DNA of 64,000 bases. It comes from Bacteroidales bacterium. GTDB lineage: Bacteria; Bacteroidota; Bacteroidia; Bacteroidales; UBA932. The notes under the pieces are model-generated. The model did not search any database. It saw only the letters and a program-made list of their open reading frames with translations, and was not told where the DNA came from. Position 1 is the stretch's first letter. Each line of letters begins with the position of its first letter. Positions 1 through 64,000 of the stretch are shown here, piece after piece. Position numbers and translations under genes: made by a program. Where the stretch lies: NCBI GenBank assembly GCA_012522855.1, contig JAAYJQ010000012.1, positions 167,476 to 231,475 on the forward strand. The letters are read 5' to 3'.

Positions 1-2039
1 ATGGGGGTACCGTCAAAATACCAGTCGACCTGCGTTCCGACTGCGTTGGAGACCCGGAGGGGAAGTCCGGTCCCGACGGGGAACTTCCCGTTGACGCGGA
101 CGCCTGACAAGTAGCCGAAATCAATGTAAGGTTTCTTTCCTGCTTGTAACGCCTTGGTCAGGAAATCGTATTTGAGCGCCTCTCCCTTCACGGAGCCCTT
201 CAAAAACTCGATGCTCACCGAGTAGGGAGTCGTAGGGGTCAGCCCCTCCAGCGTCAAGGAATATTTCCCCGGGGCATATGGGGTCACTTCGACCCGCTCC
301 CGGGACTTAGAGGTTTCGCCCCAGGTGACCACCGCCTTGTCGGAATAGTCCTGGACGTCGGATTCCCAGGTCAGGATGGCGGCGTCTTGGTAAACTTCCC
401 CGCGGAGATCTTCCACCGAAGGGATGGTCTCGGTACTGTAGTAGACATTGAAGGTGACGTTGTCTCCGCTGCGCTGGATATTCGTGATTGAGAGGAGGGA
501 CTCCGAACCGTCGTTGAAACGGAAAGCCGGTAAGGTACCGGTCGTAAACGAGGTCTTCGTCCGGAACGGATAGAAGGCCTGGCTCACATCGATCGCATCC
601 GGATCGGTCTCGATGAGGTCCGCGCACTGATGCTCCGGATTGCAGTTGACTTCGTTGTTCAGCCATCGGTAGATCGCGCTCACCTCCTTTCCCGCGGCGT
701 CCGAATGGCCGGCCGGCTGGTTCGACATGTCCATGTGGTAGATCAGCAGTCCGTTTCCGCCGATATGGGTGTCCCATCCGCTTGCGCGGCGGCATTCGAA
801 AAGGTAAGAGTCGTACCGGTTCAGCGGATTTTCGTAAATCAGGTACCTGCCGTTCACGTCGATGGGTTCCAGGGAAAAACTTCCGACTTTCAGGGTGTCC
901 GGACGGCCGATTCCCGCAAGTTCCCGATCCAGCGCATTGTAATTCGGAGGCGTCTTCCCCCAGTTGTTGTAGCATCCTCCGTCCATAAGTCCGGTCCGGA
1001 ACCATAAGGCCTCCGCTACGCCTCCGCTCCCCTCGTCGTCGGTGTCATAGACATCTTCGAGACCGAGGGAATGGCTGTATTCATGGCAGAGCGTTCCGAT
1101 TTGGCAAAGTCCCCAGAGCAACTGCCCGGAACTATTCTGCCCGTGGACGCTCAGTTCCGTAGACAGGGAATAGCTGGAAATCCGTTTCCCGTCCAAGGTG
1201 AGGCTTTCTTGGACATACCAATGATGCGGCCAGAAATAATCCGGACCGGCTCCTTCCGCCTCGCTCTTTCCCGCCACGATGACGAACACATTGTCGACCC
1301 GGCCATCGTTGTCGTCATCGAATTGTGAGAAGTCGACGGCCGGATCGGAGAGCAGACAAGCCTCTTTGACCAGTTCTGAGGCACGTATGTCGTTCCCCTT
1401 GTCGTCGTTGTCGCCGTACCAGTCGTGGTTGCGGGAGACGGTCACGATGTCCGCGACGGTGAAGTGGAAGGTGTAGCTACCCTTGAACTGGCTGTTGAAG
1501 TAGTCCAGCATGCTCCCGGTCGCCCCGTCCACGGAATAACCCTGCTGGTTGATGAGGGCTTCGATCTCCGCCTTCCGCGTTCCGGGGTTTTGGAACTGAA
1601 GGTCGGGAAACTGGACCGGAATGAAGAGGCAGTGCCTGCTTTCCGGTGTGTCCGCCCGGGTTCTCACCCGCTTTTCAAGGATTTGCGCGCTCCGGTAGGA
1701 GCGTCTTTCCGCCGCCATCGCCCGCAACTTGTCATAGGGAATATTCCTGGACTCTCCCAAAATCAGGGAAGGAGTGTACCGCCCGACCGCGTATCCGGTG
1801 CTCCGGGTGCGTCCGTTTTCATCGTAGAAGGCATACCGGTAGAATCCGTCCGCATCCCGCCGGATGGCGCAACCGTCCGCGGTCGTGAGGATCCGACAGA
1901 ATTCATCCCCCCGCAGGCGGGCCTTGAAAGAGGTTCCGTCCGGCTGTTCGATCAGGAAGACTTCCCTTCTTGCCGGCGATCCGAAGGCGGACACGGCAAG
2001 AAGAAAGGACAGGAAGAGCGTGATCAGTTCATTCTTCAC
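1..2039 (-). CDS. M6-family metalloprotease domain protein (3' end runs off the window start)
   Basis: Open minus frame from a GTG at 2039 (VKNELITLFLSFLLAVSAFGSPARREVFLIEQPDGTSFKARLRGDEF...) with zinc-binding HEYSHSLGLED, then 'GLMDGGCYNNWG...'. No stop inside the window, so it is absent from the ORF track. Confidence 0.8.
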   Translation of the reverse strand, partial: MKNELITLFLSFLLAVSAFGSPARREVFLIEQPDGTSFKARLRGDEFCRILTTADGCAIRRDADGFYRYAFYDENGRTRSTGYAVGRYTPSLILGESRNIPYDKLRAMAAERRSYRSAQILEKRVRTRADTPESRHCLFIPVQFPDLQFQNPGTRKAEIEALINQQGYSVDGATGSMLDYFNSQFKGSYTFHFTVADIVTVSRNHDWYGDNDDKGNDIRASELVKEACLLSDPAVDFSQFDDDNDGRVDNVFVIVAGKSEAEGAGPDYFWPHHWYVQESLTLDGKRISSYSLSTELSVHGQNSSGQLLWGLCQIGTLCHEYSHSLGLEDVYDTDDEGSGGVAEALWFRTGLMDGGCYNNWGKTPPNYNALDRELAGIGRPDTLKVGSFSLEPIDVNGRYLIYENPLNRYDSYLFECRRASGWDTHIGGNGLLIYHMDMSNQPAGHSDAAGKEVSAIYRWLNNEVNCNPEHQCADLIETDPDAIDVSQAFYPFRTKTSFTTGTLPAFRFNDGSESLLSITNIQRSGDNVTFNVYYSTETIPSVEDLRGEVYQDAAILTWESDVQDYSDKAVVTWGETSKSRERVEVTPYAPGKYSLTLEGLTPTTPYSVSIEFLKGSVKGEALKYDFLTKALQAGKKPYIDFGYLSGVRVNGKFPVGTGLPLRVSNAVGTQVDWYFDGTP

Positions 2040-2261
2040 AAGTGCATAGATAGATATTTTTCTTGAGAGGAACAAAAAAAGAGGACGGGAACACTCACGC
2101 GCTCCCGGCCTCTGTTACGTGTACTAAAACCTAAACCTGTTAAATAGATGCAAACCGGAACCAAAACGTTGCATTGTTTTTCAAAAAAGTGGCGGAAAAG
2201 TGTTTTTTCCCCGGAAAGTCAAAAAAGACGGGGGTGACGAAGGGATTCAGGCAAACGAAAA

Positions 2262-2292
2262 AGGATGACCAAATTTTCTCTTTGGTCATCCT
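2262..2292 (-). terminator. Rho-independent terminator of the histone-like gene
   Basis: Perfect 12-bp inverted repeat aggatgaccaaa/tttggtcatcct, followed on the minus strand by TTTTTC. Confidence 0.75.
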
Positions 2293-2319
2293 CGTCTTGC
2301 GAAGTTCACTCAAGAAAAA

Positions 2320-2496
2320 TTACTTCTTTGCTTCGGCAACGGATTCTTTTCTGAATTCCTTCAGGTCTTTCATCAGAGCGAGAGCTGCTTTGCGGGCGCG
2401 GGCGCCGGCTGCTTTGTTTCCCTTTTCAACTTGAGCGTCGGCATTGGTTACGAAAGCATCCATCTCTTCCTTGATTTTTGCAACAAGCTTTTTCAT
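2320..2496 (-). CDS. Histone H1-like (Hc1-type) small basic protein, 58 aa
   Basis: Manual translation: MKKLVAKIKEEMDAFVTNADAQVEKGNKAAGARARKAALALMKDLKEFRKESVAEAKK*. Below the 60-aa ORF-track cut-off. Confidence 0.8.
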   Translation of the reverse strand: MKKLVAKIKEEMDAFVTNADAQVEKGNKAAGARARKAALALMKDLKEFRKESVAEAKK

Positions 2497-2662
2497 TTTT
2501 TTAAAATTAAATAAAGTGAATAGTTAAACGATATGTTTTGAATAAATTGTCTTGTTAAATGATAGCCTTCAAGCGCACGTGACATCTTTACACCCTGCAA
2601 TTTAGGCAAAAAAAAACAATAAACAAACAAAATCTATAAAAAATGATAAAAAGAAGCTGGAT

Positions 2663-3250
2663 TTAGACCCCTTCAGTGTCGTTTTTCGGCTTGGTGTTCA
2701 AAAAATTCATCGCTCGGTCCGGTCCGATGGTCGCAAAATTTTTGATGGCTTCAATGACCTGTTCACAAATGCCGGGAATCTGGATCTTTTCCTCTTCGGT
2801 CAGCTGGCCGATCACGTGGTCGACCTGGCCTCCCCGCGGAAAATTGTTGCCGATGCCGATTCGGATCCGGGCATATTCAGTCGTTTCCAATAGCGCTTGA
2901 ATGTCTTTCAGTCCGTTGTGGCCCCCGTCACTGCCCCCTTTCCGCATTCGGATGAGTCCGAACGGAAGGTTGAGGTCGTCGCAGACCACCAACAGGTTTT
3001 CCAAAGGAAGTTTCAGTCTTTTCATCCAGTATCGGACCGCGTCACCGCTGAGATTCATATAAGTGGAAGGTTTCAGCAGGGTGAACTTCCTGCCTTTGAA
3101 TGAAATCTCGGCGATGTCACCGTACCGCTTCGTTTTGAAAACAGCATTGGATGCCTGGGCCCAGGCATCCAATACCATAAACCCCATATTGTGTCTGGTA
3201 GCGGCATATTCGGCGCCGATGTTCCCCAATCCTGCGATCAGATAGTTCAT
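2663..3250 (-). CDS. pth: Peptidyl-tRNA hydrolase
   Basis: MNYLIAGLGNIGAEYAATRHNMGFMVLD; LVVCDDLNLPFG; GGHNGLKDI are Pth signatures. Confidence 0.95.
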   Translation of the reverse strand: MNYLIAGLGNIGAEYAATRHNMGFMVLDAWAQASNAVFKTKRYGDIAEISFKGRKFTLLKPSTYMNLSGDAVRYWMKRLKLPLENLLVVCDDLNLPFGLIRMRKGGSDGGHNGLKDIQALLETTEYARIRIGIGNNFPRGGQVDHVIGQLTEEEKIQIPGICEQVIEAIKNFATIGPDRAMNFLNTKPKNDTEGV

Positions 3251-3270
3251 GCCAGACAGATGTGAGGAGA

Positions 3271-3900
3271 TTATTCCTTGGCTTCTTCTCCAGCCTCGTC
3301 CTCGGCGGTTTCACCTTCAGGAATCTCGGCTGCTTCAACGGGGGCTGCGATTTGTCGCGTGGACTTGACGGTGCAGATGATGGTGGATTTGGGGGAGGTG
3401 ATGGTGATGTTGTCAAACTTCAAGTCACCTGCCACGATCCGCTTGTCGATGTCAAGTTGGCTCACGTTGATGACGAGGTTGTCGGGCAGGTCTTTCATCA
3501 GAGCGCAGATGCGCAGCGACTTCGTGATATGGAAGAATTTACCGCCCTTCTGGACGCCGATCGGGTGACCTTCCGTGATTACCGGGACAACGATCGAGAT
3601 GGGTTTTTTCTCATCGACGTTGAGGAAGTCCACATGCAGACAGTTGTCCTTGACCGGATGCCACTGCAGTTCGTGGAGCACCGTGGTGTATTTCTTGCCG
3701 TTGCTCAGGCTGAGGTCGATGATGTAGGAGGCGGGGGTGTCGGTGACACCTTTGAGTTCCTTCGCATCGACTGTGAACAGGATGTTCTCCATTCCGCCTC
3801 CGTAGAGGTTGCAAGGAACCAGACCTTGCTTGCGGAGGGCGTTAAGGGCGGACTTGTTGCCCTTCTTGCGGATGGTACCGCTGAGTTCAAAATGTTTCAT
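3271..3900 (-). CDS. rplY: 50S ribosomal protein L25/general stress protein Ctc
   Basis: L25/Ctc-type N-terminus plus C-terminal extension ending in an acidic tail; adjacent to pth, as is common. Confidence 0.9.
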   Translation of the reverse strand: MKHFELSGTIRKKGNKSALNALRKQGLVPCNLYGGGMENILFTVDAKELKGVTDTPASYIIDLSLSNGKKYTTVLHELQWHPVKDNCLHVDFLNVDEKKPISIVVPVITEGHPIGVQKGGKFFHITKSLRICALMKDLPDNLVINVSQLDIDKRIVAGDLKFDNITITSPKSTIICTVKSTRQIAAPVEAAEIPEGETAEDEAGEEAKE

Positions 3901-3957
3901 TTCGCTTTGTATAAAAAGTGTTACTCAGTTCCGGACAGGCCGGAACCCCATTGCACC

Positions 3958-3976
3958 AAAAGCGCCGGGCGCTTTT
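3958..3976. terminator. Bidirectional-type hairpin between the C11 peptidase and L25 genes
   Basis: aaaagcgc-cgg-gcgctttt perfect 8-bp stem. Confidence 0.55.
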
Positions 3977-4028
3977 TAACGGGCGGGCAAAGATAGAAAT
4001 TTTTCAGGAATATGCAAAGGTCACCGGC

Positions 4029-5333
4029 TTATTTGATGAATTCCGTTGCCTGGTTCCAGTCGAGCTCCAGGTAGGCGTCGTTCAACACCTGGGTTCCGGA
4101 AGAAGGAATGTATGTGGTCAAGCCGCAGCAGGTATTGATCTTGAACATCCCTCCGTAGACGCTGTAATATTCCGGAGTGTTGTTCTTGTAGGCGAGACAG
4201 CGGCCGATCGCCTCGTCGAGACTCTGCAGTTCCGCAGGAGTCGCCCCCGCTTTTTCCAGGACATCCCGCAGGTCGAAGAACCAGCGCTTGTTCCCGCCGA
4301 AGTTTTGCAGGTCGGCTGCATCGAGGGCAGCGATTGAACTTCTGTAATTTTCGAACAACGGCATGCAGACGTCGGCTAGAGCCTCCAGTCCGGATGTCTT
4401 GATCAGGGACACGGTGGAAGAGCGGTAATAGCCGGTCCGGGCATCGTAGCGAGTGAAAGAGTCGTGGAACAGCGACACGAGGTCGGCCCCCTCGTTCCGA
4501 AAGAGGTAACCGGTCAGTTTCGTGTAGTCGAACATGCCGTCTCCCAGCACTTCCGCGGGGGAGAGCCCTAGATAGTCCGCTTTGTCCTTCAGTCCGTATG
4601 CCACCTCGATGCCGGCCGTGAGACAGCAGTCGAACAGCAGGTAATCCAACCGGAAGGGGATCGCGGAGGCCAGTTCGTTCACGGACAATTCATACCGTTC
4701 GGTCGAAGAGAAGTAGTCCTGTCCGATGGAACGGGTGATCGGCATGGAGGGATCCAGTGAGGTATAGTCGAAATAGGGGACGAATGACATCTCCCCGGAT
4801 CGGGTGTTCTTGGCATAGTAGCCGGACGGTAGCCAGCCCGACGCATGGGAGGCGAAGATCATCCCATAGCCTGCTGCAGGGAAATGCTGCTTGACGTAGT
4901 TCAGCACTTGGGTCAGGGTGGTCACTGAAGTCGCGACGGTGCTTTTGCCGTAGGTCAGCAGGGTATCGGCGACAACGTTGGCATCGGCATCCGCGGAAAG
5001 CCGTACCAGCGAGCAGATCCCGTCTGATTCTTTGAGTTTTGAAAAGACCAGTACAACATCGCTGGAGCGTGATTTCCCGGGGAGCATCCCGCTTTTGAGT
5101 TCTTCGATGTCTCCTTTCAAATAATCTGAGAGGCTGTTGTAGCCGCATTCGTACAGCAGCAGCACCCGCCGGGTCTGCTGGTTCGGCAGCCGGTTGCCCG
5201 GCAGAAACGCCTCGACCCCCGGACTTTCCTTGATTTTGAAGTCTTCGTCCTTTCCGCAAGACACGGCCAGTCCGGCGACCGCAACGAGGGCGGTCAGAAC
5301 CAGGGTCCTGCATGTTTTGCCGACGATGTTCAT
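4029..5333 (-). CDS. Clostripain-like (C11) cysteine peptidase lipoprotein
   Basis: Start set at MNIVGKTCRTLVLTALVAVAGLAVSCGKDE (lipobox); RVLLLYECGYNSLSDYLKGDIEEL, ASHASGW and LLFDCCL motifs. Confidence 0.8.
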   Translation of the reverse strand: MNIVGKTCRTLVLTALVAVAGLAVSCGKDEDFKIKESPGVEAFLPGNRLPNQQTRRVLLLYECGYNSLSDYLKGDIEELKSGMLPGKSRSSDVVLVFSKLKESDGICSLVRLSADADANVVADTLLTYGKSTVATSVTTLTQVLNYVKQHFPAAGYGMIFASHASGWLPSGYYAKNTRSGEMSFVPYFDYTSLDPSMPITRSIGQDYFSSTERYELSVNELASAIPFRLDYLLFDCCLTAGIEVAYGLKDKADYLGLSPAEVLGDGMFDYTKLTGYLFRNEGADLVSLFHDSFTRYDARTGYYRSSTVSLIKTSGLEALADVCMPLFENYRSSIAALDAADLQNFGGNKRWFFDLRDVLEKAGATPAELQSLDEAIGRCLAYKNNTPEYYSVYGGMFKINTCCGLTTYIPSSGTQVLNDAYLELDWNQATEFIK

Positions 5334-5421
5334 AGTCGTTCCCATCTTTTTCCAACGTACAAATTTAGAATTTTTCCGGATATAATCACTATCTTTAGAG
5401 CCTGATAAAACTATTTGATCC

Positions 5422-7431
5422 ATGAATATCGTTTTTAAAATGATCGTTTCGCTAGGAGCCGTTGCAGTTCTCCTCTCTTGTAACAACACCCCGAAGGAAG
5501 GCCTGGAAACGGGCGACTTCAAATATTTGCTCGATGAATTCGCCGACCTGAAGATCATGCGTTTCCAGGTTCCCGGCTGGGAGGATCTCAGCCTCCGGCA
5601 GAAGGAATATATCTACCATCTCTCGGAAGCCGCGAACTACGGTCGCGACATCACCTGGGATCAGTATTGCAAGTGGAACCTGCCGATCCGGCACCTGGTC
5701 GAGAAGATTCTCAATGAATATGACGGAGACCGGGAGAGCGAAGAATTCCGTCAGTTTCTCGTCTATGCGAAACGGCTGTTCTTCGCGAACGGGATTCACC
5801 ACCATTACGCTGAAGACAAGTTTTTCCCGGAATGTTCCCGAGCCTATTTCCAGTCCCTGATCGCAGCGGTCGGAGAAGACGCGAAAGGGAATGAGTTGTT
5901 GGACGTGATCTATTCCCCGGAGCTCTATCCGCAGCGCCGTTCCACCTCTCCGGACGGAGACATCGTGGCCCTTTCCGCCGTGAACTTCTATGAGGGCGTT
6001 AACCGGAAGGAAGTGGAAGACTACTACAATGCCTTGATCGATCCGAATGACGCGACCCCGATTTCCTACGGTCTGAATTCCAAGGTCGTGAAGGAGAACG
6101 GAAAGGTGGTTGAAAAGACCTGGAAGGTGGGCGGCATCTACGGCCCCGCGCTGGAAAAGATCTGCGCCGAGCTGGAGAAGGCCGCCGCGGTCGCGGAGAA
6201 TGAGAGCCAGGCCAAGGCCTTGCATCTGCTCATCGACTATTACCGGACCGGCGATCTGAAACTGTGGGACGATTACAACATCGCTTGGGTACAGGATACG
6301 TTAGGCGCCGTGGACTACATCAATGGTTTCATCGAGGACTACGACGATCCGCTCGGCCGCAAGGCGACCTGGGAGGGGGTCGTGAATGTCAAAGATTTCG
6401 CCGCCTCCGCCCGCACCGAAGCCTTGAGCGCCAACGCCCAATGGTTCGAGGATCATTCGCCGATGGATCCCCGTTTCAAGAAGACGACCGTGAAGGGCGT
6501 TTCAGCCAAGGTGATCAACGTCGTCACCATCGCGGGCGCCTGCTACCCGTCTACGCCGATCGGGATCAACCTCCCGAACGCGGACTGGATCCGGAAGGAA
6601 TACGGCTCCAAATCCGTGACCATTGCCAACATCACCCATGTCTATTCAGCGGCGGCCCGGGAATCCCCGACGAGCACCCTTGCGGAGTTCGCTTGGGACG
6701 AGGCCGAAATCGCCGCGGCCAAGAAATACGGCGACTATAACGACGAAGTCCACACCGACCTTCACGAATGCCTCGGACACGGATCCGGCCAGCTTCTGCC
6801 CGGGGTTTCCACAACCGCGCTCGGTGAATACCAGTCCACCTTGGAAGAGGCGCGCGCCGACTTGTTCGGACTCTACTACATCGCCGATCCGAAGTTGGTG
6901 GAATTGGGCATCATGCCGGACACGGAAGCCTACAAGACGGCATATTCCGGCTACATCCGCAACGGAATTATGGTACAGTTTTCCCGCGTGGAGTTCGGCA
7001 AGCGAAACACCCAGGCCCATATGCAGAACCGGCAGCTCATCGCTTCCTGGTGTTACGAGAAAGGGGTATCCCGCAACATCATCGAAAAGAAGGTGCGGGA
7101 CGGCAAGACCTATTTCGTCGTCAATGACTTCGAGGGGCTCCGCGGCCTGTTCGGAGAACTGCTCGCCGAAATCCAGCGGATCAAGTCGGAGGGTGACTTC
7201 GCCGCCGGCAAGAACCTGGTCGAGACCTATGCGGTCAACATCGATCCGGTCCTGCACCGCGAAGTGCTGGACCGCTATGCCGCCCTGAATCTCAAGCCGT
7301 ATGGAGGCTTCGTGAACCCGGAAATCGTTCCCGTGGAGAAGGACGGCGAGATCGTGGACTACCGGCTGGTCTATGTGGATGACTATCTGCAGCAGCAGCT
7401 GGACTACGGAAAGAAGTACCGGACGCTCTAG
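5422..7431 (+). CDS. Dipeptidyl-peptidase III family (M49) metallopeptidase lipoprotein
   Basis: HECLGHGSGQ (HExxGH-type) and EEARADLFGLY motifs; lipoprotein signal ...LLSCNN. Confidence 0.9.
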   Translation: MNIVFKMIVSLGAVAVLLSCNNTPKEGLETGDFKYLLDEFADLKIMRFQVPGWEDLSLRQKEYIYHLSEAANYGRDITWDQYCKWNLPIRHLVEKILNEYDGDRESEEFRQFLVYAKRLFFANGIHHHYAEDKFFPECSRAYFQSLIAAVGEDAKGNELLDVIYSPELYPQRRSTSPDGDIVALSAVNFYEGVNRKEVEDYYNALIDPNDATPISYGLNSKVVKENGKVVEKTWKVGGIYGPALEKICAELEKAAAVAENESQAKALHLLIDYYRTGDLKLWDDYNIAWVQDTLGAVDYINGFIEDYDDPLGRKATWEGVVNVKDFAASARTEALSANAQWFEDHSPMDPRFKKTTVKGVSAKVINVVTIAGACYPSTPIGINLPNADWIRKEYGSKSVTIANITHVYSAAARESPTSTLAEFAWDEAEIAAAKKYGDYNDEVHTDLHECLGHGSGQLLPGVSTTALGEYQSTLEEARADLFGLYYIADPKLVELGIMPDTEAYKTAYSGYIRNGIMVQFSRVEFGKRNTQAHMQNRQLIASWCYEKGVSRNIIEKKVRDGKTYFVVNDFEGLRGLFGELLAEIQRIKSEGDFAAGKNLVETYAVNIDPVLHREVLDRYAALNLKPYGGFVNPEIVPVEKDGEIVDYRLVYVDDYLQQQLDYGKKYRTL

Positions 7432-8307
7432 ATGGATCTGACCGGCAAGATACTCCGGGACTATTCCTACTATCTCAAGATCGAGCGGGCCCTGTCGCCG
7501 AACACGGTGGCCTCCTACCTGTCCGATCTGCGTGATTTTTTCGCGGTCGTTCCGGTCGAACCCGCGCAGGTTTCCTCCGCGGACATCGTCGACTATCTGG
7601 CATCCCGGTCGGAATTATCGAAACGGTCTCAATCCAGACTGCTTTCCGCCCTCCGGTCTTTCTTCGGTTGGCTGGTTCTGGAAGGGGACCGGAAGGACAA
7701 CCCATGCGATGCCGTGGATCCACCGAAGCTCGGACGCTATCTTCCGGACGTCCTGTCCGTGGAAGAGGTCGCCGCGATCATGGATTCCGTCAATTTGTTC
7801 GGGCGGACCGGAAAGCGTGACCGGGCGATTTTGGAGATTCTGTACGGTTGCGGTCTCCGCGTTTCGGAAGCGGTCGGGCTTAAGATCTCGGATGTCTATC
7901 TGGATGAGGGCTTTGTCCGCATTGTGGGAAAAGGCAACAAAGAACGCATCGTCCCGATGGGGGAGATGGCGGCTGAGGCCGTCCGCGAGTATCTTGCCTT
8001 CCGTCCCGAGCCTTCCGGGTCCGGGGAAGAAGATTTGCTTTTCCTGAACCGGTTCGGCAGAAGCCTGAGCCGCGTGTCGATGTTCAATCTGGTCAAGAAG
8101 CAGGCATTGACCGCCGGTATCCGGAAGGAAATCTCACCCCATACCTTCCGGCATTCCTTCGCCACTCATCTGATCGAGAACGGCGCCGATCTCCGTGTCG
8201 TCCAGGAAATGCTCGGCCATTCATCCATTCTGACAACGGAAATCTACACGCACATCGATGCTTCGACCTGGCAGAAGGCCGTCCTGGACCATCACCCGCG
8301 GGGATGA
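7432..8307 (+). CDS. xerD: Site-specific tyrosine recombinase XerD
   Basis: SAM-like N-terminal domain; R-H-R-H/W-Y residues: LYGCGLRVSE, SPHTFRHSFATHLIENGADLR, LGHSSILTTEIYTHI. Confidence 0.92.
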   Translation: MDLTGKILRDYSYYLKIERALSPNTVASYLSDLRDFFAVVPVEPAQVSSADIVDYLASRSELSKRSQSRLLSALRSFFGWLVLEGDRKDNPCDAVDPPKLGRYLPDVLSVEEVAAIMDSVNLFGRTGKRDRAILEILYGCGLRVSEAVGLKISDVYLDEGFVRIVGKGNKERIVPMGEMAAEAVREYLAFRPEPSGSGEEDLLFLNRFGRSLSRVSMFNLVKKQALTAGIRKEISPHTFRHSFATHLIENGADLRVVQEMLGHSSILTTEIYTHIDASTWQKAVLDHHPRG

Positions 8308-8665
8308 ACCGGCCGCCTCCGGGACACCCTACCGCCCTGCCCCTCTCTGGCCCCGATGCCTCTCTCCCGACGGCCTTTGCCTCAATTTCACGCCCCTGTT
8401 CGTCACGTTACCCGTGACATGCCGCTTTTCACCCTCCTGCAATTGACCCGGATGAAAAACGGGAAGAAGTTGGTCTTCTTGCCCCGTCACGGGAAAATTG
8501 TACTAGGCCTGCCCTGGTCACGGGATGTCGCCGTTATTCGGTAGCGGGGCTCTACGGCGACTTTCGCAGGCCTCCTTTTAGTCGGGCACTTGCCTCTGCG
8601 CCCAGAAACAGCAGCGTTTTACCCATTGACAATCAAGGCATCAAGGATTTCAATGCGTCGTATTT

Positions 8666-8720
8666 TTGACCTATTGAAATCATCAATATGCTCAATCACA
8701 GCAGTTTGCATAATGCAAGG
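8666..8720 (+). repeat. Relic of an IS30-type element terminus
   Basis: 55-nt segment 45/55 identical to the reverse complement of 63820..63874, next to the IS30 transposase 3' end at the other side of the window. Confidence 0.6.
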
Positions 8721-9015
8721 CAAAAATCGCATGAGGGGAATATCCTGAAGAAGTCGCCCTGTCGACTCCGGCTCGCAGGTGGAAGAATATCCGAACACCT
8801 GCAACTGTAGCGTATTCATTATTATGGGAATATTTTTCCGGGTGGACGCGTGTGATTCCACCTGCAGAAGAGCAGGGCGGCAACGGGTCCGGGGTGAGGG
8901 CGCGGCGGGTGGTTAAGCGGATCCGGTGAAAGGGCGCAGGATGTGAGGATGCGGGACGATCATCTGCGCAATGAATATTTGTGCCGTAAACAGGGAAGGA
9001 AACCGGATTTTTTTG

Positions 9016-9023
9016 TACATTTG
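9016..9023 (+). promoter_or_regulatory. Bacteroidota -7 promoter element (tacatttg)
   Basis: Matches TAnnTTTG about 27 nt upstream of the 9050 start. Confidence 0.45.
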
Positions 9024-9049
9024 AAGAAGTTGCTAAAACCGTCCTCATC

Positions 9050-10054
9050 ATGAAAAAGTACTCCCATGCCTGGATTGCGTTCCTGGCCATCAAACGGCTG
9101 GATGCCCTGCGATTCCTCGTCCCCGAAAAAACCAATTCCGACATCACCCTCCGCAAGGATGCAAACTCCTTGGTCAAATGGTTCAAGGATTACCGCGACT
9201 TCGTGATCGCCGGAGCGTGGTATCCCGACGAAGTGTTCAAGGACATGGGCACCAGCCATATTCTCAAATATAAGCCTTACCGGGAAGGAGACAAGACCCG
9301 CTACAGTGAGTTCCGTCCGCTGCCCGACACGATGGAATGCTACGTCCTCGGCCGGGAGTCACCCTTGTTCGGGCAGCCGTATTCCATCGAAGACGGCAAC
9401 TTGGCTGACCGCTGCGAATCCCTGGCGCATGGGCTGGTGGATAGTTTCAAGATGCTGCATCGGGAGGACAAGGGCTGCCCGATCTCACCCTCCGCCAATC
9501 ACATCGCGACCCGGTTTTTTATTTTGAGCCACTACATAGCCGATTGCCACATGCCGCTTCATTGTGATGTGCGGAGTTTCTCCAGCGGAAAGGATATTCA
9601 TGGAGCGATCGAAAAAAGTTGGGATGATGATATTCGCAAGAGCTACGAGCTGGACACCGATAACGAACGGTTTTTCTACGACAAGTACGGTTACCCGCTG
9701 CGGACCGGCCGGGGGAAGGAATGGCTTGCCCATGTAGAAGAGCAGGCGATAACCCGTCCGTACGTGCACAGTTGGGGTACCGCGAACCGGAAGAACGGGG
9801 CGCTGCGGGACAACCGCAGTACGTGGGACTATATGAGCGCGGTCTCTGCTTATTCCTATCTCTTGGCGTACCGGATGATTCCCCTCGGGTACGATGAGAG
9901 CAACATCGACAAGACGGTGTTCCGGAACCTTGATACCGGTCTTCCGTTCGAGCGGTACAGCGAGATGATCTTCCTGGATGCCATCGACTCCGTGTCGCGG
10001 GTGTGGTTGCATGCCTGGGCGCGCTACCGCCGCTGGGCGGAAAAGAAGGGCTGA
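9050..10054 (+). CDS. Zinc-dependent phospholipase C / S1-P1 nuclease-fold protein
   Basis: N-terminal SHAWIAFLAI, GAWYPDEVF and HYIADCHMPLHCD resemble the metal-ligand layout of the Zn_dep_PLPC/S1-P1 superfamily. Confidence 0.55.
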   Translation: MKKYSHAWIAFLAIKRLDALRFLVPEKTNSDITLRKDANSLVKWFKDYRDFVIAGAWYPDEVFKDMGTSHILKYKPYREGDKTRYSEFRPLPDTMECYVLGRESPLFGQPYSIEDGNLADRCESLAHGLVDSFKMLHREDKGCPISPSANHIATRFFILSHYIADCHMPLHCDVRSFSSGKDIHGAIEKSWDDDIRKSYELDTDNERFFYDKYGYPLRTGRGKEWLAHVEEQAITRPYVHSWGTANRKNGALRDNRSTWDYMSAVSAYSYLLAYRMIPLGYDESNIDKTVFRNLDTGLPFERYSEMIFLDAIDSVSRVWLHAWARYRRWAEKKG

Positions 10055-10070
10055 GGCGGATCGGCGGCTG

Positions 10071-10988
10071 TCAAGGATCCGCGATACGGCAGCGGGCCAG
10101 TTTGGGCGCGCGTTCGGGATCCAGGATACCGGCATCGATCAGATTTTCGACCGACCACCGGTCGCGGGGGTTGTTTTCCCGGAAGAGCACGATGCCGCGG
10201 GCTGCATATTTCCCGATGTAAGGGTGTGTCCGCAGCCTCTCTTCGGGCAGGGTCCACAGCGGATACGGCTTCTGCTCTCCGAGGGTAACCAGATCCTTCA
10301 ACCCGTCGAATTTTTCCTGGTCGAAATGTCGGATGTCCATCAATTGTTCCGGGTAGGAATATCCCCCCAGTTCTTCGCGATAGGATACCATCCGGGCGGC
10401 GAAATATTTCCCGATGCCCGGCAGGGTCTCGAAGGCTGCGGAATCGGCCGTATTCAGATTGATGGCAGGGATGTCGATGTACGGTGCGAGCCGCCGATAC
10501 ACGGAGTCCGCTACGACGAAGGATTTTGCAAAATCGCTTTTCCGTCGGTACCTGCCCCCTTTCTGCCGGTAGTTGTCGATGGCTTGCGCCTGTTTCAGAG
10601 AAAAGCCCAGCCGCATCAGGTCCTCGACAGACACCGTGTTGGGGTCGAAACGGAAACATTCGTATCTCCTCGGGGTGTACTGGAGACGGATCTGGCGGGC
10701 GGCGGGACTGTGGTCGGCGTCTCCCCGGTACTGTGCGGATCCGGCAGTTCTTTTCGGTTCCCCGGCGGACGGATTGCCGGAATAAGCATGAGGAGGGAGG
10801 GAATCCTTCCCGGTGACAATGAACACGGTGTCCGGACGGTCGTGATGGGCAACGATGCGGGTCACGGCAGCGTGGTGGACGAAGAGGGCGACTTGGTAGC
10901 CGATGATCAGAAAGACGAGGGCGATCGCCCCGATGACGAAGGAAGCGGACGGCTTTCTCGCGTCCTTCTTTTCTGAAGTTTTTTTCAT
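10071..10988 (-). CDS. Helix-hairpin-helix (ComEA-like) domain protein
   Basis: N-terminal TM, repeated HhH motifs (INLNTADSAAFETLPGIGKYFAARMVSYRE; LRTHPYIGKYAARGIVLFRE). Confidence 0.85.
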   Translation of the reverse strand: MKKTSEKKDARKPSASFVIGAIALVFLIIGYQVALFVHHAAVTRIVAHHDRPDTVFIVTGKDSLPPHAYSGNPSAGEPKRTAGSAQYRGDADHSPAARQIRLQYTPRRYECFRFDPNTVSVEDLMRLGFSLKQAQAIDNYRQKGGRYRRKSDFAKSFVVADSVYRRLAPYIDIPAINLNTADSAAFETLPGIGKYFAARMVSYREELGGYSYPEQLMDIRHFDQEKFDGLKDLVTLGEQKPYPLWTLPEERLRTHPYIGKYAARGIVLFRENNPRDRWSVENLIDAGILDPERAPKLARCRIADP

Positions 10989-11014
10989 AGCGTTTCTGTT
11001 CGGTTAAACAAGAT

Positions 11015-11698
11015 TCAAGGGTCGGGCGGGGCACCGGCGACAACGATCACGGCCTCGCCTTTCGGGACATGCTCCCGGTACCACGCTGCGATCTCCGAAA
11101 GCGGGCCGCGGCGATGTTCTTCATGGATTTTGGAGATTTCCCGAGCGACGGAGCAGGGCCGGTCCGGGCCGAAACAATCCGCGAGCTGTTCCAGGGTTTT
11201 GACCAGCCGATAGGGGGATTCGTAGAACACCATCGTCCGCGGTTCGGAGGCGAGCGCGTTCAGCCGTGTCAGCCGGCCTTTCTTGACCGGCAGGAAACCT
11301 TCGAAGCAGAAGCGGTCGCAGGGAAGGCCGGAAGAAACAAGGGCGGGGATGCAGGCGGTCGCGCCGGGAAGGGTCTGCACCTCTATTCCTTCTGCGATGC
11401 AGGTTCGGGCAAGCAAGAAACCCGGATCGGAAATACCCGGAGTTCCGGCATCGCTGATCAAGGCGACATCCAGCCCGCTCAGGATCCGGTCTTTGATCAC
11501 TTCTACCGTCTGGTGTTCATTGAATTTGTGGTGCGATCGCAGTTTTCCGCGGATATCATAGCGCTGCAACAGAATCCCGCTCACGCGGGTGTCTTCGGCC
11601 AGAATGAGGTCGACATCCCTCAGTACCTGCACTGCCCTGAAGGTCATGTCCTCCAGGTTGCCGATGGGCGTGGGAACGATGTAGAGTTTGCCGGCCAT
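11015..11698 (-). CDS. rsmI: 16S rRNA (cytidine1402-2'-O)-methyltransferase
   Basis: MAGKLYIVPTPIGNLEDMTFRAVQVLRDVDLILAEDTR; SDAGTPGISDPG; LPGATA. Confidence 0.93.
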   Translation of the reverse strand: MAGKLYIVPTPIGNLEDMTFRAVQVLRDVDLILAEDTRVSGILLQRYDIRGKLRSHHKFNEHQTVEVIKDRILSGLDVALISDAGTPGISDPGFLLARTCIAEGIEVQTLPGATACIPALVSSGLPCDRFCFEGFLPVKKGRLTRLNALASEPRTMVFYESPYRLVKTLEQLADCFGPDRPCSVAREISKIHEEHRRGPLSEIAAWYREHVPKGEAVIVVAGAPPDP

Positions 11699-11721
11699 GC
11701 GCAGGTCTTTTCGATCGGAGA

Positions 11722-12360
11722 TCAGCTGAGTTTCCGGCGCACCGCCATCATGAGCCGGTAGACCGTCCCGCCGTTCATGTTCCAGTCCGGGAAGTGATCC
11801 CGGATGTACCCGAGGGCTTCCTCGAGGGAGTCCATAGCATTGAAGGCAGCGATGGTGTCCCGAAACAGAATGGGGTCTTCTTTGAAAAGGGAATTGATCA
11901 GGAGCACGCGGTCATTGAGGGAAATCGCGCTGATGATGTTCTTGACCGGGGATCCCGGACGATCGGTTCGCCAGGCCTGCTTTTCAGCCATGACATCCAT
12001 GACCGCCTTGTCCGCTTTCCGGGTGTCCATCACCGCTTTCTTGGGTTTGATCGCGGCTTTCTCGGGTTCCGTCTTCACGGATTTCGAAACGAAGTCCGGA
12101 ACGTCGATCTCCGCATCGGAGATGGAAATGTCGATTGGTTCCTGCGGAAGATCCTCAGCGGGTTCTTTGGCTTCGACCTGCGGCTCGGGCAAAGCGGTTG
12201 AAACTGCGGGAGTCTCTTCCTGCGCTTCAGGATCCGCAGGCAGCGGACCGGCATCCTGGAGGGTCTCCTTCACCTCTTTTTCCAAAGCGTCGAGTTGTAA
12301 TCTGAGGGCTTCGATTTTCTGCAGAAGCTCGGACCGGGTTTCGTTTTCAGTATTTCCCAT
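11722..12360 (-). CDS. Conserved hypothetical protein (coiled-coil N-terminus)
   Basis: Start chosen at MGNTENETRSELLQKIEALRLQLDALEKEV; C-terminal ISLNDRVLLINSLFKEDPILFRDTIAAFNAMDSLEEA. Confidence 0.7.
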   Translation of the reverse strand: MGNTENETRSELLQKIEALRLQLDALEKEVKETLQDAGPLPADPEAQEETPAVSTALPEPQVEAKEPAEDLPQEPIDISISDAEIDVPDFVSKSVKTEPEKAAIKPKKAVMDTRKADKAVMDVMAEKQAWRTDRPGSPVKNIISAISLNDRVLLINSLFKEDPILFRDTIAAFNAMDSLEEALGYIRDHFPDWNMNGGTVYRLMMAVRRKLS

Positions 12361-12414
12361 ACGGTGTAAATTAACTATATTTGCGAAGCAATATCCTGAA
12401 CACAAATCTATACA

Positions 12415-12987
12415 ATGTTTTTAGAAAACACAAGAAAAGCAGGCTGTATCGAGGTGATCTGCGGCTCCATGTTTTCCGGCAAAACCGAAGAACTCATCAG
12501 AAGGCTGAAACGTGCCCAGTTCGCCAACCAGAAGATCGAAATCTTCAAGCCGGCGGTCGATACGCGGTATTCCCAAGAAGACGTCGTGTCCCACGACTTG
12601 CAAAAGATTTCCTGCACTTCGGTCCGAGATCCCCGCGAGATGCTGGAAGTGGCCTCCGATGTCCGGGTGGTGGGCATTGATGAAGCGCAGTTCTACGACG
12701 CCTCCCTGGTCGAAGTCGCCCAGGCTCTTGCGAATCGGGGCGTTCGCGTGATTATCGCAGGACTTGATACGGACTATCTAGGCAAGCCGTTCGGGTCGAT
12801 GCCGGCCCTCATGGCCATTGCTGAGGATGTCCAGAAAGTCCATGCCATCTGCGTGAGATGTGGAAATCTCGCCAACCATTCTCACCGTCTCTCCAAAAGC
12901 CGGGAACTGGTCGTTCTCGGAGAGAAGGACGTGTACGAGCCGTTGTGCCGGGAGTGTTACAACAAAGCGATGGCGGAGGAAGTTTAG
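12415..12987 (+). CDS. tdk: Thymidine kinase
   Basis: [31 protein letters not shown]; zinc cysteines CVRCG and CRECY. Confidence 0.95.
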
Positions 12988-14012
12988 TCCTTGATCTTCT
13001 TCAAGGATTCGCGGATCTTTGACTCGATTTCATCGCAGAGTTCCGGATTGTCGCGCAGCAGCTGCTTCGTGGCCTCGCGTCCCTGCGTAAGTTTTTGGCC
13101 GTTATAGCTGAACCAGGAGCCGCTCTTTTCGACGATACTGTACTCGACCCCCAGATCCAGCACTTCTCCTGTCCGGGAGATCCCTTCGCCGAATACGATG
13201 TCGAATTCCGCCTTCTTGAACGGCGGCGCCATTTTGTTCTTCACGACCTTGACCCGGGTCCGGTTCCCGAGCGCTTCCTCTCCGTCTTTGATCTGGGTGA
13301 TTCGGCGGACGTCTATGCGCACGGACGCATAGAACTTCAAGGCGTTTCCTCCCGTGGTCGTTTCAGGGTTGCCGAACATGATGCCGATCTTCTCGCGCAA
13401 CTGGTTGATGAAGATGCAGCAGGTGTTGGTCTTGGCGATGTTGGCGGTGAGTTTCCGCAAGGCCTGGCTCATAAGCCGGGCCTGGAGTCCGACCTTGCTG
13501 TCGCCCATTTCTCCTTCGATCTCCGCCTTCGGAGTCAGGGCCGCTACCGAGTCGATGACCACGATGTCGATCGCCCCGGAACGGATGAGGTTGTCCGCGA
13601 TTTCAAGGGCTTGTTCCCCGTTGTCCGGCTGTGAAATGAGCAATGTTTCCAAATTGACGCCCAACGCCTTCGCGTACGTACGGTCGAATGCGTGTTCCGC
13701 ATCGATCATTGCTGCGATCCCGCCGAGTTTCTGAGCCTGCGCGATCGCGTGGATCGCCAGGGTCGTTTTTCCGCTTGCCTCAGGTCCGTAGATTTCCACG
13801 ATTCTGCCTCTCGGATAGCCCCCGATTCCAAGCGCGTGATCCAGCGCGATGGAACCGCTGGGAATGACCTGAACGTCCCATTGTGGCTGATCCCCCAGCT
13901 TCATGATCGTCCCTTTCCCATAATCTTTCTCAATCTTGTCGATCGTGGCCTGCAATGCCTTCAATTTGGCTGCGTTTCCCTCGTTCGACATCTCTTCAAC
14001 TGCTTTAGCCAT
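12984..14012 (-). CDS. recA: Recombinase A
   Basis: [57 protein letters not shown]. Confidence 0.98.
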
Positions 14013-14140
14013 AATGTTTTGTGAGTTTAATAGGTTTCTTGGGGCGGAGGTGTTCCGCCTCTTTACAAAGTTATGAAAAAACCTGTAAAATGACGTTATT
14101 TTTGTTTAAATTTGCGTTGCCCCTGATAATCGTACCTGAA

Positions 14141-15214
14141 ATGCGTCTTAAATTGCTTGGAATGACCCCGGAAGAACTGAAGGAGGTGGCCTTGAAAGTC
14201 GACCTTCCGGCCTTTGCAGGCAAGCAGATCGCCAGATGGATGTACGGAAGCAAGGTTCGGAGCATCGACGAGATGACCAATCTGTCCAAAGCCGGGAGGG
14301 AGAGGCTGAAGGAGTCGTATGATCTCGGCCTTTCGCTGCCTTCGGATTGTCAGGTGTCCCGCGACGGAACCAAGAAGTACTTATTCTCCGTCCGTTGCGC
14401 GCGGAACCGGCCCGAAGAACCGGAAGAGAGCGCCATCGAGGCGGTGATGATTCCCGAAGAAGAACGGAAGACCCTCTGCGTGTCTTCCCAGGCTGGCTGT
14501 CGTATGGGTTGCCTCTTCTGCATGACCGGTCGTCAGGGCTTTCACGGTAATCTTTCGGTGGCGGACATTCTTTCCCAGTTTCTGGCGATTGACGAATCAG
14601 CCGACCTGTCCAATGCGGTGTTCATGGGAATGGGGGAGCCGCTGGATAATTTCGAGCAAGTGCGGCGGGCGATCAAGGTCCTGACCGCGGACTGGGGCTT
14701 CGGCTGGAGCCCGAAGCGGATCACCCTTTCCACCATCGGCGTCCTTCCGAATCTGCGACGCTGCCTCGATGAAACCCGCTGCCATTTGGCCGTCAGCCTG
14801 CACAATCCCTTTTCCGCGGAACGGAAGGAAATGATGCCCGTGGAAAAGTCTTGGCCTTTGGAGGAAGTCGTGTCCATGATTCGGGAATATGATTTCACGG
14901 GCCAACGACGCGTCAGCTTCGAATATACGATGTTCTCCGGCATCAACGACACCAAGCGCCATGCCGATGCCACCATCCGCTTGCTGAGCGGACTGGAATG
15001 TCGGGTCAACCTGATCCGATTCCACAAGATTCCGGACGTCCCCTTCGAGACCTCTCCCGATGTGACGATGGAGAATTTCCGTGACCGGCTGACGCGCCAC
15101 GGCATCTTCTGCACGATCCGCGCCTCCCGGGGAGAGGATATCCTGGCCGCTTGCGGGATGCTGGCCGACAGGCGCCGGAACCGGGGACCGGAAGCGACAA
15201 CATACTTGGAATGA
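14141..15214 (+). CDS. rlmN: 23S rRNA (adenine2503-C2)/tRNA methyltransferase RlmN (radical SAM)
   Basis: CRMGCLFCMTGRQGF (CxxxCxxC); GMGEPLDNF; start chosen at MRLKLLGMTPEELKE. Confidence 0.95.
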   Translation: MRLKLLGMTPEELKEVALKVDLPAFAGKQIARWMYGSKVRSIDEMTNLSKAGRERLKESYDLGLSLPSDCQVSRDGTKKYLFSVRCARNRPEEPEESAIEAVMIPEEERKTLCVSSQAGCRMGCLFCMTGRQGFHGNLSVADILSQFLAIDESADLSNAVFMGMGEPLDNFEQVRRAIKVLTADWGFGWSPKRITLSTIGVLPNLRRCLDETRCHLAVSLHNPFSAERKEMMPVEKSWPLEEVVSMIREYDFTGQRRVSFEYTMFSGINDTKRHADATIRLLSGLECRVNLIRFHKIPDVPFETSPDVTMENFRDRLTRHGIFCTIRASRGEDILAACGMLADRRRNRGPEATTYLE

Positions 15215-17643
15215 CAATGAATACTATGAAGACTTACTTGGGAACGAAACGCCATGTCATGGTTTTGCTCGGAATCGTGACCTTGGCTTTTTCATCCCTG
15301 GCGCAGCCGTCCCGTGTTTCCCTTTCCTCCGAATACAGCCAGTTGCGGGTCGAACGCATCAGTCCCCGGATGGATTCGATCCGGGAGCATCGCCCCACGG
15401 TCGCGCTCGTCCTCAGCGGAGGAGGGGCGAAGGGGGCGGCGCATGTGGGGGTGATCCGGTATCTGGAATCGATCGGGATGCCGATCGACATTGTGGTCGG
15501 AACCAGTATGGGCGGTCTTATCGGGGGAATGTATGCCCTCGGTTTCCGCGGCGATCAACTGGACTCGTTGATTCGGCAGATGGACTGGAACATGGTCCTC
15601 AGCGACAAGGTGCCGCGGGAATACATCTCCTACTCGGAAGCCAAGTATAACGAGAAATACCTGCTTTCCTTTCCGTTCTTCTACGGAAAAGATGAATACG
15701 AAAAGCTGCGTGAGGACGGAATGCTGTATCGTCGCAACGAGCGCGGCAACAGTGAAATCCACTTGGGCGCAGGGAACAGGGATGCCAGCAGCCTCATCAA
15801 GGACAACCTGTTGGGTAGTCTCCCGTCCGGTATGGTGTTCGGGCAAAATGTCGGGAATCTGCTCAGTTCCCTTACCGTCGGCTATCAAGATGAAATGGAC
15901 TTCTACCGGTTGCCGATTCCCTTTGTGTGTGTGGCGACCGACCTGGTCACGGGAACCGCGAAAGTCTGGACCGAAGGGAAACTGACGACCGCCCTTCGTT
16001 CCACGATGTCCATTCCGGGTATGTTCGCCCCGGTCAAAACCGGCGGGATGGTGCTGGTGGACGGAGGAATGCGGAATAATTATCCCACGGATCTTGCGAA
16101 AATGGCCGGGGCGGACTACGTGATCGGCGTTGACTTGTCCGGCGATTCGCGGGATTATTCGGAAATCAACAACCTGGGAGACATCATCGGCACCGGGGTC
16201 GAAATGTTGGGAAGGGCATCCTACGAAAGGAATGTGCTGATTCCGGATGTGACGATCAAGCCGGTTCTGAAGGAATTCAACATGCTCAGTTTCTCTGAGA
16301 GGAACATCGACACCATCGTTAACCGAGGGTACCGGGCTTCGCTGGACATGGCTGCGGAACTGGACTCCCTCAAATCGATCTTGGGGCCGGACACGACGGT
16401 CCGGTACAACCGCTCCGCCGTGGATCTCGGCGAAGAGAAGGTCATGATTTCCGGGGTGGAAATCACCGGAGTGGATGACCGGGAGAGTCTTTATCTGATG
16501 AACAAGATCGCCCTCGACGCCGGGAGCAAGATGGGGCGGGCGGAGATCGAGAATGCCGCGGCGACGATCTACGGAACCAATGCCTTTGACTATGTCACCT
16601 ACGAACTGAGCGGGGACCGCGAACCGTTCCGGCTCAAGTTCGACTGTGTGAAGGGGCCGATCCACCAGGTCGGCGTCGGGGGGCGGTTCGATACGGAAGA
16701 GATTGTCTCCGTATTGGTCAATGTGGGTCTGAATGTTCACAAGCTTCAGGGGTCTTCTGTCGATTTCACAGCCAAGGTGGGAACGAATCCTTACGCCAAC
16801 CTCAATTATTCCTTCGTAACCCGCAGGGGGACGTCTCTCAATGCGATGGCCGGGATCCGCTATACGGATCGGAATGCCTTCAGCATCGGAGACAACCGGT
16901 TCAAGATCAATTTCATCAACATCCGGCAGGAGTTCTACCTGTCGAACATCAAATGGTCCAAGTACTTTTTGAGAACCGGAATCCGGAACGACTGGTACAG
17001 CGTCAACTCCATGATGGCCGAGCAGGTGATCGGAGACTACGATTTGGAGCAGCTCAAGAACGACTACATTACCTACTTCTTCAATGCCGGGCGGGATGAT
17101 TTCGACAACGGCTACATCCCGACGAAAGGCTCCTCGCTGGGCGTATCCTACGAATGGGTGTTTGGAGGTTTTCCGCACAAGTTCAACAATTTCCACACGG
17201 TCCTTTTCAACTGGAAAAGCATTGCGGGAGGAGACGCCTTCGCTTTTATTCCCTCGCTCAGTTTCCGTTTTCTGTTCGGCGAGGACGTGCCGATTCCTTT
17301 CACCAACACCATGGGAGGCAGCATGGCGGGCAGGTATCTGGATCAGCAGCTGCCTTTCATCGGGATCAACAACGCGGCTGCCATGCAGAACATGCTCGGC
17401 ATCGCCCGAACCGACTTCCGGGTCAAATTGTTCAAAAACAACTACCTGACCGCCATCGCCAACTATGCTGTCTCGTGCAACGAGTTCAACCAATTGAAGA
17501 GCGCGTACGCTAATACGGATCATTTCGGAGTCGGACTGCAGTACACCTACAATCTTATCCTCGGTCCCGTGAGCGCCAACCTCCACTGGTCCACCTACAC
17601 CCGCCGGGTCGGGGCCTACTTCAGCATCGGCTTTGACTTCTGA
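15211..17643 (+). CDS. Patatin-like phospholipase fused to a BamA/Omp85-like outer-membrane domain
   Basis: VALVLSGGGAKGAAHVGVI, GTSMGGLIGG (GxSxG), DGGMRNNYP (DGG); C-terminal beta-barrel ending in F. ATGA overlap with the rlmN stop. Confidence 0.9.
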   Translation: MTMNTMKTYLGTKRHVMVLLGIVTLAFSSLAQPSRVSLSSEYSQLRVERISPRMDSIREHRPTVALVLSGGGAKGAAHVGVIRYLESIGMPIDIVVGTSMGGLIGGMYALGFRGDQLDSLIRQMDWNMVLSDKVPREYISYSEAKYNEKYLLSFPFFYGKDEYEKLREDGMLYRRNERGNSEIHLGAGNRDASSLIKDNLLGSLPSGMVFGQNVGNLLSSLTVGYQDEMDFYRLPIPFVCVATDLVTGTAKVWTEGKLTTALRSTMSIPGMFAPVKTGGMVLVDGGMRNNYPTDLAKMAGADYVIGVDLSGDSRDYSEINNLGDIIGTGVEMLGRASYERNVLIPDVTIKPVLKEFNMLSFSERNIDTIVNRGYRASLDMAAELDSLKSILGPDTTVRYNRSAVDLGEEKVMISGVEITGVDDRESLYLMNKIALDAGSKMGRAEIENAAATIYGTNAFDYVTYELSGDREPFRLKFDCVKGPIHQVGVGGRFDTEEIVSVLVNVGLNVHKLQGSSVDFTAKVGTNPYANLNYSFVTRRGTSLNAMAGIRYTDRNAFSIGDNRFKINFINIRQEFYLSNIKWSKYFLRTGIRNDWYSVNSMMAEQVIGDYDLEQLKNDYITYFFNAGRDDFDNGYIPTKGSSLGVSYEWVFGGFPHKFNNFHTVLFNWKSIAGGDAFAFIPSLSFRFLFGEDVPIPFTNTMGGSMAGRYLDQQLPFIGINNAAAMQNMLGIARTDFRVKLFKNNYLTAIANYAVSCNEFNQLKSAYANTDHFGVGLQYTYNLILGPVSANLHWSTYTRRVGAYFSIGFDF

Positions 17644-17654
17644 TCCCGTGACCT

Positions 17655-18122
17655 ATGCATGACGCGAATTACCGGAAAATACTCTCCAGTCTGCAAGCCC
17701 AATGTTCCAAGCGGGAATATTGCCGTTCCGACGTATTCAGAAAGGCGGTCGAGGCCTTGGATGGGGATCGGGTTTCCGCCGGCGAATTGGTCGCCTCCTT
17801 GGTCGAGGACAAGTTTGTCGACGACCTCAGGTATGCCACGGCCTTCGCCCGTGACAAGGCGCATCTCTCCGGGTGGGGACCGGTGAAGATTTCCTATCTG
17901 CTTTCGGGAAAGGGGATCGCGAAGGAGGACATCCGCCGGGCTTTGGAGGAAATCGACCCCGACGCGCTTTCCCGGAAAATGCGATCGGTGCTGGAGGCTA
18001 AACGCAAGTCGCTCCGGGGGGATCCGCAGGAGAAGCTCAAGCTTTTGAAATTCGCGCTTTCGCGCGGATATACCTACGAGTCCGTTTCACAAGCGGTCGA
18101 TGACATTCTGGCCGATCGGTGA
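17655..18122 (+). CDS. recX: Regulatory protein RecX
   Basis: CSKREYCRSDVFRKA; FVDDLRYATAFARDKAHLSGWGPVKISYLLSGKGI. Confidence 0.9.
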   Translation: MHDANYRKILSSLQAQCSKREYCRSDVFRKAVEALDGDRVSAGELVASLVEDKFVDDLRYATAFARDKAHLSGWGPVKISYLLSGKGIAKEDIRRALEEIDPDALSRKMRSVLEAKRKSLRGDPQEKLKLLKFALSRGYTYESVSQAVDDILADR

Positions 18123-18215
18123 TCCCCTTCCGGCTTCCGAGAAAATAGCGGAAAATGCTGGGAACAGGGAAGAATTTGTTAACTTTGCAAGCCGGAAACG
18201 AACTCTTCAATCAAG

Positions 18216-19157
18216 ATGAAAGCAATTGTAAAGACTGATTTCAACCTGCCGGGTCAGGCGGGGAAGTATGTCGGCAAAGTGCGCGATGTGTACGACATAG
18301 CCGGAAAGTACCTCGTGATGGTGGTGACGGACCGCATTTCCGCCTTTGACGTGGTATTACCCGAAGGAATCCCCTACAAGGGACAGATATTGAACCGGAT
18401 CGCCGCCAAATTCCTGGATGCGACCCGGGACATCCTTCCGAACTGGAAGCTCGCTGTTCCGGATCCGTGCGTGACGGTCGGTTACAAGTGCGAGCCCTTT
18501 CAAGTCGAGATGGTGATCCGCGGCTATCTCGCTGGCCATGCATGGCGAGAATACAAGGCGGGCAAGCGTTCGATCTGCGGATGCCCGATGCCGGACGGAA
18601 TGGTGGAGAATCAGAAATTCCCGGAGCCCTTGGTCACTCCGACCACGAAGGCGCTTGAAGGCCACGACCAAGACATCTCCAAGGAGGAGATCATCGCCGG
18701 CGGACTGGTCGGACGGGAGGACTACGAAAAACTCGAGGCCTATACCCGCGCGATTTTTCAGCGCGGCGCCGAGATCGCGGCGAAGGAGGGGCTTATCCTC
18801 GTAGACACCAAGTACGAGTTCGGAAAGCGAGACGGAGTGATCTACCTGATGGACGAAGTCCACACACCGGATTCGTCGCGTTATTTCTACGCCGACGGCT
18901 ATGCGGAGCGTCTGGACGCGGGCGAGCGTCAGAGGCAGCTTTCCAAGGAGTTCGTCCGGGAATGGCTGATGGCGAACGGATTCCAGGGACTTGAAGGCCA
19001 GCAAGTGCCGGAGATGACACCGGAAGTCGTGAACGGCATTACGGACCGGTATGTCGAACTGTTCGAGCGCATCGCCGGCGAACCCTTCGAGCGGAAGGAA
19101 TATTCCACTGAAAGCATCGAAGCCAACATCAAGGCCTGTCTCGCCGAACTCGGCTGA
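18216..19157 (+). CDS. purC: Phosphoribosylaminoimidazole-succinocarboxamide synthase (SAICAR synthetase)
   Basis: [47 protein letters not shown]. Confidence 0.95.
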
Positions 19158-19207
19158 TCTCGTTTTTTCTCTGCAGCGTGATACCTAACGCATTGTTTCT
19201 TAATCTA

Positions 19208-19253
19208 TAACGATAATGCCCTAGGGCAATTTTACCCTAGGGTATTGTTGTTA
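19208..19253. terminator. Long hairpin downstream of purC, between convergent genes
   Basis: taacgataatgccctaggg / ccctagggtattgttgtta: 19-bp stem with three G-U-compatible positions and an 8-nt loop. Confidence 0.65.
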
Positions 19254-19345
19254 ATAAATGAATAAGAGGACGTTATCGATCACGGTTCGTCAGGCCGCTA
19301 CCGGATGGTGATGGAGTTGAGGAGGACGAGGGTGATGAATGCTTT

Positions 19346-19849
19346 TTACTTGTCGTTTGTCTCTTTCAGCGTGAGCCGGAACTTGATGCTTTTCGATCCG
19401 CCGGGGAACGTTTTGGTTTCCACCTCGCGGAATCCCAGTTTCCGATACACATCTCCGTCCGACCAGGCCGCGTCAGCGTAGCTCATGACGTCGTCCGGCT
19501 TCGTCTCTTTGATGAAGGCCGCCAGCATCTTCCCCATCGCTCCGTCGACTGCCAGTCCCTGCAGCGACGCGTACCGCACCCATTCAGCGGATTGGATGAC
19601 CCGGTCCCCGGTCTTCCAGCGGCGTGGCCCCGAAAAGCCTGCTACGGCGACCAAGGTGCCGGGCGGAGGGCTTTCTGCCGGCTTTCCATTCTGTTTTGCC
19701 CGGCCGGTTCGAGTCACGAACAGCCCGTAGTATCGTCCGCAACGCGTGTGCCCCATGCGGTGATTCGCATCCAGGAACGGTTGGGCGATTGTCCGGTCGA
19801 TCCGCTCCACGGCGCAATTCCGCGCGAATATTCTGATCAAGCCATCCAT
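19346..19849 (-). CDS. Hypothetical protein, possibly GNAT-like
   Basis: MDGLIRIFARNCAVERIDRTIAQPFLDANHRMGHTRCGRYYGLFV...VRYASLQGLAVDGAMGKMLAAFIKETKPDDVMSYADAAWSDGDVYRKLGFREVE; the C-terminal 'VYRKLGF' resembles acyltransferase folds. Confidence 0.6.
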   Translation of the reverse strand: MDGLIRIFARNCAVERIDRTIAQPFLDANHRMGHTRCGRYYGLFVTRTGRAKQNGKPAESPPPGTLVAVAGFSGPRRWKTGDRVIQSAEWVRYASLQGLAVDGAMGKMLAAFIKETKPDDVMSYADAAWSDGDVYRKLGFREVETKTFPGGSKSIKFRLTLKETNDK

Positions 19850-20035
19850 CGTAGTGTTGCCTCCGCAAAGTTATGAATGATTTTGAATATTCGTCTCTGC
19901 GGGTACAGGAACATTCGTTTTGTTCTCTGTAAATATTTATATATTTTTACGAGATTAGAACGATTCTTTATTATTCGATATGTCAGGATTTAGGGTGTAT
20001 GAAGCGGGGGATTCCGGCATCGCGGACAAGATGGT

Positions 20036-20836
20036 ATGGAGGAAGTAATGGGCAGGAGGCGTGTAGGAAGGCGCAAGTTTTGGAGTCTGATCTTCATCAA
20101 GATTCCGCTTGCGTTTGTTGTGATTTCCATTCTGTGGGTCTTGCTCCTGAAATGGTGCCCGGTTCTGGTCACTCCGCTGATGATCCAGCGATCGATCGAA
20201 TACTGTGGTGATGATTCATTCCACACGCACAAGAAATGGGTCTCCTATGAAAACATTACCCCGGAAATGGCCCGTGCGGTGATCGCTTGCGAGGACAATC
20301 TGTTCGATAAGCACAACGGGTTCGATACGACGGCTATTCAGAAGGCAAGGAAAGAATACAAAACCGGCCGACGGAATTTTTTGCGCGGGGCCAGCACCAT
20401 TTCTCAGCAGACTGCCAAGAACGTCTTCCTTCTCCCGTCCCGTTCTTATGTCCGCAAGGCGTTTGAAGTTTATTTCACCATCTTGATCGAACGGATCCGG
20501 GGCAAGAAACGGATTATGGAAGTTTATCTCAACGTAATCGAAACCGGAAAGGGATTGTACGGTGTGGAGGCAGCCGCGAACCATTTTTTTCACACGACGG
20601 CCGCGAAGTTGACCCGCGACCAGTGCTGCCTGATCGCCGCCTGTCTCAAGAATCCCATAATTTTCGACATCGCCAATCCTACCCCCTATGTCCATTCCTG
20701 CGCCTTCCGGATCAGAATGGCGCAGCTGAAACTGCGCTACCCGGACTGGATCTACCATATAAAAACCAAACACAAACAAGACCGCCCTTCCGTGAAAAAG
20801 ACTTCCGGTCAAACCCGTAAAACAACGAAAAAATGA
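20036..20836 (+). CDS. mtgA: Monofunctional biosynthetic peptidoglycan transglycosylase (GT51)
   Basis: VIACEDNLFDKHNGFD; RGASTISQQTAKNVFL; IMEVYLNVIETGKGLYGVEAAANHFF. Confidence 0.93.
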   Translation: MEEVMGRRRVGRRKFWSLIFIKIPLAFVVISILWVLLLKWCPVLVTPLMIQRSIEYCGDDSFHTHKKWVSYENITPEMARAVIACEDNLFDKHNGFDTTAIQKARKEYKTGRRNFLRGASTISQQTAKNVFLLPSRSYVRKAFEVYFTILIERIRGKKRIMEVYLNVIETGKGLYGVEAAANHFFHTTAAKLTRDQCCLIAACLKNPIIFDIANPTPYVHSCAFRIRMAQLKLRYPDWIYHIKTKHKQDRPSVKKTSGQTRKTTKK

Positions 20837-22038
20837 TAAAAGCTCATTCCACCGTCTTTCCGGCCGTTCTTGTTTCTGCGGCTCTGATACTGTTTTGCAG
20901 CAGTTGCGGGCCCGGAAGCCGGAAGTTGATTCCCGAGTCCCGTCGGGATTCCCTTGCCGTCGAGAAGGTCCTTGCTTCCATGACCCTTCGCGAGAAGGTC
21001 GGCCAGATGTTCATCGTGCGTCCGGAAGCCTTGGATCCGTCGTATTCCAACGCTGAGGTCAGGGATATATCTTCGCCCGGTCTGCTTACGATCGAAGAGG
21101 AAGTCGTCGAATTTGACCGAAAATATCCGGTCGGCGGAGTCGCGCTCTATGCCAAGAACATCCGCAATCCTGAACAATTGCTGAAACTTACGGATGCCAT
21201 CCATACCCGGTTGCTTTATGATCCGCTGGTCTGTGTCGACGAAGAAGGGGGAAGAGTGGCGAGACTGGCCAACAATGACAGCCTGAACCTCAGGCGGTTT
21301 GAGAGCATGCGCGCGATTGCCGCAAAAAACCGCCCGAAGGATGCCTTCAGGGCAGCCAGATACATCGGGACTTATCTGAAAAAGTATGGATTCGATGTTA
21401 CTTTCGCCCCGGTGGCTGATGTGAGCACGAATCCACGCGATACGGTGATCGGCCCCAGATCCTTCAGCAGCGATCCCGACGTGGCCGCGAAGTTTGTCGT
21501 CCAATATTTAAAAGGTCTGGCCCGTGCCCGGGTTGCCGGCTGTCTGAAACATTACCCCGGCCAAGGGAATGCTTCCAAAGACACGCACTACAACCCCGAC
21601 TACATCAGAAAAAACTGGGAGGAACTGGAAGACTGCGAGCTGCGAACGTTTCGGGCGGGGATCGCCGCTGGAGCCCCTCTGATCATGTCTGCCCACCTCG
21701 TTGCCATCGAGATTGATACGACCCTGTTCAATGGAATGTATATTCCCGTCTCGCTTTCCAAACTCATGCTTGACGGCAAGTTGAGGGGGGTGCTGGGTTT
21801 CAAGGGGCTCATTATCTCGGACGGTCTGGACATGAAAGCCATCATGGCCCGGTACCAGTCCAGGGATTCGGCATTGATGGCAATTGATGCCGGGACGGAT
21901 CTCGTCCTGCTTCCGTACGATTTCCGGCATGCCTTCGAAGCGGTTGTTTCCGCTGTGGAAAAAGGGGAAATTTCCGAGGAGCGCATCGACCGGAGCGTTC
22001 GGAAAATCCTGTTGCTGAAACGCGGCATCCGGAGATGA
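20833..22038 (+). CDS. Glycoside hydrolase family 3 (beta-N-acetylhexosaminidase/NagZ-like) lipoprotein
   Basis: KVGQMFIV; VDEEGGRVARL; FAPVADVSTNPRD; LKHYPGQGNASKDTH; LIISDGLDMKAIM. Confidence 0.88.
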   Translation: MIKAHSTVFPAVLVSAALILFCSSCGPGSRKLIPESRRDSLAVEKVLASMTLREKVGQMFIVRPEALDPSYSNAEVRDISSPGLLTIEEEVVEFDRKYPVGGVALYAKNIRNPEQLLKLTDAIHTRLLYDPLVCVDEEGGRVARLANNDSLNLRRFESMRAIAAKNRPKDAFRAARYIGTYLKKYGFDVTFAPVADVSTNPRDTVIGPRSFSSDPDVAAKFVVQYLKGLARARVAGCLKHYPGQGNASKDTHYNPDYIRKNWEELEDCELRTFRAGIAAGAPLIMSAHLVAIEIDTTLFNGMYIPVSLSKLMLDGKLRGVLGFKGLIISDGLDMKAIMARYQSRDSALMAIDAGTDLVLLPYDFRHAFEAVVSAVEKGEISEERIDRSVRKILLLKRGIRR

Positions 22039-22049
22039 ATTTCATCTGA

Positions 22050-22065
22050 CGGTTCTTCGGAACCG
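22050..22065 (+). terminator. cTTCGg-tetraloop hairpin after the GH3 gene
   Basis: cggttc-TTCG-gaaccg directly after the stop at 22038. Confidence 0.45.
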
Positions 22066-22089
22066 CGTTGTTAATTTTGTCAAGACCCA

Positions 22090-23643
22090 ATGGACCCCGG
22101 AATACATAGACGCAGCATCTCCGCCAACAGCAGACGGATCGCCAGAAATACTCTTTTCCTGTATTTCCGGCAGTTCCTGCTTCTTTTGATCGGGTTGTAC
22201 ACCTCCAGGGTCGTCCTTCATGCGCTGGGCGAAACGGACTTCGGTGTCTATACGGAGGTAGGAGGTTTTGTCGCGTTGTTTTCGGTGCTGTCGGCCTCTC
22301 TGTCCTCGGCAATCAGCCGATTCCTTACCTTCGAACTGGGGAGAAAGGACGAGACGCGTCTGGCCAGGATTTTTTCTTCCGCTGTCCTCATCCAACTCGG
22401 TATCGCGCTGATCGTCATCCTCGTTGCCGAAATGATCGGGCCGTGGTATATTGGCCGCTATCTGAACATTCCTGTTGAACGGCTCCATGCCGCGCACTGG
22501 ATCTTCCAGTTTTCGCTTTTTGCCTTCGCCGTGAATCTGCTGAGCGTGCCGTACAATGCATCCATCATCGCCCACGAGCGGATGGATGCTTTCGCCTATA
22601 TCGGAATCTTCGAGGGCGTTTGCAAGCTCGTCATTGCTTTGCTGATCTCCTTTTCCCCGATAGACAGGCTCGTCTTCTATGGGCTGGCGATGGGGTTGGT
22701 TGCAGTGGTCGTCCGGATGATGTACGCAACGTACTGTAGACGGAATTTCGCGGAATGCCGATTCAAGCGGGTCTATGATAAAGGAATCGTGCGGGAAATG
22801 TTTTCCTTCGCCGGCTGGAATTACATCGGATCCGGGGCTGCCGTTCTGCGGGATCATGGCGGCACCTTGATCCTCGGGTATTTTTTCGATCCTGCCGTCA
22901 ATGCGGCGAGGGGCTTGGCGCTTCAGGTAAGCATGACCGTCAATCAGTTCGTCACGAATTTCATGACGGCCATGAACCCCCAGATCACGAAGTCCTATGC
23001 TTCGGGTGATCACGGCTACATGATGAGCCTCGTGTTCAGAGGAAGCCGTTTTTCATTGTATCTGCTGTTCCTGATCGCATTCCCGATCCTGTTCAACACG
23101 CATTATCTTCTGGACTTGTGGCAGGTCAACGTGCCGGCGCATACCGTTCAATTTGTACAGTTGGCCTTGATTTTCACGATGATCGAGGCGATCTCCTATC
23201 CCTTGGTGACAGCGATGATGGCTACGGGAAACATCAAACGCTATCAGATCGTGGTGGGCGGACTCCAGTGCCTGAACCTGCCGTTTACCTTTCTGGCATT
23301 GTGGGCCGGCGGAAATCCGGAATGGGTCTATGTGGTCGCGATCGGTGTTGCCGTCCTTAGCCTTTTTGCGAGAATCGGGTTGCTGAAAGGCATGATCGGG
23401 CTGGATATCCGTTCGTTTCTCACCAAAGTTCTTCTTAAGATTCTGCTGGTCGCTGTCCTGGCCGTTCCGCTTCCGCTATTCTTGTCGCTTCGCCTGGAAG
23501 AGGGTTTCTGGAATATGGTTCTGATCTGTCTGGTGACGGAACTGGTTACCGGGACCATCATTTGGTTCGTCGGTATGCGAAAAGATGAACGCCGGTTCCT
23601 GGTAGAGGATCTCAAAGAGAAATGGGGGAGGAAATCCATATGA
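22090..23643 (+). CDS. Polysaccharide flippase (Wzx/MATE-type, MOP superfamily)
   Basis: About 12-14 hydrophobic segments; RNTLFLYFRQFLLLLIGLYTSRVVLHALGETDFGVY is typical of Bacteroides O-antigen flippases. Confidence 0.88.
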   Translation: MDPGIHRRSISANSRRIARNTLFLYFRQFLLLLIGLYTSRVVLHALGETDFGVYTEVGGFVALFSVLSASLSSAISRFLTFELGRKDETRLARIFSSAVLIQLGIALIVILVAEMIGPWYIGRYLNIPVERLHAAHWIFQFSLFAFAVNLLSVPYNASIIAHERMDAFAYIGIFEGVCKLVIALLISFSPIDRLVFYGLAMGLVAVVVRMMYATYCRRNFAECRFKRVYDKGIVREMFSFAGWNYIGSGAAVLRDHGGTLILGYFFDPAVNAARGLALQVSMTVNQFVTNFMTAMNPQITKSYASGDHGYMMSLVFRGSRFSLYLLFLIAFPILFNTHYLLDLWQVNVPAHTVQFVQLALIFTMIEAISYPLVTAMMATGNIKRYQIVVGGLQCLNLPFTFLALWAGGNPEWVYVVAIGVAVLSLFARIGLLKGMIGLDIRSFLTKVLLKILLVAVLAVPLPLFLSLRLEEGFWNMVLICLVTELVTGTIIWFVGMRKDERRFLVEDLKEKWGRKSI

Positions 23644-24848
23644 TACGGATTGCTGACAGAAAACAATGCTGCGGCTGCTCCGCATGCGCAGCCATCTGCC
23701 CTGCGGATGCAATCAAGATGAAGCCGGATGGAATGGGATTCCGATATCCCGTCGTGGATCGGGACAAGTGCATCGAATGCGGCAGGTGTGAAAAAGTGTG
23801 CGCGTTCAACGACCACTATGACCGTTCCTTGCATCTAGAAGCTCCGGTCACCTATGCAGCCCGCGCTGAGGATCCTGAGGAATTGGCCCGCAGCCAGAGC
23901 GGTGGGGTCTCTTACCTGTTGATGAAGCGCGTTCTTCAAGCCGGAGGCATCGTCTACGGAGCCGGATTCGTCGATCATTTCCGGGTCGCGCACAAGCGCG
24001 CGGAAGACTTGGAACAGGCTCAGGAATTCCGCTTGAGCAAATATGTCCAGAGCGATCCGGGTCAGACCTTTCGTCAAACGCTAGCGGATTTGAAGTCCGG
24101 CCGGAACGTGCTTTTCACCGGAACGCCTTGTCAGACCGCCGGTCTGCATGCTTTTGTCGGCCCGAAGTACCGCGAAAGACTCTGGCTTCAGGACATCGTT
24201 TGTCACGGCGTGCCCGCTCCGAATGTCTGGAGAGACTATCTTTCGTTCCGTGAACGAAAGGCAGGGCGAGCCGCGACAGAACTCCTGTTCAGGGATCCTG
24301 CCTGCGGATGGCATACGCATCGCGAAACTGTCCGTTTCGGGAAAGCCCGGGTTACGAGCGGAGATTATTCCCGCCTGTACCACAAAGCCCTCATGTCCCG
24401 TCCTTCCTGCGGTGTCTGTCCTTACGCGAACTTGCACCGTCCTTCGGATCTGACGTGCGGCGACTGTTGGGGAATCGAATCGGTTGATAAGAACTTTGCC
24501 GGAGACGGACTGGCGGCCTCCCTGATTCTTGTCAACACCCGGAAAGGGGAAAACCTGTTTTCGCAGGTGCTTCCGGAAATGCAGGTCTTGCCGGTGAACA
24601 TCGACAGGCTCCTGCAGCTGAATCTCTGCCGCCCGACGCCACCCGCTGCGGAAAGTGAAGCGTTCGAGCGGGAGTACCTCAACGGAGGATTCGAGTCCAT
24701 CCGCAAGGAATTCATGGTTCCGACCTTGAAGGAGCGGTTTGCCGCCTGGAAATGGCGGGTCAAGCGATCTGAGATAGGGAAAAGGTTCTTAAGTACCCTT
24801 CAGGGCTTTCCTTTCCGGAGTCTTTTCCTGAAGAAGAAACGGGGATAG
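23640..24848 (+). CDS. Coenzyme F420 hydrogenase/dehydrogenase beta-subunit-like 4Fe-4S protein
   Basis: CCGCSACAAICPADAIKM and CIECGRCEKVC ferredoxin motifs; FTGTPCQTAGL; ATGA overlap with the flippase gene. Confidence 0.88.
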   Translation: MIRIADRKQCCGCSACAAICPADAIKMKPDGMGFRYPVVDRDKCIECGRCEKVCAFNDHYDRSLHLEAPVTYAARAEDPEELARSQSGGVSYLLMKRVLQAGGIVYGAGFVDHFRVAHKRAEDLEQAQEFRLSKYVQSDPGQTFRQTLADLKSGRNVLFTGTPCQTAGLHAFVGPKYRERLWLQDIVCHGVPAPNVWRDYLSFRERKAGRAATELLFRDPACGWHTHRETVRFGKARVTSGDYSRLYHKALMSRPSCGVCPYANLHRPSDLTCGDCWGIESVDKNFAGDGLAASLILVNTRKGENLFSQVLPEMQVLPVNIDRLLQLNLCRPTPPAAESEAFEREYLNGGFESIRKEFMVPTLKERFAAWKWRVKRSEIGKRFLSTLQGFPFRSLFLKKKRG

Positions 24849-25705
24849 AAAGGGGAAAGGACCGCCAGTTTGAGCAGGTCGGAAAGTCGGAGATCGATTT
24901 CTTTCATGGAATAGCCTTGTTCCCGGGCATTCCGCACGGTGGACAGGAACATGCAGATCAGCGCTTCCAGGAAGACCGGAGAGAGCCGGTGATGGAGATA
25001 GAAACAGCACAAGTCCCTGAAATTCTGAAGGCTGTCCCTGAAATGGCGGACAGAGAGCCGGTTCATGATTGAATCCTTACGGATCACCCGATAGAATACG
25101 GCCGGAAAGTTCGAGAAGGCGCACCGGATACAATGATACAATGCGCGGAAATTGAACTCGTTGTCTTCATGAATTCTTCCCGGAACGAAAGTAAGCCGGT
25201 GCCGCTCAAGGAAAGATCTGCGGTAGAGATACAACCATACCGGAGTTCCGAAAAAGGTTCCGTGCCGGTCATAGAAATTCTTCGCGAAAACGGCTCCGGA
25301 AGAGACCGGGAGGTCGAAGCCCGGCCGGAAGTAGAACGTGCCGTCTCCGATGTCTGCATTGAAGCATGCCATCTCCAGATCCTCTCCGGCGGCGAACGTA
25401 TGCATTTTCTTCAGGGCTCCCGGCAACAGGTAATCGTCGCTGTCCAGAAAAAATACGTACTCTCCTTTCGCCCGGGCGAGTCCCGCGTTCCGCGCGACGC
25501 TTTGTCCGGCGTTGCGTTGGTTCAGTATCGACAGGTTCGGATGTGCCTGGCGATATTGTTCGAGTACCGTGTCGCTTCCGTCCGTCGATCCATCGTTCAC
25601 GCAGATGACTTCGAATGACGCGAAGTCCTGAGAGAAAACGGAGTCCAGGCATTCGGAAAGATAAGGAAGGACATTGTAGACCGGTATGACGACGGAAACT
25701 TGCAT
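24800..25705 (-). CDS. Glycosyltransferase family 2
   Basis: MQVSVVIPVYNVLPYLSECLDSVFSQDFASFEVICVNDGSTDGS; FLDSDDYL. Confidence 0.93.
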   Translation of the reverse strand: MQVSVVIPVYNVLPYLSECLDSVFSQDFASFEVICVNDGSTDGSDTVLEQYRQAHPNLSILNQRNAGQSVARNAGLARAKGEYVFFLDSDDYLLPGALKKMHTFAAGEDLEMACFNADIGDGTFYFRPGFDLPVSSGAVFAKNFYDRHGTFFGTPVWLYLYRRSFLERHRLTFVPGRIHEDNEFNFRALYHCIRCAFSNFPAVFYRVIRKDSIMNRLSVRHFRDSLQNFRDLCCFYLHHRLSPVFLEALICMFLSTVRNAREQGYSMKEIDLRLSDLLKLAVLSPFYPRFFFRKRLRKGKP

Positions 25706-25872
25706 CGATGGAAAAAGCGAGTCACTTGTTTCTGCAAACATACGGAATATTTTGGAATCAAGCGCTCCGGACAGCGAGCGACGGCGTAATGAATGACCCT
25801 AGGCGTTTTTTTTGTATATTCGCATCGGATCATTCCGGACGGTGAAGATCCTTGAAGGATTTTTGACAGGCA

Positions 25873-26955
25873 ATGAAAATCGGCATTCTGACTTTTCATA
25901 TCGCCCGTAATTACGGTGCCGTGCTTCAATGTTACTGCTTGACGGAAACGTTGAAGCGGCTGCAACACGAGGTTAAGGTGATCGATTACAGGCCTGTCTA
26001 TCTCGTGAAAGCCCACTCCCTGTTCCGGAAACAGTGGCTGAAACATCCGCTTTCCCTGCTTCGCTTTTTCATTTTGTTCCCCTCCGCCCTCTTGAGACGC
26101 AGGAAATTCGATCATTTCCTTGCATCTCTTCCGCTGCAATCCCTTGCTTTCAAGAGTCCCGACAATGATTTCGATGCGTTCGTGTTCGGAAGCGACCAAA
26201 TCTGGAACAAATTGATTTGCAATGGGTTTGACCCTGTTTATTTTGCCGGGGAAGCCGCATTCGAAGGCAAATTGAAAATCGCGTACGCGGCCAGTTCAGG
26301 CCACGTTCAGCTGACCGATCGGGAACAGGAGACGTTCTTGCGGTACATGCAGCGTTTCGACGCTCTGGGCGTCCGGGAAACGAGCCTGCAAGATTTTTTG
26401 CAGCGTCACGGCATTCCGGCTACCCTTACGGTAGATCCTGTCGTGCTGGCAGGCAGGCCCGTGCTGGATGCGATCGCGGATAAGGCTCCTGCGAGACGCG
26501 GAAGGTATGTGCTTTGCTACGAAGTGAGCCCGACCCGAAAGGTCAGGTCTTTCGCGCGTCGGATCGCGCGGGAATTGGGATGCGATGTGCTGCCCGTGGC
26601 CCGCGGAGAGTATGCCTCGGGCAGGAAATGTGTTTCTCCGGAAGCGTTCATCGCGCTGTTCCGCGATGCCGCCTTCGTGGTCTCTTCTTCTTTTCACGGG
26701 ATGGCGCTTTCCCTGATGTTCGGCAAATCGTTCTACAACATTTCCGTCAATGACCAGCAGGATGAGCGGGTTCGCTCCTTCCTCTCGGTCGTGGGACTCG
26801 AAGGTCGCTTGATTCGGCAGGAATCCCAGATCCGTCTTCAAGAAGCGATTGACTACGATTGCGTATGGAAGCAGATCGAAGGTCTCCGAGCTTCTTCGCT
26901 TGATTTTCTGAAAGAAGCCCTCCGGTCCAAACGGGTTTCAAATCCCATCACCTAG
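25873..26955 (+). CDS. Polysaccharide pyruvyl transferase family protein
   Basis: MKIGILTFHIARNYGAVLQCYCL; VFGSDQIWN; DPVVLAG; FVVSSSFHGMALSLMFGKSF. Confidence 0.9.
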   Translation: MKIGILTFHIARNYGAVLQCYCLTETLKRLQHEVKVIDYRPVYLVKAHSLFRKQWLKHPLSLLRFFILFPSALLRRRKFDHFLASLPLQSLAFKSPDNDFDAFVFGSDQIWNKLICNGFDPVYFAGEAAFEGKLKIAYAASSGHVQLTDREQETFLRYMQRFDALGVRETSLQDFLQRHGIPATLTVDPVVLAGRPVLDAIADKAPARRGRYVLCYEVSPTRKVRSFARRIARELGCDVLPVARGEYASGRKCVSPEAFIALFRDAAFVVSSSFHGMALSLMFGKSFYNISVNDQQDERVRSFLSVVGLEGRLIRQESQIRLQEAIDYDCVWKQIEGLRASSLDFLKEALRSKRVSNPIT

Positions 26956-26956
26956 C

Positions 26957-27967
26957 ATGAAACTCTCCATTATCATTCCCATGTACAATGCGGAGCCGTA
27001 CATCCGCAAATGTCTTGCATCCTGTCTGGATCAGGATCTTCCGTTTACGGAATATGAGATCGTCGTGGTTGATGACGGAAGCGGCGACGGCGGCCCGGCC
27101 ATCGTGGAGGAGGTGGCCGCAGTGGCGGCATCTGAGGGGAAGGCTATGGTCCGAGTCCTGAGCCAGGCGAATGCCGGACAGGGGGCGGCCCGGAATCGAG
27201 CGCTGGAAATTGCCGAGGGTGACTACATCTGGTTCGTGGATGCGGACGATTGGATCCGGTCCCGATGTCTGGCGGAGTTGCTTTCATTGGCTGAAGGTTT
27301 CGACGTATTGGCTTTCGGCGCGACGAACTATGCGGTTTCGGAGGGGAACCTTGTCGCACAGGACGTTTTTTCCTATCCGGAAGATCGTGTCACGACGGGC
27401 CGGGAACACTTTATCCGGGTGAACGAGCGCGTCAAGGTTTGTCCCCCTTTCTATCTGTTCCGGCGAACCTTCCTGCTGGATCATTCCCTGCGGTTTCCTG
27501 TAGGCCTTTTTCATGAAGACGCGCAGTTTACACCGGAAGCGGTGCTGTTAGCCGGCCCGATGCGGATCACGCGGGGGACGTATTACGGCCGCCTGATCCG
27601 TGCGGGTTCCACCATGCAAAGCCTCAACTTCAATCGCATCCGGAACCTCCACAGCGTCGCGGCCAACCTTATGGAATTCAAGGTCTCACAGAAAATGGAC
27701 ACAACCCTGGGAAGGGCATTCGACAGTTACCTCTCGAACATCGTCAATCAAAGCAACAAACTGGTCTTGCACTTCTCCCGGATTGCCCCGGAGCGGAGAG
27801 AAGAACTGTTCCGGGAGCAGAACGCATGGGTGGCCGGGCTCCCCTGGCTGCCGGGGGTGCTGTGCAACAGCATGCAGCTCAAATATCGGCTGGAAGGTTG
27901 GCTGTTCAGGATTTTTCCGCGCAAGATGATGCAAATCTACCGTTTCCTGCTTTTTTTCAAAGGCTGA
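26957..27967 (+). CDS. Glycosyltransferase family 2
   Basis: MKLSIIIPMYNAEPYIRKCLASCLDQDL; VDDGSGDGG; FVDADDWI. Confidence 0.93.
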   Translation: MKLSIIIPMYNAEPYIRKCLASCLDQDLPFTEYEIVVVDDGSGDGGPAIVEEVAAVAASEGKAMVRVLSQANAGQGAARNRALEIAEGDYIWFVDADDWIRSRCLAELLSLAEGFDVLAFGATNYAVSEGNLVAQDVFSYPEDRVTTGREHFIRVNERVKVCPPFYLFRRTFLLDHSLRFPVGLFHEDAQFTPEAVLLAGPMRITRGTYYGRLIRAGSTMQSLNFNRIRNLHSVAANLMEFKVSQKMDTTLGRAFDSYLSNIVNQSNKLVLHFSRIAPERREELFREQNAWVAGLPWLPGVLCNSMQLKYRLEGWLFRIFPRKMMQIYRFLLFFKG

Positions 27968-28094
27968 CGGTTCTTCGTCCCGCTTTGCATTCTTCGAATC
28001 GATTCTTTGGCACGATTTTGGAGGAAGGAAAGCAACATTTGATGCCGTAGACGCATCAATATTGATGGAAAAACAGCATTAATATTATTATCCT

Positions 28095-28709
28095 ATGAAA
28101 AAAATCTTTGCTGCCGTTTTAACCGCATCTCTGATGCTCATCGGTACTTCCGCTTTCGCTCAGTTTTCCGCAGGCGCCGGCTTCATGAATTCTTCGCTCA
28201 ACGACGGAAAAGAATCTTCGGCACTGAATGGCTTGTTCGCCGGTGTCTCCTACAACATCCCCCTTGCGGGCGGTTTGGGAGTTGCCCCCGGTTTCTACTA
28301 CTCTTTCCTGACCAAGAAGGATTCCGGCAATCTGGGCACTTTCACCTACGCGGGTGATCGGACGGACATGTATTTGACGGTTCCGGTGGATCTCAACTAC
28401 GGAATTCAGATCGCGGACGGTTTCAAGGCGCTCCTCTTCGCCGGTCCGGCCTTTTCGTATGGGCTTTCTTCCAAGACGAAGGTTTTCGGAAGCATCGGTG
28501 ATTTCTCTGCCGGTTCCACGAGAGATAATTACGGCAATGAGGACTACGGCCGCATCGATGTGATGCTCGGCGGCGGTGTCGGGGTTGAACTCGAGGACAT
28601 CGTCCGTTTTACCGTGGGCTATGACTACGGCATGATGGATCTCGACAAGACGGATGCAGGCACCCTTCACAGAAGCCAGTTGCATGTCGGCGTGGCTTTT
28701 CTCTTCTAG
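28095..28709 (+). CDS. Outer-membrane beta-barrel protein
   Basis: Signal peptide MKKIFAAVLTASLMLIGTSAFAQ; alternating beta-strand pattern; ends in VGVAFLF. Confidence 0.8.
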   Translation: MKKIFAAVLTASLMLIGTSAFAQFSAGAGFMNSSLNDGKESSALNGLFAGVSYNIPLAGGLGVAPGFYYSFLTKKDSGNLGTFTYAGDRTDMYLTVPVDLNYGIQIADGFKALLFAGPAFSYGLSSKTKVFGSIGDFSAGSTRDNYGNEDYGRIDVMLGGGVGVELEDIVRFTVGYDYGMMDLDKTDAGTLHRSQLHVGVAFLF

Positions 28710-28741
28710 AACGTTATTGGTTAGTTAGTTAATAATATGGG

Positions 28742-28769
28742 TGCGGCCGGGCTGTGAAGTCCGGCCGCA
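28742..28769. terminator. Hairpin terminator between convergent genes
   Basis: tgcggccgg/ccggccgca 9-bp stem followed by tattttat. Confidence 0.7.
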
Positions 28770-28785
28770 TATTTTATCGCACGTT

Positions 28786-31188
28786 TCAGAGTTTCAGCGT
28801 GAGGTTGTGAACCCCGGGGGAATAGGGAATATGCGCCCGCTTCCCGGTTCCGGAGTAGAGGATCGTAAGGTGGTAGACCGCCTCGCGGAATTTCCGTGTG
28901 ATCTTGAAGCTTTTGAAGGATTTGGGAAGACAGGGTGCGATGGTAAGCCCGTCATACTCCGGCCGGATGCCCAGCAGGTACACGGACACGGCATACCAAC
29001 TCCAAGCCGCGGTTCCGGTCAGCCAGCTGTTTTTGCCTTCTCCGGGTTTCGCAGCGTCTTTTCCGGCTACCATCTGGCAGTAGACATAGGGTTCTACTTT
29101 GTGGAGCGCCTGGTCTCCGACACAGGCCGGCGAGATCTTGCAGTAGTGCTCCCAGGCATCATCCGGTCGCTGCGCAAGCACTTCCGCAATGATGATCCAG
29201 GGATTGTTGTGGCAGAAGATCCCCGCGTTCTCCTTGTATCCTTCCGGGTAAGAAGAAATTTCTCCGTATTCAAGGTAGTAGCGCGAAAATGCAGGTTGGT
29301 TGAGAACAATGCCGTGCCTGCTGTCCAGCCACTTCTTGACGGAGTCCAGGGCCTTGTCACACATTCCCTGCTCCGCTCCGATCCGGGCCATGGCACACCA
29401 ACCCTGACTTTCGATGAAGATTTTTCCTTCTTCGTTCGTATGCGATCCGACTTTTCTTCCGGCGAAGTCGTACGCCCTGAGAAACCATTCGCCGTCCCAA
29501 CCGAACCGTTCGACAGCTTCGGTCATATTTTCGATGGACCGGACGACCTCCCGGAGGTATGCCTCGGGGATCTTTCCCCGTAATTGAGGTTGGCGGAGCA
29601 GCTCCAGATACTCTTTCCCGACCGCAACGAACATGCCGGCGATCATCAAAGATTCCGCGCGGCTCCCTTCCTCCCGGTAGTCGGTGGTTTGGAAGGATTC
29701 GTCCGGATTTTCGGAAAAACAGTTGAGGTTGAGGCAGTCGTTCCAATCCGCCCTGCCGATCAGCGGGAGGCCGTGGGGTCCGAGATGGTCCGTGACATGC
29801 CGGAAGCTGACTTGGAGATGATGGAGCAGGCTCTGTTCGCTGCCTTCAACCTGGTCGAAGGGCACGCGCTCGTCAAGGATTGTAAAATCGCCGGTTTCTT
29901 TGAGATAGACAAGGGTGCCGAATAGCAGCCAGAGGGGGTCATCGTTGAAGCCCGAGCCGATTGCATGGTTTCCGCGTTTGGTGAGAGGCTGGTACTGGTG
30001 GTAACAGCTTCCATCCGGGAATTGCGTTGCCGCAAGGTCCAGAATACGCTGTCGCGCGCGTTCGGGGATCAGATGGACAAAACCGGCCAGATCTTGGTTG
30101 GAGTCCCGGAAGCCTATGCCCCGGCTGATCCCGCTTTCGAAATAACTGGCGCTGCGGCTCAAGTTGAAGGTTACCATGCACTGGTATTGGTTCCAGATGT
30201 TCACCATCGTGTCCAGTTCCGGTACTTCGCTTTCAACCGAGAAATTGGACAGAAGATCGTCCCAATAGGCGCGGAGCGTTTCAAAGGCGGCATCCACCTT
30301 GTCCGTGGTGTCGAAGGCCTTTTGTAAGGCATATGCTCCCTCCTTGTTGAGAATTCCCGGTTTGAGAAATTTCTTCCCTTCGGGATTCTCGACATAGCCC
30401 AGCAGGAAAATCAGGTCTCTGGACTCGCCCGGTGCCAGTTCGAGGTTCAACTGGTGTGCCGCTGCAGGACTCCAGCCGTGGGCGATTGAACCGCTCGATC
30501 GGCCCCTGTACACCGCATCCGGCGCTTCGAATCCGTTGTACATGCCCAGAAAAGAGTTGCGGTCCGTATCGAAGCCGTCGATCTCCGCATTGACCCAGTA
30601 GAAGGCATAGTGGTTCCGTCGTTCCCGGTATTCCGTCTTGTGGTAAATCGCGCTCCCTTCCACCTCCACCTCTCCCGTGGAGAGGTTCCGCTGGAAGTTC
30701 TCCTGATCTTTTTCCGCGTTCCAGAGGCACCATTCCACAAAGGAGAACAGTTTGAATTCCCGCGTGTCCTTACCCTCGTTGGTGAGGGTCAGTTTGTGAA
30801 TTTCACAGCGGGAATCCGGTGGAACGAAGAACAGAACCTCTGCCTTGAGTCCTTCGCGGATCCCCGTAATTTTCGTGTAGCCGAGTCCGTGACGGCACTC
30901 ATAGAAGTCCAGCCGGGTTTTTGACGGCTTCCATCCGGGATTCCAGATGGTATTCCCTTCTTTGATGTAAAAATATCTCCCTCCGCTGTCTGTCGGCACC
31001 CCGTTGTAGCGATATCGCAGGATGCGGCGGAACTTCGCGTCCCGGAAAAAGCAGTATCCGCCGGCAGTATTCGAGACGAGTCCGAAGAAGTCTTCGGTTC
31101 CGAGATAGTTGATCCAGGGCCAGGGTGTTGTCGGCGATGTAATGACGTATTCCCGGTTTCGATTGTCGAAGTGGCCGTATTCGTTCAT
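28786..31188 (-). CDS. GH94 cellobiose-phosphorylase-type glycoside phosphorylase
   Basis: [75 protein letters not shown] resembles known cellobiose phosphorylase N-termini; ADWNDCLNL catalytic region. Confidence 0.88.
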
Positions 31189-32885
31189 GGTTGCGCTTCT
31201 TTGAGCCAGGCCTTGACCGTCTTGCCCCAGGGTTTGATCACGTCGTCGCTCCAGGGACCTTCCGTGGAAGCGGCCGGGGTGAACATGGAACAGGTCCCGT
31301 CCTCGGTGGATTTCAGAACGGTTCCCTCTACCCGCAATCCGGGCAGTTCGTGATCCGGGACGCCTTTCTCCGTGTCTTTGAACAAGATGAACGCAAGTTC
31401 GAGAATCAAGATCGCTCCTATGATCAACAGCAGTGTTCTGGCGAGTCCGTTGCCCTTTCCGCCCCCTTCTTCCACGGTTTGTTCCGTTTGTGGCCGGTCG
31501 GAAGTCAGTCCGCGTTTGTCGGCCAGGTCGGCTTGAATCTTTTCCATGCGTTGTGTGGTCAAGGGATAGAAGAAGATGGCCAGGACGGCCACGAGAGCCA
31601 CGAGGGCGGGGATCCAACTCATCAGCAACTTAAGGCCGAAGACGGCCTCAGGGGTCTGTACGGCGCCGGCTGCGGTGTTGTAGCCGAACAACCCCAGCAA
31701 CCACATCACGGCCGCCCCGCCCACGGCGCCTCCGAATTTCTGGGCCATGGAGGCGGAAGAGAAAATCAGCGCGGTCGAAGCGGTTCCGTCCCGTTCCTCC
31801 GCGAAATCGCTGACATCCGCGTACATGCTCCAGACCAGCGGGGAGATGATGCCCGTGAAGATGCTGATGACCACCTGCAGCGCCAGCATCCATCCGTACC
31901 CGCTCCGAGTGAGGGGAACATAGAAGAACGCGATGCTGAGCGCGATCAAGGCTGCGAAGGAGAACAGATAGGTGTTTCTCTTGCCCAACGCATTCGCGAT
32001 CGGCACGGTCAGGGCGACCCCGATCATGTTGCAGATCTCGCCGACGGACAGGAACAGTCCCGCGTAGAACAGGAAACTAAGTTTCCCGAACTGCAGGTAG
32101 ACGTCCGGTCCGATCACATCGTTGAAGAAGTAGGCTGCCGTGCTGCCGCGGACGGTGTTGAACAGGTTGGAACACAGCGCGGCGCCAATCAGGATCCACC
32201 AGGGGGCGTTCCGCAGCAAAGACTTCAAGTCGCTGCCGACGGAGGCTGTTCCGACGGTGTGCAATCTCTCCCGGGTCAGGCGGAAGCAGAGCAGGAAGAG
32301 AATCAGACACACGGCTGATACCACCATCATGGTATGTTGCCAGCCGGCGGGGGAGTCATAGCCCCCCAGCACCTTGCAGAGGGGTTCCCAGCAGAACAGG
32401 GCGAGGAAGCCGCCGCCGTAGGCAAAGAACATGCGGAAGGAACTGAGCACGGTTTTGGACTTGGAGTCGTCTGTCATGACGCCCAGCATGGCTCCGTAGG
32501 GAACGTTGATCCCGGTGTAAACCGTCATCATCATCAAGTAGGTGACGTAGGCCCAGATCAGTTTGACCGAAGGAGAGGCGGCCGGGGTTGTGAACAAAAA
32601 GACACCGCTCAGCGCGAACGGTACCGCCATTAGAAGCAGGTATGGCCTGTACTTCCCCCACTTCGTCCGGGTCCGGTCCGCAAGTATGCCCATCATGGGG
32701 TCGCTGACAGTGTCCCAGATACGGGTAACCATCAGCAGCAGGGCAACTTGGTCCAGGCGCAGGCCGAAAATGTTGCTGTAAAAGAAGGGGAGATAGTAGG
32801 AAAAGATTTTCCAGTACATCGAGGAAGCCATGTCCCCGAAGCCGTAGCCGATCTTCTCGCTGAGCGAGGTCTTGATGTAGCCCAT
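31185..32885 (-). CDS. GPH-family (MFS) glycoside/cation symporter with a ~120-aa C-terminal extension
   Basis: [59 protein letters not shown] overlap with the GH94 start. Confidence 0.9.
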
Positions 32886-32888
32886 GGC

Positions 32889-34049
32889 TTATTGAAGTTT
32901 TAGGTTTTTGTCAATCAAGGCGTTGAGCCGCTCCACTGTCTTACCGGTCCGGAATCCGTCAGGCTCGGTGTTGAGGCAGTAGTCGACCAGGCGGTCGACC
33001 GTTGAAGTAGCGACATGCATCCGGGAGTCGCAGGAGGCGTAATACAGGAATAACTTTCCGTCCGGATCGGCGATCCAGCCGTTGGAAAACAGGACGTTCA
33101 TTACATCGCCTACATATTCCCCGCCCTCCGGAGCCATGAAGAAACCCGCGGGGCGCGCGGTGACCCGGGACGGATCTTCAAGGTCGGTCATGTAGAGATA
33201 CAGGACATACCGGAGCCCGCTCGCGCAGGAGCGTACGCCGTGCGCGAGGTGCAGCCAGCCCTGCGGGGTTTTGATGGGTGCCGGGCCTTCGCCGTTTTTT
33301 GCTTCCATGATCGTATGGTAATGCTGTTCGTTGAGGATGGTTTCACTCTGCACTTCCGCGCGGGTGATGTCGTCGGTCAGGGCCCAGCAGATCCCCGCCT
33401 TGGTACCAGTCTCGATGAAGCCATCCTGCGGGCGTGTGTAGAGGGCATATTTCCCATTGACAAATTCGGGATGGAGGACGACGTTCCGCTGCTGTGTACC
33501 GCTGACCAGGTCCGGAAGCCGTTCCCAATTCTCAAGATCATGGGTGCGGGCGATTCCGCAGGCAGCCACCGCCGCCGAAAGATCTCCGGGCAGCGATAGG
33601 TCTTTCCGTTCGACGCAGAACAGTCCGTAGATCCAACCGTCTTCATGCCGGACCAGCCGCATGTCATAGATATTTGTCGCCGGTTCGCCGTATTCCGGCA
33701 TCGTCACGGGACGGGGGCGGAAGCGGAAATGGTCCACGCCGTTCGGGCTTTCCGCGACGGCGAAGAAGGATTTCCGGTCGGCGGCTTCCACCCGTGCCAT
33801 CAGGGTATACCGATCGCCCAGTTTGATCGCCCCGCTGTTGAACACCGCGTGGATGCCGAATCGCTCCATGCAGTACGGATTGGTATCGGGGTTGAAATCG
33901 TAGCGCCATTCCAACGGAGCATGATCCGCCGTCAGCACCGGGTACCGGTAGCGCTTGTAAATGCCGTTTCCTTCGATCGCTTCATTTTCCCGCTCCAGCA
34001 GCGCTGCGTGGCGGCTGCGCAGCAACGCAACTTTTTCCTTGAATTCCAT
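32889..34049 (-). CDS. GH130 beta-mannoside phosphorylase (4-O-beta-D-mannosyl-D-glucose phosphorylase-like)
   Basis: GDRYTLMARVEAADRKSFFAVAESPNGVDHFRFRP; EYGEPATNIYDMRLV; start chosen at MEFKEKVALLR. Confidence 0.88.
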   Translation of the reverse strand: MEFKEKVALLRSRHAALLERENEAIEGNGIYKRYRYPVLTADHAPLEWRYDFNPDTNPYCMERFGIHAVFNSGAIKLGDRYTLMARVEAADRKSFFAVAESPNGVDHFRFRPRPVTMPEYGEPATNIYDMRLVRHEDGWIYGLFCVERKDLSLPGDLSAAVAACGIARTHDLENWERLPDLVSGTQQRNVVLHPEFVNGKYALYTRPQDGFIETGTKAGICWALTDDITRAEVQSETILNEQHYHTIMEAKNGEGPAPIKTPQGWLHLAHGVRSCASGLRYVLYLYMTDLEDPSRVTARPAGFFMAPEGGEYVGDVMNVLFSNGWIADPDGKLFLYYASCDSRMHVATSTVDRLVDYCLNTEPDGFRTGKTVERLNALIDKNLKLQ

Positions 34050-35134
34050 TATCTTACGAGTTGAATATGATCTTGTTCGATCCATCGCGCGAAATCTCCG
34101 GCATTCGGTTCGCCCGGAAAAGGCGCATAGTAATGCTTCCTCATGTCCGGTTCGCTTGCGTTTCGCCAGGTGAGCACGTAAGCCACCGGAAACCCCTTCA
34201 GGCCGGGGGAAAGCATGCCGGTCCAGTAGTCAGCCTCCGGAATGCCTTCCAGTCCGGTTTCGGTTACGGCGAGTATCTTGCCCCGTTTTTTGCAGGTTTC
34301 AGCCAAGGAAGCCAGACAATTCCGCATCTCGTCGATGTAGGTTTGTTTCGGCTTGTTCGCATTCGCATAGCAGTCGACCCCGATGATGTCCACATAGTCA
34401 TCACCGGGATAACGCTCCTCCCAGTTGTCGAAGATGCCGCTGCTGTTGGGAGAAATTGCCCACGTCAGTTGCGTCAGCCCCCGCTCTTTCATCAGGTACG
34501 AATAGGTCATTCTCCATAATGCATTGTATTCGTCGGGGGTGCACAGTTTGCCTCCCCACCAGAACCAGCTCCCGATGTGTTCATGCCAGGGCCGGAAGAT
34601 CAGGGGAAGGGGCTGCACGTCCTCCGTTTTCCAGGTCTCTAGATAGTCGGCGACACGTTTCAGCCACTCACGGAACAACGCGTGCTTTTCTCCCCCGGGA
34701 AGAATCGATGCCACCACTCTGTCTGAACTGACATCCCACGCGTCCCCGCCGGTGAGCGGATTCCGTAGATGCCAACTGACGGAAACGATCCCGCCCCGCG
34801 CGACATGCTTTTCCGCGGCTCGGCGCATAAGCGCGAAATCATTCCCGTCCAGATTGTTTGCCGACCCGAGCTCGATCCCCCCCAGATCCAGTCCCAGAAT
34901 GTAAGGATATCCGCCTGCAACGGCTTTGACATCGGAACGCTCAAGCAGGGTGTCGGCATCTTTCGTCGCGTTCCAGTCGTGTCCGTACATGAGGTCGTCC
35001 TGGTGGCCGTATAGAATTTTACCGGAAGCGGCAGCGTCCCGGAGTGTCGCTTGGATCTCCGATCCTGCGGATCCGCAACCGCAGACGAGTGAGGTCACGG
35101 CCAGAATGGTGAAAGTAATATTGTCAAGGCGCAT
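34049..35134 (-). CDS. GH26 beta-mannanase
   Basis: GKILYGHQDDLMYGHDW; acid/base RPWHEHIGSWFWWG; nucleophile VTETGLEG. Confidence 0.88.
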   Translation of the reverse strand: MRLDNITFTILAVTSLVCGCGSAGSEIQATLRDAAASGKILYGHQDDLMYGHDWNATKDADTLLERSDVKAVAGGYPYILGLDLGGIELGSANNLDGNDFALMRRAAEKHVARGGIVSVSWHLRNPLTGGDAWDVSSDRVVASILPGGEKHALFREWLKRVADYLETWKTEDVQPLPLIFRPWHEHIGSWFWWGGKLCTPDEYNALWRMTYSYLMKERGLTQLTWAISPNSSGIFDNWEERYPGDDYVDIIGVDCYANANKPKQTYIDEMRNCLASLAETCKKRGKILAVTETGLEGIPEADYWTGMLSPGLKGFPVAYVLTWRNASEPDMRKHYYAPFPGEPNAGDFARWIEQDHIQLVR

Positions 35135-36647
35135 GTTGGTAAACGGTTTCGAGGGTGTAGGAGGAATCTTGTGTGAAGAGGGCTTTGACCAGCGCGTCGA
35201 TGACGGCTTTGGAGTCGCCTATGTAGTCCCCGGTTCCGTGGTGGATGAATCCGTGGCATTCATAGCCGGTGCGCTCGGAACCATTGTCCCAGAGGAAGGG
35301 GGCCAGTCCGTAGGTCTTCGCAGCTTTGAAGACATATTCCAGATAGTAACGCTGGAACAATTTTTCACGTGCCGTGGACCGGTTCACGCAGCCGGTCTCG
35401 CCGAGGTAGCAGGGAATGCCCTTGTCCACGTAGGCTGCATGTAGTTTGGCGAAGGTGGAGCGGATCGCCGCTTCACCCGAATCCGGCACCCTCCCCGCTG
35501 CACCGGTATGTCCCCATTCACTGAATTTCGCAAAAAGGGTGTAGTCGCTCGGATCGTAGCAATGGACGGAAATCAGGAGCCGATCTGTCGCGCTGTCTTC
35601 CGGGAGCGTCAGGTGTCCGATGGTCAGGTCCGGATTTGTGCAGTACCCCGGTATTCCGAGGTAGCGCGTCGCATTCTGTCCGCCCGTTGCCCGGACTGCA
35701 TCCACGAAGGCTTGGTTCCAGGCATTCAGGCATCGGTATTGCGCTCCGCCGTCTGTTCGGTTTTCACCCCATCCCCATCCCCCGTCATGGATCTCGTTGA
35801 ATGCTTCGAAGATCAGCCCGTCGTCCGCTTGCTTGAAACGTTCCGCGATCTGTCCCCAGACAGCTTTGATCTCGGTTACGATGGCGGCTTGCCGGGCGGG
35901 ATCTTTCGCAGCGGACTTGATGTCCAACCAATGGGCGCTATCGGCTCCGTCGTGGTGGATGTTGATGATAACGGTCAGGCCGACTTCCCGCGCCCAACCC
36001 ACGAGTTCCGCCACCCGTTCCAGCCATACGGCATCCAATGAATATTCCGGCGCAGCCCCAATGTGACCGAGCCAGGTCACGGGGATCCGCACGGAGGTAA
36101 ATCCTTTTTTCTTCAATCCTTGGAAGGTTTCTCGCGTAGCGACCGGATTTCCCCATACAGTCTCGCCGGCAACTCCGTTGGAATGGGCATCCATCTGATT
36201 TCCGAGGTTCCAGCCCAGTCCGAGCTTCCGCGCTATTTTCCAGGCTGCGTTGTTGCCGGGAACGGGCAGGTCGGGATTCTCAACGGCTCCCGCCTGGCTA
36301 ATGTCCACTTTGACTTTTTCGCCGTCGCAGACGACCGAGAGGGTGGCTGTCCGGGAATGGGAGCCGACATTCTCTTCCACAGTCACGGTCACCTCCGTCC
36401 GATGGGCGGTGAAGTTGCCTGTTCTCGCCCTGCACCAGTTCGCATCGCTGACCACGGCCGGTTTCGAGGTGCCGGTCACTGTCAGACTCTGGCTGCCGGT
36501 CGAAGCCGCGAACGATAAGGCTGTCGGAGATACGGCAAGCGGTACGGTCTCTGCATCGGCTGGGTTTTCATTGCCTTTGCAGGAGCAACTTCCGCTGAAG
36601 GTGAGGAAGAGGGAAAGCAGCGTGAATAGCAAGGATTTCATTCTCAT
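35124..36647 (-). CDS. GH5 endo-beta-glucanase/mannanase with N-terminal BACON domain
   Basis: BACON segment (AVSPTALSFAASTGSQSLTVTG...DANWCRA...); GH5: GWNLGNQMDAHSNG, GFTSVRIPVTW, FEAFNEIHD, YLGETG. Confidence 0.9.
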   Translation of the reverse strand: MRMKSLLFTLLSLFLTFSGSCSCKGNENPADAETVPLAVSPTALSFAASTGSQSLTVTGTSKPAVVSDANWCRARTGNFTAHRTEVTVTVEENVGSHSRTATLSVVCDGEKVKVDISQAGAVENPDLPVPGNNAAWKIARKLGLGWNLGNQMDAHSNGVAGETVWGNPVATRETFQGLKKKGFTSVRIPVTWLGHIGAAPEYSLDAVWLERVAELVGWAREVGLTVIINIHHDGADSAHWLDIKSAAKDPARQAAIVTEIKAVWGQIAERFKQADDGLIFEAFNEIHDGGWGWGENRTDGGAQYRCLNAWNQAFVDAVRATGGQNATRYLGIPGYCTNPDLTIGHLTLPEDSATDRLLISVHCYDPSDYTLFAKFSEWGHTGAAGRVPDSGEAAIRSTFAKLHAAYVDKGIPCYLGETGCVNRSTAREKLFQRYYLEYVFKAAKTYGLAPFLWDNGSERTGYECHGFIHHGTGDYIGDSKAVIDALVKALFTQDSSYTLETVYQHAP

Positions 36648-38101
36648 TTCAAATCATCTCTGTTTAACGTGTGTATGTTCGAGAGCGCATTTTTCCAGTC
36701 GGTGGCCGTGTTGTTCCAGATATAGCCCCCGTCCGCATTCCGCGCGTACAGAACCGGCTGGCCGTTCTCGAAATTGTACCAGTTCATGAAATAGCCCCAG
36801 GGAGCATCCGCCGCGAAGAAGCCATCGATGTCCAGCAAATTGCCGAACTCGCTGAGCACGACCATCTTCCTGCCGTAAACCGATGCGTTCACCAACTGGA
36901 AAGCGCCTGCTTGCGTCGAATTCTTCGGAACATACAAGTCAGCCCCGACAATGTCCACATAGTTGTCGCCGGGATACCATTCCCGTAATTTTCCGACATC
37001 CGCAAGTTGTCCCTTGTCGCTGGTCTGGACGGTGAAGACCCAAATCAGGTTGTGGAGTCCGTAGGTCTCCGTCAATTGGTCGCGGAGGTACTGCCAGAGC
37101 CGGATGAGCGCGGGGCCGCCGTCGGTGCCCCACCAGAACCAAGCTCCATACGTATAGTCGCCTGCGGCTTCGTGCAGCGGGCGGAAAAGCACCGGAATGC
37201 CGGCTTCCTGCAGGAGTTTCAAGAAGCCCGCCAGTTTGGCGATCTGGGCCTTCATGATCCGGTTTTGCCAGGTTCCCTCCGTCAAGGCGGCGTCCGCCTT
37301 GAAAGCGGGGACCATCTTCGAATAAAAGGAGTAGGTGTTCAGATCCGTCGTCCCTTCCGCTGGCGGGACGGCCCAGTGCCATCCGATCTGGATGATGCTG
37401 CCGGCAGTCCAGGCATTCCGGACAGGAGTAATGTCTCCGTAGTCCGGACAAGTGTCCCAGCTGTCGGGGGGCCAGTCCAGGAACAGATAGTCGAAACCGA
37501 CGATGGCCGGATATTCCCCGGTCAGGCTTGCGATGTAATCCGTGTAAGAAGTGTCCCATGCGGTGCCGCCCATGGCGCCGCTGAGGGTTTTGGTGCCGTA
37601 GTATCCCAACAATTTCGCATAGAGGGCTTTCGCGGCTGGGGTTGCGGCTGGATCGGTGAGGATCTCAGCGGGGTTGCGGGGGTACACGCTCGGCTCCACT
37701 TCCTTCATCGAAAACGTCAGCCGGATAGCGGCCGCCGGATTGTTCCGGTAACCGCTGACCGCCCCCTCGGGGATCGTCAAGGTGTACGAGGTCCCGGATT
37801 GCAGTCCGGAGAGCTTGACCGTCACCTCCTTGTTGTAGGCATGCACGCTCTCTACGACTGCGGTTCCTGCGGAGATCCCCCCTTGGGCGGATCTCGGACA
37901 TTTGACATTCTGGTCATAGGTGAGCACGACCGTCAAGTTGCTGCCCGTCAAATCTGCCGCTCCGTCTGACGGTGTCGTGGACACCAACACGGGGGGCGCG
38001 GCCGGTTCTTCGTCCGGTTGCGTCTGCCGACAGGCGGCCGGCAGCAGGAAGAGCAGGGTCCAGACCAGCCGCAGCATCGCATGCTTCTTTGAGAAAGCCA
38101 T
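36644..38101 (-). CDS. GH26 beta-mannanase with N-terminal Ig-like domain, lipoprotein
   Basis: LFLLPAACRQ lipobox; FRPLHEAAGDYTYGAWFWWG and VLSEFG catalytic regions; 4-nt overlap with the GH5 start. Confidence 0.87.
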   Translation of the reverse strand: MAFSKKHAMLRLVWTLLFLLPAACRQTQPDEEPAAPPVLVSTTPSDGAADLTGSNLTVVLTYDQNVKCPRSAQGGISAGTAVVESVHAYNKEVTVKLSGLQSGTSYTLTIPEGAVSGYRNNPAAAIRLTFSMKEVEPSVYPRNPAEILTDPAATPAAKALYAKLLGYYGTKTLSGAMGGTAWDTSYTDYIASLTGEYPAIVGFDYLFLDWPPDSWDTCPDYGDITPVRNAWTAGSIIQIGWHWAVPPAEGTTDLNTYSFYSKMVPAFKADAALTEGTWQNRIMKAQIAKLAGFLKLLQEAGIPVLFRPLHEAAGDYTYGAWFWWGTDGGPALIRLWQYLRDQLTETYGLHNLIWVFTVQTSDKGQLADVGKLREWYPGDNYVDIVGADLYVPKNSTQAGAFQLVNASVYGRKMVVLSEFGNLLDIDGFFAADAPWGYFMNWYNFENGQPVLYARNADGGYIWNNTATDWKNALSNIHTLNRDDLK

Positions 38102-38159
38102 CTTTTTCGTCGGTAATAGGGTTCCCGGAGGAGGTATCATCCTCTTCCGGAAAAAATGT

Positions 38160-40556
38160 TTACAGCATGGTGATCTGGGTCACGGTGAGGTTCTTCCCCT
38201 GGACGATCAGGGCGTAACCCCAGTTCTGAATGGCCGTCATGGCCGCCAGTTTGCCTTCATCAACCGTGAAGGAGATGTACCCGTCGGCCGCGCCGGTGGA
38301 ATTGTCCTGGTTGAACTGCGCGCCGATCTCGGGGAAGCTCATCATGCTCCAGTGTCCGTCAAAGATCTGCATGGACCATTCCGCCGGGTTGGCAGCCGTG
38401 AAATAGACTTTCACGACATTCCCGATCGCGAGGCCGGCGTTGATCCAGTCATTCTCGGTGCCGAGTTCCAGGTTGTTGGCGTAGTTGCCGGTTTCCCGGG
38501 AACCTTCCCAGATGGTCTTCTCCTGCGGGATCTCCTGCAGGATTTCCACCTTCGTGAAGATCAGGTCGGATCCCTGGATGATCATGCCGCAGTTGCCCAT
38601 ATCCCCGAAGGCTCCCTTTTTCGCCTGGATGTTGTCCAGAATCGTCTGGGTCAAGATCACCTCGGTGCAACGGTCCAGAATGCCGTCGGAGAACCATCCG
38701 TAGATATTGGTCGGAACCAGAGTGCCGTTGAATGTCACGGCGCCTTCGCCGGTGCCGTTGAAATTGATCTGGCTCCAGTCACCGTAGTTGACCTGCGCCT
38801 GCGCCCATGTCTGATCCTTCTGCGTGTAGTAGAAGCGCATCCGGGTGCCGGCCTTGACACCTTCGAACTTGGAAGCCGGAATAGCCACGCGGCCGCCGGA
38901 TCCCCAGGTAATCGTCAGGCTGCCTTCCCAGGCGATGATCCTGTTCAGTTCCAGCAGGACTTGGATCTGCGAAGGACAGGTTTCCATTTCGCCGCTCAGC
39001 AGTTGGAAGCGGATCGGGTAGGTTCCGATTCTGTTGTACGGCATGACGAACTGGATCTCGTCGTCTGTACGCAGGTAGTAGGTGTTCACCTTCGCCTCGC
39101 CGATGAAGATGTTCTCGATCATCAGGAAGTTTTCGCCCTTCAGGGTCACGATGTCACCGATGTGAACGGCGGAAGGTAGTTCGTTGACGATGATGAACGA
39201 ATCGTAGCTGAGGGTGATCGTTTCCGCGGGTTCTACGGTTTCGCCGTTCGCCAGCGTCAGCGTCAGTTTGCCGGAAACGGAGGTGTTGGCAGTGGTGACC
39301 AGGATCTTTCTTGCTTCCGCAGTGAATTCCACGTCTTTCCCGCCCAATTTGATCCCCGTGATCAGATCCAGGTCCGTTCCCGTAAGGGTGATCGTTTCGC
39401 CGGCCATGAGCGCAAGCGGACTTACGCCGGTCACGGTCGGGTGTACCAAGGTGTAGGGCACGGTCACCGCATCGGCATTCGCCATGGTGAAGGTGATGTC
39501 CCCCTCGGTGGCTGCAGCAGGGACCTTGACCGTGATCTTGTTGTTTGCATAGGTGAAGGTGATGTTCTTCGCATCGGGGAACGACACGGCTGTCACAAGG
39601 TCAAGATCCTTTCCGGTAATTTCCAGTTCAGAACCGGCCTTCACGGGCGTAGGGTTCACTTTCATTCCGGTCGGCTTGACCATTTCGATCGCGCCGGCTT
39701 TGAATTCCTTGTCGGCGAAACTGACGGCGAACACGTCCCCGCTCCGGGTTTCGGCAGGGAGGGAGAACGTGAGGATCTTGCCGTCTTCGGAGATTGTGAA
39801 GTCCGTCACGGTGACATCGCCTGCGAGCCGGATCTGCCGGATCATCTGCAGATATGTCCCTGTGATGGTCGCGGTCTCCTCCGGTTTGACCGGTGTGATT
39901 TTGAGGGAGGACACCGTCGGGTCGCCGATTACAAGATCCTCCTCGGAATAGAGCAGGTTCGCGATCTCACCTTCATCCGAGAGGATGATGGGGCCGCTCA
40001 CGGCCGTGAAGGGAATCACGACCTTTGCTTCGTACCGGCTCACCGGTTCTACCGCCACCGTTTCACCGCCCGCGAAGGTTACGGATTTGATGAGGTTCAT
40101 GTAGTCGCCCCTGAGGGTGACCCGCTCGCCCGGCATGCTGACGGCATTGACCGTCGAAAAAGAATCGAATCGGATCGGCTCGTCGTAGGTGAGCTCGGCC
40201 TTCGTGGTGAAGGTCTGCCCCGTGGAAGCCTTGAGGGTCACCTTGCCCGGTTCCGGCCCGTCGACCGGAAGTTGGACGCGGATTTCACTGACGGCTCCCG
40301 AGCTTACGACTTCGATGTCCGTGATCGGAGACACACCGGGCACATTCACCTCGACGATTTTTTCGAGGTTGCTCCCGAAAAACCGCAGGGTTGCCCCGCG
40401 CATGACCGGATTGGGCCCGAACGAAGCGAGGTTCACAGCATCGTCCGGATACTGATCCGTGTTCAGTTCCTGTATGGAGCAGCTGAACAGCGCGACTGTC
40501 AAAAGACAGGCGGAAATCAGTTTGAAGAATCTGAGAATATGTTTCATGATGTTCAT
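38160..40556 (-). CDS. Surface glycan-binding lipoprotein with multiple IPT/TIG domains
   Basis: LFSCSIQEL lipobox; repeated 'VxPxxVxxGxTITLTGxDLD' units; unique C-terminal beta domain; position downstream of susCD. Confidence 0.85.
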   Translation of the reverse strand: MNIMKHILRFFKLISACLLTVALFSCSIQELNTDQYPDDAVNLASFGPNPVMRGATLRFFGSNLEKIVEVNVPGVSPITDIEVVSSGAVSEIRVQLPVDGPEPGKVTLKASTGQTFTTKAELTYDEPIRFDSFSTVNAVSMPGERVTLRGDYMNLIKSVTFAGGETVAVEPVSRYEAKVVIPFTAVSGPIILSDEGEIANLLYSEEDLVIGDPTVSSLKITPVKPEETATITGTYLQMIRQIRLAGDVTVTDFTISEDGKILTFSLPAETRSGDVFAVSFADKEFKAGAIEMVKPTGMKVNPTPVKAGSELEITGKDLDLVTAVSFPDAKNITFTYANNKITVKVPAAATEGDITFTMANADAVTVPYTLVHPTVTGVSPLALMAGETITLTGTDLDLITGIKLGGKDVEFTAEARKILVTTANTSVSGKLTLTLANGETVEPAETITLSYDSFIIVNELPSAVHIGDIVTLKGENFLMIENIFIGEAKVNTYYLRTDDEIQFVMPYNRIGTYPIRFQLLSGEMETCPSQIQVLLELNRIIAWEGSLTITWGSGGRVAIPASKFEGVKAGTRMRFYYTQKDQTWAQAQVNYGDWSQINFNGTGEGAVTFNGTLVPTNIYGWFSDGILDRCTEVILTQTILDNIQAKKGAFGDMGNCGMIIQGSDLIFTKVEILQEIPQEKTIWEGSRETGNYANNLELGTENDWINAGLAIGNVVKVYFTAANPAEWSMQIFDGHWSMMSFPEIGAQFNQDNSTGAADGYISFTVDEGKLAAMTAIQNWGYALIVQGKNLTVTQITML

Positions 40557-40568
40557 ATGCTTGAAGGA

Positions 40569-41876
40569 TTATCCGATGGGCACGATGCGGATGTTGTCGA
40601 TGGCAAGCACAGGGTTGCACGTTGTGCCCTGAAGTCCGCCGTGCCAGAGGAAGAAGGTAAGTCCGGTCAGGAATTTCTTGGAGAAGGCAGTCGCGCATTC
40701 AGCATTTGCGTGTGTCCGGTTGAACTGTGCGAGCGGAATCGTGACGGTCTCCCACTTGTCGCCCGTGTCATAGGAACCGGTCGCTGCCCAAGGCATCCAG
40801 ACGGCGCGGGGAAATGCGGTGTTGGAATAGTAGGCATTCGACGCTGCGGAGTGTGTCACCTCGTCGTCGGAGGTGAGCATGATCTGCATGGCGGCGGAAG
40901 ACCAGGGATTGCTGCTCGGAATCAGCACCTCGAACTTTAACTGGAGGCCGCCTACGTCGTAGGTGTCGATGTACTCGGCGAACACAGGCAGGGATGAGAG
41001 AGCGGGATAGCCGCTTTCCGGGGTGCCGGGCCAGTAATTGAAGCAGAAGTTGTCCTCCGCCCACGTGGCGCCGATGCCGCTCTCCACTGTGGCTCCTCCG
41101 AAGTACAGATACGAACCGTCCAGAGCCTTCCAGGGATCATCGCCGGGATGATGGACGACACCGGCGCGCCAACCGTGCCCGGTTGCGAAACCACCGCGGC
41201 TGCCGTCCCAGTCAAAGAGGATGTTCCGGTCGTCGCGGTAATAGAACTTGCTCTTTCCGGTTCCGGAGAGAGACTTCACCGTCACGAAGCCCGGCTGCGC
41301 GCCTTCCGGAATGTGGAAGGATACGGAAGACGAACCGTTGAAGGTCATGTTAGCATGCGGCACATCCACGCCCGGGAAGGAAATTTGGAGCGGAATCGCG
41401 GCGTCATCGATGAGGAAGTCGCCGTACAAGGTGACCAGTTCTCCTTCCGCGGCCCATTCGTTCGAAAGCGTCGTGACCTTCGGAACGGGGGGAAGCACCT
41501 GGAAATCGAAGGTGACCGTGTCCTGATTCGCCGTAATCATGTAGATCTTGTTGGTCTGCACGGCGGGCATATTCTTCGGCACCGAAGTGAGCAGGGTGTG
41601 GTCCGTGATAAAACTCGTGTTCAGCAGAGCCTGCTGATCGTTGAACCAAAGTTCGGTAATGCTGCGCAGGTTGTCCCCGAGCAGGCACACCACCTCGTCC
41701 ATGTAGGCGTTGGTGATGTTGATGTCCCGGTCCGCATACCGGACGGAATAGACGATCGGGATTCCGTCGGCGACGGCATACCGATCCGGATAGTCGATCC
41801 GGTTGCAGGAAATCACGCCTGTCGCCAGTATCGAGGCCGCCAATATGCTTGTAATGAATTTATTCAGTGTTTTCAT
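40569..41876 (-). CDS. Surface glycan-binding lipoprotein (IPT domain, SusE/F-position)
   Basis: MKTLNKFITSILAASILATGVISCNR lipobox; IPT-like domains; 12-nt spacing to neighbouring genes. Confidence 0.82.
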   Translation of the reverse strand: MKTLNKFITSILAASILATGVISCNRIDYPDRYAVADGIPIVYSVRYADRDINITNAYMDEVVCLLGDNLRSITELWFNDQQALLNTSFITDHTLLTSVPKNMPAVQTNKIYMITANQDTVTFDFQVLPPVPKVTTLSNEWAAEGELVTLYGDFLIDDAAIPLQISFPGVDVPHANMTFNGSSSVSFHIPEGAQPGFVTVKSLSGTGKSKFYYRDDRNILFDWDGSRGGFATGHGWRAGVVHHPGDDPWKALDGSYLYFGGATVESGIGATWAEDNFCFNYWPGTPESGYPALSSLPVFAEYIDTYDVGGLQLKFEVLIPSSNPWSSAAMQIMLTSDDEVTHSAASNAYYSNTAFPRAVWMPWAATGSYDTGDKWETVTIPLAQFNRTHANAECATAFSKKFLTGLTFFLWHGGLQGTTCNPVLAIDNIRIVPIG

Positions 41877-41888
41877 GTTCGGTGCGGA

Positions 41889-43643
41889 TTAAAAATCGTA
41901 AGGATATTCGGCGCGTACATCCACGTGAATCGCAGGGGCGTCGGTCGCCATGTTTCCGTTGAATACCACGTCTTCCGTCGGGAAGGGGAGTGTAAAGCTG
42001 GACGGGGTGACGTTGGGATTGTCATAGAGGTCGTTGTAGACAACTGTGGAGGCATCCCAGGTTCCGGAATAGTCGAAGTTTTCACCCACGTATTCCTTGT
42101 ACACGGCGTCGATGCCGTTGAAGAAGGAGCGGCGCTGGGCTTTGAGTTCGTTGATGCAGGCCTGCATGTCGTAGTATGAGCGCCGGACATAGTCATACCA
42201 GCGGTCTCCTTCTCCGGCGAGTTCCAGCCGTCGTTCTTTCCAGATTGTGTCGAAGGTCACCGTCGTCACGGGCGTCGCGCCGGCGCGCTCGCGCACCAGG
42301 TTGACAAAGCGGAGGGATTCCGTGTTGTTGGTGTTCAATACGGCTTCTGCGTAGATTAAGTAGACGTCGGACAGGCGGAGCAGGTGTGTTGGCAGTTGAT
42401 TGGCCATGTTCTGCGGAGTAATGCCGGTGGCGTCGATATGGTCTTGATTGTCTCCGTACAGGTTCTTGACGTTGTTCGCGCCGGTCGGGCACTGGAGCGA
42501 TCCGCCGGGACCGCCCTTTCCGTAATCCTTGTCGTACACGAAGCGCAGGAAGTCGAAGCCTCCCTTGTCGGTCCAGAAATACGGATACTTGTCGCCGCCC
42601 AGCATCATGGTCGCGCGTCGGCGGACATCGGCATTGTTCCGGGTCGCCGGATTGGCGATCGCGCTGGTGCCGAAGGCTTCCTGCAGGTCAACGGAAGGGC
42701 CGCCCCAACCGCCCCAGCAGTCGCCGTTTTCATCGAAGCCGACCATCGCAAGGTCGCTTTGAAGGGTGTTCTGCTGCGTCCAGGGATCGCGGCCGCATTT
42801 CCAGAGCCAGGAGATCAGACATTCTCCGGTCTGGTTGAATCCCTTCAGGCGGAACACGTCTTCGTAGTTCGGGGTGAGGGTCCGGCCGGAATGGTCAATC
42901 ACGTCTTTCGCATACCTTGCGGCATTCGACAGATCTTCCGGACTCAGGCTGCCGGAAAGTCCTGCCCTCGTAAGATAGACTTTCGCGAGCAGCGCTTCAG
43001 CGGCATAGTAGTCGATCCGTTCGTAGTCAGCCCAGTCGGAGGTCTTCTTCGGCAGAAGTTCCATTGCCTTCTCCAGGGTCATGATGATGTATTCATAGAC
43101 ATCGGCTTTCTCTACCTTGCTGATGGTGTTGTAGTTGCCGGAATTGAGCAAGCCGGTGTTGTTGTGTACGATCGGCACCTCGCCGAAGGTACGGACCATA
43201 AAGAAGTAGGCGAAAGCTTTCCAGACGAGGGCTTCGCCGATGCACTTGTTCTTGGCCGTCTGTGAAGGGCCTTCCGACTTGAGCAAGTTGTCGATCACGA
43301 CGTTGGCGTGGCCGTTGACGGCCCATAGCGAATAGGACATGTTCACCAGATCCTGGTCGGTTCCGTTCGTGGTGAAATCCATGTACGGGCTGGAACCCCA
43401 GTACATATTGCCGGACATGACTTCTCCGATCTTGATGAAGCCGCGCTGGAAATCGTACCAAGGAGAGTTGTAGAGGTAGTTGACCCCTTGCTCGCACTGC
43501 GCGTCCGTTTTGTAGAAATTATCGGTGTTGTAGTTGTCTTCGGTCGGGCGGTTGAGGAATTCCTCGCAGGAAGCGAGTCCGATCAACAGCATGCCCATGG
43601 CGATTCCTTTGAATATAGTCATTGTTTTCATGTTCTTCAGCAT
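41889..43643 (-). CDS. susD: SusD/RagB-family nutrient-binding lipoprotein
   Basis: LASCEEFLNRPTEDNYN; LLRLSDVYLIYAEAVLN; RRLELAGEGDRWYDYVR. Confidence 0.95.
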   Translation of the reverse strand: MLKNMKTMTIFKGIAMGMLLIGLASCEEFLNRPTEDNYNTDNFYKTDAQCEQGVNYLYNSPWYDFQRGFIKIGEVMSGNMYWGSSPYMDFTTNGTDQDLVNMSYSLWAVNGHANVVIDNLLKSEGPSQTAKNKCIGEALVWKAFAYFFMVRTFGEVPIVHNNTGLLNSGNYNTISKVEKADVYEYIIMTLEKAMELLPKKTSDWADYERIDYYAAEALLAKVYLTRAGLSGSLSPEDLSNAARYAKDVIDHSGRTLTPNYEDVFRLKGFNQTGECLISWLWKCGRDPWTQQNTLQSDLAMVGFDENGDCWGGWGGPSVDLQEAFGTSAIANPATRNNADVRRRATMMLGGDKYPYFWTDKGGFDFLRFVYDKDYGKGGPGGSLQCPTGANNVKNLYGDNQDHIDATGITPQNMANQLPTHLLRLSDVYLIYAEAVLNTNNTESLRFVNLVRERAGATPVTTVTFDTIWKERRLELAGEGDRWYDYVRRSYYDMQACINELKAQRRSFFNGIDAVYKEYVGENFDYSGTWDASTVVYNDLYDNPNVTPSSFTLPFPTEDVVFNGNMATDAPAIHVDVRAEYPYDF

Positions 43644-46600
43644 TAGAATGAGAGATTGATACCGAAGGAATAGGTCGTCGGGGAGGGATAACGTCCGTTG
43701 TCCAGCCCGTAGGTGAGACCGGAGGAGTCCTGGGTGCTGGCGCCCACTTCCGGGTCGTAGCCGGTGTACCGGGTGAAGGTGCAGAGATTCTGGATGTTCA
43801 TGTAGACCCGCAGGTTATCGATGTGGATCTTCTCCAGAAATCTTCTCGGAAGATTGTAACCGAGCGCGATGTTCCGGATGCGGAGGTAGGAGCCGTCTTC
43901 GACGTAGCGGTCGCTGATGCGGTTGTTGTCGTTCGGGTCGTTGATCGAGGCGCGGGGGATCCGGGCGCCGGGATTGATGACCTTGACATTGTCGATGTGG
44001 TTGAACCACTTGCTGCCGTCGGCATAGACGATGTCCGGATCGATCGGCGCGAGACGCGCGCGTTCGGAAACGGAATTCAGCTGGTTGGTCCATGCGCTGT
44101 TCATGTGCGTGATGGTCAGCGAGTTGTAGTTCAGGATCTTGTTCCCGAAGGATCCGTTGATGAAAATGTTCAGATCCAAGTTCTTGTAACGGAAGGTGTT
44201 GCTCCAGCCGTAGGTGAACTTCGGAAGCGGGGATCCGATGTCCGTGCGGTCTTTTTCGTTGATGACGCCGTCCTTGTTGAGATCGACATATTTGAGGTCG
44301 CCCACCCACACGGTGTTGTTCCGGTTGAAGACGCCGTCGGAAGGATACTTCTCGGCCTTCGGCGAGTTTTCAATGTCATCCAGCGAAGCGTAGACGCCGG
44401 CCACTTTGTAGCCGTAGAAATTGTAGAGCGGTTTTCCGATTTCGGAGACCGCGACAACGTCGCTCCACTGACCGTAGCCGATCAGCGCGGCGTTCGATGT
44501 TTCGGACAGGCTCACGAGTTTGTTCTTGTTGAATGAAATCTGGAAGTTGCCCGACCAGGAGAAATCCCGCGTGGCGATCGGTTCGCCCCCGACGGAAATT
44601 TCCAGCCCCTTGTTCTCGATGCTGCCGTAGTTTCCCTTCGGAGAGGCCAGCGCGGAGGATGGGTTGCCCTGCGTTCCCATGTAGGACGGCAGCTGCATGG
44701 ACATCAACATGTCGTTGGACTGCTTGTAGTAGGCATCGATCGTCACGGTCAGACGGTTATCCCAGAATCCGAGATCGAGACCGAGGTTGGTCTGTTCCTG
44801 GCTTTCCCAACGGATCGCCGTATTGGGAATATTGGCGGGGCGGTACCCCATGCCGAGCGCGGAAGGCATCCGGCTGATCGAGGCGCCCCAGGCGTAGGCT
44901 CCGATGTTGGAGTTGCCGGTCTGTCCCCAGCCCAGACGGAGTTTGCCGTTGGTGAGGATCGGCTTCAGGAATTCCAGGAATTTCTCGTTGGAGAAGCGCC
45001 AGGCGAAAGCAGCGGAATGGAAGCCTGCCCAGCGGTTTTCCGGACCGAAGTTCGAAGAACCATCGTATCGGAAGGTGTATGTGAGCAGGTATCGGTCATC
45101 ATAATTATAGGTTTCGCGCGTGAAGAAGGAGGCCATGGCCGATGAGCCGAAGCCGGCGCTGATCTGGGGCGTTCCGCCTCCGAGGGCGACGTTGTGGACC
45201 TCGTCAGAAGGAAAATCCGTGTTTGAACCGGCAAGGTAGTTCCACCGGGACTCCCACATTTCTTGTCCCAGCATGGCCGTGAAGGAATGCTTGCCGAGGG
45301 TGTTGGAGTAGGTGAGATAATTCTTGAACTGCCAGAAGGTATTGTCGTTTTTCTGGCGGCGCATGTTATTCTGGCTGCGCACCCAGCCGCCGAGATCAAC
45401 GAGCGGGCGGTAGCGGCTTGCTTCGGAGTGCCCGAGGTCAAAACCGACTTCACTTCTCCAGACGAGATGTTTCCAAGGGGTGATCTCCGAGTAGACGTTG
45501 CCGTTCAGTTTCTGTCTGCCGAGCAGGATTTCGTCCATCATCGCGAGCGCGACCGGGTTCGGAGAGGTGTAGCCTTCCCGGACTGTGGACGAATAGTTGC
45601 CGAAGACATCGTAGACGGGGATGTCGGGAATCGTATTCAGGGAGTAGTAGATGAGTCCATGGTCGGAATCGGCGAGTTTCAGGTCGTCGTTCGTGTTCGC
45701 GAAGGAAGCGTTTAAACCGAGTCTGAACCATGGCTTGAGTTGCACGTCCAGGTTGGTTCGCACGGAGAAACGGTCGAAATTCGAACCGATGATGGTACCT
45801 TCCTGGTTCATGAAAGAGCCGGAAATGTAGTACTGGACGCTTTCCGTCCCACCCTGGGCGCTGAGTTGATGCTGGTGCTGCAGCGCGGTCTGGAAGATTT
45901 CATCCTGCCAGTTGGTGCCGACGCCGAGCAACTCGGGGGAGGAATAATAAGGATTGCCCTCGTAAAGTTCCCCTTCCTCGACCAACTCATTGTTGAAGGC
46001 GGCATATTCCCGGAGATTCATCATATCCAGGCGGCGGGTCTGCCGGGAGATGGCTACCAGACCTTCATAGGTGAACCTGGCCGCCCCTGCTATGCCGCGC
46101 TTGGTCGTGATGAGCACGACGCCGTTCGCGCCCTGCGCGCCGTAGATGGCAGTCGCGGAAGCATCCTTGAGGATTTCCATGCTCACGATGTCGGAGGGGT
46201 TGATGGTGGAAAGGGGCGAGATCGTCGAGACCCTGCCGTTTCCGAGGGCATCACCCAGTCCAAACGAGGCGCCGGAATTGCCGCCGCCCTGCACGATCAC
46301 CCCGTCGATGACGTAGAGAGGTTCTGCATTGGCGTTGATCGTAGCTTGGCCGCGGACACGGATGCTGGAGGAAGAACCCGGGGCTCCGGATGTCTGCACG
46401 GCCGTTACGCCGGCAGCCCTTCCCTGGAACGCCTGGTCGAAGTTGGTAATGAGCGATCCTCTGAGGTCTTCCTCCTTCATCGAAACGGAGGCGCCTGCCA
46501 AGTCGCTTTTCTTCATTGTACCGTAACCGACCACGACCACCTCGTCGAGATACTCGGTGTCTTCCCGGAGGGTCACGTTAAAAATTGTACGGTTGCCGAT

Positions 46601-46843
46601 AGGAATTTCCTGCGTGGCATACCCGATGGATGAGAACACGAGGGTGGCGCCGGGTGCGACGCTGAGCCTGAAATACCCATCCAAGTCTGTCGTTGTCCCG
46701 TTGGCCGTGCCTTTCTCGATCACGCTGGCTCCGACAATCGGGCCGATCTGATCGCGCGCAGAACCGCTTACATCGACTTTCTGGGCCATCATGCTGACGC
46801 TGACCAGCAATGCGGTCAAGCAAGCAAGCAACTTACTTCTCAT
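43643..46843 (-). CDS. susC: SusC/RagA-family TonB-linked outer-membrane protein
   Basis: Carboxypeptidase-like domain, plug ('DEVVVVGYGTMKKSDLAGA'), 'ILKDASATAIYGAQGANGVVLITTKRG', C-terminal barrel. Confidence 0.96.
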   Translation of the reverse strand: MRSKLLACLTALLVSVSMMAQKVDVSGSARDQIGPIVGASVIEKGTANGTTTDLDGYFRLSVAPGATLVFSSIGYATQEIPIGNRTIFNVTLREDTEYLDEVVVVGYGTMKKSDLAGASVSMKEEDLRGSLITNFDQAFQGRAAGVTAVQTSGAPGSSSSIRVRGQATINANAEPLYVIDGVIVQGGGNSGASFGLGDALGNGRVSTISPLSTINPSDIVSMEILKDASATAIYGAQGANGVVLITTKRGIAGAARFTYEGLVAISRQTRRLDMMNLREYAAFNNELVEEGELYEGNPYYSSPELLGVGTNWQDEIFQTALQHQHQLSAQGGTESVQYYISGSFMNQEGTIIGSNFDRFSVRTNLDVQLKPWFRLGLNASFANTNDDLKLADSDHGLIYYSLNTIPDIPVYDVFGNYSSTVREGYTSPNPVALAMMDEILLGRQKLNGNVYSEITPWKHLVWRSEVGFDLGHSEASRYRPLVDLGGWVRSQNNMRRQKNDNTFWQFKNYLTYSNTLGKHSFTAMLGQEMWESRWNYLAGSNTDFPSDEVHNVALGGGTPQISAGFGSSAMASFFTRETYNYDDRYLLTYTFRYDGSSNFGPENRWAGFHSAAFAWRFSNEKFLEFLKPILTNGKLRLGWGQTGNSNIGAYAWGASISRMPSALGMGYRPANIPNTAIRWESQEQTNLGLDLGFWDNRLTVTIDAYYKQSNDMLMSMQLPSYMGTQGNPSSALASPKGNYGSIENKGLEISVGGEPIATRDFSWSGNFQISFNKNKLVSLSETSNAALIGYGQWSDVVAVSEIGKPLYNFYGYKVAGVYASLDDIENSPKAEKYPSDGVFNRNNTVWVGDLKYVDLNKDGVINEKDRTDIGSPLPKFTYGWSNTFRYKNLDLNIFINGSFGNKILNYNSLTITHMNSAWTNQLNSVSERARLAPIDPDIVYADGSKWFNHIDNVKVINPGARIPRASINDPNDNNRISDRYVEDGSYLRIRNIALGYNLPRRFLEKIHIDNLRVYMNIQNLCTFTRYTGYDPEVGASTQDSSGLTYGLDNGRYPSPTTYSFGINLSF

Positions 46844-46913
46844 GTTTGATGGATTAGTGTTTATTGTTAAGAAAAATATATGTGTGTTATCAACTGTCTA
46901 GTTTTTCCAGTAG

Positions 46914-46944
46914 CAAAGTTAGGGGCCCAAAGGCCCCGAATCAA
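46914..46944 (-). promoter_or_regulatory. Predicted susC promoter: TTG-N20-TAACTTTG with an operator-like palindrome in the spacer
   Basis: Minus strand -7 TAACTTTG (46921..46914), -33 TTG (46944..46942); palindrome GGGGCCTTTGGGCCCC in between. Confidence 0.6.
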
Positions 46945-46977
46945 GTATTATTTTATCAAGAATTGCAAAAAAATAGA

Positions 46978-47853
46978 CTAAACTATGATTTTTGTCTTCT
47001 TGTAGAGCTGGCGGAACTCGCGGGGAGAGACCCCGCGCCGGGCTTTGAAGACGCGGTTGAAATTGGAAAGGTTGTTGAAGCCGCAGGAATAGCAGATCTC
47101 GGAGATGTTCTGCGTGCTGTCTACCAGGGCTCTGGCGGCGTTGCCGAGGCGGATGTCGTTGATATAGGCGGTCAGGGTTTTGTTCGTGTGCTCCTTGAAG
47201 AAGCGGCTTAAGGCGCTGGGGCTCATGCCGACGATTCCGGCCAGTTCCTTCAGTCCGAGATCTTCCGTGTAATGCGTGTTGATGTATTCCTTCACTTTCA
47301 TCAACCGGCTGCTTTCCCGCGTCCTCGGTGCATGGGAGAAAGAACTGCTGGCCAAGGTCTTGCCTTCAAATCCCGAGAGACTGTACAGGATCATCAGGCA
47401 GTTGATGAACTGGATGAAGCTGTCTTTTTCCGAGGCGACGCCGTCCAGAAAATGGTAGACTTTGAGGATGGCTTCGGGCGGAAAGGACAGCCCGTGACGC
47501 GCCTTTTCCATCATCCGGTTGATCCGGGCGAACTGCGTCTTGGACAGCAGGATGCTCTGCACCAGATCGGGCGCGAATTGGATCGTGATTTCGCGGATGT
47601 CCTCTGACTTGCAGTCTCCCTGTTCCCATACATGTTCCAGGTTTTCAGCTCCGATGAGCACCAGATCCAGCTCCCCGATCGTTTCAACGCTGTCTCCCAC
47701 GATGCGCCGAACCCCTTTTCCGCCCTGGACGAAGTTCAATTCGAACTCTCGGTGCCGATGGAGGGGATAGGTGAATTCGCTCTTGTGTCTTTCAACGATA
47801 TAGAAACAATCCTTCTGCGAAAGGTTGATCACTTCTGAGAGTACGGTAGACAT
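46978..47853 (-). CDS. AraC-family transcriptional regulator of the mannan locus
   Basis: Cupin-like N-terminus (YPLHRHREFELNFV); HTH LKELAGIVGMSPSALSRFFKEHTNKT...ISEICYSCGFNNLSNFNRVFKARRGVSPREFR. Confidence 0.92.
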   Translation of the reverse strand: MSTVLSEVINLSQKDCFYIVERHKSEFTYPLHRHREFELNFVQGGKGVRRIVGDSVETIGELDLVLIGAENLEHVWEQGDCKSEDIREITIQFAPDLVQSILLSKTQFARINRMMEKARHGLSFPPEAILKVYHFLDGVASEKDSFIQFINCLMILYSLSGFEGKTLASSSFSHAPRTRESSRLMKVKEYINTHYTEDLGLKELAGIVGMSPSALSRFFKEHTNKTLTAYINDIRLGNAARALVDSTQNISEICYSCGFNNLSNFNRVFKARRGVSPREFRQLYKKTKIIV

Positions 47854-47981
47854 CGGAATCGTGCTTGGTGGTTTTGACAATATTATGCAAATTTTTCGAA
47901 ATATTGATACTTTTTTATCAATTATTTTGCATCCTGTGTGCCGAACGCGGATCGTAAGGGGGATTTTCATACCTTTGGGAT

Positions 47982-49181
47982 ATGGATGCCCAGCAACTGA
48001 AAATTGAAGTCGGACAAGAGCTTACTCGGAACATTCTCCCGTTCTGGATGAACCGTTTCGCGGATCCCCGCGGCGGATGGTACGGAAGGATGGACGGGAA
48101 AGGAAAGATCTGGCCGGACGCCCCGAAGGGAGCTGTTCTGAACGCAAGGATACTTTGGACCTTTTCCTCTGCGTTCCGTCTGTTGGGTGACGCAGCCTAC
48201 CGCAGAGCTGCGGATGAGGCCTGCATACAGGTCCGCGCGCGCTTTGTGGATCCGGAATATGGCGGAGTCGTGTGGAGTGTGGATGCGGACGGCAGTCCGC
48301 TGGACACGCGGAAGCAGTTTTATGCGATCGCTTTCGCCATCTACGGCTTTTCGGAATATTACAGGGCTACAGGGGAGGCGGAAGCCCTGCAGACTGCGGT
48401 TGAGCTTTATCGCGTAGTGGAGGCCCACAGTTTCGACCGGAATCAGAACGGCTACATCGAGGCGCGCGCGCGGGATTGGAAACCGATCGCGGATATGCGG
48501 TTGTCTGAAAAGGACAGGAACGAGGCCAGGACGATGAATACCCATCTGCATATTCTTGAAGCCTACACTTCTCTGTACCGTGTCTGGAAGGATATCTCTC
48601 TTTCGGAGCGGCTACGGAATCTCCTGAGGATCTTCGTGGACCGCATCGTGCGCCCTGACGGCCATCTGGGCCTTTTCTTTGACGAGGAATGGAACCTGCG
48701 CGCGCGGACGGTTTCCTACGGGCACGACATCGAGGCATCCTGGCTCCTTCCGGAGGCGGCGGAAACCCTCGGTGATCCGGCGCTCTGCCGCGAAGTGCAG
48801 GCGGTTTCCGAGCGGATTGCCGCTGCAGCGATGGAAGGTTTCACTCCGGAAGGTGGAATGATCAACGAGCGGGACCCGGAAACGGGCCGCTTGGATGCCA
48901 ACCGGGACTGGTGGGTGCAAGCCGAGACCGTGCTGGGTTGCCTGAACCAGTTCCGAACCACGGGAGTGACGAAATGGCAGGATGCCGCCTTTAGGGAATG
49001 GCAGTTTGTCAAGTCTCGGCTCCGTCATCCGGACGGAGAGTGGTATTGGGCTGTGAACGAGGACGATAGCCTCGACACGGAACACGATCTCGCCGGATTT
49101 TGGAAGTGCCCTTACCACAACGGGCGCATGTGTATGGAAATCCTCGAAAAGTCATCGGGAAAGCGGGTACTTAATTTGTAA
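47982..49181 (+). CDS. AGE-family epimerase (cellobiose/mannobiose 2-epimerase-like)
   Basis: LPFWMNRFADPRGGWYGRMDG; NTHLHILEAYTSLYRV; SYGHDIEASWLL; WWVQAETVLG; FWKCPYHNGRMCMEI. Confidence 0.88.
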   Translation: MDAQQLKIEVGQELTRNILPFWMNRFADPRGGWYGRMDGKGKIWPDAPKGAVLNARILWTFSSAFRLLGDAAYRRAADEACIQVRARFVDPEYGGVVWSVDADGSPLDTRKQFYAIAFAIYGFSEYYRATGEAEALQTAVELYRVVEAHSFDRNQNGYIEARARDWKPIADMRLSEKDRNEARTMNTHLHILEAYTSLYRVWKDISLSERLRNLLRIFVDRIVRPDGHLGLFFDEEWNLRARTVSYGHDIEASWLLPEAAETLGDPALCREVQAVSERIAAAAMEGFTPEGGMINERDPETGRLDANRDWWVQAETVLGCLNQFRTTGVTKWQDAAFREWQFVKSRLRHPDGEWYWAVNEDDSLDTEHDLAGFWKCPYHNGRMCMEILEKSSGKRVLNL

Positions 49182-49206
49182 AATTCTGTGAATATTCCTA
49201 AATTTG
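49175..49206 (+). promoter_or_regulatory. Predicted secA promoter TTTG-N20-TAAATTTG
   Basis: TTTG 49175..49178 and TAAATTTG 49199..49206, matching the Bacteroidota consensus. Confidence 0.65.
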
Positions 49207-49237
49207 TAGAATCGAGATTCAGAGAAAATAGGCACCC

Positions 49238-52200
49238 ATGTCAGTATCGAATATTCTTAAAAAAATCTTCGGTTCCAAGTCGGACCGGGATATGAAGCAG
49301 GTTAAACCCACCTTGGACAAGGTCCTCGCCGCGTTCGGCGAGATTGACCGGCTTTCGAACGACGATCTGAGGGCGCGTACGCAGGAACTGCGGGCGAAGG
49401 TGCTGGCGGTCGAGGCTCCGTTCGAACAGCGGATGGAGGAGATCAAGGCCCAGTTGGAAGAGGATATCCCCGTCAATGAGAAAGAGGCGCTTGCAACGGA
49501 ATCGGACAAGTTGGTGAAGGAGGAGGACGAAGCGATCGAGAAGGTGCTGCTGGAAATCTTGCCGGAGGCATTTTCCATCATGAAATCGACCGCCCGGCGC
49601 TTTACGGAGAATGAGACAATCGAGGTGACGGCGACGGATTTCGACAAGGATCTAAGCATCCATCACGACTTTGTCCGGATCGACGGAGACAAGGCGATCT
49701 ATCGGAACCACTGGATGGCTGGAGGCAACGAGATTGTCTGGGACATGATCCATTATGATGTCCAGCTGATCGGCGGAATCATCCTGCATCAGGGCAAGAT
49801 CGCCGAAATGGCCACGGGAGAAGGAAAGACCCTTGTTGCCACTCTGCCCGTGTTTCTGAACGCGCTGGCCGGCAAAGGCGTCCACATCGTTACGGTCAAC
49901 GACTATCTGTCCAAGCGAGATTCGGAGTGGATGGGCCCGCTGTACATGTTCCACGGGCTCTCCGTGGATTGCATTGACAAGCACGAACCGAACAGCGATT
50001 CCCGCAAGAAAGCATACAACTGTGACATCACCTTCGGCACCAACAACGAATTCGGTTTCGACTACCTTCGCGACAACATGGCCGTCCGCAGCGAAGACCT
50101 TGTGCAGCGGAAGCATCACTATGCCATTGTCGACGAGGTTGACTCGGTGTTGATCGATGACGCCCGTACCCCGCTTATCATTTCCGGCCCGGTACCCAAG
50201 GCCGAGGACGACGAACAGTTCATGGCCTTCCGGCCCTACGTCGAAACCCTGTATCAGAAGCAGCGCAGCCTCGTCAACCAGATTCTGAACGAGGCCAAAA
50301 AAACCATCGCCTCCGGTGACGAAACGGAAGGCGGCAAGCTCTTGCTGCGGGCGCACAAGGGACTTCCCAAGTACCAGCCGCTCATCAAGTTCCTCAGCGA
50401 ACCGGGCATGAAGCAACTTCTCCAGAAGACGGAGAATTTCTATCTCCAGGACAACGAACGGGAAATGCCTGTGGTCACCGATCCGCTCTATTTCGTGATC
50501 AAAGAGCAGCAACATTCCGTGGATCTGACCGACAAGGGACACGACGTTCTGGCGCATGCGGTGTCCGAGCCGAATTTCTTCGTGCTCCCGGATGTCGGCA
50601 GCGAGATCGCGGAGATCCAGAAGAATGAAGCCCTCACGCTTGTCGAGAAGCAAGAGAAGAAGGACGCCCTCATGGAGGACTATGCCTTGAAGAGCGAACG
50701 CGTTCACACCATGATCCAACTTTTGAAGGCCTATGCGATGTTCCAGAAGGATGTCGACTACATCATCGTGGACAACAAGGTCAAGATCGTGGACGAGCAG
50801 ACGGGCCGTATCATGGAAGGCCGGCGCTGGAGCGACGGACTCCACCAGGCCGTTGAAGCCAAGGAAAATGTAAAGGTGGAGGCCGCCACCCAGACCTTCG
50901 CGACCATCACCCTCCAGAACTATTTCAGGATGTACCACAAGCTGGCCGGCATGACCGGTACGGCGGAAACCGAAGCGGGTGAGTTCTGGTCGATCTACAA
51001 GCTGGACGTCGTCGTGATCCCGACCAACCGGCCCGTCATCCGGGACGACAGGGATGACAAGATCTATAAAACCAAAAAGGCCAAATATGCCGCCGTCATC
51101 AGCCGTGTCTCGGAATTGACCAAGGAGGGCAGGCCGGTGCTTGTCGGCACCACGGATGTCGAAACCTCCGAACTCCTGAGCCGCATGCTGAAGTTCAGCG
51201 GCATCAAGCACAATGTGCTGAATGCGAAGGAGCATGCCCGCGAGGCTGAGATCGTCGCCCAGGCCGGGCAGACATCCTCGGTCACCATTGCCACCAACAT
51301 GGCGGGTCGTGGAACCGACATCAAGCTTTCGCCTGAGGTTCGCACAGCCGGTGGACTTGCCATCGTCGGGACGGAGCGCCATGATAGCCGGCGGGTGGAC
51401 CGCCAGCTCCGCGGACGCGCGGGACGTCAGGGAGATCCGGGATCCTCTGAATTTTATGTGTCCCTGGAGGACAAACTCATGCGCCTCTTCGGATCGGAGC
51501 GGATCGCCGGGGTTGTCGACAAACTCGGCATGCAGGACGATGAGGCCCTGGAAAGCGGGATGCTTTCCAGTTCCATAGAGAAGGCACAGCGGAAGGTGGA
51601 GGAGAACAACTTCGGCATCCGCAAGCGTTTGCTTGAATATGACGATGTGATGAACTATCAACGCGAGGCCGTGTATGCCCGCCGCCGCAACGCTCTTTCC
51701 GGAGAAAGGATCGAAATCGATGTCATGAATATGATGATCGATACCGCTTCACTCATCGCGGACAAGGCGGAAGGGATGTCGTACGAGGATTTCGAGGCGA
51801 GTGTGATGGCTCAGCTTTCCATTGACCTGGGCATCACGCCCGAGGAATTTGCGAATGCAAAGGGCAATGTGATTGCCGACAGTCTGTTCGTCCACATGCA
51901 GGAGGTTTATCGCCGCAGGATGGACGGACTTTCCGAAAAAGTCTATCCGATCCTCAAGCAGGTCTATGAGAAGCAGGGGAGCCTGTACCAGAACATCGCC
52001 ATTCCGATTTCCGACGGACGGAAGATGTTGACCTTGAGCGTGAATCTTGAAAAGGCCTACAACACGGAAGGCAAGGAAATCGCCAAGGCGCTCAGCCGTT
52101 CCATCATCCTCTATCAGATCGACGAGCATTGGAAACAGCATTTGCGTGACATGGACGACCTGCGTCAGAGCGTGCAGAACGCCGCTTACGAACAGAAGGA

Positions 52201-52522
52201 TCCGCTGGTCGTTTATAAACTCGAGAGCTACAACCTGTTTGCGGCGATGCTGGAGGAATTGAACCGGGATGTGCTTTCCTTCCTGCTCAGGGCTTTCGTC
52301 CCGCTGCGGGATGCCAATGAGGCCCGTCCGGCCCGTCCGTCTCTCCAGCAAAGGACCGACATGAGCCAGATGCGCGCCCAGCGCGACAACCTCTCGACAA
52401 ATGCGGAGCAGAAGGCGAAAGTTCCGGTGGTGCGCGCGGACAAGAAGATCGGCCGGAACGATCCTTGTCCTTGCGGTTCCGGCAAGAAATACAAGAACTG
52501 CCACGGCAGGGGACTTGTCTAG
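49238..52522 (+). CDS. secA: Preprotein translocase subunit SecA
   Basis: [53 protein letters not shown]-terminal [17 protein letters not shown]. Confidence 0.98.
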
Positions 52523-52575
52523 CGGATTTTTTCCCGTGGCGAAAAGATCAAGGAATACAACAACACAGAACAAAA

Positions 52576-53046
52576 ATGGCTATAAATGTACAAAAACCTA
52601 CGGATCCTGCCTCCAGCGTCAACGACGTGAGCCGCATTTCTTCGGGATCCTGCATCAAAGGCGAAATCACTTCGCCGTACGACATTCGGATTGATGGTTG
52701 TTTCGAAGGCAAGGTCTGTTCCCAGACCAAGGTGGTGGTCGGAGAAAAAGCGGTCATCAAAGGCGACATCATCTGCAACAACGTGGATTTCTGGGGGAAA
52801 ATCGACGGCAATTTCTATGTAAAGGACACCCTTTCCCTGAAGGCGGCCTGCGAAGTAAACGGAGATCTCCACATCAAGCGCCTGCAGGTCGATCTCGATG
52901 CGAAGTTCAACGGCAGCTGCAAGATGATCACAGAAGAGGAGTTCGTGTCTTTGACCCGGAAGATATTTCCCGAAAACACGGTTGAGGGCGCGTCCGTGCC
53001 TGCCACGGATTCCGTGTTTACTAAAAAATCCGGGGACAAACATTAA
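52576..53046 (+). CDS. Bactofilin-family polymer-forming cytoskeletal protein
   Basis: ISSGSCIKGEITSPYDIRIDGCFEGKVCSQTKVVVGEKAVIKGDIICNNVDFWGKIDGNFYVKDTLSLKAACEVNGDL repeat pattern. Confidence 0.9.
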   Translation: MAINVQKPTDPASSVNDVSRISSGSCIKGEITSPYDIRIDGCFEGKVCSQTKVVVGEKAVIKGDIICNNVDFWGKIDGNFYVKDTLSLKAACEVNGDLHIKRLQVDLDAKFNGSCKMITEEEFVSLTRKIFPENTVEGASVPATDSVFTKKSGDKH

Positions 53047-53047
53047 T

Positions 53048-53078
53048 TTTGCCAAATCGGCAAATATTCCTATATTTG
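53048..53078 (+). promoter_or_regulatory. Predicted tRNA-Gly promoter TTTG-N19-TATATTTG
   Basis: TTTG 53048..53051, TATATTTG 53071..53078. Confidence 0.65.
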
Positions 53079-53094
53079 TCATTACGGAATTGTT

Positions 53095-53167
53095 GCGGAA
53101 ATAGCTCAGTTGGTAGAGCGTTGGCTTCCCAAGCCGAAGGTCGCGAGTTCGAGACTCGTTTTCCGCT
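53095..53167 (+). tRNA. tRNA-Gly (anticodon CCC)
   Basis: Cloverleaf: acceptor GCGGAAA/TTTCCGC, anticodon loop TTCCCAA, T-arm GCGAG-TTCGAGA-CTCGT, U73; CCA not encoded. Confidence 0.93.
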
Positions 53168-53177
53168 CGAAGATGTA

Positions 53178-53219
53178 ATGGTCTGTCTAACAATCGGTTA
53201 AGATTGATAGACAGACCAT
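53178..53219 (+). terminator. Hairpin terminator downstream of tRNA-Gly
   Basis: Perfect 12-bp stem atggtctgtcta/tagacagaccat plus inner caatc/gattg. Confidence 0.65.
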
Positions 53220-53237
53220 ATTGCTTATCTCGTCGTT

Positions 53238-53741
53238 TTACAAGTTGCTCTCTGCAAGATATTCGGCGAAGAAAGCAGCGGCGGTCTCCTCATCCTCATT
53301 CAGATCGACGCAGCCGGGGTCTTCATACACCAGACGATCATAATTGAGATTGCTGTCGTTGCGCTTCATAAGCCGCCACGATCCCGCATTCCCTTGCGCT
53401 AGGTAGTATCCGGATGCGTCAGCGCCAAGGCGGGCACAGTTTTCTTTCAGTGCTTTCGTCCTCTCTTCTTCTTCAGCATGGGTCACTTTCGCCTTCGTGT
53501 CGTCCGCCCAGTAAGCGAACAGCCCGATCGTTTGCCCGGAATTGTCCATGACCTCGATCGCCGAAACCTCTCCCGACCAGTTTTCCCTTTGTATGCGATC
53601 GTCTTCGTAATCGAAACACATCTTGTCATCAGCGCCTTTCTCGCTCTTTTGAATATTCAGAACATTGATTCTATTTTTACGCGAGAAGTAAAACGCGGCT
53701 TTTCTTGCTGCGGACTTGTAATAATGTAATTCTGTTCTCAT
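53238..53741 (-). CDS. Hypothetical protein
   Basis: 167-aa ORF with plausible composition: MRTELHYYKSAARKAAFYFSRKNRINVLNIQK...; no family recognised. Confidence 0.6.
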   Translation of the reverse strand: MRTELHYYKSAARKAAFYFSRKNRINVLNIQKSEKGADDKMCFDYEDDRIQRENWSGEVSAIEVMDNSGQTIGLFAYWADDTKAKVTHAEEEERTKALKENCARLGADASGYYLAQGNAGSWRLMKRNDSNLNYDRLVYEDPGCVDLNEDEETAAAFFAEYLAESNL

Positions 53742-54165
53742 GGTTTATTTTTTATTGTTTTCTTCGTTGAGGTTCTTTCGTTACTCAATTCATATATATA
53801 CGAATAATATTTGAATAAAACAAGATATTATCAAAGCTTTTTAAAATATTTAGACGTTTTAAATAACAGTCTATCGCGACGGCAGGAGAAAACGAGCATC
53901 TTGAATGAAAACCTTGGCCTCTTGTAACGGGCGGACTGGATGCAATGGCGGATTTCGGGGGTGATCTGAGGCGTCTGCGATGACGCGGACTGGCCAACCG
54001 CTAAAGATAGGTTCCGTTTCCGAATCGAATTAACTTTACAAAATACTATAAAGGACATCAAGGAATATTTGTATGTCCTTTACATTGATTTTTTATCTAC
54101 CAATTAATCAGTTATTTGACTACTCCTTATTACTTTACATCCGAATGCTGTTCCAGAAAAAACAT

Positions 54166-54196
54166 TTTGATGCTTATTTAAATTAACGTACTTTTG
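54166..54196 (+). promoter_or_regulatory. Predicted operon promoter TTTG-N19-TACTTTTG
   Basis: TTTG 54166..54169 and TACTTTTG 54189..54196, 32 nt upstream of the DUF47 start at 54228. Confidence 0.7.
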
Positions 54197-54227
54197 ATTG
54201 AAATTTACCAACTACTTTTTCAAGATC

Positions 54228-54875
54228 ATGTTCAATCAGAAGAAAATCCACCGGATCATTGATGACTTGAATAAGTTTTTCGATACGATCGATCAGTCGC
54301 TTCTCGTTTTTTCGGAAGGCGTAAAAAACTACCTGTACAGTGATCTGGAGTCATTCAACGGTAACTTGCAGACGATCACCCGGCTGGAAAACGAGGCGGA
54401 GGTTCTGCGGAGGGAGATCGAAGCCAGTCTGTACCGCCAACCCAGCTTCGTGCGGCAACGGGGCGACATCATGCGTCTGCTGGAGGGGCTGGACCATATC
54501 ATCGACACCTTGAACAACAATCTCTTCCAGTTTGAAATAGAGACACCATACATTCCTGTCGAGCTGAACGGAGATTTCCTAAAACTAACCGAATTGTCCA
54601 CACAAGCTGTGGAAACTGTCATTCCTGCTGCGAAAGCCTATTTCAAGACCAATGAAAGCATTACGGAAAAAATTCATCGGGTCTATTTTTATGAAAAAGA
54701 GACCGACAAGCAGGCAAAGTCGCTGAAGCGGAAGGTCTTCCATAAGATGGAGGGACTCAAATTGAGTCAGAAGTTCCATTTGCGGTATTTCGCCCTCCAT
54801 ATCGAAGACCTTTCCGTGGAGGCGGAAAAGGTCGCGGATCAGCTTTCCGTGATGTCCATCAAGCGCAGCTACTGA
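54228..54875 (+). CDS. DUF47 (PhoU-like) family protein
   Basis: MFNQKKIHRIIDDLNKFFDTIDQSLLVFSEGVKNYL...ETDKQAKSLKRKVF...LHIEDLSVEAEKVADQLSVMSIKRSY; start set downstream of the predicted promoter. Confidence 0.85.
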   Translation: MFNQKKIHRIIDDLNKFFDTIDQSLLVFSEGVKNYLYSDLESFNGNLQTITRLENEAEVLRREIEASLYRQPSFVRQRGDIMRLLEGLDHIIDTLNNNLFQFEIETPYIPVELNGDFLKLTELSTQAVETVIPAAKAYFKTNESITEKIHRVYFYEKETDKQAKSLKRKVFHKMEGLKLSQKFHLRYFALHIEDLSVEAEKVADQLSVMSIKRSY

Positions 54876-56458
54876 TGGAAGCTGCGGTGTATGTACTCCT
54901 TGCGGCACTGCTGTTCGGGATCTATGCGATCACGGACCTCCCGATCGTGCTGTCGCCGGCCGGTACCTGTCACACGGTCCTGGGGAAATATCTTCCTGTG
55001 GGGATTTCCGCTCTACTCTTCCTCGGCCTTGCGCTTTCCCGCCCTTTCGCGTCTCCTGTACCTTGCCTGGATGCGCTGACCGTTTGTCTAGCCGCTGTCT
55101 TTGTCCTCTTGCTGCTCCGACCATTCTTTAAGGAGGTGTCGATTGTGTTCGCCTTGTTCGGCGCCGCCTCCGGAATCCGTTTGTTCCGGGGGACGGTTCC
55201 GTCGGTCCAGTGGTCCGTCCCGCTTTCCTGGCTGGCAGCCGCCGTGCTGACCGGATTGCTGTCCATGTTATTGTACGCCTTGCTTCTCTGGAGCCGATCC
55301 TGGCAGAGAAGCCCTTTCCTCTCTCATCTGAAACGGATGGGGGATGCGATTTCGGTCGCATCCGGCTTTCTGCTGGTGGCTGTCGGTTTGAATCTGGGCC
55401 GGGGTATCCCTTCCGTGCTGTCGATCCGGGACGAACTCCTTCTCGCCGCGCTTCTTGTCGGGGGTATCGCCTTCCTGGCCAGATCCTCTGTCGAAGCGGT
55501 ATCCGGCAGATACATGGAACGCATCTTCGACATCAATCCGGAATCGGCTCTCTCCATCACCGTGTCCATATTCTTGGTTTTGACACTCTTTTCCTTTGAC
55601 GGCATCTTTCCGGCGCTCCGTTTGAAGGCAACCGTTCTTTCTCCCGGTCTCCTCGCTCTTGCAGGCCTGGTCGGGTGTCGGATTTCGCAGGGGCGGAGTG
55701 TGAACTGGGCGTCCGTGGTTTCCAAGGCGGGAACGGACATGCTGTTGACACCTGTTTTTGCGCTTGTGGTCAGCTACCTGATGGCCTGTCTCTTCCACCC
55801 GGAATCCTTCAAGATGCAGGGCACCCTGATCCTTGCCTTGACCATGCTCCTGCTGCTTGCCGTTGCGATCCTGCTCGCCTTCATGTTCCATCATTTCCGG
55901 GTCGCCAGTTCCTCCGGACGCACGCTCCGGGAACGGGAGAATGAGTTGAACGCGAACAGGAGGGCGATTAGTGAACTGGAACTCAAGACGATGCAGGTCG
56001 AGAACGAAAATCTGCACAATCTCCTGCAGCGCAAACGTCAAGAGTTGGTGAGCGTGGCGATGAACATCAACGAGCAGAAGGAGTTCATACGCGACATCTA
56101 CGAGCAGGTCGGGCTGGCCCGGTGGGAAAAAGATGTCGAAAAGAAGAATGCTCTTCTGCACGACATTCAGGTCGGTCTCAACCTCCGTATGAATTTCAGC
56201 AACGAGATTGATAGTTTTTATGCCCAGGTGGAACAACTGCACAAAGATTTTACGACGCGGATGGCAGAGAAATTCCCGAATCTGACCAAGCAGGAGAGAC
56301 GGCTGACGATCCTTCTGCGGCTGGGTTTCTCGACGAAATACATCGCGACCCTGATGAACATCGCGCCTGCCAGCGTGGAAATCAGCCGGCACAGGCTTCG
56401 CGCGAAGATGGGGCTGAGCCGGAACCAGAATCTCACAGATTTCATTAAAACCATATAA
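54875..56458 (+). CDS. Multi-TM (PiT-transporter-like) protein fused to coiled coil and C-terminal LuxR-type HTH
   Basis: About 10 hydrophobic segments incl. 'SVNWASVVSKAGTDMLLTPVFALVVSYLMACLF'; coiled coil 'RERENELNANRRAISELELKTMQVENENLHNLLQRKRQE'; HTH 'LTKQERRLTILLRLGFSTKYIATLMNIAPASVEISRHRLRAKMGL'. 1-nt overlap with DUF47. Confidence 0.75.
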   Translation: MEAAVYVLLAALLFGIYAITDLPIVLSPAGTCHTVLGKYLPVGISALLFLGLALSRPFASPVPCLDALTVCLAAVFVLLLLRPFFKEVSIVFALFGAASGIRLFRGTVPSVQWSVPLSWLAAAVLTGLLSMLLYALLLWSRSWQRSPFLSHLKRMGDAISVASGFLLVAVGLNLGRGIPSVLSIRDELLLAALLVGGIAFLARSSVEAVSGRYMERIFDINPESALSITVSIFLVLTLFSFDGIFPALRLKATVLSPGLLALAGLVGCRISQGRSVNWASVVSKAGTDMLLTPVFALVVSYLMACLFHPESFKMQGTLILALTMLLLLAVAILLAFMFHHFRVASSSGRTLRERENELNANRRAISELELKTMQVENENLHNLLQRKRQELVSVAMNINEQKEFIRDIYEQVGLARWEKDVEKKNALLHDIQVGLNLRMNFSNEIDSFYAQVEQLHKDFTTRMAEKFPNLTKQERRLTILLRLGFSTKYIATLMNIAPASVEISRHRLRAKMGLSRNQNLTDFIKTI

Positions 56459-56482
56459 TCTCAATAATCAACGATCTACATT

Positions 56483-57883
56483 ATGAAACGTTTATTTTTC
56501 ATTTTGATGCTTGCCGCAATCTGCGGGACGCTTCCGGGACAGGAAATACCGCAGGAAGATGTCAACCAATATGGCCAGAAGGTCTCCGTCGAGCCTCTCA
56601 ACGCGCAGATGCACGACGGCATTCTCGTCCTTAAGGGAACCAAAACGGATTATCGGCTTTGGTTCGATATCCGGATCCTGACCGACGCGGCGGTGTTTTT
56701 CGGGGCGCCGGACTACTGCGCCGACCAACTTGACGGAAAAGACAACCCGAACCACATCGGAAACGGCATAAACATCCGCCGCTCCCGTTTTGCCGTCAAG
56801 GCGATGCTGGATAAGAACTGGTACGGCGAATTGGACACGGATTGGACCAGCGGCATCCCCGAAATCAAGGATGCGTTCCTCGAATATTGGGGTGTGCCCG
56901 GACTTACCCTGAGGGGCGGCAATTTCAAGGAGGATTTCGCCATTCAGCGCAACACCACCTCTCGTCACCTGATGTTCATGGAACGGGCGATGTCCACCTA
57001 TCTTGCCCCGTCGCGCCATGTGGGTTTCAGCGCGCGGTATTTCCGCAACTGGTTCTGGGCGTCCGCCGGTGTTTTCGGGCCGGAACTGGCCGGTCCTGAA
57101 GAAATGACCGCCATGGAGGACAACAACAAGGATCTGGGACGAAACGTCGGGCTTTCTTACACCGGCAAGCTGGTTTTCCGGCCGCTTTACAAGTACAATA
57201 TAGAGGACGTCTCGCTCCACATCGGAGGAGCCATCTCTTATCGGGAGCCGAAGACCACGAGCACGGACGGCTACGGCGTAGCCCGTTACAGCATGCGGAA
57301 TTCCACTTCGGTGAACCGGAAGAAGTACCTCGATACGGACGTCATTCCCGGCCTCGACCACGAACTGGCGTGGACCGTCGAACTCGCCGGCCACTACAAA
57401 AGGTTGCGTTACGAGACTGCCTACATCGCGCGCGGAGCTTACTTGAACAGGGCTGTGAATGACCTTGATCCCCAGTGGGCGAAGGGATATTATGCCCAAG
57501 CCAGCTATCTGCTGTTCGGCGGACACCAGAGCTATGACCCTTTTGGGGCCAAATACACCCGCGTCACCGTGCCTGACAAGAAGGGCAACTTGGAGATCGC
57601 CGCGCGATACGATTTTTGCGATCTGAACACGAAAAATTATTTCGGCGGCAGCGGAGAAAGCTATGCCATCGGAATCAACTACTACCCGAACTGGAATGTG
57701 AAGATTATGCTCAACTGCCAGTACAACAACAACGACCGCTACGCCAACGGCAAGGGCAAGCTCTTCGTCGGTTATGACGCATCCGGCAAACCGACCAAGG
57801 ATTATACGAAAGTCATTGCGGGGACCGGAAAGGGAGGCGTCGACTACTTTATGCTCGCGCTCCGTTTGCAAGTTGCATTTTAA
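56483..57883 (+). CDS. Phosphate-selective porin O/P (OprO/OprP) family protein
   Basis: INIRRSRFAVKAMLDKNWYGELDTDWTSGIPEIKDAFLEYWGVPGLTLRGGNFKEDFAIQRNTTSRHLMFMERAM; terminal barrel strand LALRLQVAF. Confidence 0.85.
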   Translation: MKRLFFILMLAAICGTLPGQEIPQEDVNQYGQKVSVEPLNAQMHDGILVLKGTKTDYRLWFDIRILTDAAVFFGAPDYCADQLDGKDNPNHIGNGINIRRSRFAVKAMLDKNWYGELDTDWTSGIPEIKDAFLEYWGVPGLTLRGGNFKEDFAIQRNTTSRHLMFMERAMSTYLAPSRHVGFSARYFRNWFWASAGVFGPELAGPEEMTAMEDNNKDLGRNVGLSYTGKLVFRPLYKYNIEDVSLHIGGAISYREPKTTSTDGYGVARYSMRNSTSVNRKKYLDTDVIPGLDHELAWTVELAGHYKRLRYETAYIARGAYLNRAVNDLDPQWAKGYYAQASYLLFGGHQSYDPFGAKYTRVTVPDKKGNLEIAARYDFCDLNTKNYFGGSGESYAIGINYYPNWNVKIMLNCQYNNNDRYANGKGKLFVGYDASGKPTKDYTKVIAGTGKGGVDYFMLALRLQVAF

Positions 57884-57903
57884 CTTCATAAATTTAGAAT
57901 TCC

Positions 57904-58710
57904 ATGAAAAAGTTTATATTTACATTGATCGCTGCTGCCGTGGGATTGACGGCTTGTGTGGAAGATCCCATCTACAACATGGCTTCCGTTTCCAATCTGA
58001 AAAATACGGTCGCCTACAATGAAGACGACGCCGTGACTGTGACGGCAGAAGTTACCGCGTTGGTTCGGGTACTCGAGGCCAATCTGATCTACAAGGCGGG
58101 TTCCGCCGCGGAGAAGCGTGAGAAAATGACTTCGTCGGGCAATACCTGGACCGGTCAGATTCCTGCTCAACCCATGGGGACGGAGGTGAAGTACCGCGTC
58201 GAAGCTGTCACGGAGGGCGGAACAGCCCGTTCGACGGAGGTTTCCTACAAAGTAGGCGATGTCCCCATCAACTATTCCGGTCTCGTGCTCAACGAGCTCA
58301 ACGGCAACGACAAGTTCATCGAACTGTTCAACAAGGGCGCCGAGGAGATCCGCATCAAGGGCGTTACCATCCAGAAAGATGAAAAACTGGTCTGGACGGC
58401 AGGCTCGGTGATCCTCGAGCCCGGGCAATACCTGTTGCTCTACAGCGTGGATGTACAGGCTGATCATCCGGATCACGATCCTGCGTGCTTCTTTGATTCC
58501 GGTTTGTCGGCTAAGAAGGCCGTGAAGGTCGAACTCTTCGACCCGAAGGGCGCCAGCCTGGACAAGTTCAACCTGGTCAATTTCGTGATGAAGGCTCCGG
58601 CCTCCTACAGCCGTGTTCCGAACGGAACCGGCGGCTGGTACTTCACCGACGCGACCCCTGCTGCCGTGAACGCGTCCGACAATTCCACCCCGGTGGAAGG
58701 TTTGGAATAA
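57904..58710 (+). CDS. Lamin-tail-domain (LTD) lipoprotein
   Basis: AAVGLTACVEDP lipobox; LVLNELNGNDKFIELFNKGAEEIRIKGVTIQKDE...LEPGQYLLLYS... LTD pattern. Confidence 0.8.
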   Translation: MKKFIFTLIAAAVGLTACVEDPIYNMASVSNLKNTVAYNEDDAVTVTAEVTALVRVLEANLIYKAGSAAEKREKMTSSGNTWTGQIPAQPMGTEVKYRVEAVTEGGTARSTEVSYKVGDVPINYSGLVLNELNGNDKFIELFNKGAEEIRIKGVTIQKDEKLVWTAGSVILEPGQYLLLYSVDVQADHPDHDPACFFDSGLSAKKAVKVELFDPKGASLDKFNLVNFVMKAPASYSRVPNGTGGWYFTDATPAAVNASDNSTPVEGLE

Positions 58711-58731
58711 ATGAGTCAATATTCATAAAAT

Positions 58732-59376
58732 ATGACAAAAGAGACCTTGAAAATCGGCGAGCAGTCGAAGCCTCGCTTCGAGTTCCGTTCCTTCGGACAG
58801 AACTTCTGCGAGGCGCACAAGCGGATGGCCCGCCTCTCTGTTCCCGTGCCCGAGAAGGTCTGGGAGCGCAGCAGCAACGAGATATACATCATTTCCCGAA
58901 AGAACGATATCAACAATACCAAAATCCGCGACGGGAAGATGGACATCAAAACTTTCGTCCAGTCGGTCGACGGCCTGGAACAGTGGAATCCGCTGATGAA
59001 AGGGGAGTTCCCCATCAGCGCGCGCGTCCTGGAGCAGGAGGTGTTCCCGGCCTTCATGGTCGAGATGCCGAAACTCTCGAAGGAGGAATATTCCTATGAG
59101 GAGTTTCTGGCGATGGTGAAGGCGAATCCGGATCTCGCTGCGGTCCGCGTGCGCAAGCAGCGCTTCGGCTACATGGTCAACGGCACCATCTGCGAGGTGG
59201 GCAACGTGCTGATCAACGGGGCCAAAGTGATGACCATCAATTCGGAATCCACGGAAATCGCGGACATTCGGAAAACGATCCGGGACATCGGACTCGAGGG
59301 TGTGGAGAACATCAATTACCTCCAGGCGATCAAACGCGTGATCGGCATGTCCGACAAACCTTTGGCGAATGAATAG
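58732..59376 (+). CDS. Hypothetical protein, possible divergent CYTH-like fold
   Basis: PRFEFRSFG near the N-terminus; AAVRVRKQRFGYMVNGTICEVGNVLINGAKVMTINSESTEIADIRKTIRDIGLEGVENINYLQAIKRVIG resembles the C-terminal half of CYTH proteins. Confidence 0.6.
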   Translation: MTKETLKIGEQSKPRFEFRSFGQNFCEAHKRMARLSVPVPEKVWERSSNEIYIISRKNDINNTKIRDGKMDIKTFVQSVDGLEQWNPLMKGEFPISARVLEQEVFPAFMVEMPKLSKEEYSYEEFLAMVKANPDLAAVRVRKQRFGYMVNGTICEVGNVLINGAKVMTINSESTEIADIRKTIRDIGLEGVENINYLQAIKRVIGMSDKPLANE

Positions 59377-59380
59377 GCTT

Positions 59381-59851
59381 ATGGCACAGGAAATCGAACG
59401 GAAATTTTTGGTCTGCGGCGACTTTAAATCCGCGGCTTTCAAAAAGACACGGATCACCCAGGGCTACCTGAGCAGTGTTCCGGAACGGACCGTCCGGGTC
59501 CGCGTCAAGGGCGACAAGGGCTTCCTGACGATCAAGGGAATCGGAAACGACAGCGGAGCAAGCCGCTTCGAATGGGAGAAGGAAATCCCGGTCGAAGATG
59601 TCAAGGCCCTGTTGGCCCTCTGCGAGCCCGGGGTCATCGACAAGACACGGTACCTGGTTCAAGCCGGTCCGCATACCTTCGAAGTGGACGAATTCTACGG
59701 AGACAACGAAGGGCTCACCCTCGCGGAAGTGGAACTCTCCGACGAGCATGAAGCCTTCGAGCGCCCCGCCTGGCTCGGCGAGGAGGTCACCGGCGATCCG
59801 CGCTACTACAATTCGATGCTGATGAAGCAGCCTTTCAAAAACTGGAAATAA
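59381..59851 (+). CDS. CYTH-domain (triphosphate tunnel metalloenzyme) protein
   Basis: MAQEIERKFLV (ExExK), RVRVKGDKGFLTIKG, FEWEKEIP, KTRYLV, FEVDEFYG, LAEVELS. Confidence 0.92.
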   Translation: MAQEIERKFLVCGDFKSAAFKKTRITQGYLSSVPERTVRVRVKGDKGFLTIKGIGNDSGASRFEWEKEIPVEDVKALLALCEPGVIDKTRYLVQAGPHTFEVDEFYGDNEGLTLAEVELSDEHEAFERPAWLGEEVTGDPRYYNSMLMKQPFKNWK

Positions 59852-59859
59852 CATTTGTC

Positions 59860-61455
59860 ATGAATACGAAAGTGTCCGATCCGCTGGATATGAACAACTA
59901 CCGCGTCGAGAAGCTCCAGAAGATGGAGAAATCCCGCTTTGAGAAACTCATGATGTACGTGGGCGGCCCTTTGGCGATCGTTGCCTTCGTCCTGATCTAC
60001 GGATTCGGACACTTTGGATTCATCGAGGGCATCACCGAGCAGTCCGTGACCGGAAAAGCCTTGTCGCGGCTGCAGGAACTCGGGCTTCCGGGATTCATCC
60101 GGGCGAACTATGCGATGCTCGCCATCTTCACGGCCGGGTTGATCCTCTGGATCACGGAGGCGATCCCCAACTACCTGACCTCCCTGGTGATCATTCTGGC
60201 TGTCGTGCTGTGCAAGGTTACGACCCAGAACGTCGCCTTCGCCCAGTTGGGACATCCCGTGATGTGGCTGAACATCCTGTCGTTCGTGCTGGCCTCCATG
60301 CTGGTCAAAACCCGTTTTGCCAAGCGGCTTTCGCTCTGGATGGTCCTTCGCTTCGGGAAGACGGCGAAAGGCATCCTGTGGAGTTTCCTCCTCATCAACT
60401 TGATCCTGTCGATGTTCATTTCGGCCACCACGGTCAAAGCGATGATTCTGCTTCCCGTGTTCATGGTCGTCTGTGCCGTCTACGGGGCTTCCAATGGCAA
60501 GAGAAATAATTTCGGCCGCAATCTTGTGATCCAGAATCTCTTCCAGGTCAACATCGGAGCCAATGCCTTCTACACCGGCAGCGGGGCCCACCTGCTGGCG
60601 GTCTCCTTGATATTCGGAGCGTCCGCGACCAGTGAATTCGGTTATACCGACTGGCTGATCTCCTGCGGGCCCATGAGCCTGCTTATCCTGGTGATCGGGC
60701 TTCTTATGGGAACCTATGTCTTCTTCCCGATGAAAAAGGAGGAAACGGTACCCCAGATCGAGGGAGGAATGGACCGTCTCAAAACCGAATTGGACGCCAT
60801 GGGCAAGATGTCGAGAGAAGAGTGGAAAGCCGTTGCTATCTTCATGGGTGTCCTGATCCTCTGGTGCACGGACAGCCTGCACGGGATCGATGCAACGACG
60901 GTCGCCTTCATCGGCGCTGTGATCGCCTTGATCCCGGGAATCGGGGTCGTCAAGTGGAACGATGTGGACATCCCCTGGCATCTGATGCTGTTCTCGGCGG
61001 GTGCCTATACCCTCGGGGCGGGATTGGATGCGACGGGGCTTCCCGGAACACTGGTGAACACCGCTTTTGATTCCCTGGGCATCACCAACGATACCCCCTT
61101 TTGGGTCTTGTATGTGATTCTTACCTTCCTGATGATGTTCTCCGGTCTGGTTTTCCAGTCCAAGACCATCCGGACGATGATTTTCGTGCCGATCGCCATG
61201 GGTGTCGCGCAGCGGTTCGGCTACCCGGTCATCAGCCTGGCCATTCCGGTCGCCATGCTGATCGAACATGTCTATGTTCTTCCTTTCAACAGCAAGCCTG
61301 CCCTCCTGCTGTACAACACCAATCAGTACAGCATGACGGACGCCTTCAAATTCGGCATCGTGATGATGACCCTGTCCTGGGTGATCATCCTGTTCTGGGG
61401 GGAGACGGTACTCCGGTGGTTGGGCATCACTCCGGGCGTCTTTTTCATCTCTTGA
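59860..61455 (+). CDS. DASS-family (SLC13-like) sodium/anion symporter
   Basis: LWITEAIPNYLTSLVIILAVVL; SATTVKAMILLP; ATSEFGYTDWLISCGPMSLL; FSAGAYTLGAGLDATGLPGTL. Confidence 0.88.
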   Translation: MNTKVSDPLDMNNYRVEKLQKMEKSRFEKLMMYVGGPLAIVAFVLIYGFGHFGFIEGITEQSVTGKALSRLQELGLPGFIRANYAMLAIFTAGLILWITEAIPNYLTSLVIILAVVLCKVTTQNVAFAQLGHPVMWLNILSFVLASMLVKTRFAKRLSLWMVLRFGKTAKGILWSFLLINLILSMFISATTVKAMILLPVFMVVCAVYGASNGKRNNFGRNLVIQNLFQVNIGANAFYTGSGAHLLAVSLIFGASATSEFGYTDWLISCGPMSLLILVIGLLMGTYVFFPMKKEETVPQIEGGMDRLKTELDAMGKMSREEWKAVAIFMGVLILWCTDSLHGIDATTVAFIGAVIALIPGIGVVKWNDVDIPWHLMLFSAGAYTLGAGLDATGLPGTLVNTAFDSLGITNDTPFWVLYVILTFLMMFSGLVFQSKTIRTMIFVPIAMGVAQRFGYPVISLAIPVAMLIEHVYVLPFNSKPALLLYNTNQYSMTDAFKFGIVMMTLSWVIILFWGETVLRWLGITPGVFFIS

Positions 61456-61467
61456 TTCTCTTTTCCC

Positions 61468-62922
61468 ATGATTGACATCGCTACCAAGATCCACGACGAC
61501 TTCTCGATTGAATTGAAAGTCGGATTCGTAACCAGGAAAAAGCTAAGGATGAATGATTTCTCCCTAGCGATGTGGATCTTTGTCCCGGGTAGCCTGGACA
61601 TCTCCCGGTCTACGTACCCGAAGGAGATGTTCTATCAGGATGTCAAGTCCAACATCCGCCTCATCACCCCCGTATTCCTGTTGCGGGACATTGCGGGCGG
61701 GGATGCCGTGCCGCTGGTCTCGCTCCGGCACGCGCTCGAGGAGATGTCCTCCTCTCCCAGCCGGACTCGGTTCGCGGAATGCGAATACCAAGTCAAGATG
61801 TTCGTGGCGATTGTGAAGAGCGCCCTCCGGGATGATCTCGCCCACATCCGCCAGAACCGGATCCTCGGAGATCGGGAAGGGCTCTGCGCCCGCTATGTGG
61901 AAAACGCAGAGAATATTCTAGAGGAATATGCCGGCCTCCGCAGCATTATCAATGTTTCTTCTCTTACCGACGAGACCCTTAAAACTTACCTGTACGGGGA
62001 CGAATTCCTCTGCGACATTATGGGGAAGCGCCTGCTGGATCTGATCAGCTGGATGCGCGAATGCGGGCTTTCCGATCCGGGGAACCGTGCCGTCGCGCTC
62101 TACCAGCGAATTGATGCCCACAAATCGGAAATGGGCTATTCCGTCATCCAGCCCGACGATCCATTGCGCAACCGCACCTTCCTGCATCGGTTCAGCGTTC
62201 TGAAGAAGTACATCGAAAGCATCCTGTACCTACGTGCAGCGAAGAAGCGGGACGGGGTGCTGATCGAACAGCTCTACCTTAGTGTGGCGGCGGGCGTCGC
62301 GATGATCTTCGCCACCGTGATCAGCTTCGCTTTCCAGCGCAAGTTTGGTTCGCTGACCATACCGCTTTTCATCGCCTTGATCATCAGCTACATGCTGAAG
62401 GACCGGATCAAGGAGTTGACCCGCTACTATTTCGCGCACCGGATCGGCAGCAAGTACTTCGACAACAAAGCGAAGATCCGGCATAAGGAGACTTCTTTGG
62501 GATGGCTGAAAGAAGGTGTGGATTTCATCTCTGCCTCCAAGGTTCCCCCGCAGATCATGGCGATCCGGAACAACTCCCACCTGACCGAGATCGAGAACAA
62601 CATCACTACGGAAAAGATCCTGCTCTACCGCAAATCCGTCCATATCGATCGGGAAAAACTCCAGCAGGGAAGTACCTATGTGTTTAGCGGCATCAACGAC
62701 ATCATCCGGCTGAATGTCAAGGGCTTCACCAAGATGATGGACAATCCTCGCATCCCGATCAAGACCCTCGACGCTGACGGGAATCTCCGGGTCGTCGGCT
62801 GCGACCGCGTCTATTTTTTGAATATGATCCTGCAGTATCGGTACGACGACTCTATCGAGTATAGACGGCTTCGGGTTGCCATCTCCCGCAAAGGGATCCA
62901 GTCCATCGAGGAAGTGCAGTGA
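61468..62922 (+). CDS. Uncharacterised protein with two central TM helices
   Basis: 484 aa; SVAAGVAMIFATVISFAF and LTIPLFIALIISYMLKD hydrophobic pair between soluble N- and C-terminal regions; no family recognised; 12 nt after the DASS gene. Confidence 0.8.
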   Translation: MIDIATKIHDDFSIELKVGFVTRKKLRMNDFSLAMWIFVPGSLDISRSTYPKEMFYQDVKSNIRLITPVFLLRDIAGGDAVPLVSLRHALEEMSSSPSRTRFAECEYQVKMFVAIVKSALRDDLAHIRQNRILGDREGLCARYVENAENILEEYAGLRSIINVSSLTDETLKTYLYGDEFLCDIMGKRLLDLISWMRECGLSDPGNRAVALYQRIDAHKSEMGYSVIQPDDPLRNRTFLHRFSVLKKYIESILYLRAAKKRDGVLIEQLYLSVAAGVAMIFATVISFAFQRKFGSLTIPLFIALIISYMLKDRIKELTRYYFAHRIGSKYFDNKAKIRHKETSLGWLKEGVDFISASKVPPQIMAIRNNSHLTEIENNITTEKILLYRKSVHIDREKLQQGSTYVFSGINDIIRLNVKGFTKMMDNPRIPIKTLDADGNLRVVGCDRVYFLNMILQYRYDDSIEYRRLRVAISRKGIQSIEEVQ

Positions 62923-62977
62923 CCCCGCCCCGCTCCGGCTCGGTTTTTGTTGCACAAAGCGCCTAAATACGCATACT

Positions 62978-63520
62978 ATGAAAACGAGATTCCTTTTGCC
63001 GATACTCTGCGTCTTCTTCGCGATTCCTACCTATTCTCAGATTGTCATTCAGCCCTATGACTACGATGCGGGTTCTTTTTTGGATTACCGCTGGGGGCAC
63101 ATCTATGACGGCTACAGACGGCTGCACACACAGGAGGTCATTGATTACCTGGGCTATACCACGTACGGCAGCGAGTATATGCGCGCGAAGAGCAATGTGC
63201 AATGGGGCTTTTCTCTGACGGCCGGAGGGGCGGTGGCTGCGCTTTTCGGGACGAGTTTACTCTCTTCGGTGCTTGATTCCAATCGTTTTACGGAAGAGCA
63301 TGGTATGAGCATGCGGTCATCCCCGGCGCAAGGCATTGTCCCGATGGTTGTCGGAGCCGCCTGTCTCGGGGTCGGCATCCCGCTCTGGGTGCGCGGCAGC
63401 CGGCAGATGCGGTCCATGGTCGATGATTACAACCGCAACCATCGCGATGCATACGGGAGCAACACTTCCATTACGGTCGGTCCCGCGCCCGGCGGCATCG
63501 GCCTGGCCCTGAATTTCTAA
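62978..63520 (+). CDS. Hypothetical secreted/membrane protein
   Basis: Signal peptide MKTRFLLPILCVFFAIPTYSQ; two hydrophobic glycine-rich segments. Confidence 0.7.
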   Translation: MKTRFLLPILCVFFAIPTYSQIVIQPYDYDAGSFLDYRWGHIYDGYRRLHTQEVIDYLGYTTYGSEYMRAKSNVQWGFSLTAGGAVAALFGTSLLSSVLDSNRFTEEHGMSMRSSPAQGIVPMVVGAACLGVGIPLWVRGSRQMRSMVDDYNRNHRDAYGSNTSITVGPAPGGIGLALNF

Positions 63521-63819
63521 GGAAATGCTGTGGAGGGCAACTGGCTGGCCTTCCGTTCGTTGAACCGTATTCATCCCTTGGCAAATACAGAGATGAAAAG
63601 TCGTCTACTCATTGTGGCTCAAGACCTTGCGCTCCACAGGCGTCGAGTTGCCCGGCTGCGGCTGTGTTCCGTGGCGTCTGCGGGGATCTCGCCCGAAGGG
63701 CCCTCCCCGCTGCCCGGACGCCGCTCTCCAGCCTCATGATTCGTTTGTAACTGATAACTGACATTTTGTTTACCGATTTTTGGTAAACTTTTTTCAGGAC
63801 GATACAGGACGATACACCC

Positions 63820-64000
63820 CCCTGCATTATGCAAATTGCTGTAAATGAATGTGTTGATGGTTTCAATGGGTCAAGGTGAATTCAATCGCGAAACGCAACT
63901 TCCGGATCAATCTTGGTTAGTAACTTTAACACCTCGTTCGGTGTTGCAAAATTAAGTATTTTTCTCGGCCTGTTGTTGAGTTTGTCCTCGATTGTCCTGA
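63820..64000 (-). mobile_element. IS30-family insertion sequence, 3' end only (continues past the window)
   Basis: Transposase C-terminus plus terminal sequence ccctgcattatgcaaattgctg; related relic at 8666..8720. Confidence 0.75.
63882..64000 (-). CDS. IS30-family transposase, C-terminal fragment
   Basis: Minus-strand translation ...TIEDKLNNRPRKILNFATPNEVLKLLTKIDPEVAFRD*; 'LNxRPRKxLxxxTPxEV' is the IS30 C-terminal signature. Confidence 0.88.
   Translation of the reverse strand, partial: RTIEDKLNNRPRKILNFATPNEVLKLLTKIDPEVAFRD

Follow-up and report, generated by a model that had tools for sequence, protein, structure and literature searches.

In the usual models of phosphate control a histidine kinase stands between the transporter and DNA, while how PhoU-type proteins relay the phosphate signal is, to our knowledge, still an open question. 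In S. aureus, PitR regulates phosphate homeostasis together with the transporter PitA, and loss of PitR raises PhoPR-dependent expression (PMC13170248). A two-hybrid assay showed no contact between PitR and PitA of S. aureus (PMC11705898).

Here we analyzed a 64,000-nt stretch of DNA (the window; all coordinates count from its first letter), in which, as in S. aureus, a PhoU-like gene lies beside a PiT-type gene, the PhoU-like protein of S. aureus being an accessory regulator of phosphate homeostasis (PMC13170248). The output of S. aureus PitR passes through the PhoPR two-component system, whereas in the window the PiT-derived partner carries a fused DNA-binding domain. PitR is operon-linked, and in some relatives itself fused, to a DNA-binding domain. 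The fusion protein is probably a membrane-bound, PitR-coupled one-component regulator of its own operon, derived from a PiT transporter joined to a TM-coiled coil-HTH module.

A PiT-like domain joined to a coiled coil and HTH

The fusion gene (54875–56458, + strand) encodes a protein of 527 aa. It is composed of a PiT-like membrane domain (residues 1–314; 54875–55816), an extra TM helix (residues 316–343; 55820–55903), a coiled coil or linker (residues 344–460; 55904–56254) and a NarL/LuxR (GerE)-type HTH domain (residues 468–524; 56276–56446), all on the + strand. In the AF2 model (pLDDT 88, alignment of 63 family members) residues 316–417 form a single helix, which begins with the TM segment (hydrophobic from 314 to 343) and continues as the coiled coil that had been read from the sequence. 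The C-terminal HTH was detected by the Pfam GerE profile (3.1e-6, 27.2 bits; cut-off 23.5), and in the model it matches the structures of StyR, FixJ and DosR (Foldseek). In agreement with the original prediction of a LuxR-type domain common among Bacteroidota regulators, the module from about residues 305–320 onward matches the C-termini of many Bacteroidota proteins with frames of 500–1000 aa; because it is shared in this way, the join between the PiT part and the output module can be placed near residue 312. The C-termini of PiT proteins sit outside the cytoplasm, and one added TM helix would therefore put the HTH inside.

The membrane part has the PiT fold. The Pfam PHO4 profile matched the N-terminus of the window protein at E = 4.4e-5 (23.1 bits), below the cut-off of 33.7, which was passed by the relatives L043 (44.1 bits), L113 (43.2), L107 (53.7) and L159 (180.9). 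The top Foldseek match of the AF2 model was TmPiT 6l85 (probability 1.00, TM 0.58 by target), and nothing else among the 50 PDB matches listed fitted the membrane part well. Profile searches agree with this assignment: a profile built from 21 members of the genus alone, with no intact PiT included, matched 6l85 at 1.3e-6, and hhalign of the family against canonical PiTs gave E = 3.5e-13. The 'W..T.P' segment, on which the PiT assignment had partly been based, aligns with the last PiT segment in the profile-profile comparison. No unrelated TM fold (e.g., 7TMR-DISM), which would have spoken against the assignment, was found, the best unrelated transporter among the 50 matches reaching a probability of 0.33.

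To characterize the substrate motifs, we compared 62 family members with L159 and nine canonical PiTs, judging the binding-site residues by motif conservation. The acid of motif 1 is D or E in 58 of the 62 members and the Asn of motif 2 is present in all 62; what the family has lost is the second Asn of motif 1, along with the T-T-H/Q residues and, often, the Asp/Asn of motif 2. By this measure the erosion of the substrate motifs is patterned and non-random. What is left in the window protein is the motif-1 acid (D21, 54935–54937, + strand), the motif-2 Asn (N173, 55391–55393, + strand) and, in part, the Ser residues. Thus, the GxNDxAN motif was rightly described as missing for the most part, except for its aspartate, which is retained as D21. 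PiT transporters carry the GxNDxAN signature in both halves together with the P-S-T-T-H/Q elements; since these are largely gone from the window protein, we do not file it as a PiT transporter. The loss of the second Asn of motif 1, the T-T-H/Q residues and others makes canonical transport by the family unlikely, and canonical phosphate transport by the window protein likewise appears unlikely. A residual or altered substrate site may possibly persist in the eroded members.

The conserved operon and its candidate operator

The DUF47/PitR (PhoU-like) gene is located at 54228–54875 (+ strand; likely start ATG 54228, the longest ORF running from TTG 54198) and ends at the nucleotide where the regulator ORF begins, so the predicted adjacency with a 1-nt overlap was confirmed. 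Its product exceeds the cut-off of Pfam PhoU_div (1.4e-15, 57.7 bits; cut-off 24.4) and is assigned to DUF47/PitR by this profile and by the conserved position of the gene beside a PiT-type gene. Two further conserved members follow on the same strand, a Porin_O_P outer-membrane porin (56483–57883; Pfam 3.7e-31) and a lamin-tail-domain (LTD) protein (57904–58710; Pfam LTD 8.8e-10), probably a lipoprotein with a weak lipobox-type match. Other than the PiT-derived protein itself, no inner-membrane transporter is encoded in the operon. Across the operons the LTD protein is between about 205 and 740 aa long and has one to four LTD copies (window 57904–58710; L151:8806–10989).

In the genus, about 20 homologues of the regulator that are complete or nearly so were found, and in these the order DUF47 - PiT-HTH - Porin_O_P - LTD is retained wherever the contig reaches, with gaps mostly shorter than 45 nt. 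Within the genus, the identity to the window proteins is 54–64% for DUF47 vs. 24–34% for the whole regulator. Scanning GTDB species genomes with a DUF47 alignment gave 216 relatives, of which the best 80 were examined; the same operon was present nearly throughout these 80 loci, whose carriers include Rikenellaceae, Tidjanibacter, Odoribacteraceae, Bacteroidales bacterium CF, Cloacibacterium rupense (Weeksellaceae) and others. As the roughly 20 homologues of the genus and most of the best 80 wider loci keep it, the PiT-HTH architecture is evidently no chance join. It should be mentioned that one genome (G026) carries two differing copies of the entire operon, on C37 and C39 (L037, L031), and that at L135:6651–8273 the regulator is present as two ORFs of 353 and 162 aa, which could be due to an assembly error, to a frameshift or to a genuine split.

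Besides the regulator, the genome from which the window comes contains a further PiT of 754 aa and NptA-type transporters. A search for the PstB family in this genome gave no match reaching the cut-off; only hits close to or above it were counted, because every ABC ATPase gives matches and the search is noisy. A second DUF47 gene without an adjoining PiT gene is located on contig C2 (L095:4905–5564), where the neighbors resemble NqrF and NqrE by eye.

In the region upstream of the operon (the 300 bp before DUF47) we revealed three copies of CTTTACA on the + strand: site 1 at 54034–54040 (context AACTTTACAAAATA), site 2 at 54078–54084, 44 bp after site 1, and site 3 at 54133–54139, 55 bp after site 2. 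None of 20000 shuffles reached three sites. They conform to the family motif CT[CT]TACA, which occurs in 69 of the upstream regions of the best 80 of 216 loci (shuffles: mean 3.9, maximum 11); a relaxed form occurs in 78 of the 80. The sites are oriented, 136 being forward and 8 reverse. They often form direct repeats with an 11-bp period, pairs being spaced by about 125 bp, and frequently lie 20 bp upstream of TAnnTTTG, which we take to be the consensus of the Bacteroidota -7 element. In the window such an element, TACTTTTG (TAnnTTTG), is located at 54189–54196 (+ strand); there is no site at -33, the nearest starting 56 bp upstream of the -7 element. Reading the motif as an inverted repeat was tried and dropped, the sites being direct and oriented.

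The exact double site was found in 5 of 101 genomes searched, once per genome and always upstream of the DUF47/PiT-HTH operon, and no strict site was present in nine HTH-less operons. Base 3 of the operator goes with a residue of the recognition helix, CTC occurring with Tyr (n = 53) and CTT with His (n = 6 plus the window; Fisher 5e-7), except in L096 and L098 (CTC/His) and L105 (CTT/Tyr). The His/CTT loci fall mostly within one clade, and this covariation is only suggestive, because the loci are related and the Fisher p ignores phylogeny. Outside the operon, a genome-wide search for single sites hardly departed from chance, and it defines no regulon. In G079 the reversed pattern used as a control for the operator search was found 36 times and probably belongs to a repeat family of that genome. 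Taken together, the operator evidence supports the part of the original prediction by which the regulator is likely itself the transcription factor of its operon, in which case its HTH would bind these sites.

Relatives with intact, eroded and missing PiT domains

The relatives differ in the state of the PiT domain. The combination of DUF47, an intact PiT and a porin without the HTH was found in L094 and, where readable, in other families of the phylum (L219–L230). In L222, L226 and L228–L230 the intact PiT of the HTH-less operon bears a C-terminal extension of about 140 aa to which no domain was assigned.

An intact PiT joined to the coiled coil-HTH module is encoded by L159:6640–8394 (584 aa), which has all four substrate motifs and whose model matches 6l85 with a TM of 0.65. 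The protein had been described as a degenerate transporter, and this holds for the window protein but not for L159, where an intact PiT sits on the same HTH module. No second intact PiT-HTH fusion was found in about 400 genomes of the phylum. The L159 contig may be chimeric, which is disfavored by the uninterrupted 584-aa frame, the same operon and the presence of operator sites. L159 is the most promising candidate for a phosphate transceptor that works and at the same time is a transcription factor.

An eroded PiT with the HTH is characteristic of the window and about 70 loci among the best 80 of 216. Finally, in four loci the PiT is gone and DUF47 is fused to the HTH module. The arrangement is DUF47-2TM-coiled coil-HTH in L145:5995–7392 and L152:5995–7398, with L151:5980–7395 equal in length, while DUF47-HTH proteins without TM helices are encoded by L154/L093 (L154:5962–6930, 322 aa). 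The PiT-less loci L145, L151, L152 and L154 retain a CTTTACA site; the short L145 contig shows no porin.

In the DUF47 tree the two intact-PiT loci group together (100/96); the four PiT-less loci also do so (95/81) if the very long-branched L092 is set aside. The root of this tree is uncertain, and for this reason the order "intact first, then decay" is based on the motifs and on the HTH-less operons found elsewhere. On this basis, the relatives may represent steps from a separate transporter through a working fusion and an eroded sensor to deletion of the transporter and fusion of PitR with the regulator. The series of intact, eroded and absent domains would then document clearly how, in nature, a transporter turned into a receptor.

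Proposed mechanism and comparison with known systems

According to the mechanism that we propose, PitR would bind the PiT-derived domain on its cytoplasmic face and report the phosphate status to it, in place of a kinase. With ample phosphate, PitR would keep the output part, coiled coil plus HTH, silent; under falling phosphate, dimers of the HTH would act at the CT[CT]TACA sites in front of pitR and raise, presumably as activator and not as repressor, the transcription of pitR, the regulator itself, the porin and the LTD protein. In the branch of the window the canonical transport site would be gone and the PiT domain would serve as a sensor or docking scaffold. We give an even chance to the view that phosphate is sensed here by a complete circuit lacking a two-component system, in which PitR directly controls an HTH on a transporter-derived partner, and that the relatives record the steps given above.

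Since some relatives have lost the PiT and have DUF47 fused to the HTH, the phosphate signal may enter via DUF47/PitR as much as via the PiT domain, and the latter, with its eroded binding motifs, may sense nothing. It is thus a substantial possibility, somewhat short of even, that sensing lies wholly in PitR and that the PiT-derived domain is a decaying membrane anchor and PitR docking surface. The higher conservation of DUF47 compared with the whole regulator fits this, as do the PiT-less proteins in which two TM helices (L145, L152) or a direct fusion (L154) connect DUF47 to the HTH, a CTTTACA site being kept; a passive anchor, however, need not keep the motif-1 acid and the motif-2 Asn with the constancy seen in the family. 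The same two residues, the complete motifs of HTH-fused L159 and the lack of another inner-membrane transporter in the operon would suit a true transceptor, in which signaling is combined with continued transport of phosphate or another oxyanion. This appears quite unlikely for a window protein devoid of the remaining GxNDxAN and P-S-T-T-H/Q residues, in a genome that has the 754-aa PiT and NptA-type transporters.

The nature of the signal and the owner of the operator can also be questioned. Eroded substrate motifs, the breadth of the Porin_O_P family and an LTD protein without a known ligand leave room for sensing of another oxyanion, or of outer-membrane or phosphorylated-substrate status; we consider this rather doubtful, as the DUF47, PiT and Porin_O_P ancestry in the phylum points to inorganic phosphate. 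Another factor could bind the operator, because its 7-bp direct repeats with a 4-bp spacer resemble the E. coli Pho box, which we take to have the same geometry and an 11-bp period, and the proximal sites are often near the -33 position. Still, an operator owned by a PhoB-type or other factor, with the fused HTH inactive or active at other places, is unlikely: among the relatives' genomes containing the double site, it is confined to the region upstream of this operon, HTH-less operons are without strict sites, and base 3 goes with the recognition helix. Under the preferred reading, PitR-coupled control of the operon by its own HTH, two proteins and one promoter would suffice to test the link from PitR to DNA, since a candidate operator is in hand. 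Otherwise little is known about how gut and rumen Bacteroidota that, as here, lack a recognizable Pst system control phosphate.

The window regulator shares with PiT/SLC20 proteins (PF01384; TmPiT 6l85) the fold, the inverted repeat and the DUF47 neighbor, and differs from them in the eroded substrate motifs and the added TM helix, coiled coil and HTH. The module at residues ~305–527 is common to the Bacteroidota TM-coiled coil-HTH regulators (BT3442 family, NF053779), which have other input domains. In our literature searches we found no described PiT-HTH fusion, transceptor of such type or PiT-derived regulator with a PitR partner. The 12-TM LuxR activators DadR, HcdR and CadR of Eggerthella lenta likewise combine a polytopic N-terminus with a C-terminal LuxR HTH in a single-protein activator, but they are actinobacterial, respond to catechol-type compounds, have no PitR partner and are not described as PiT-derived (PMC9734109). 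In the histidine kinases CbrA and CrbS a transporter domain has likewise turned into, or doubles as, a sensor; this domain is, however, SLC5 and not PiT, and the output is a kinase with a response regulator instead of a fused HTH (PMC7096432, PMC5715377). With CbrA, CrbS and the Eggerthella lenta activators as precedents, proteins of this general kind are already known, and what is new here, as judged from the upstream regions compared, is the conserved, oriented operator CT[CT]TACA in front of the operons.
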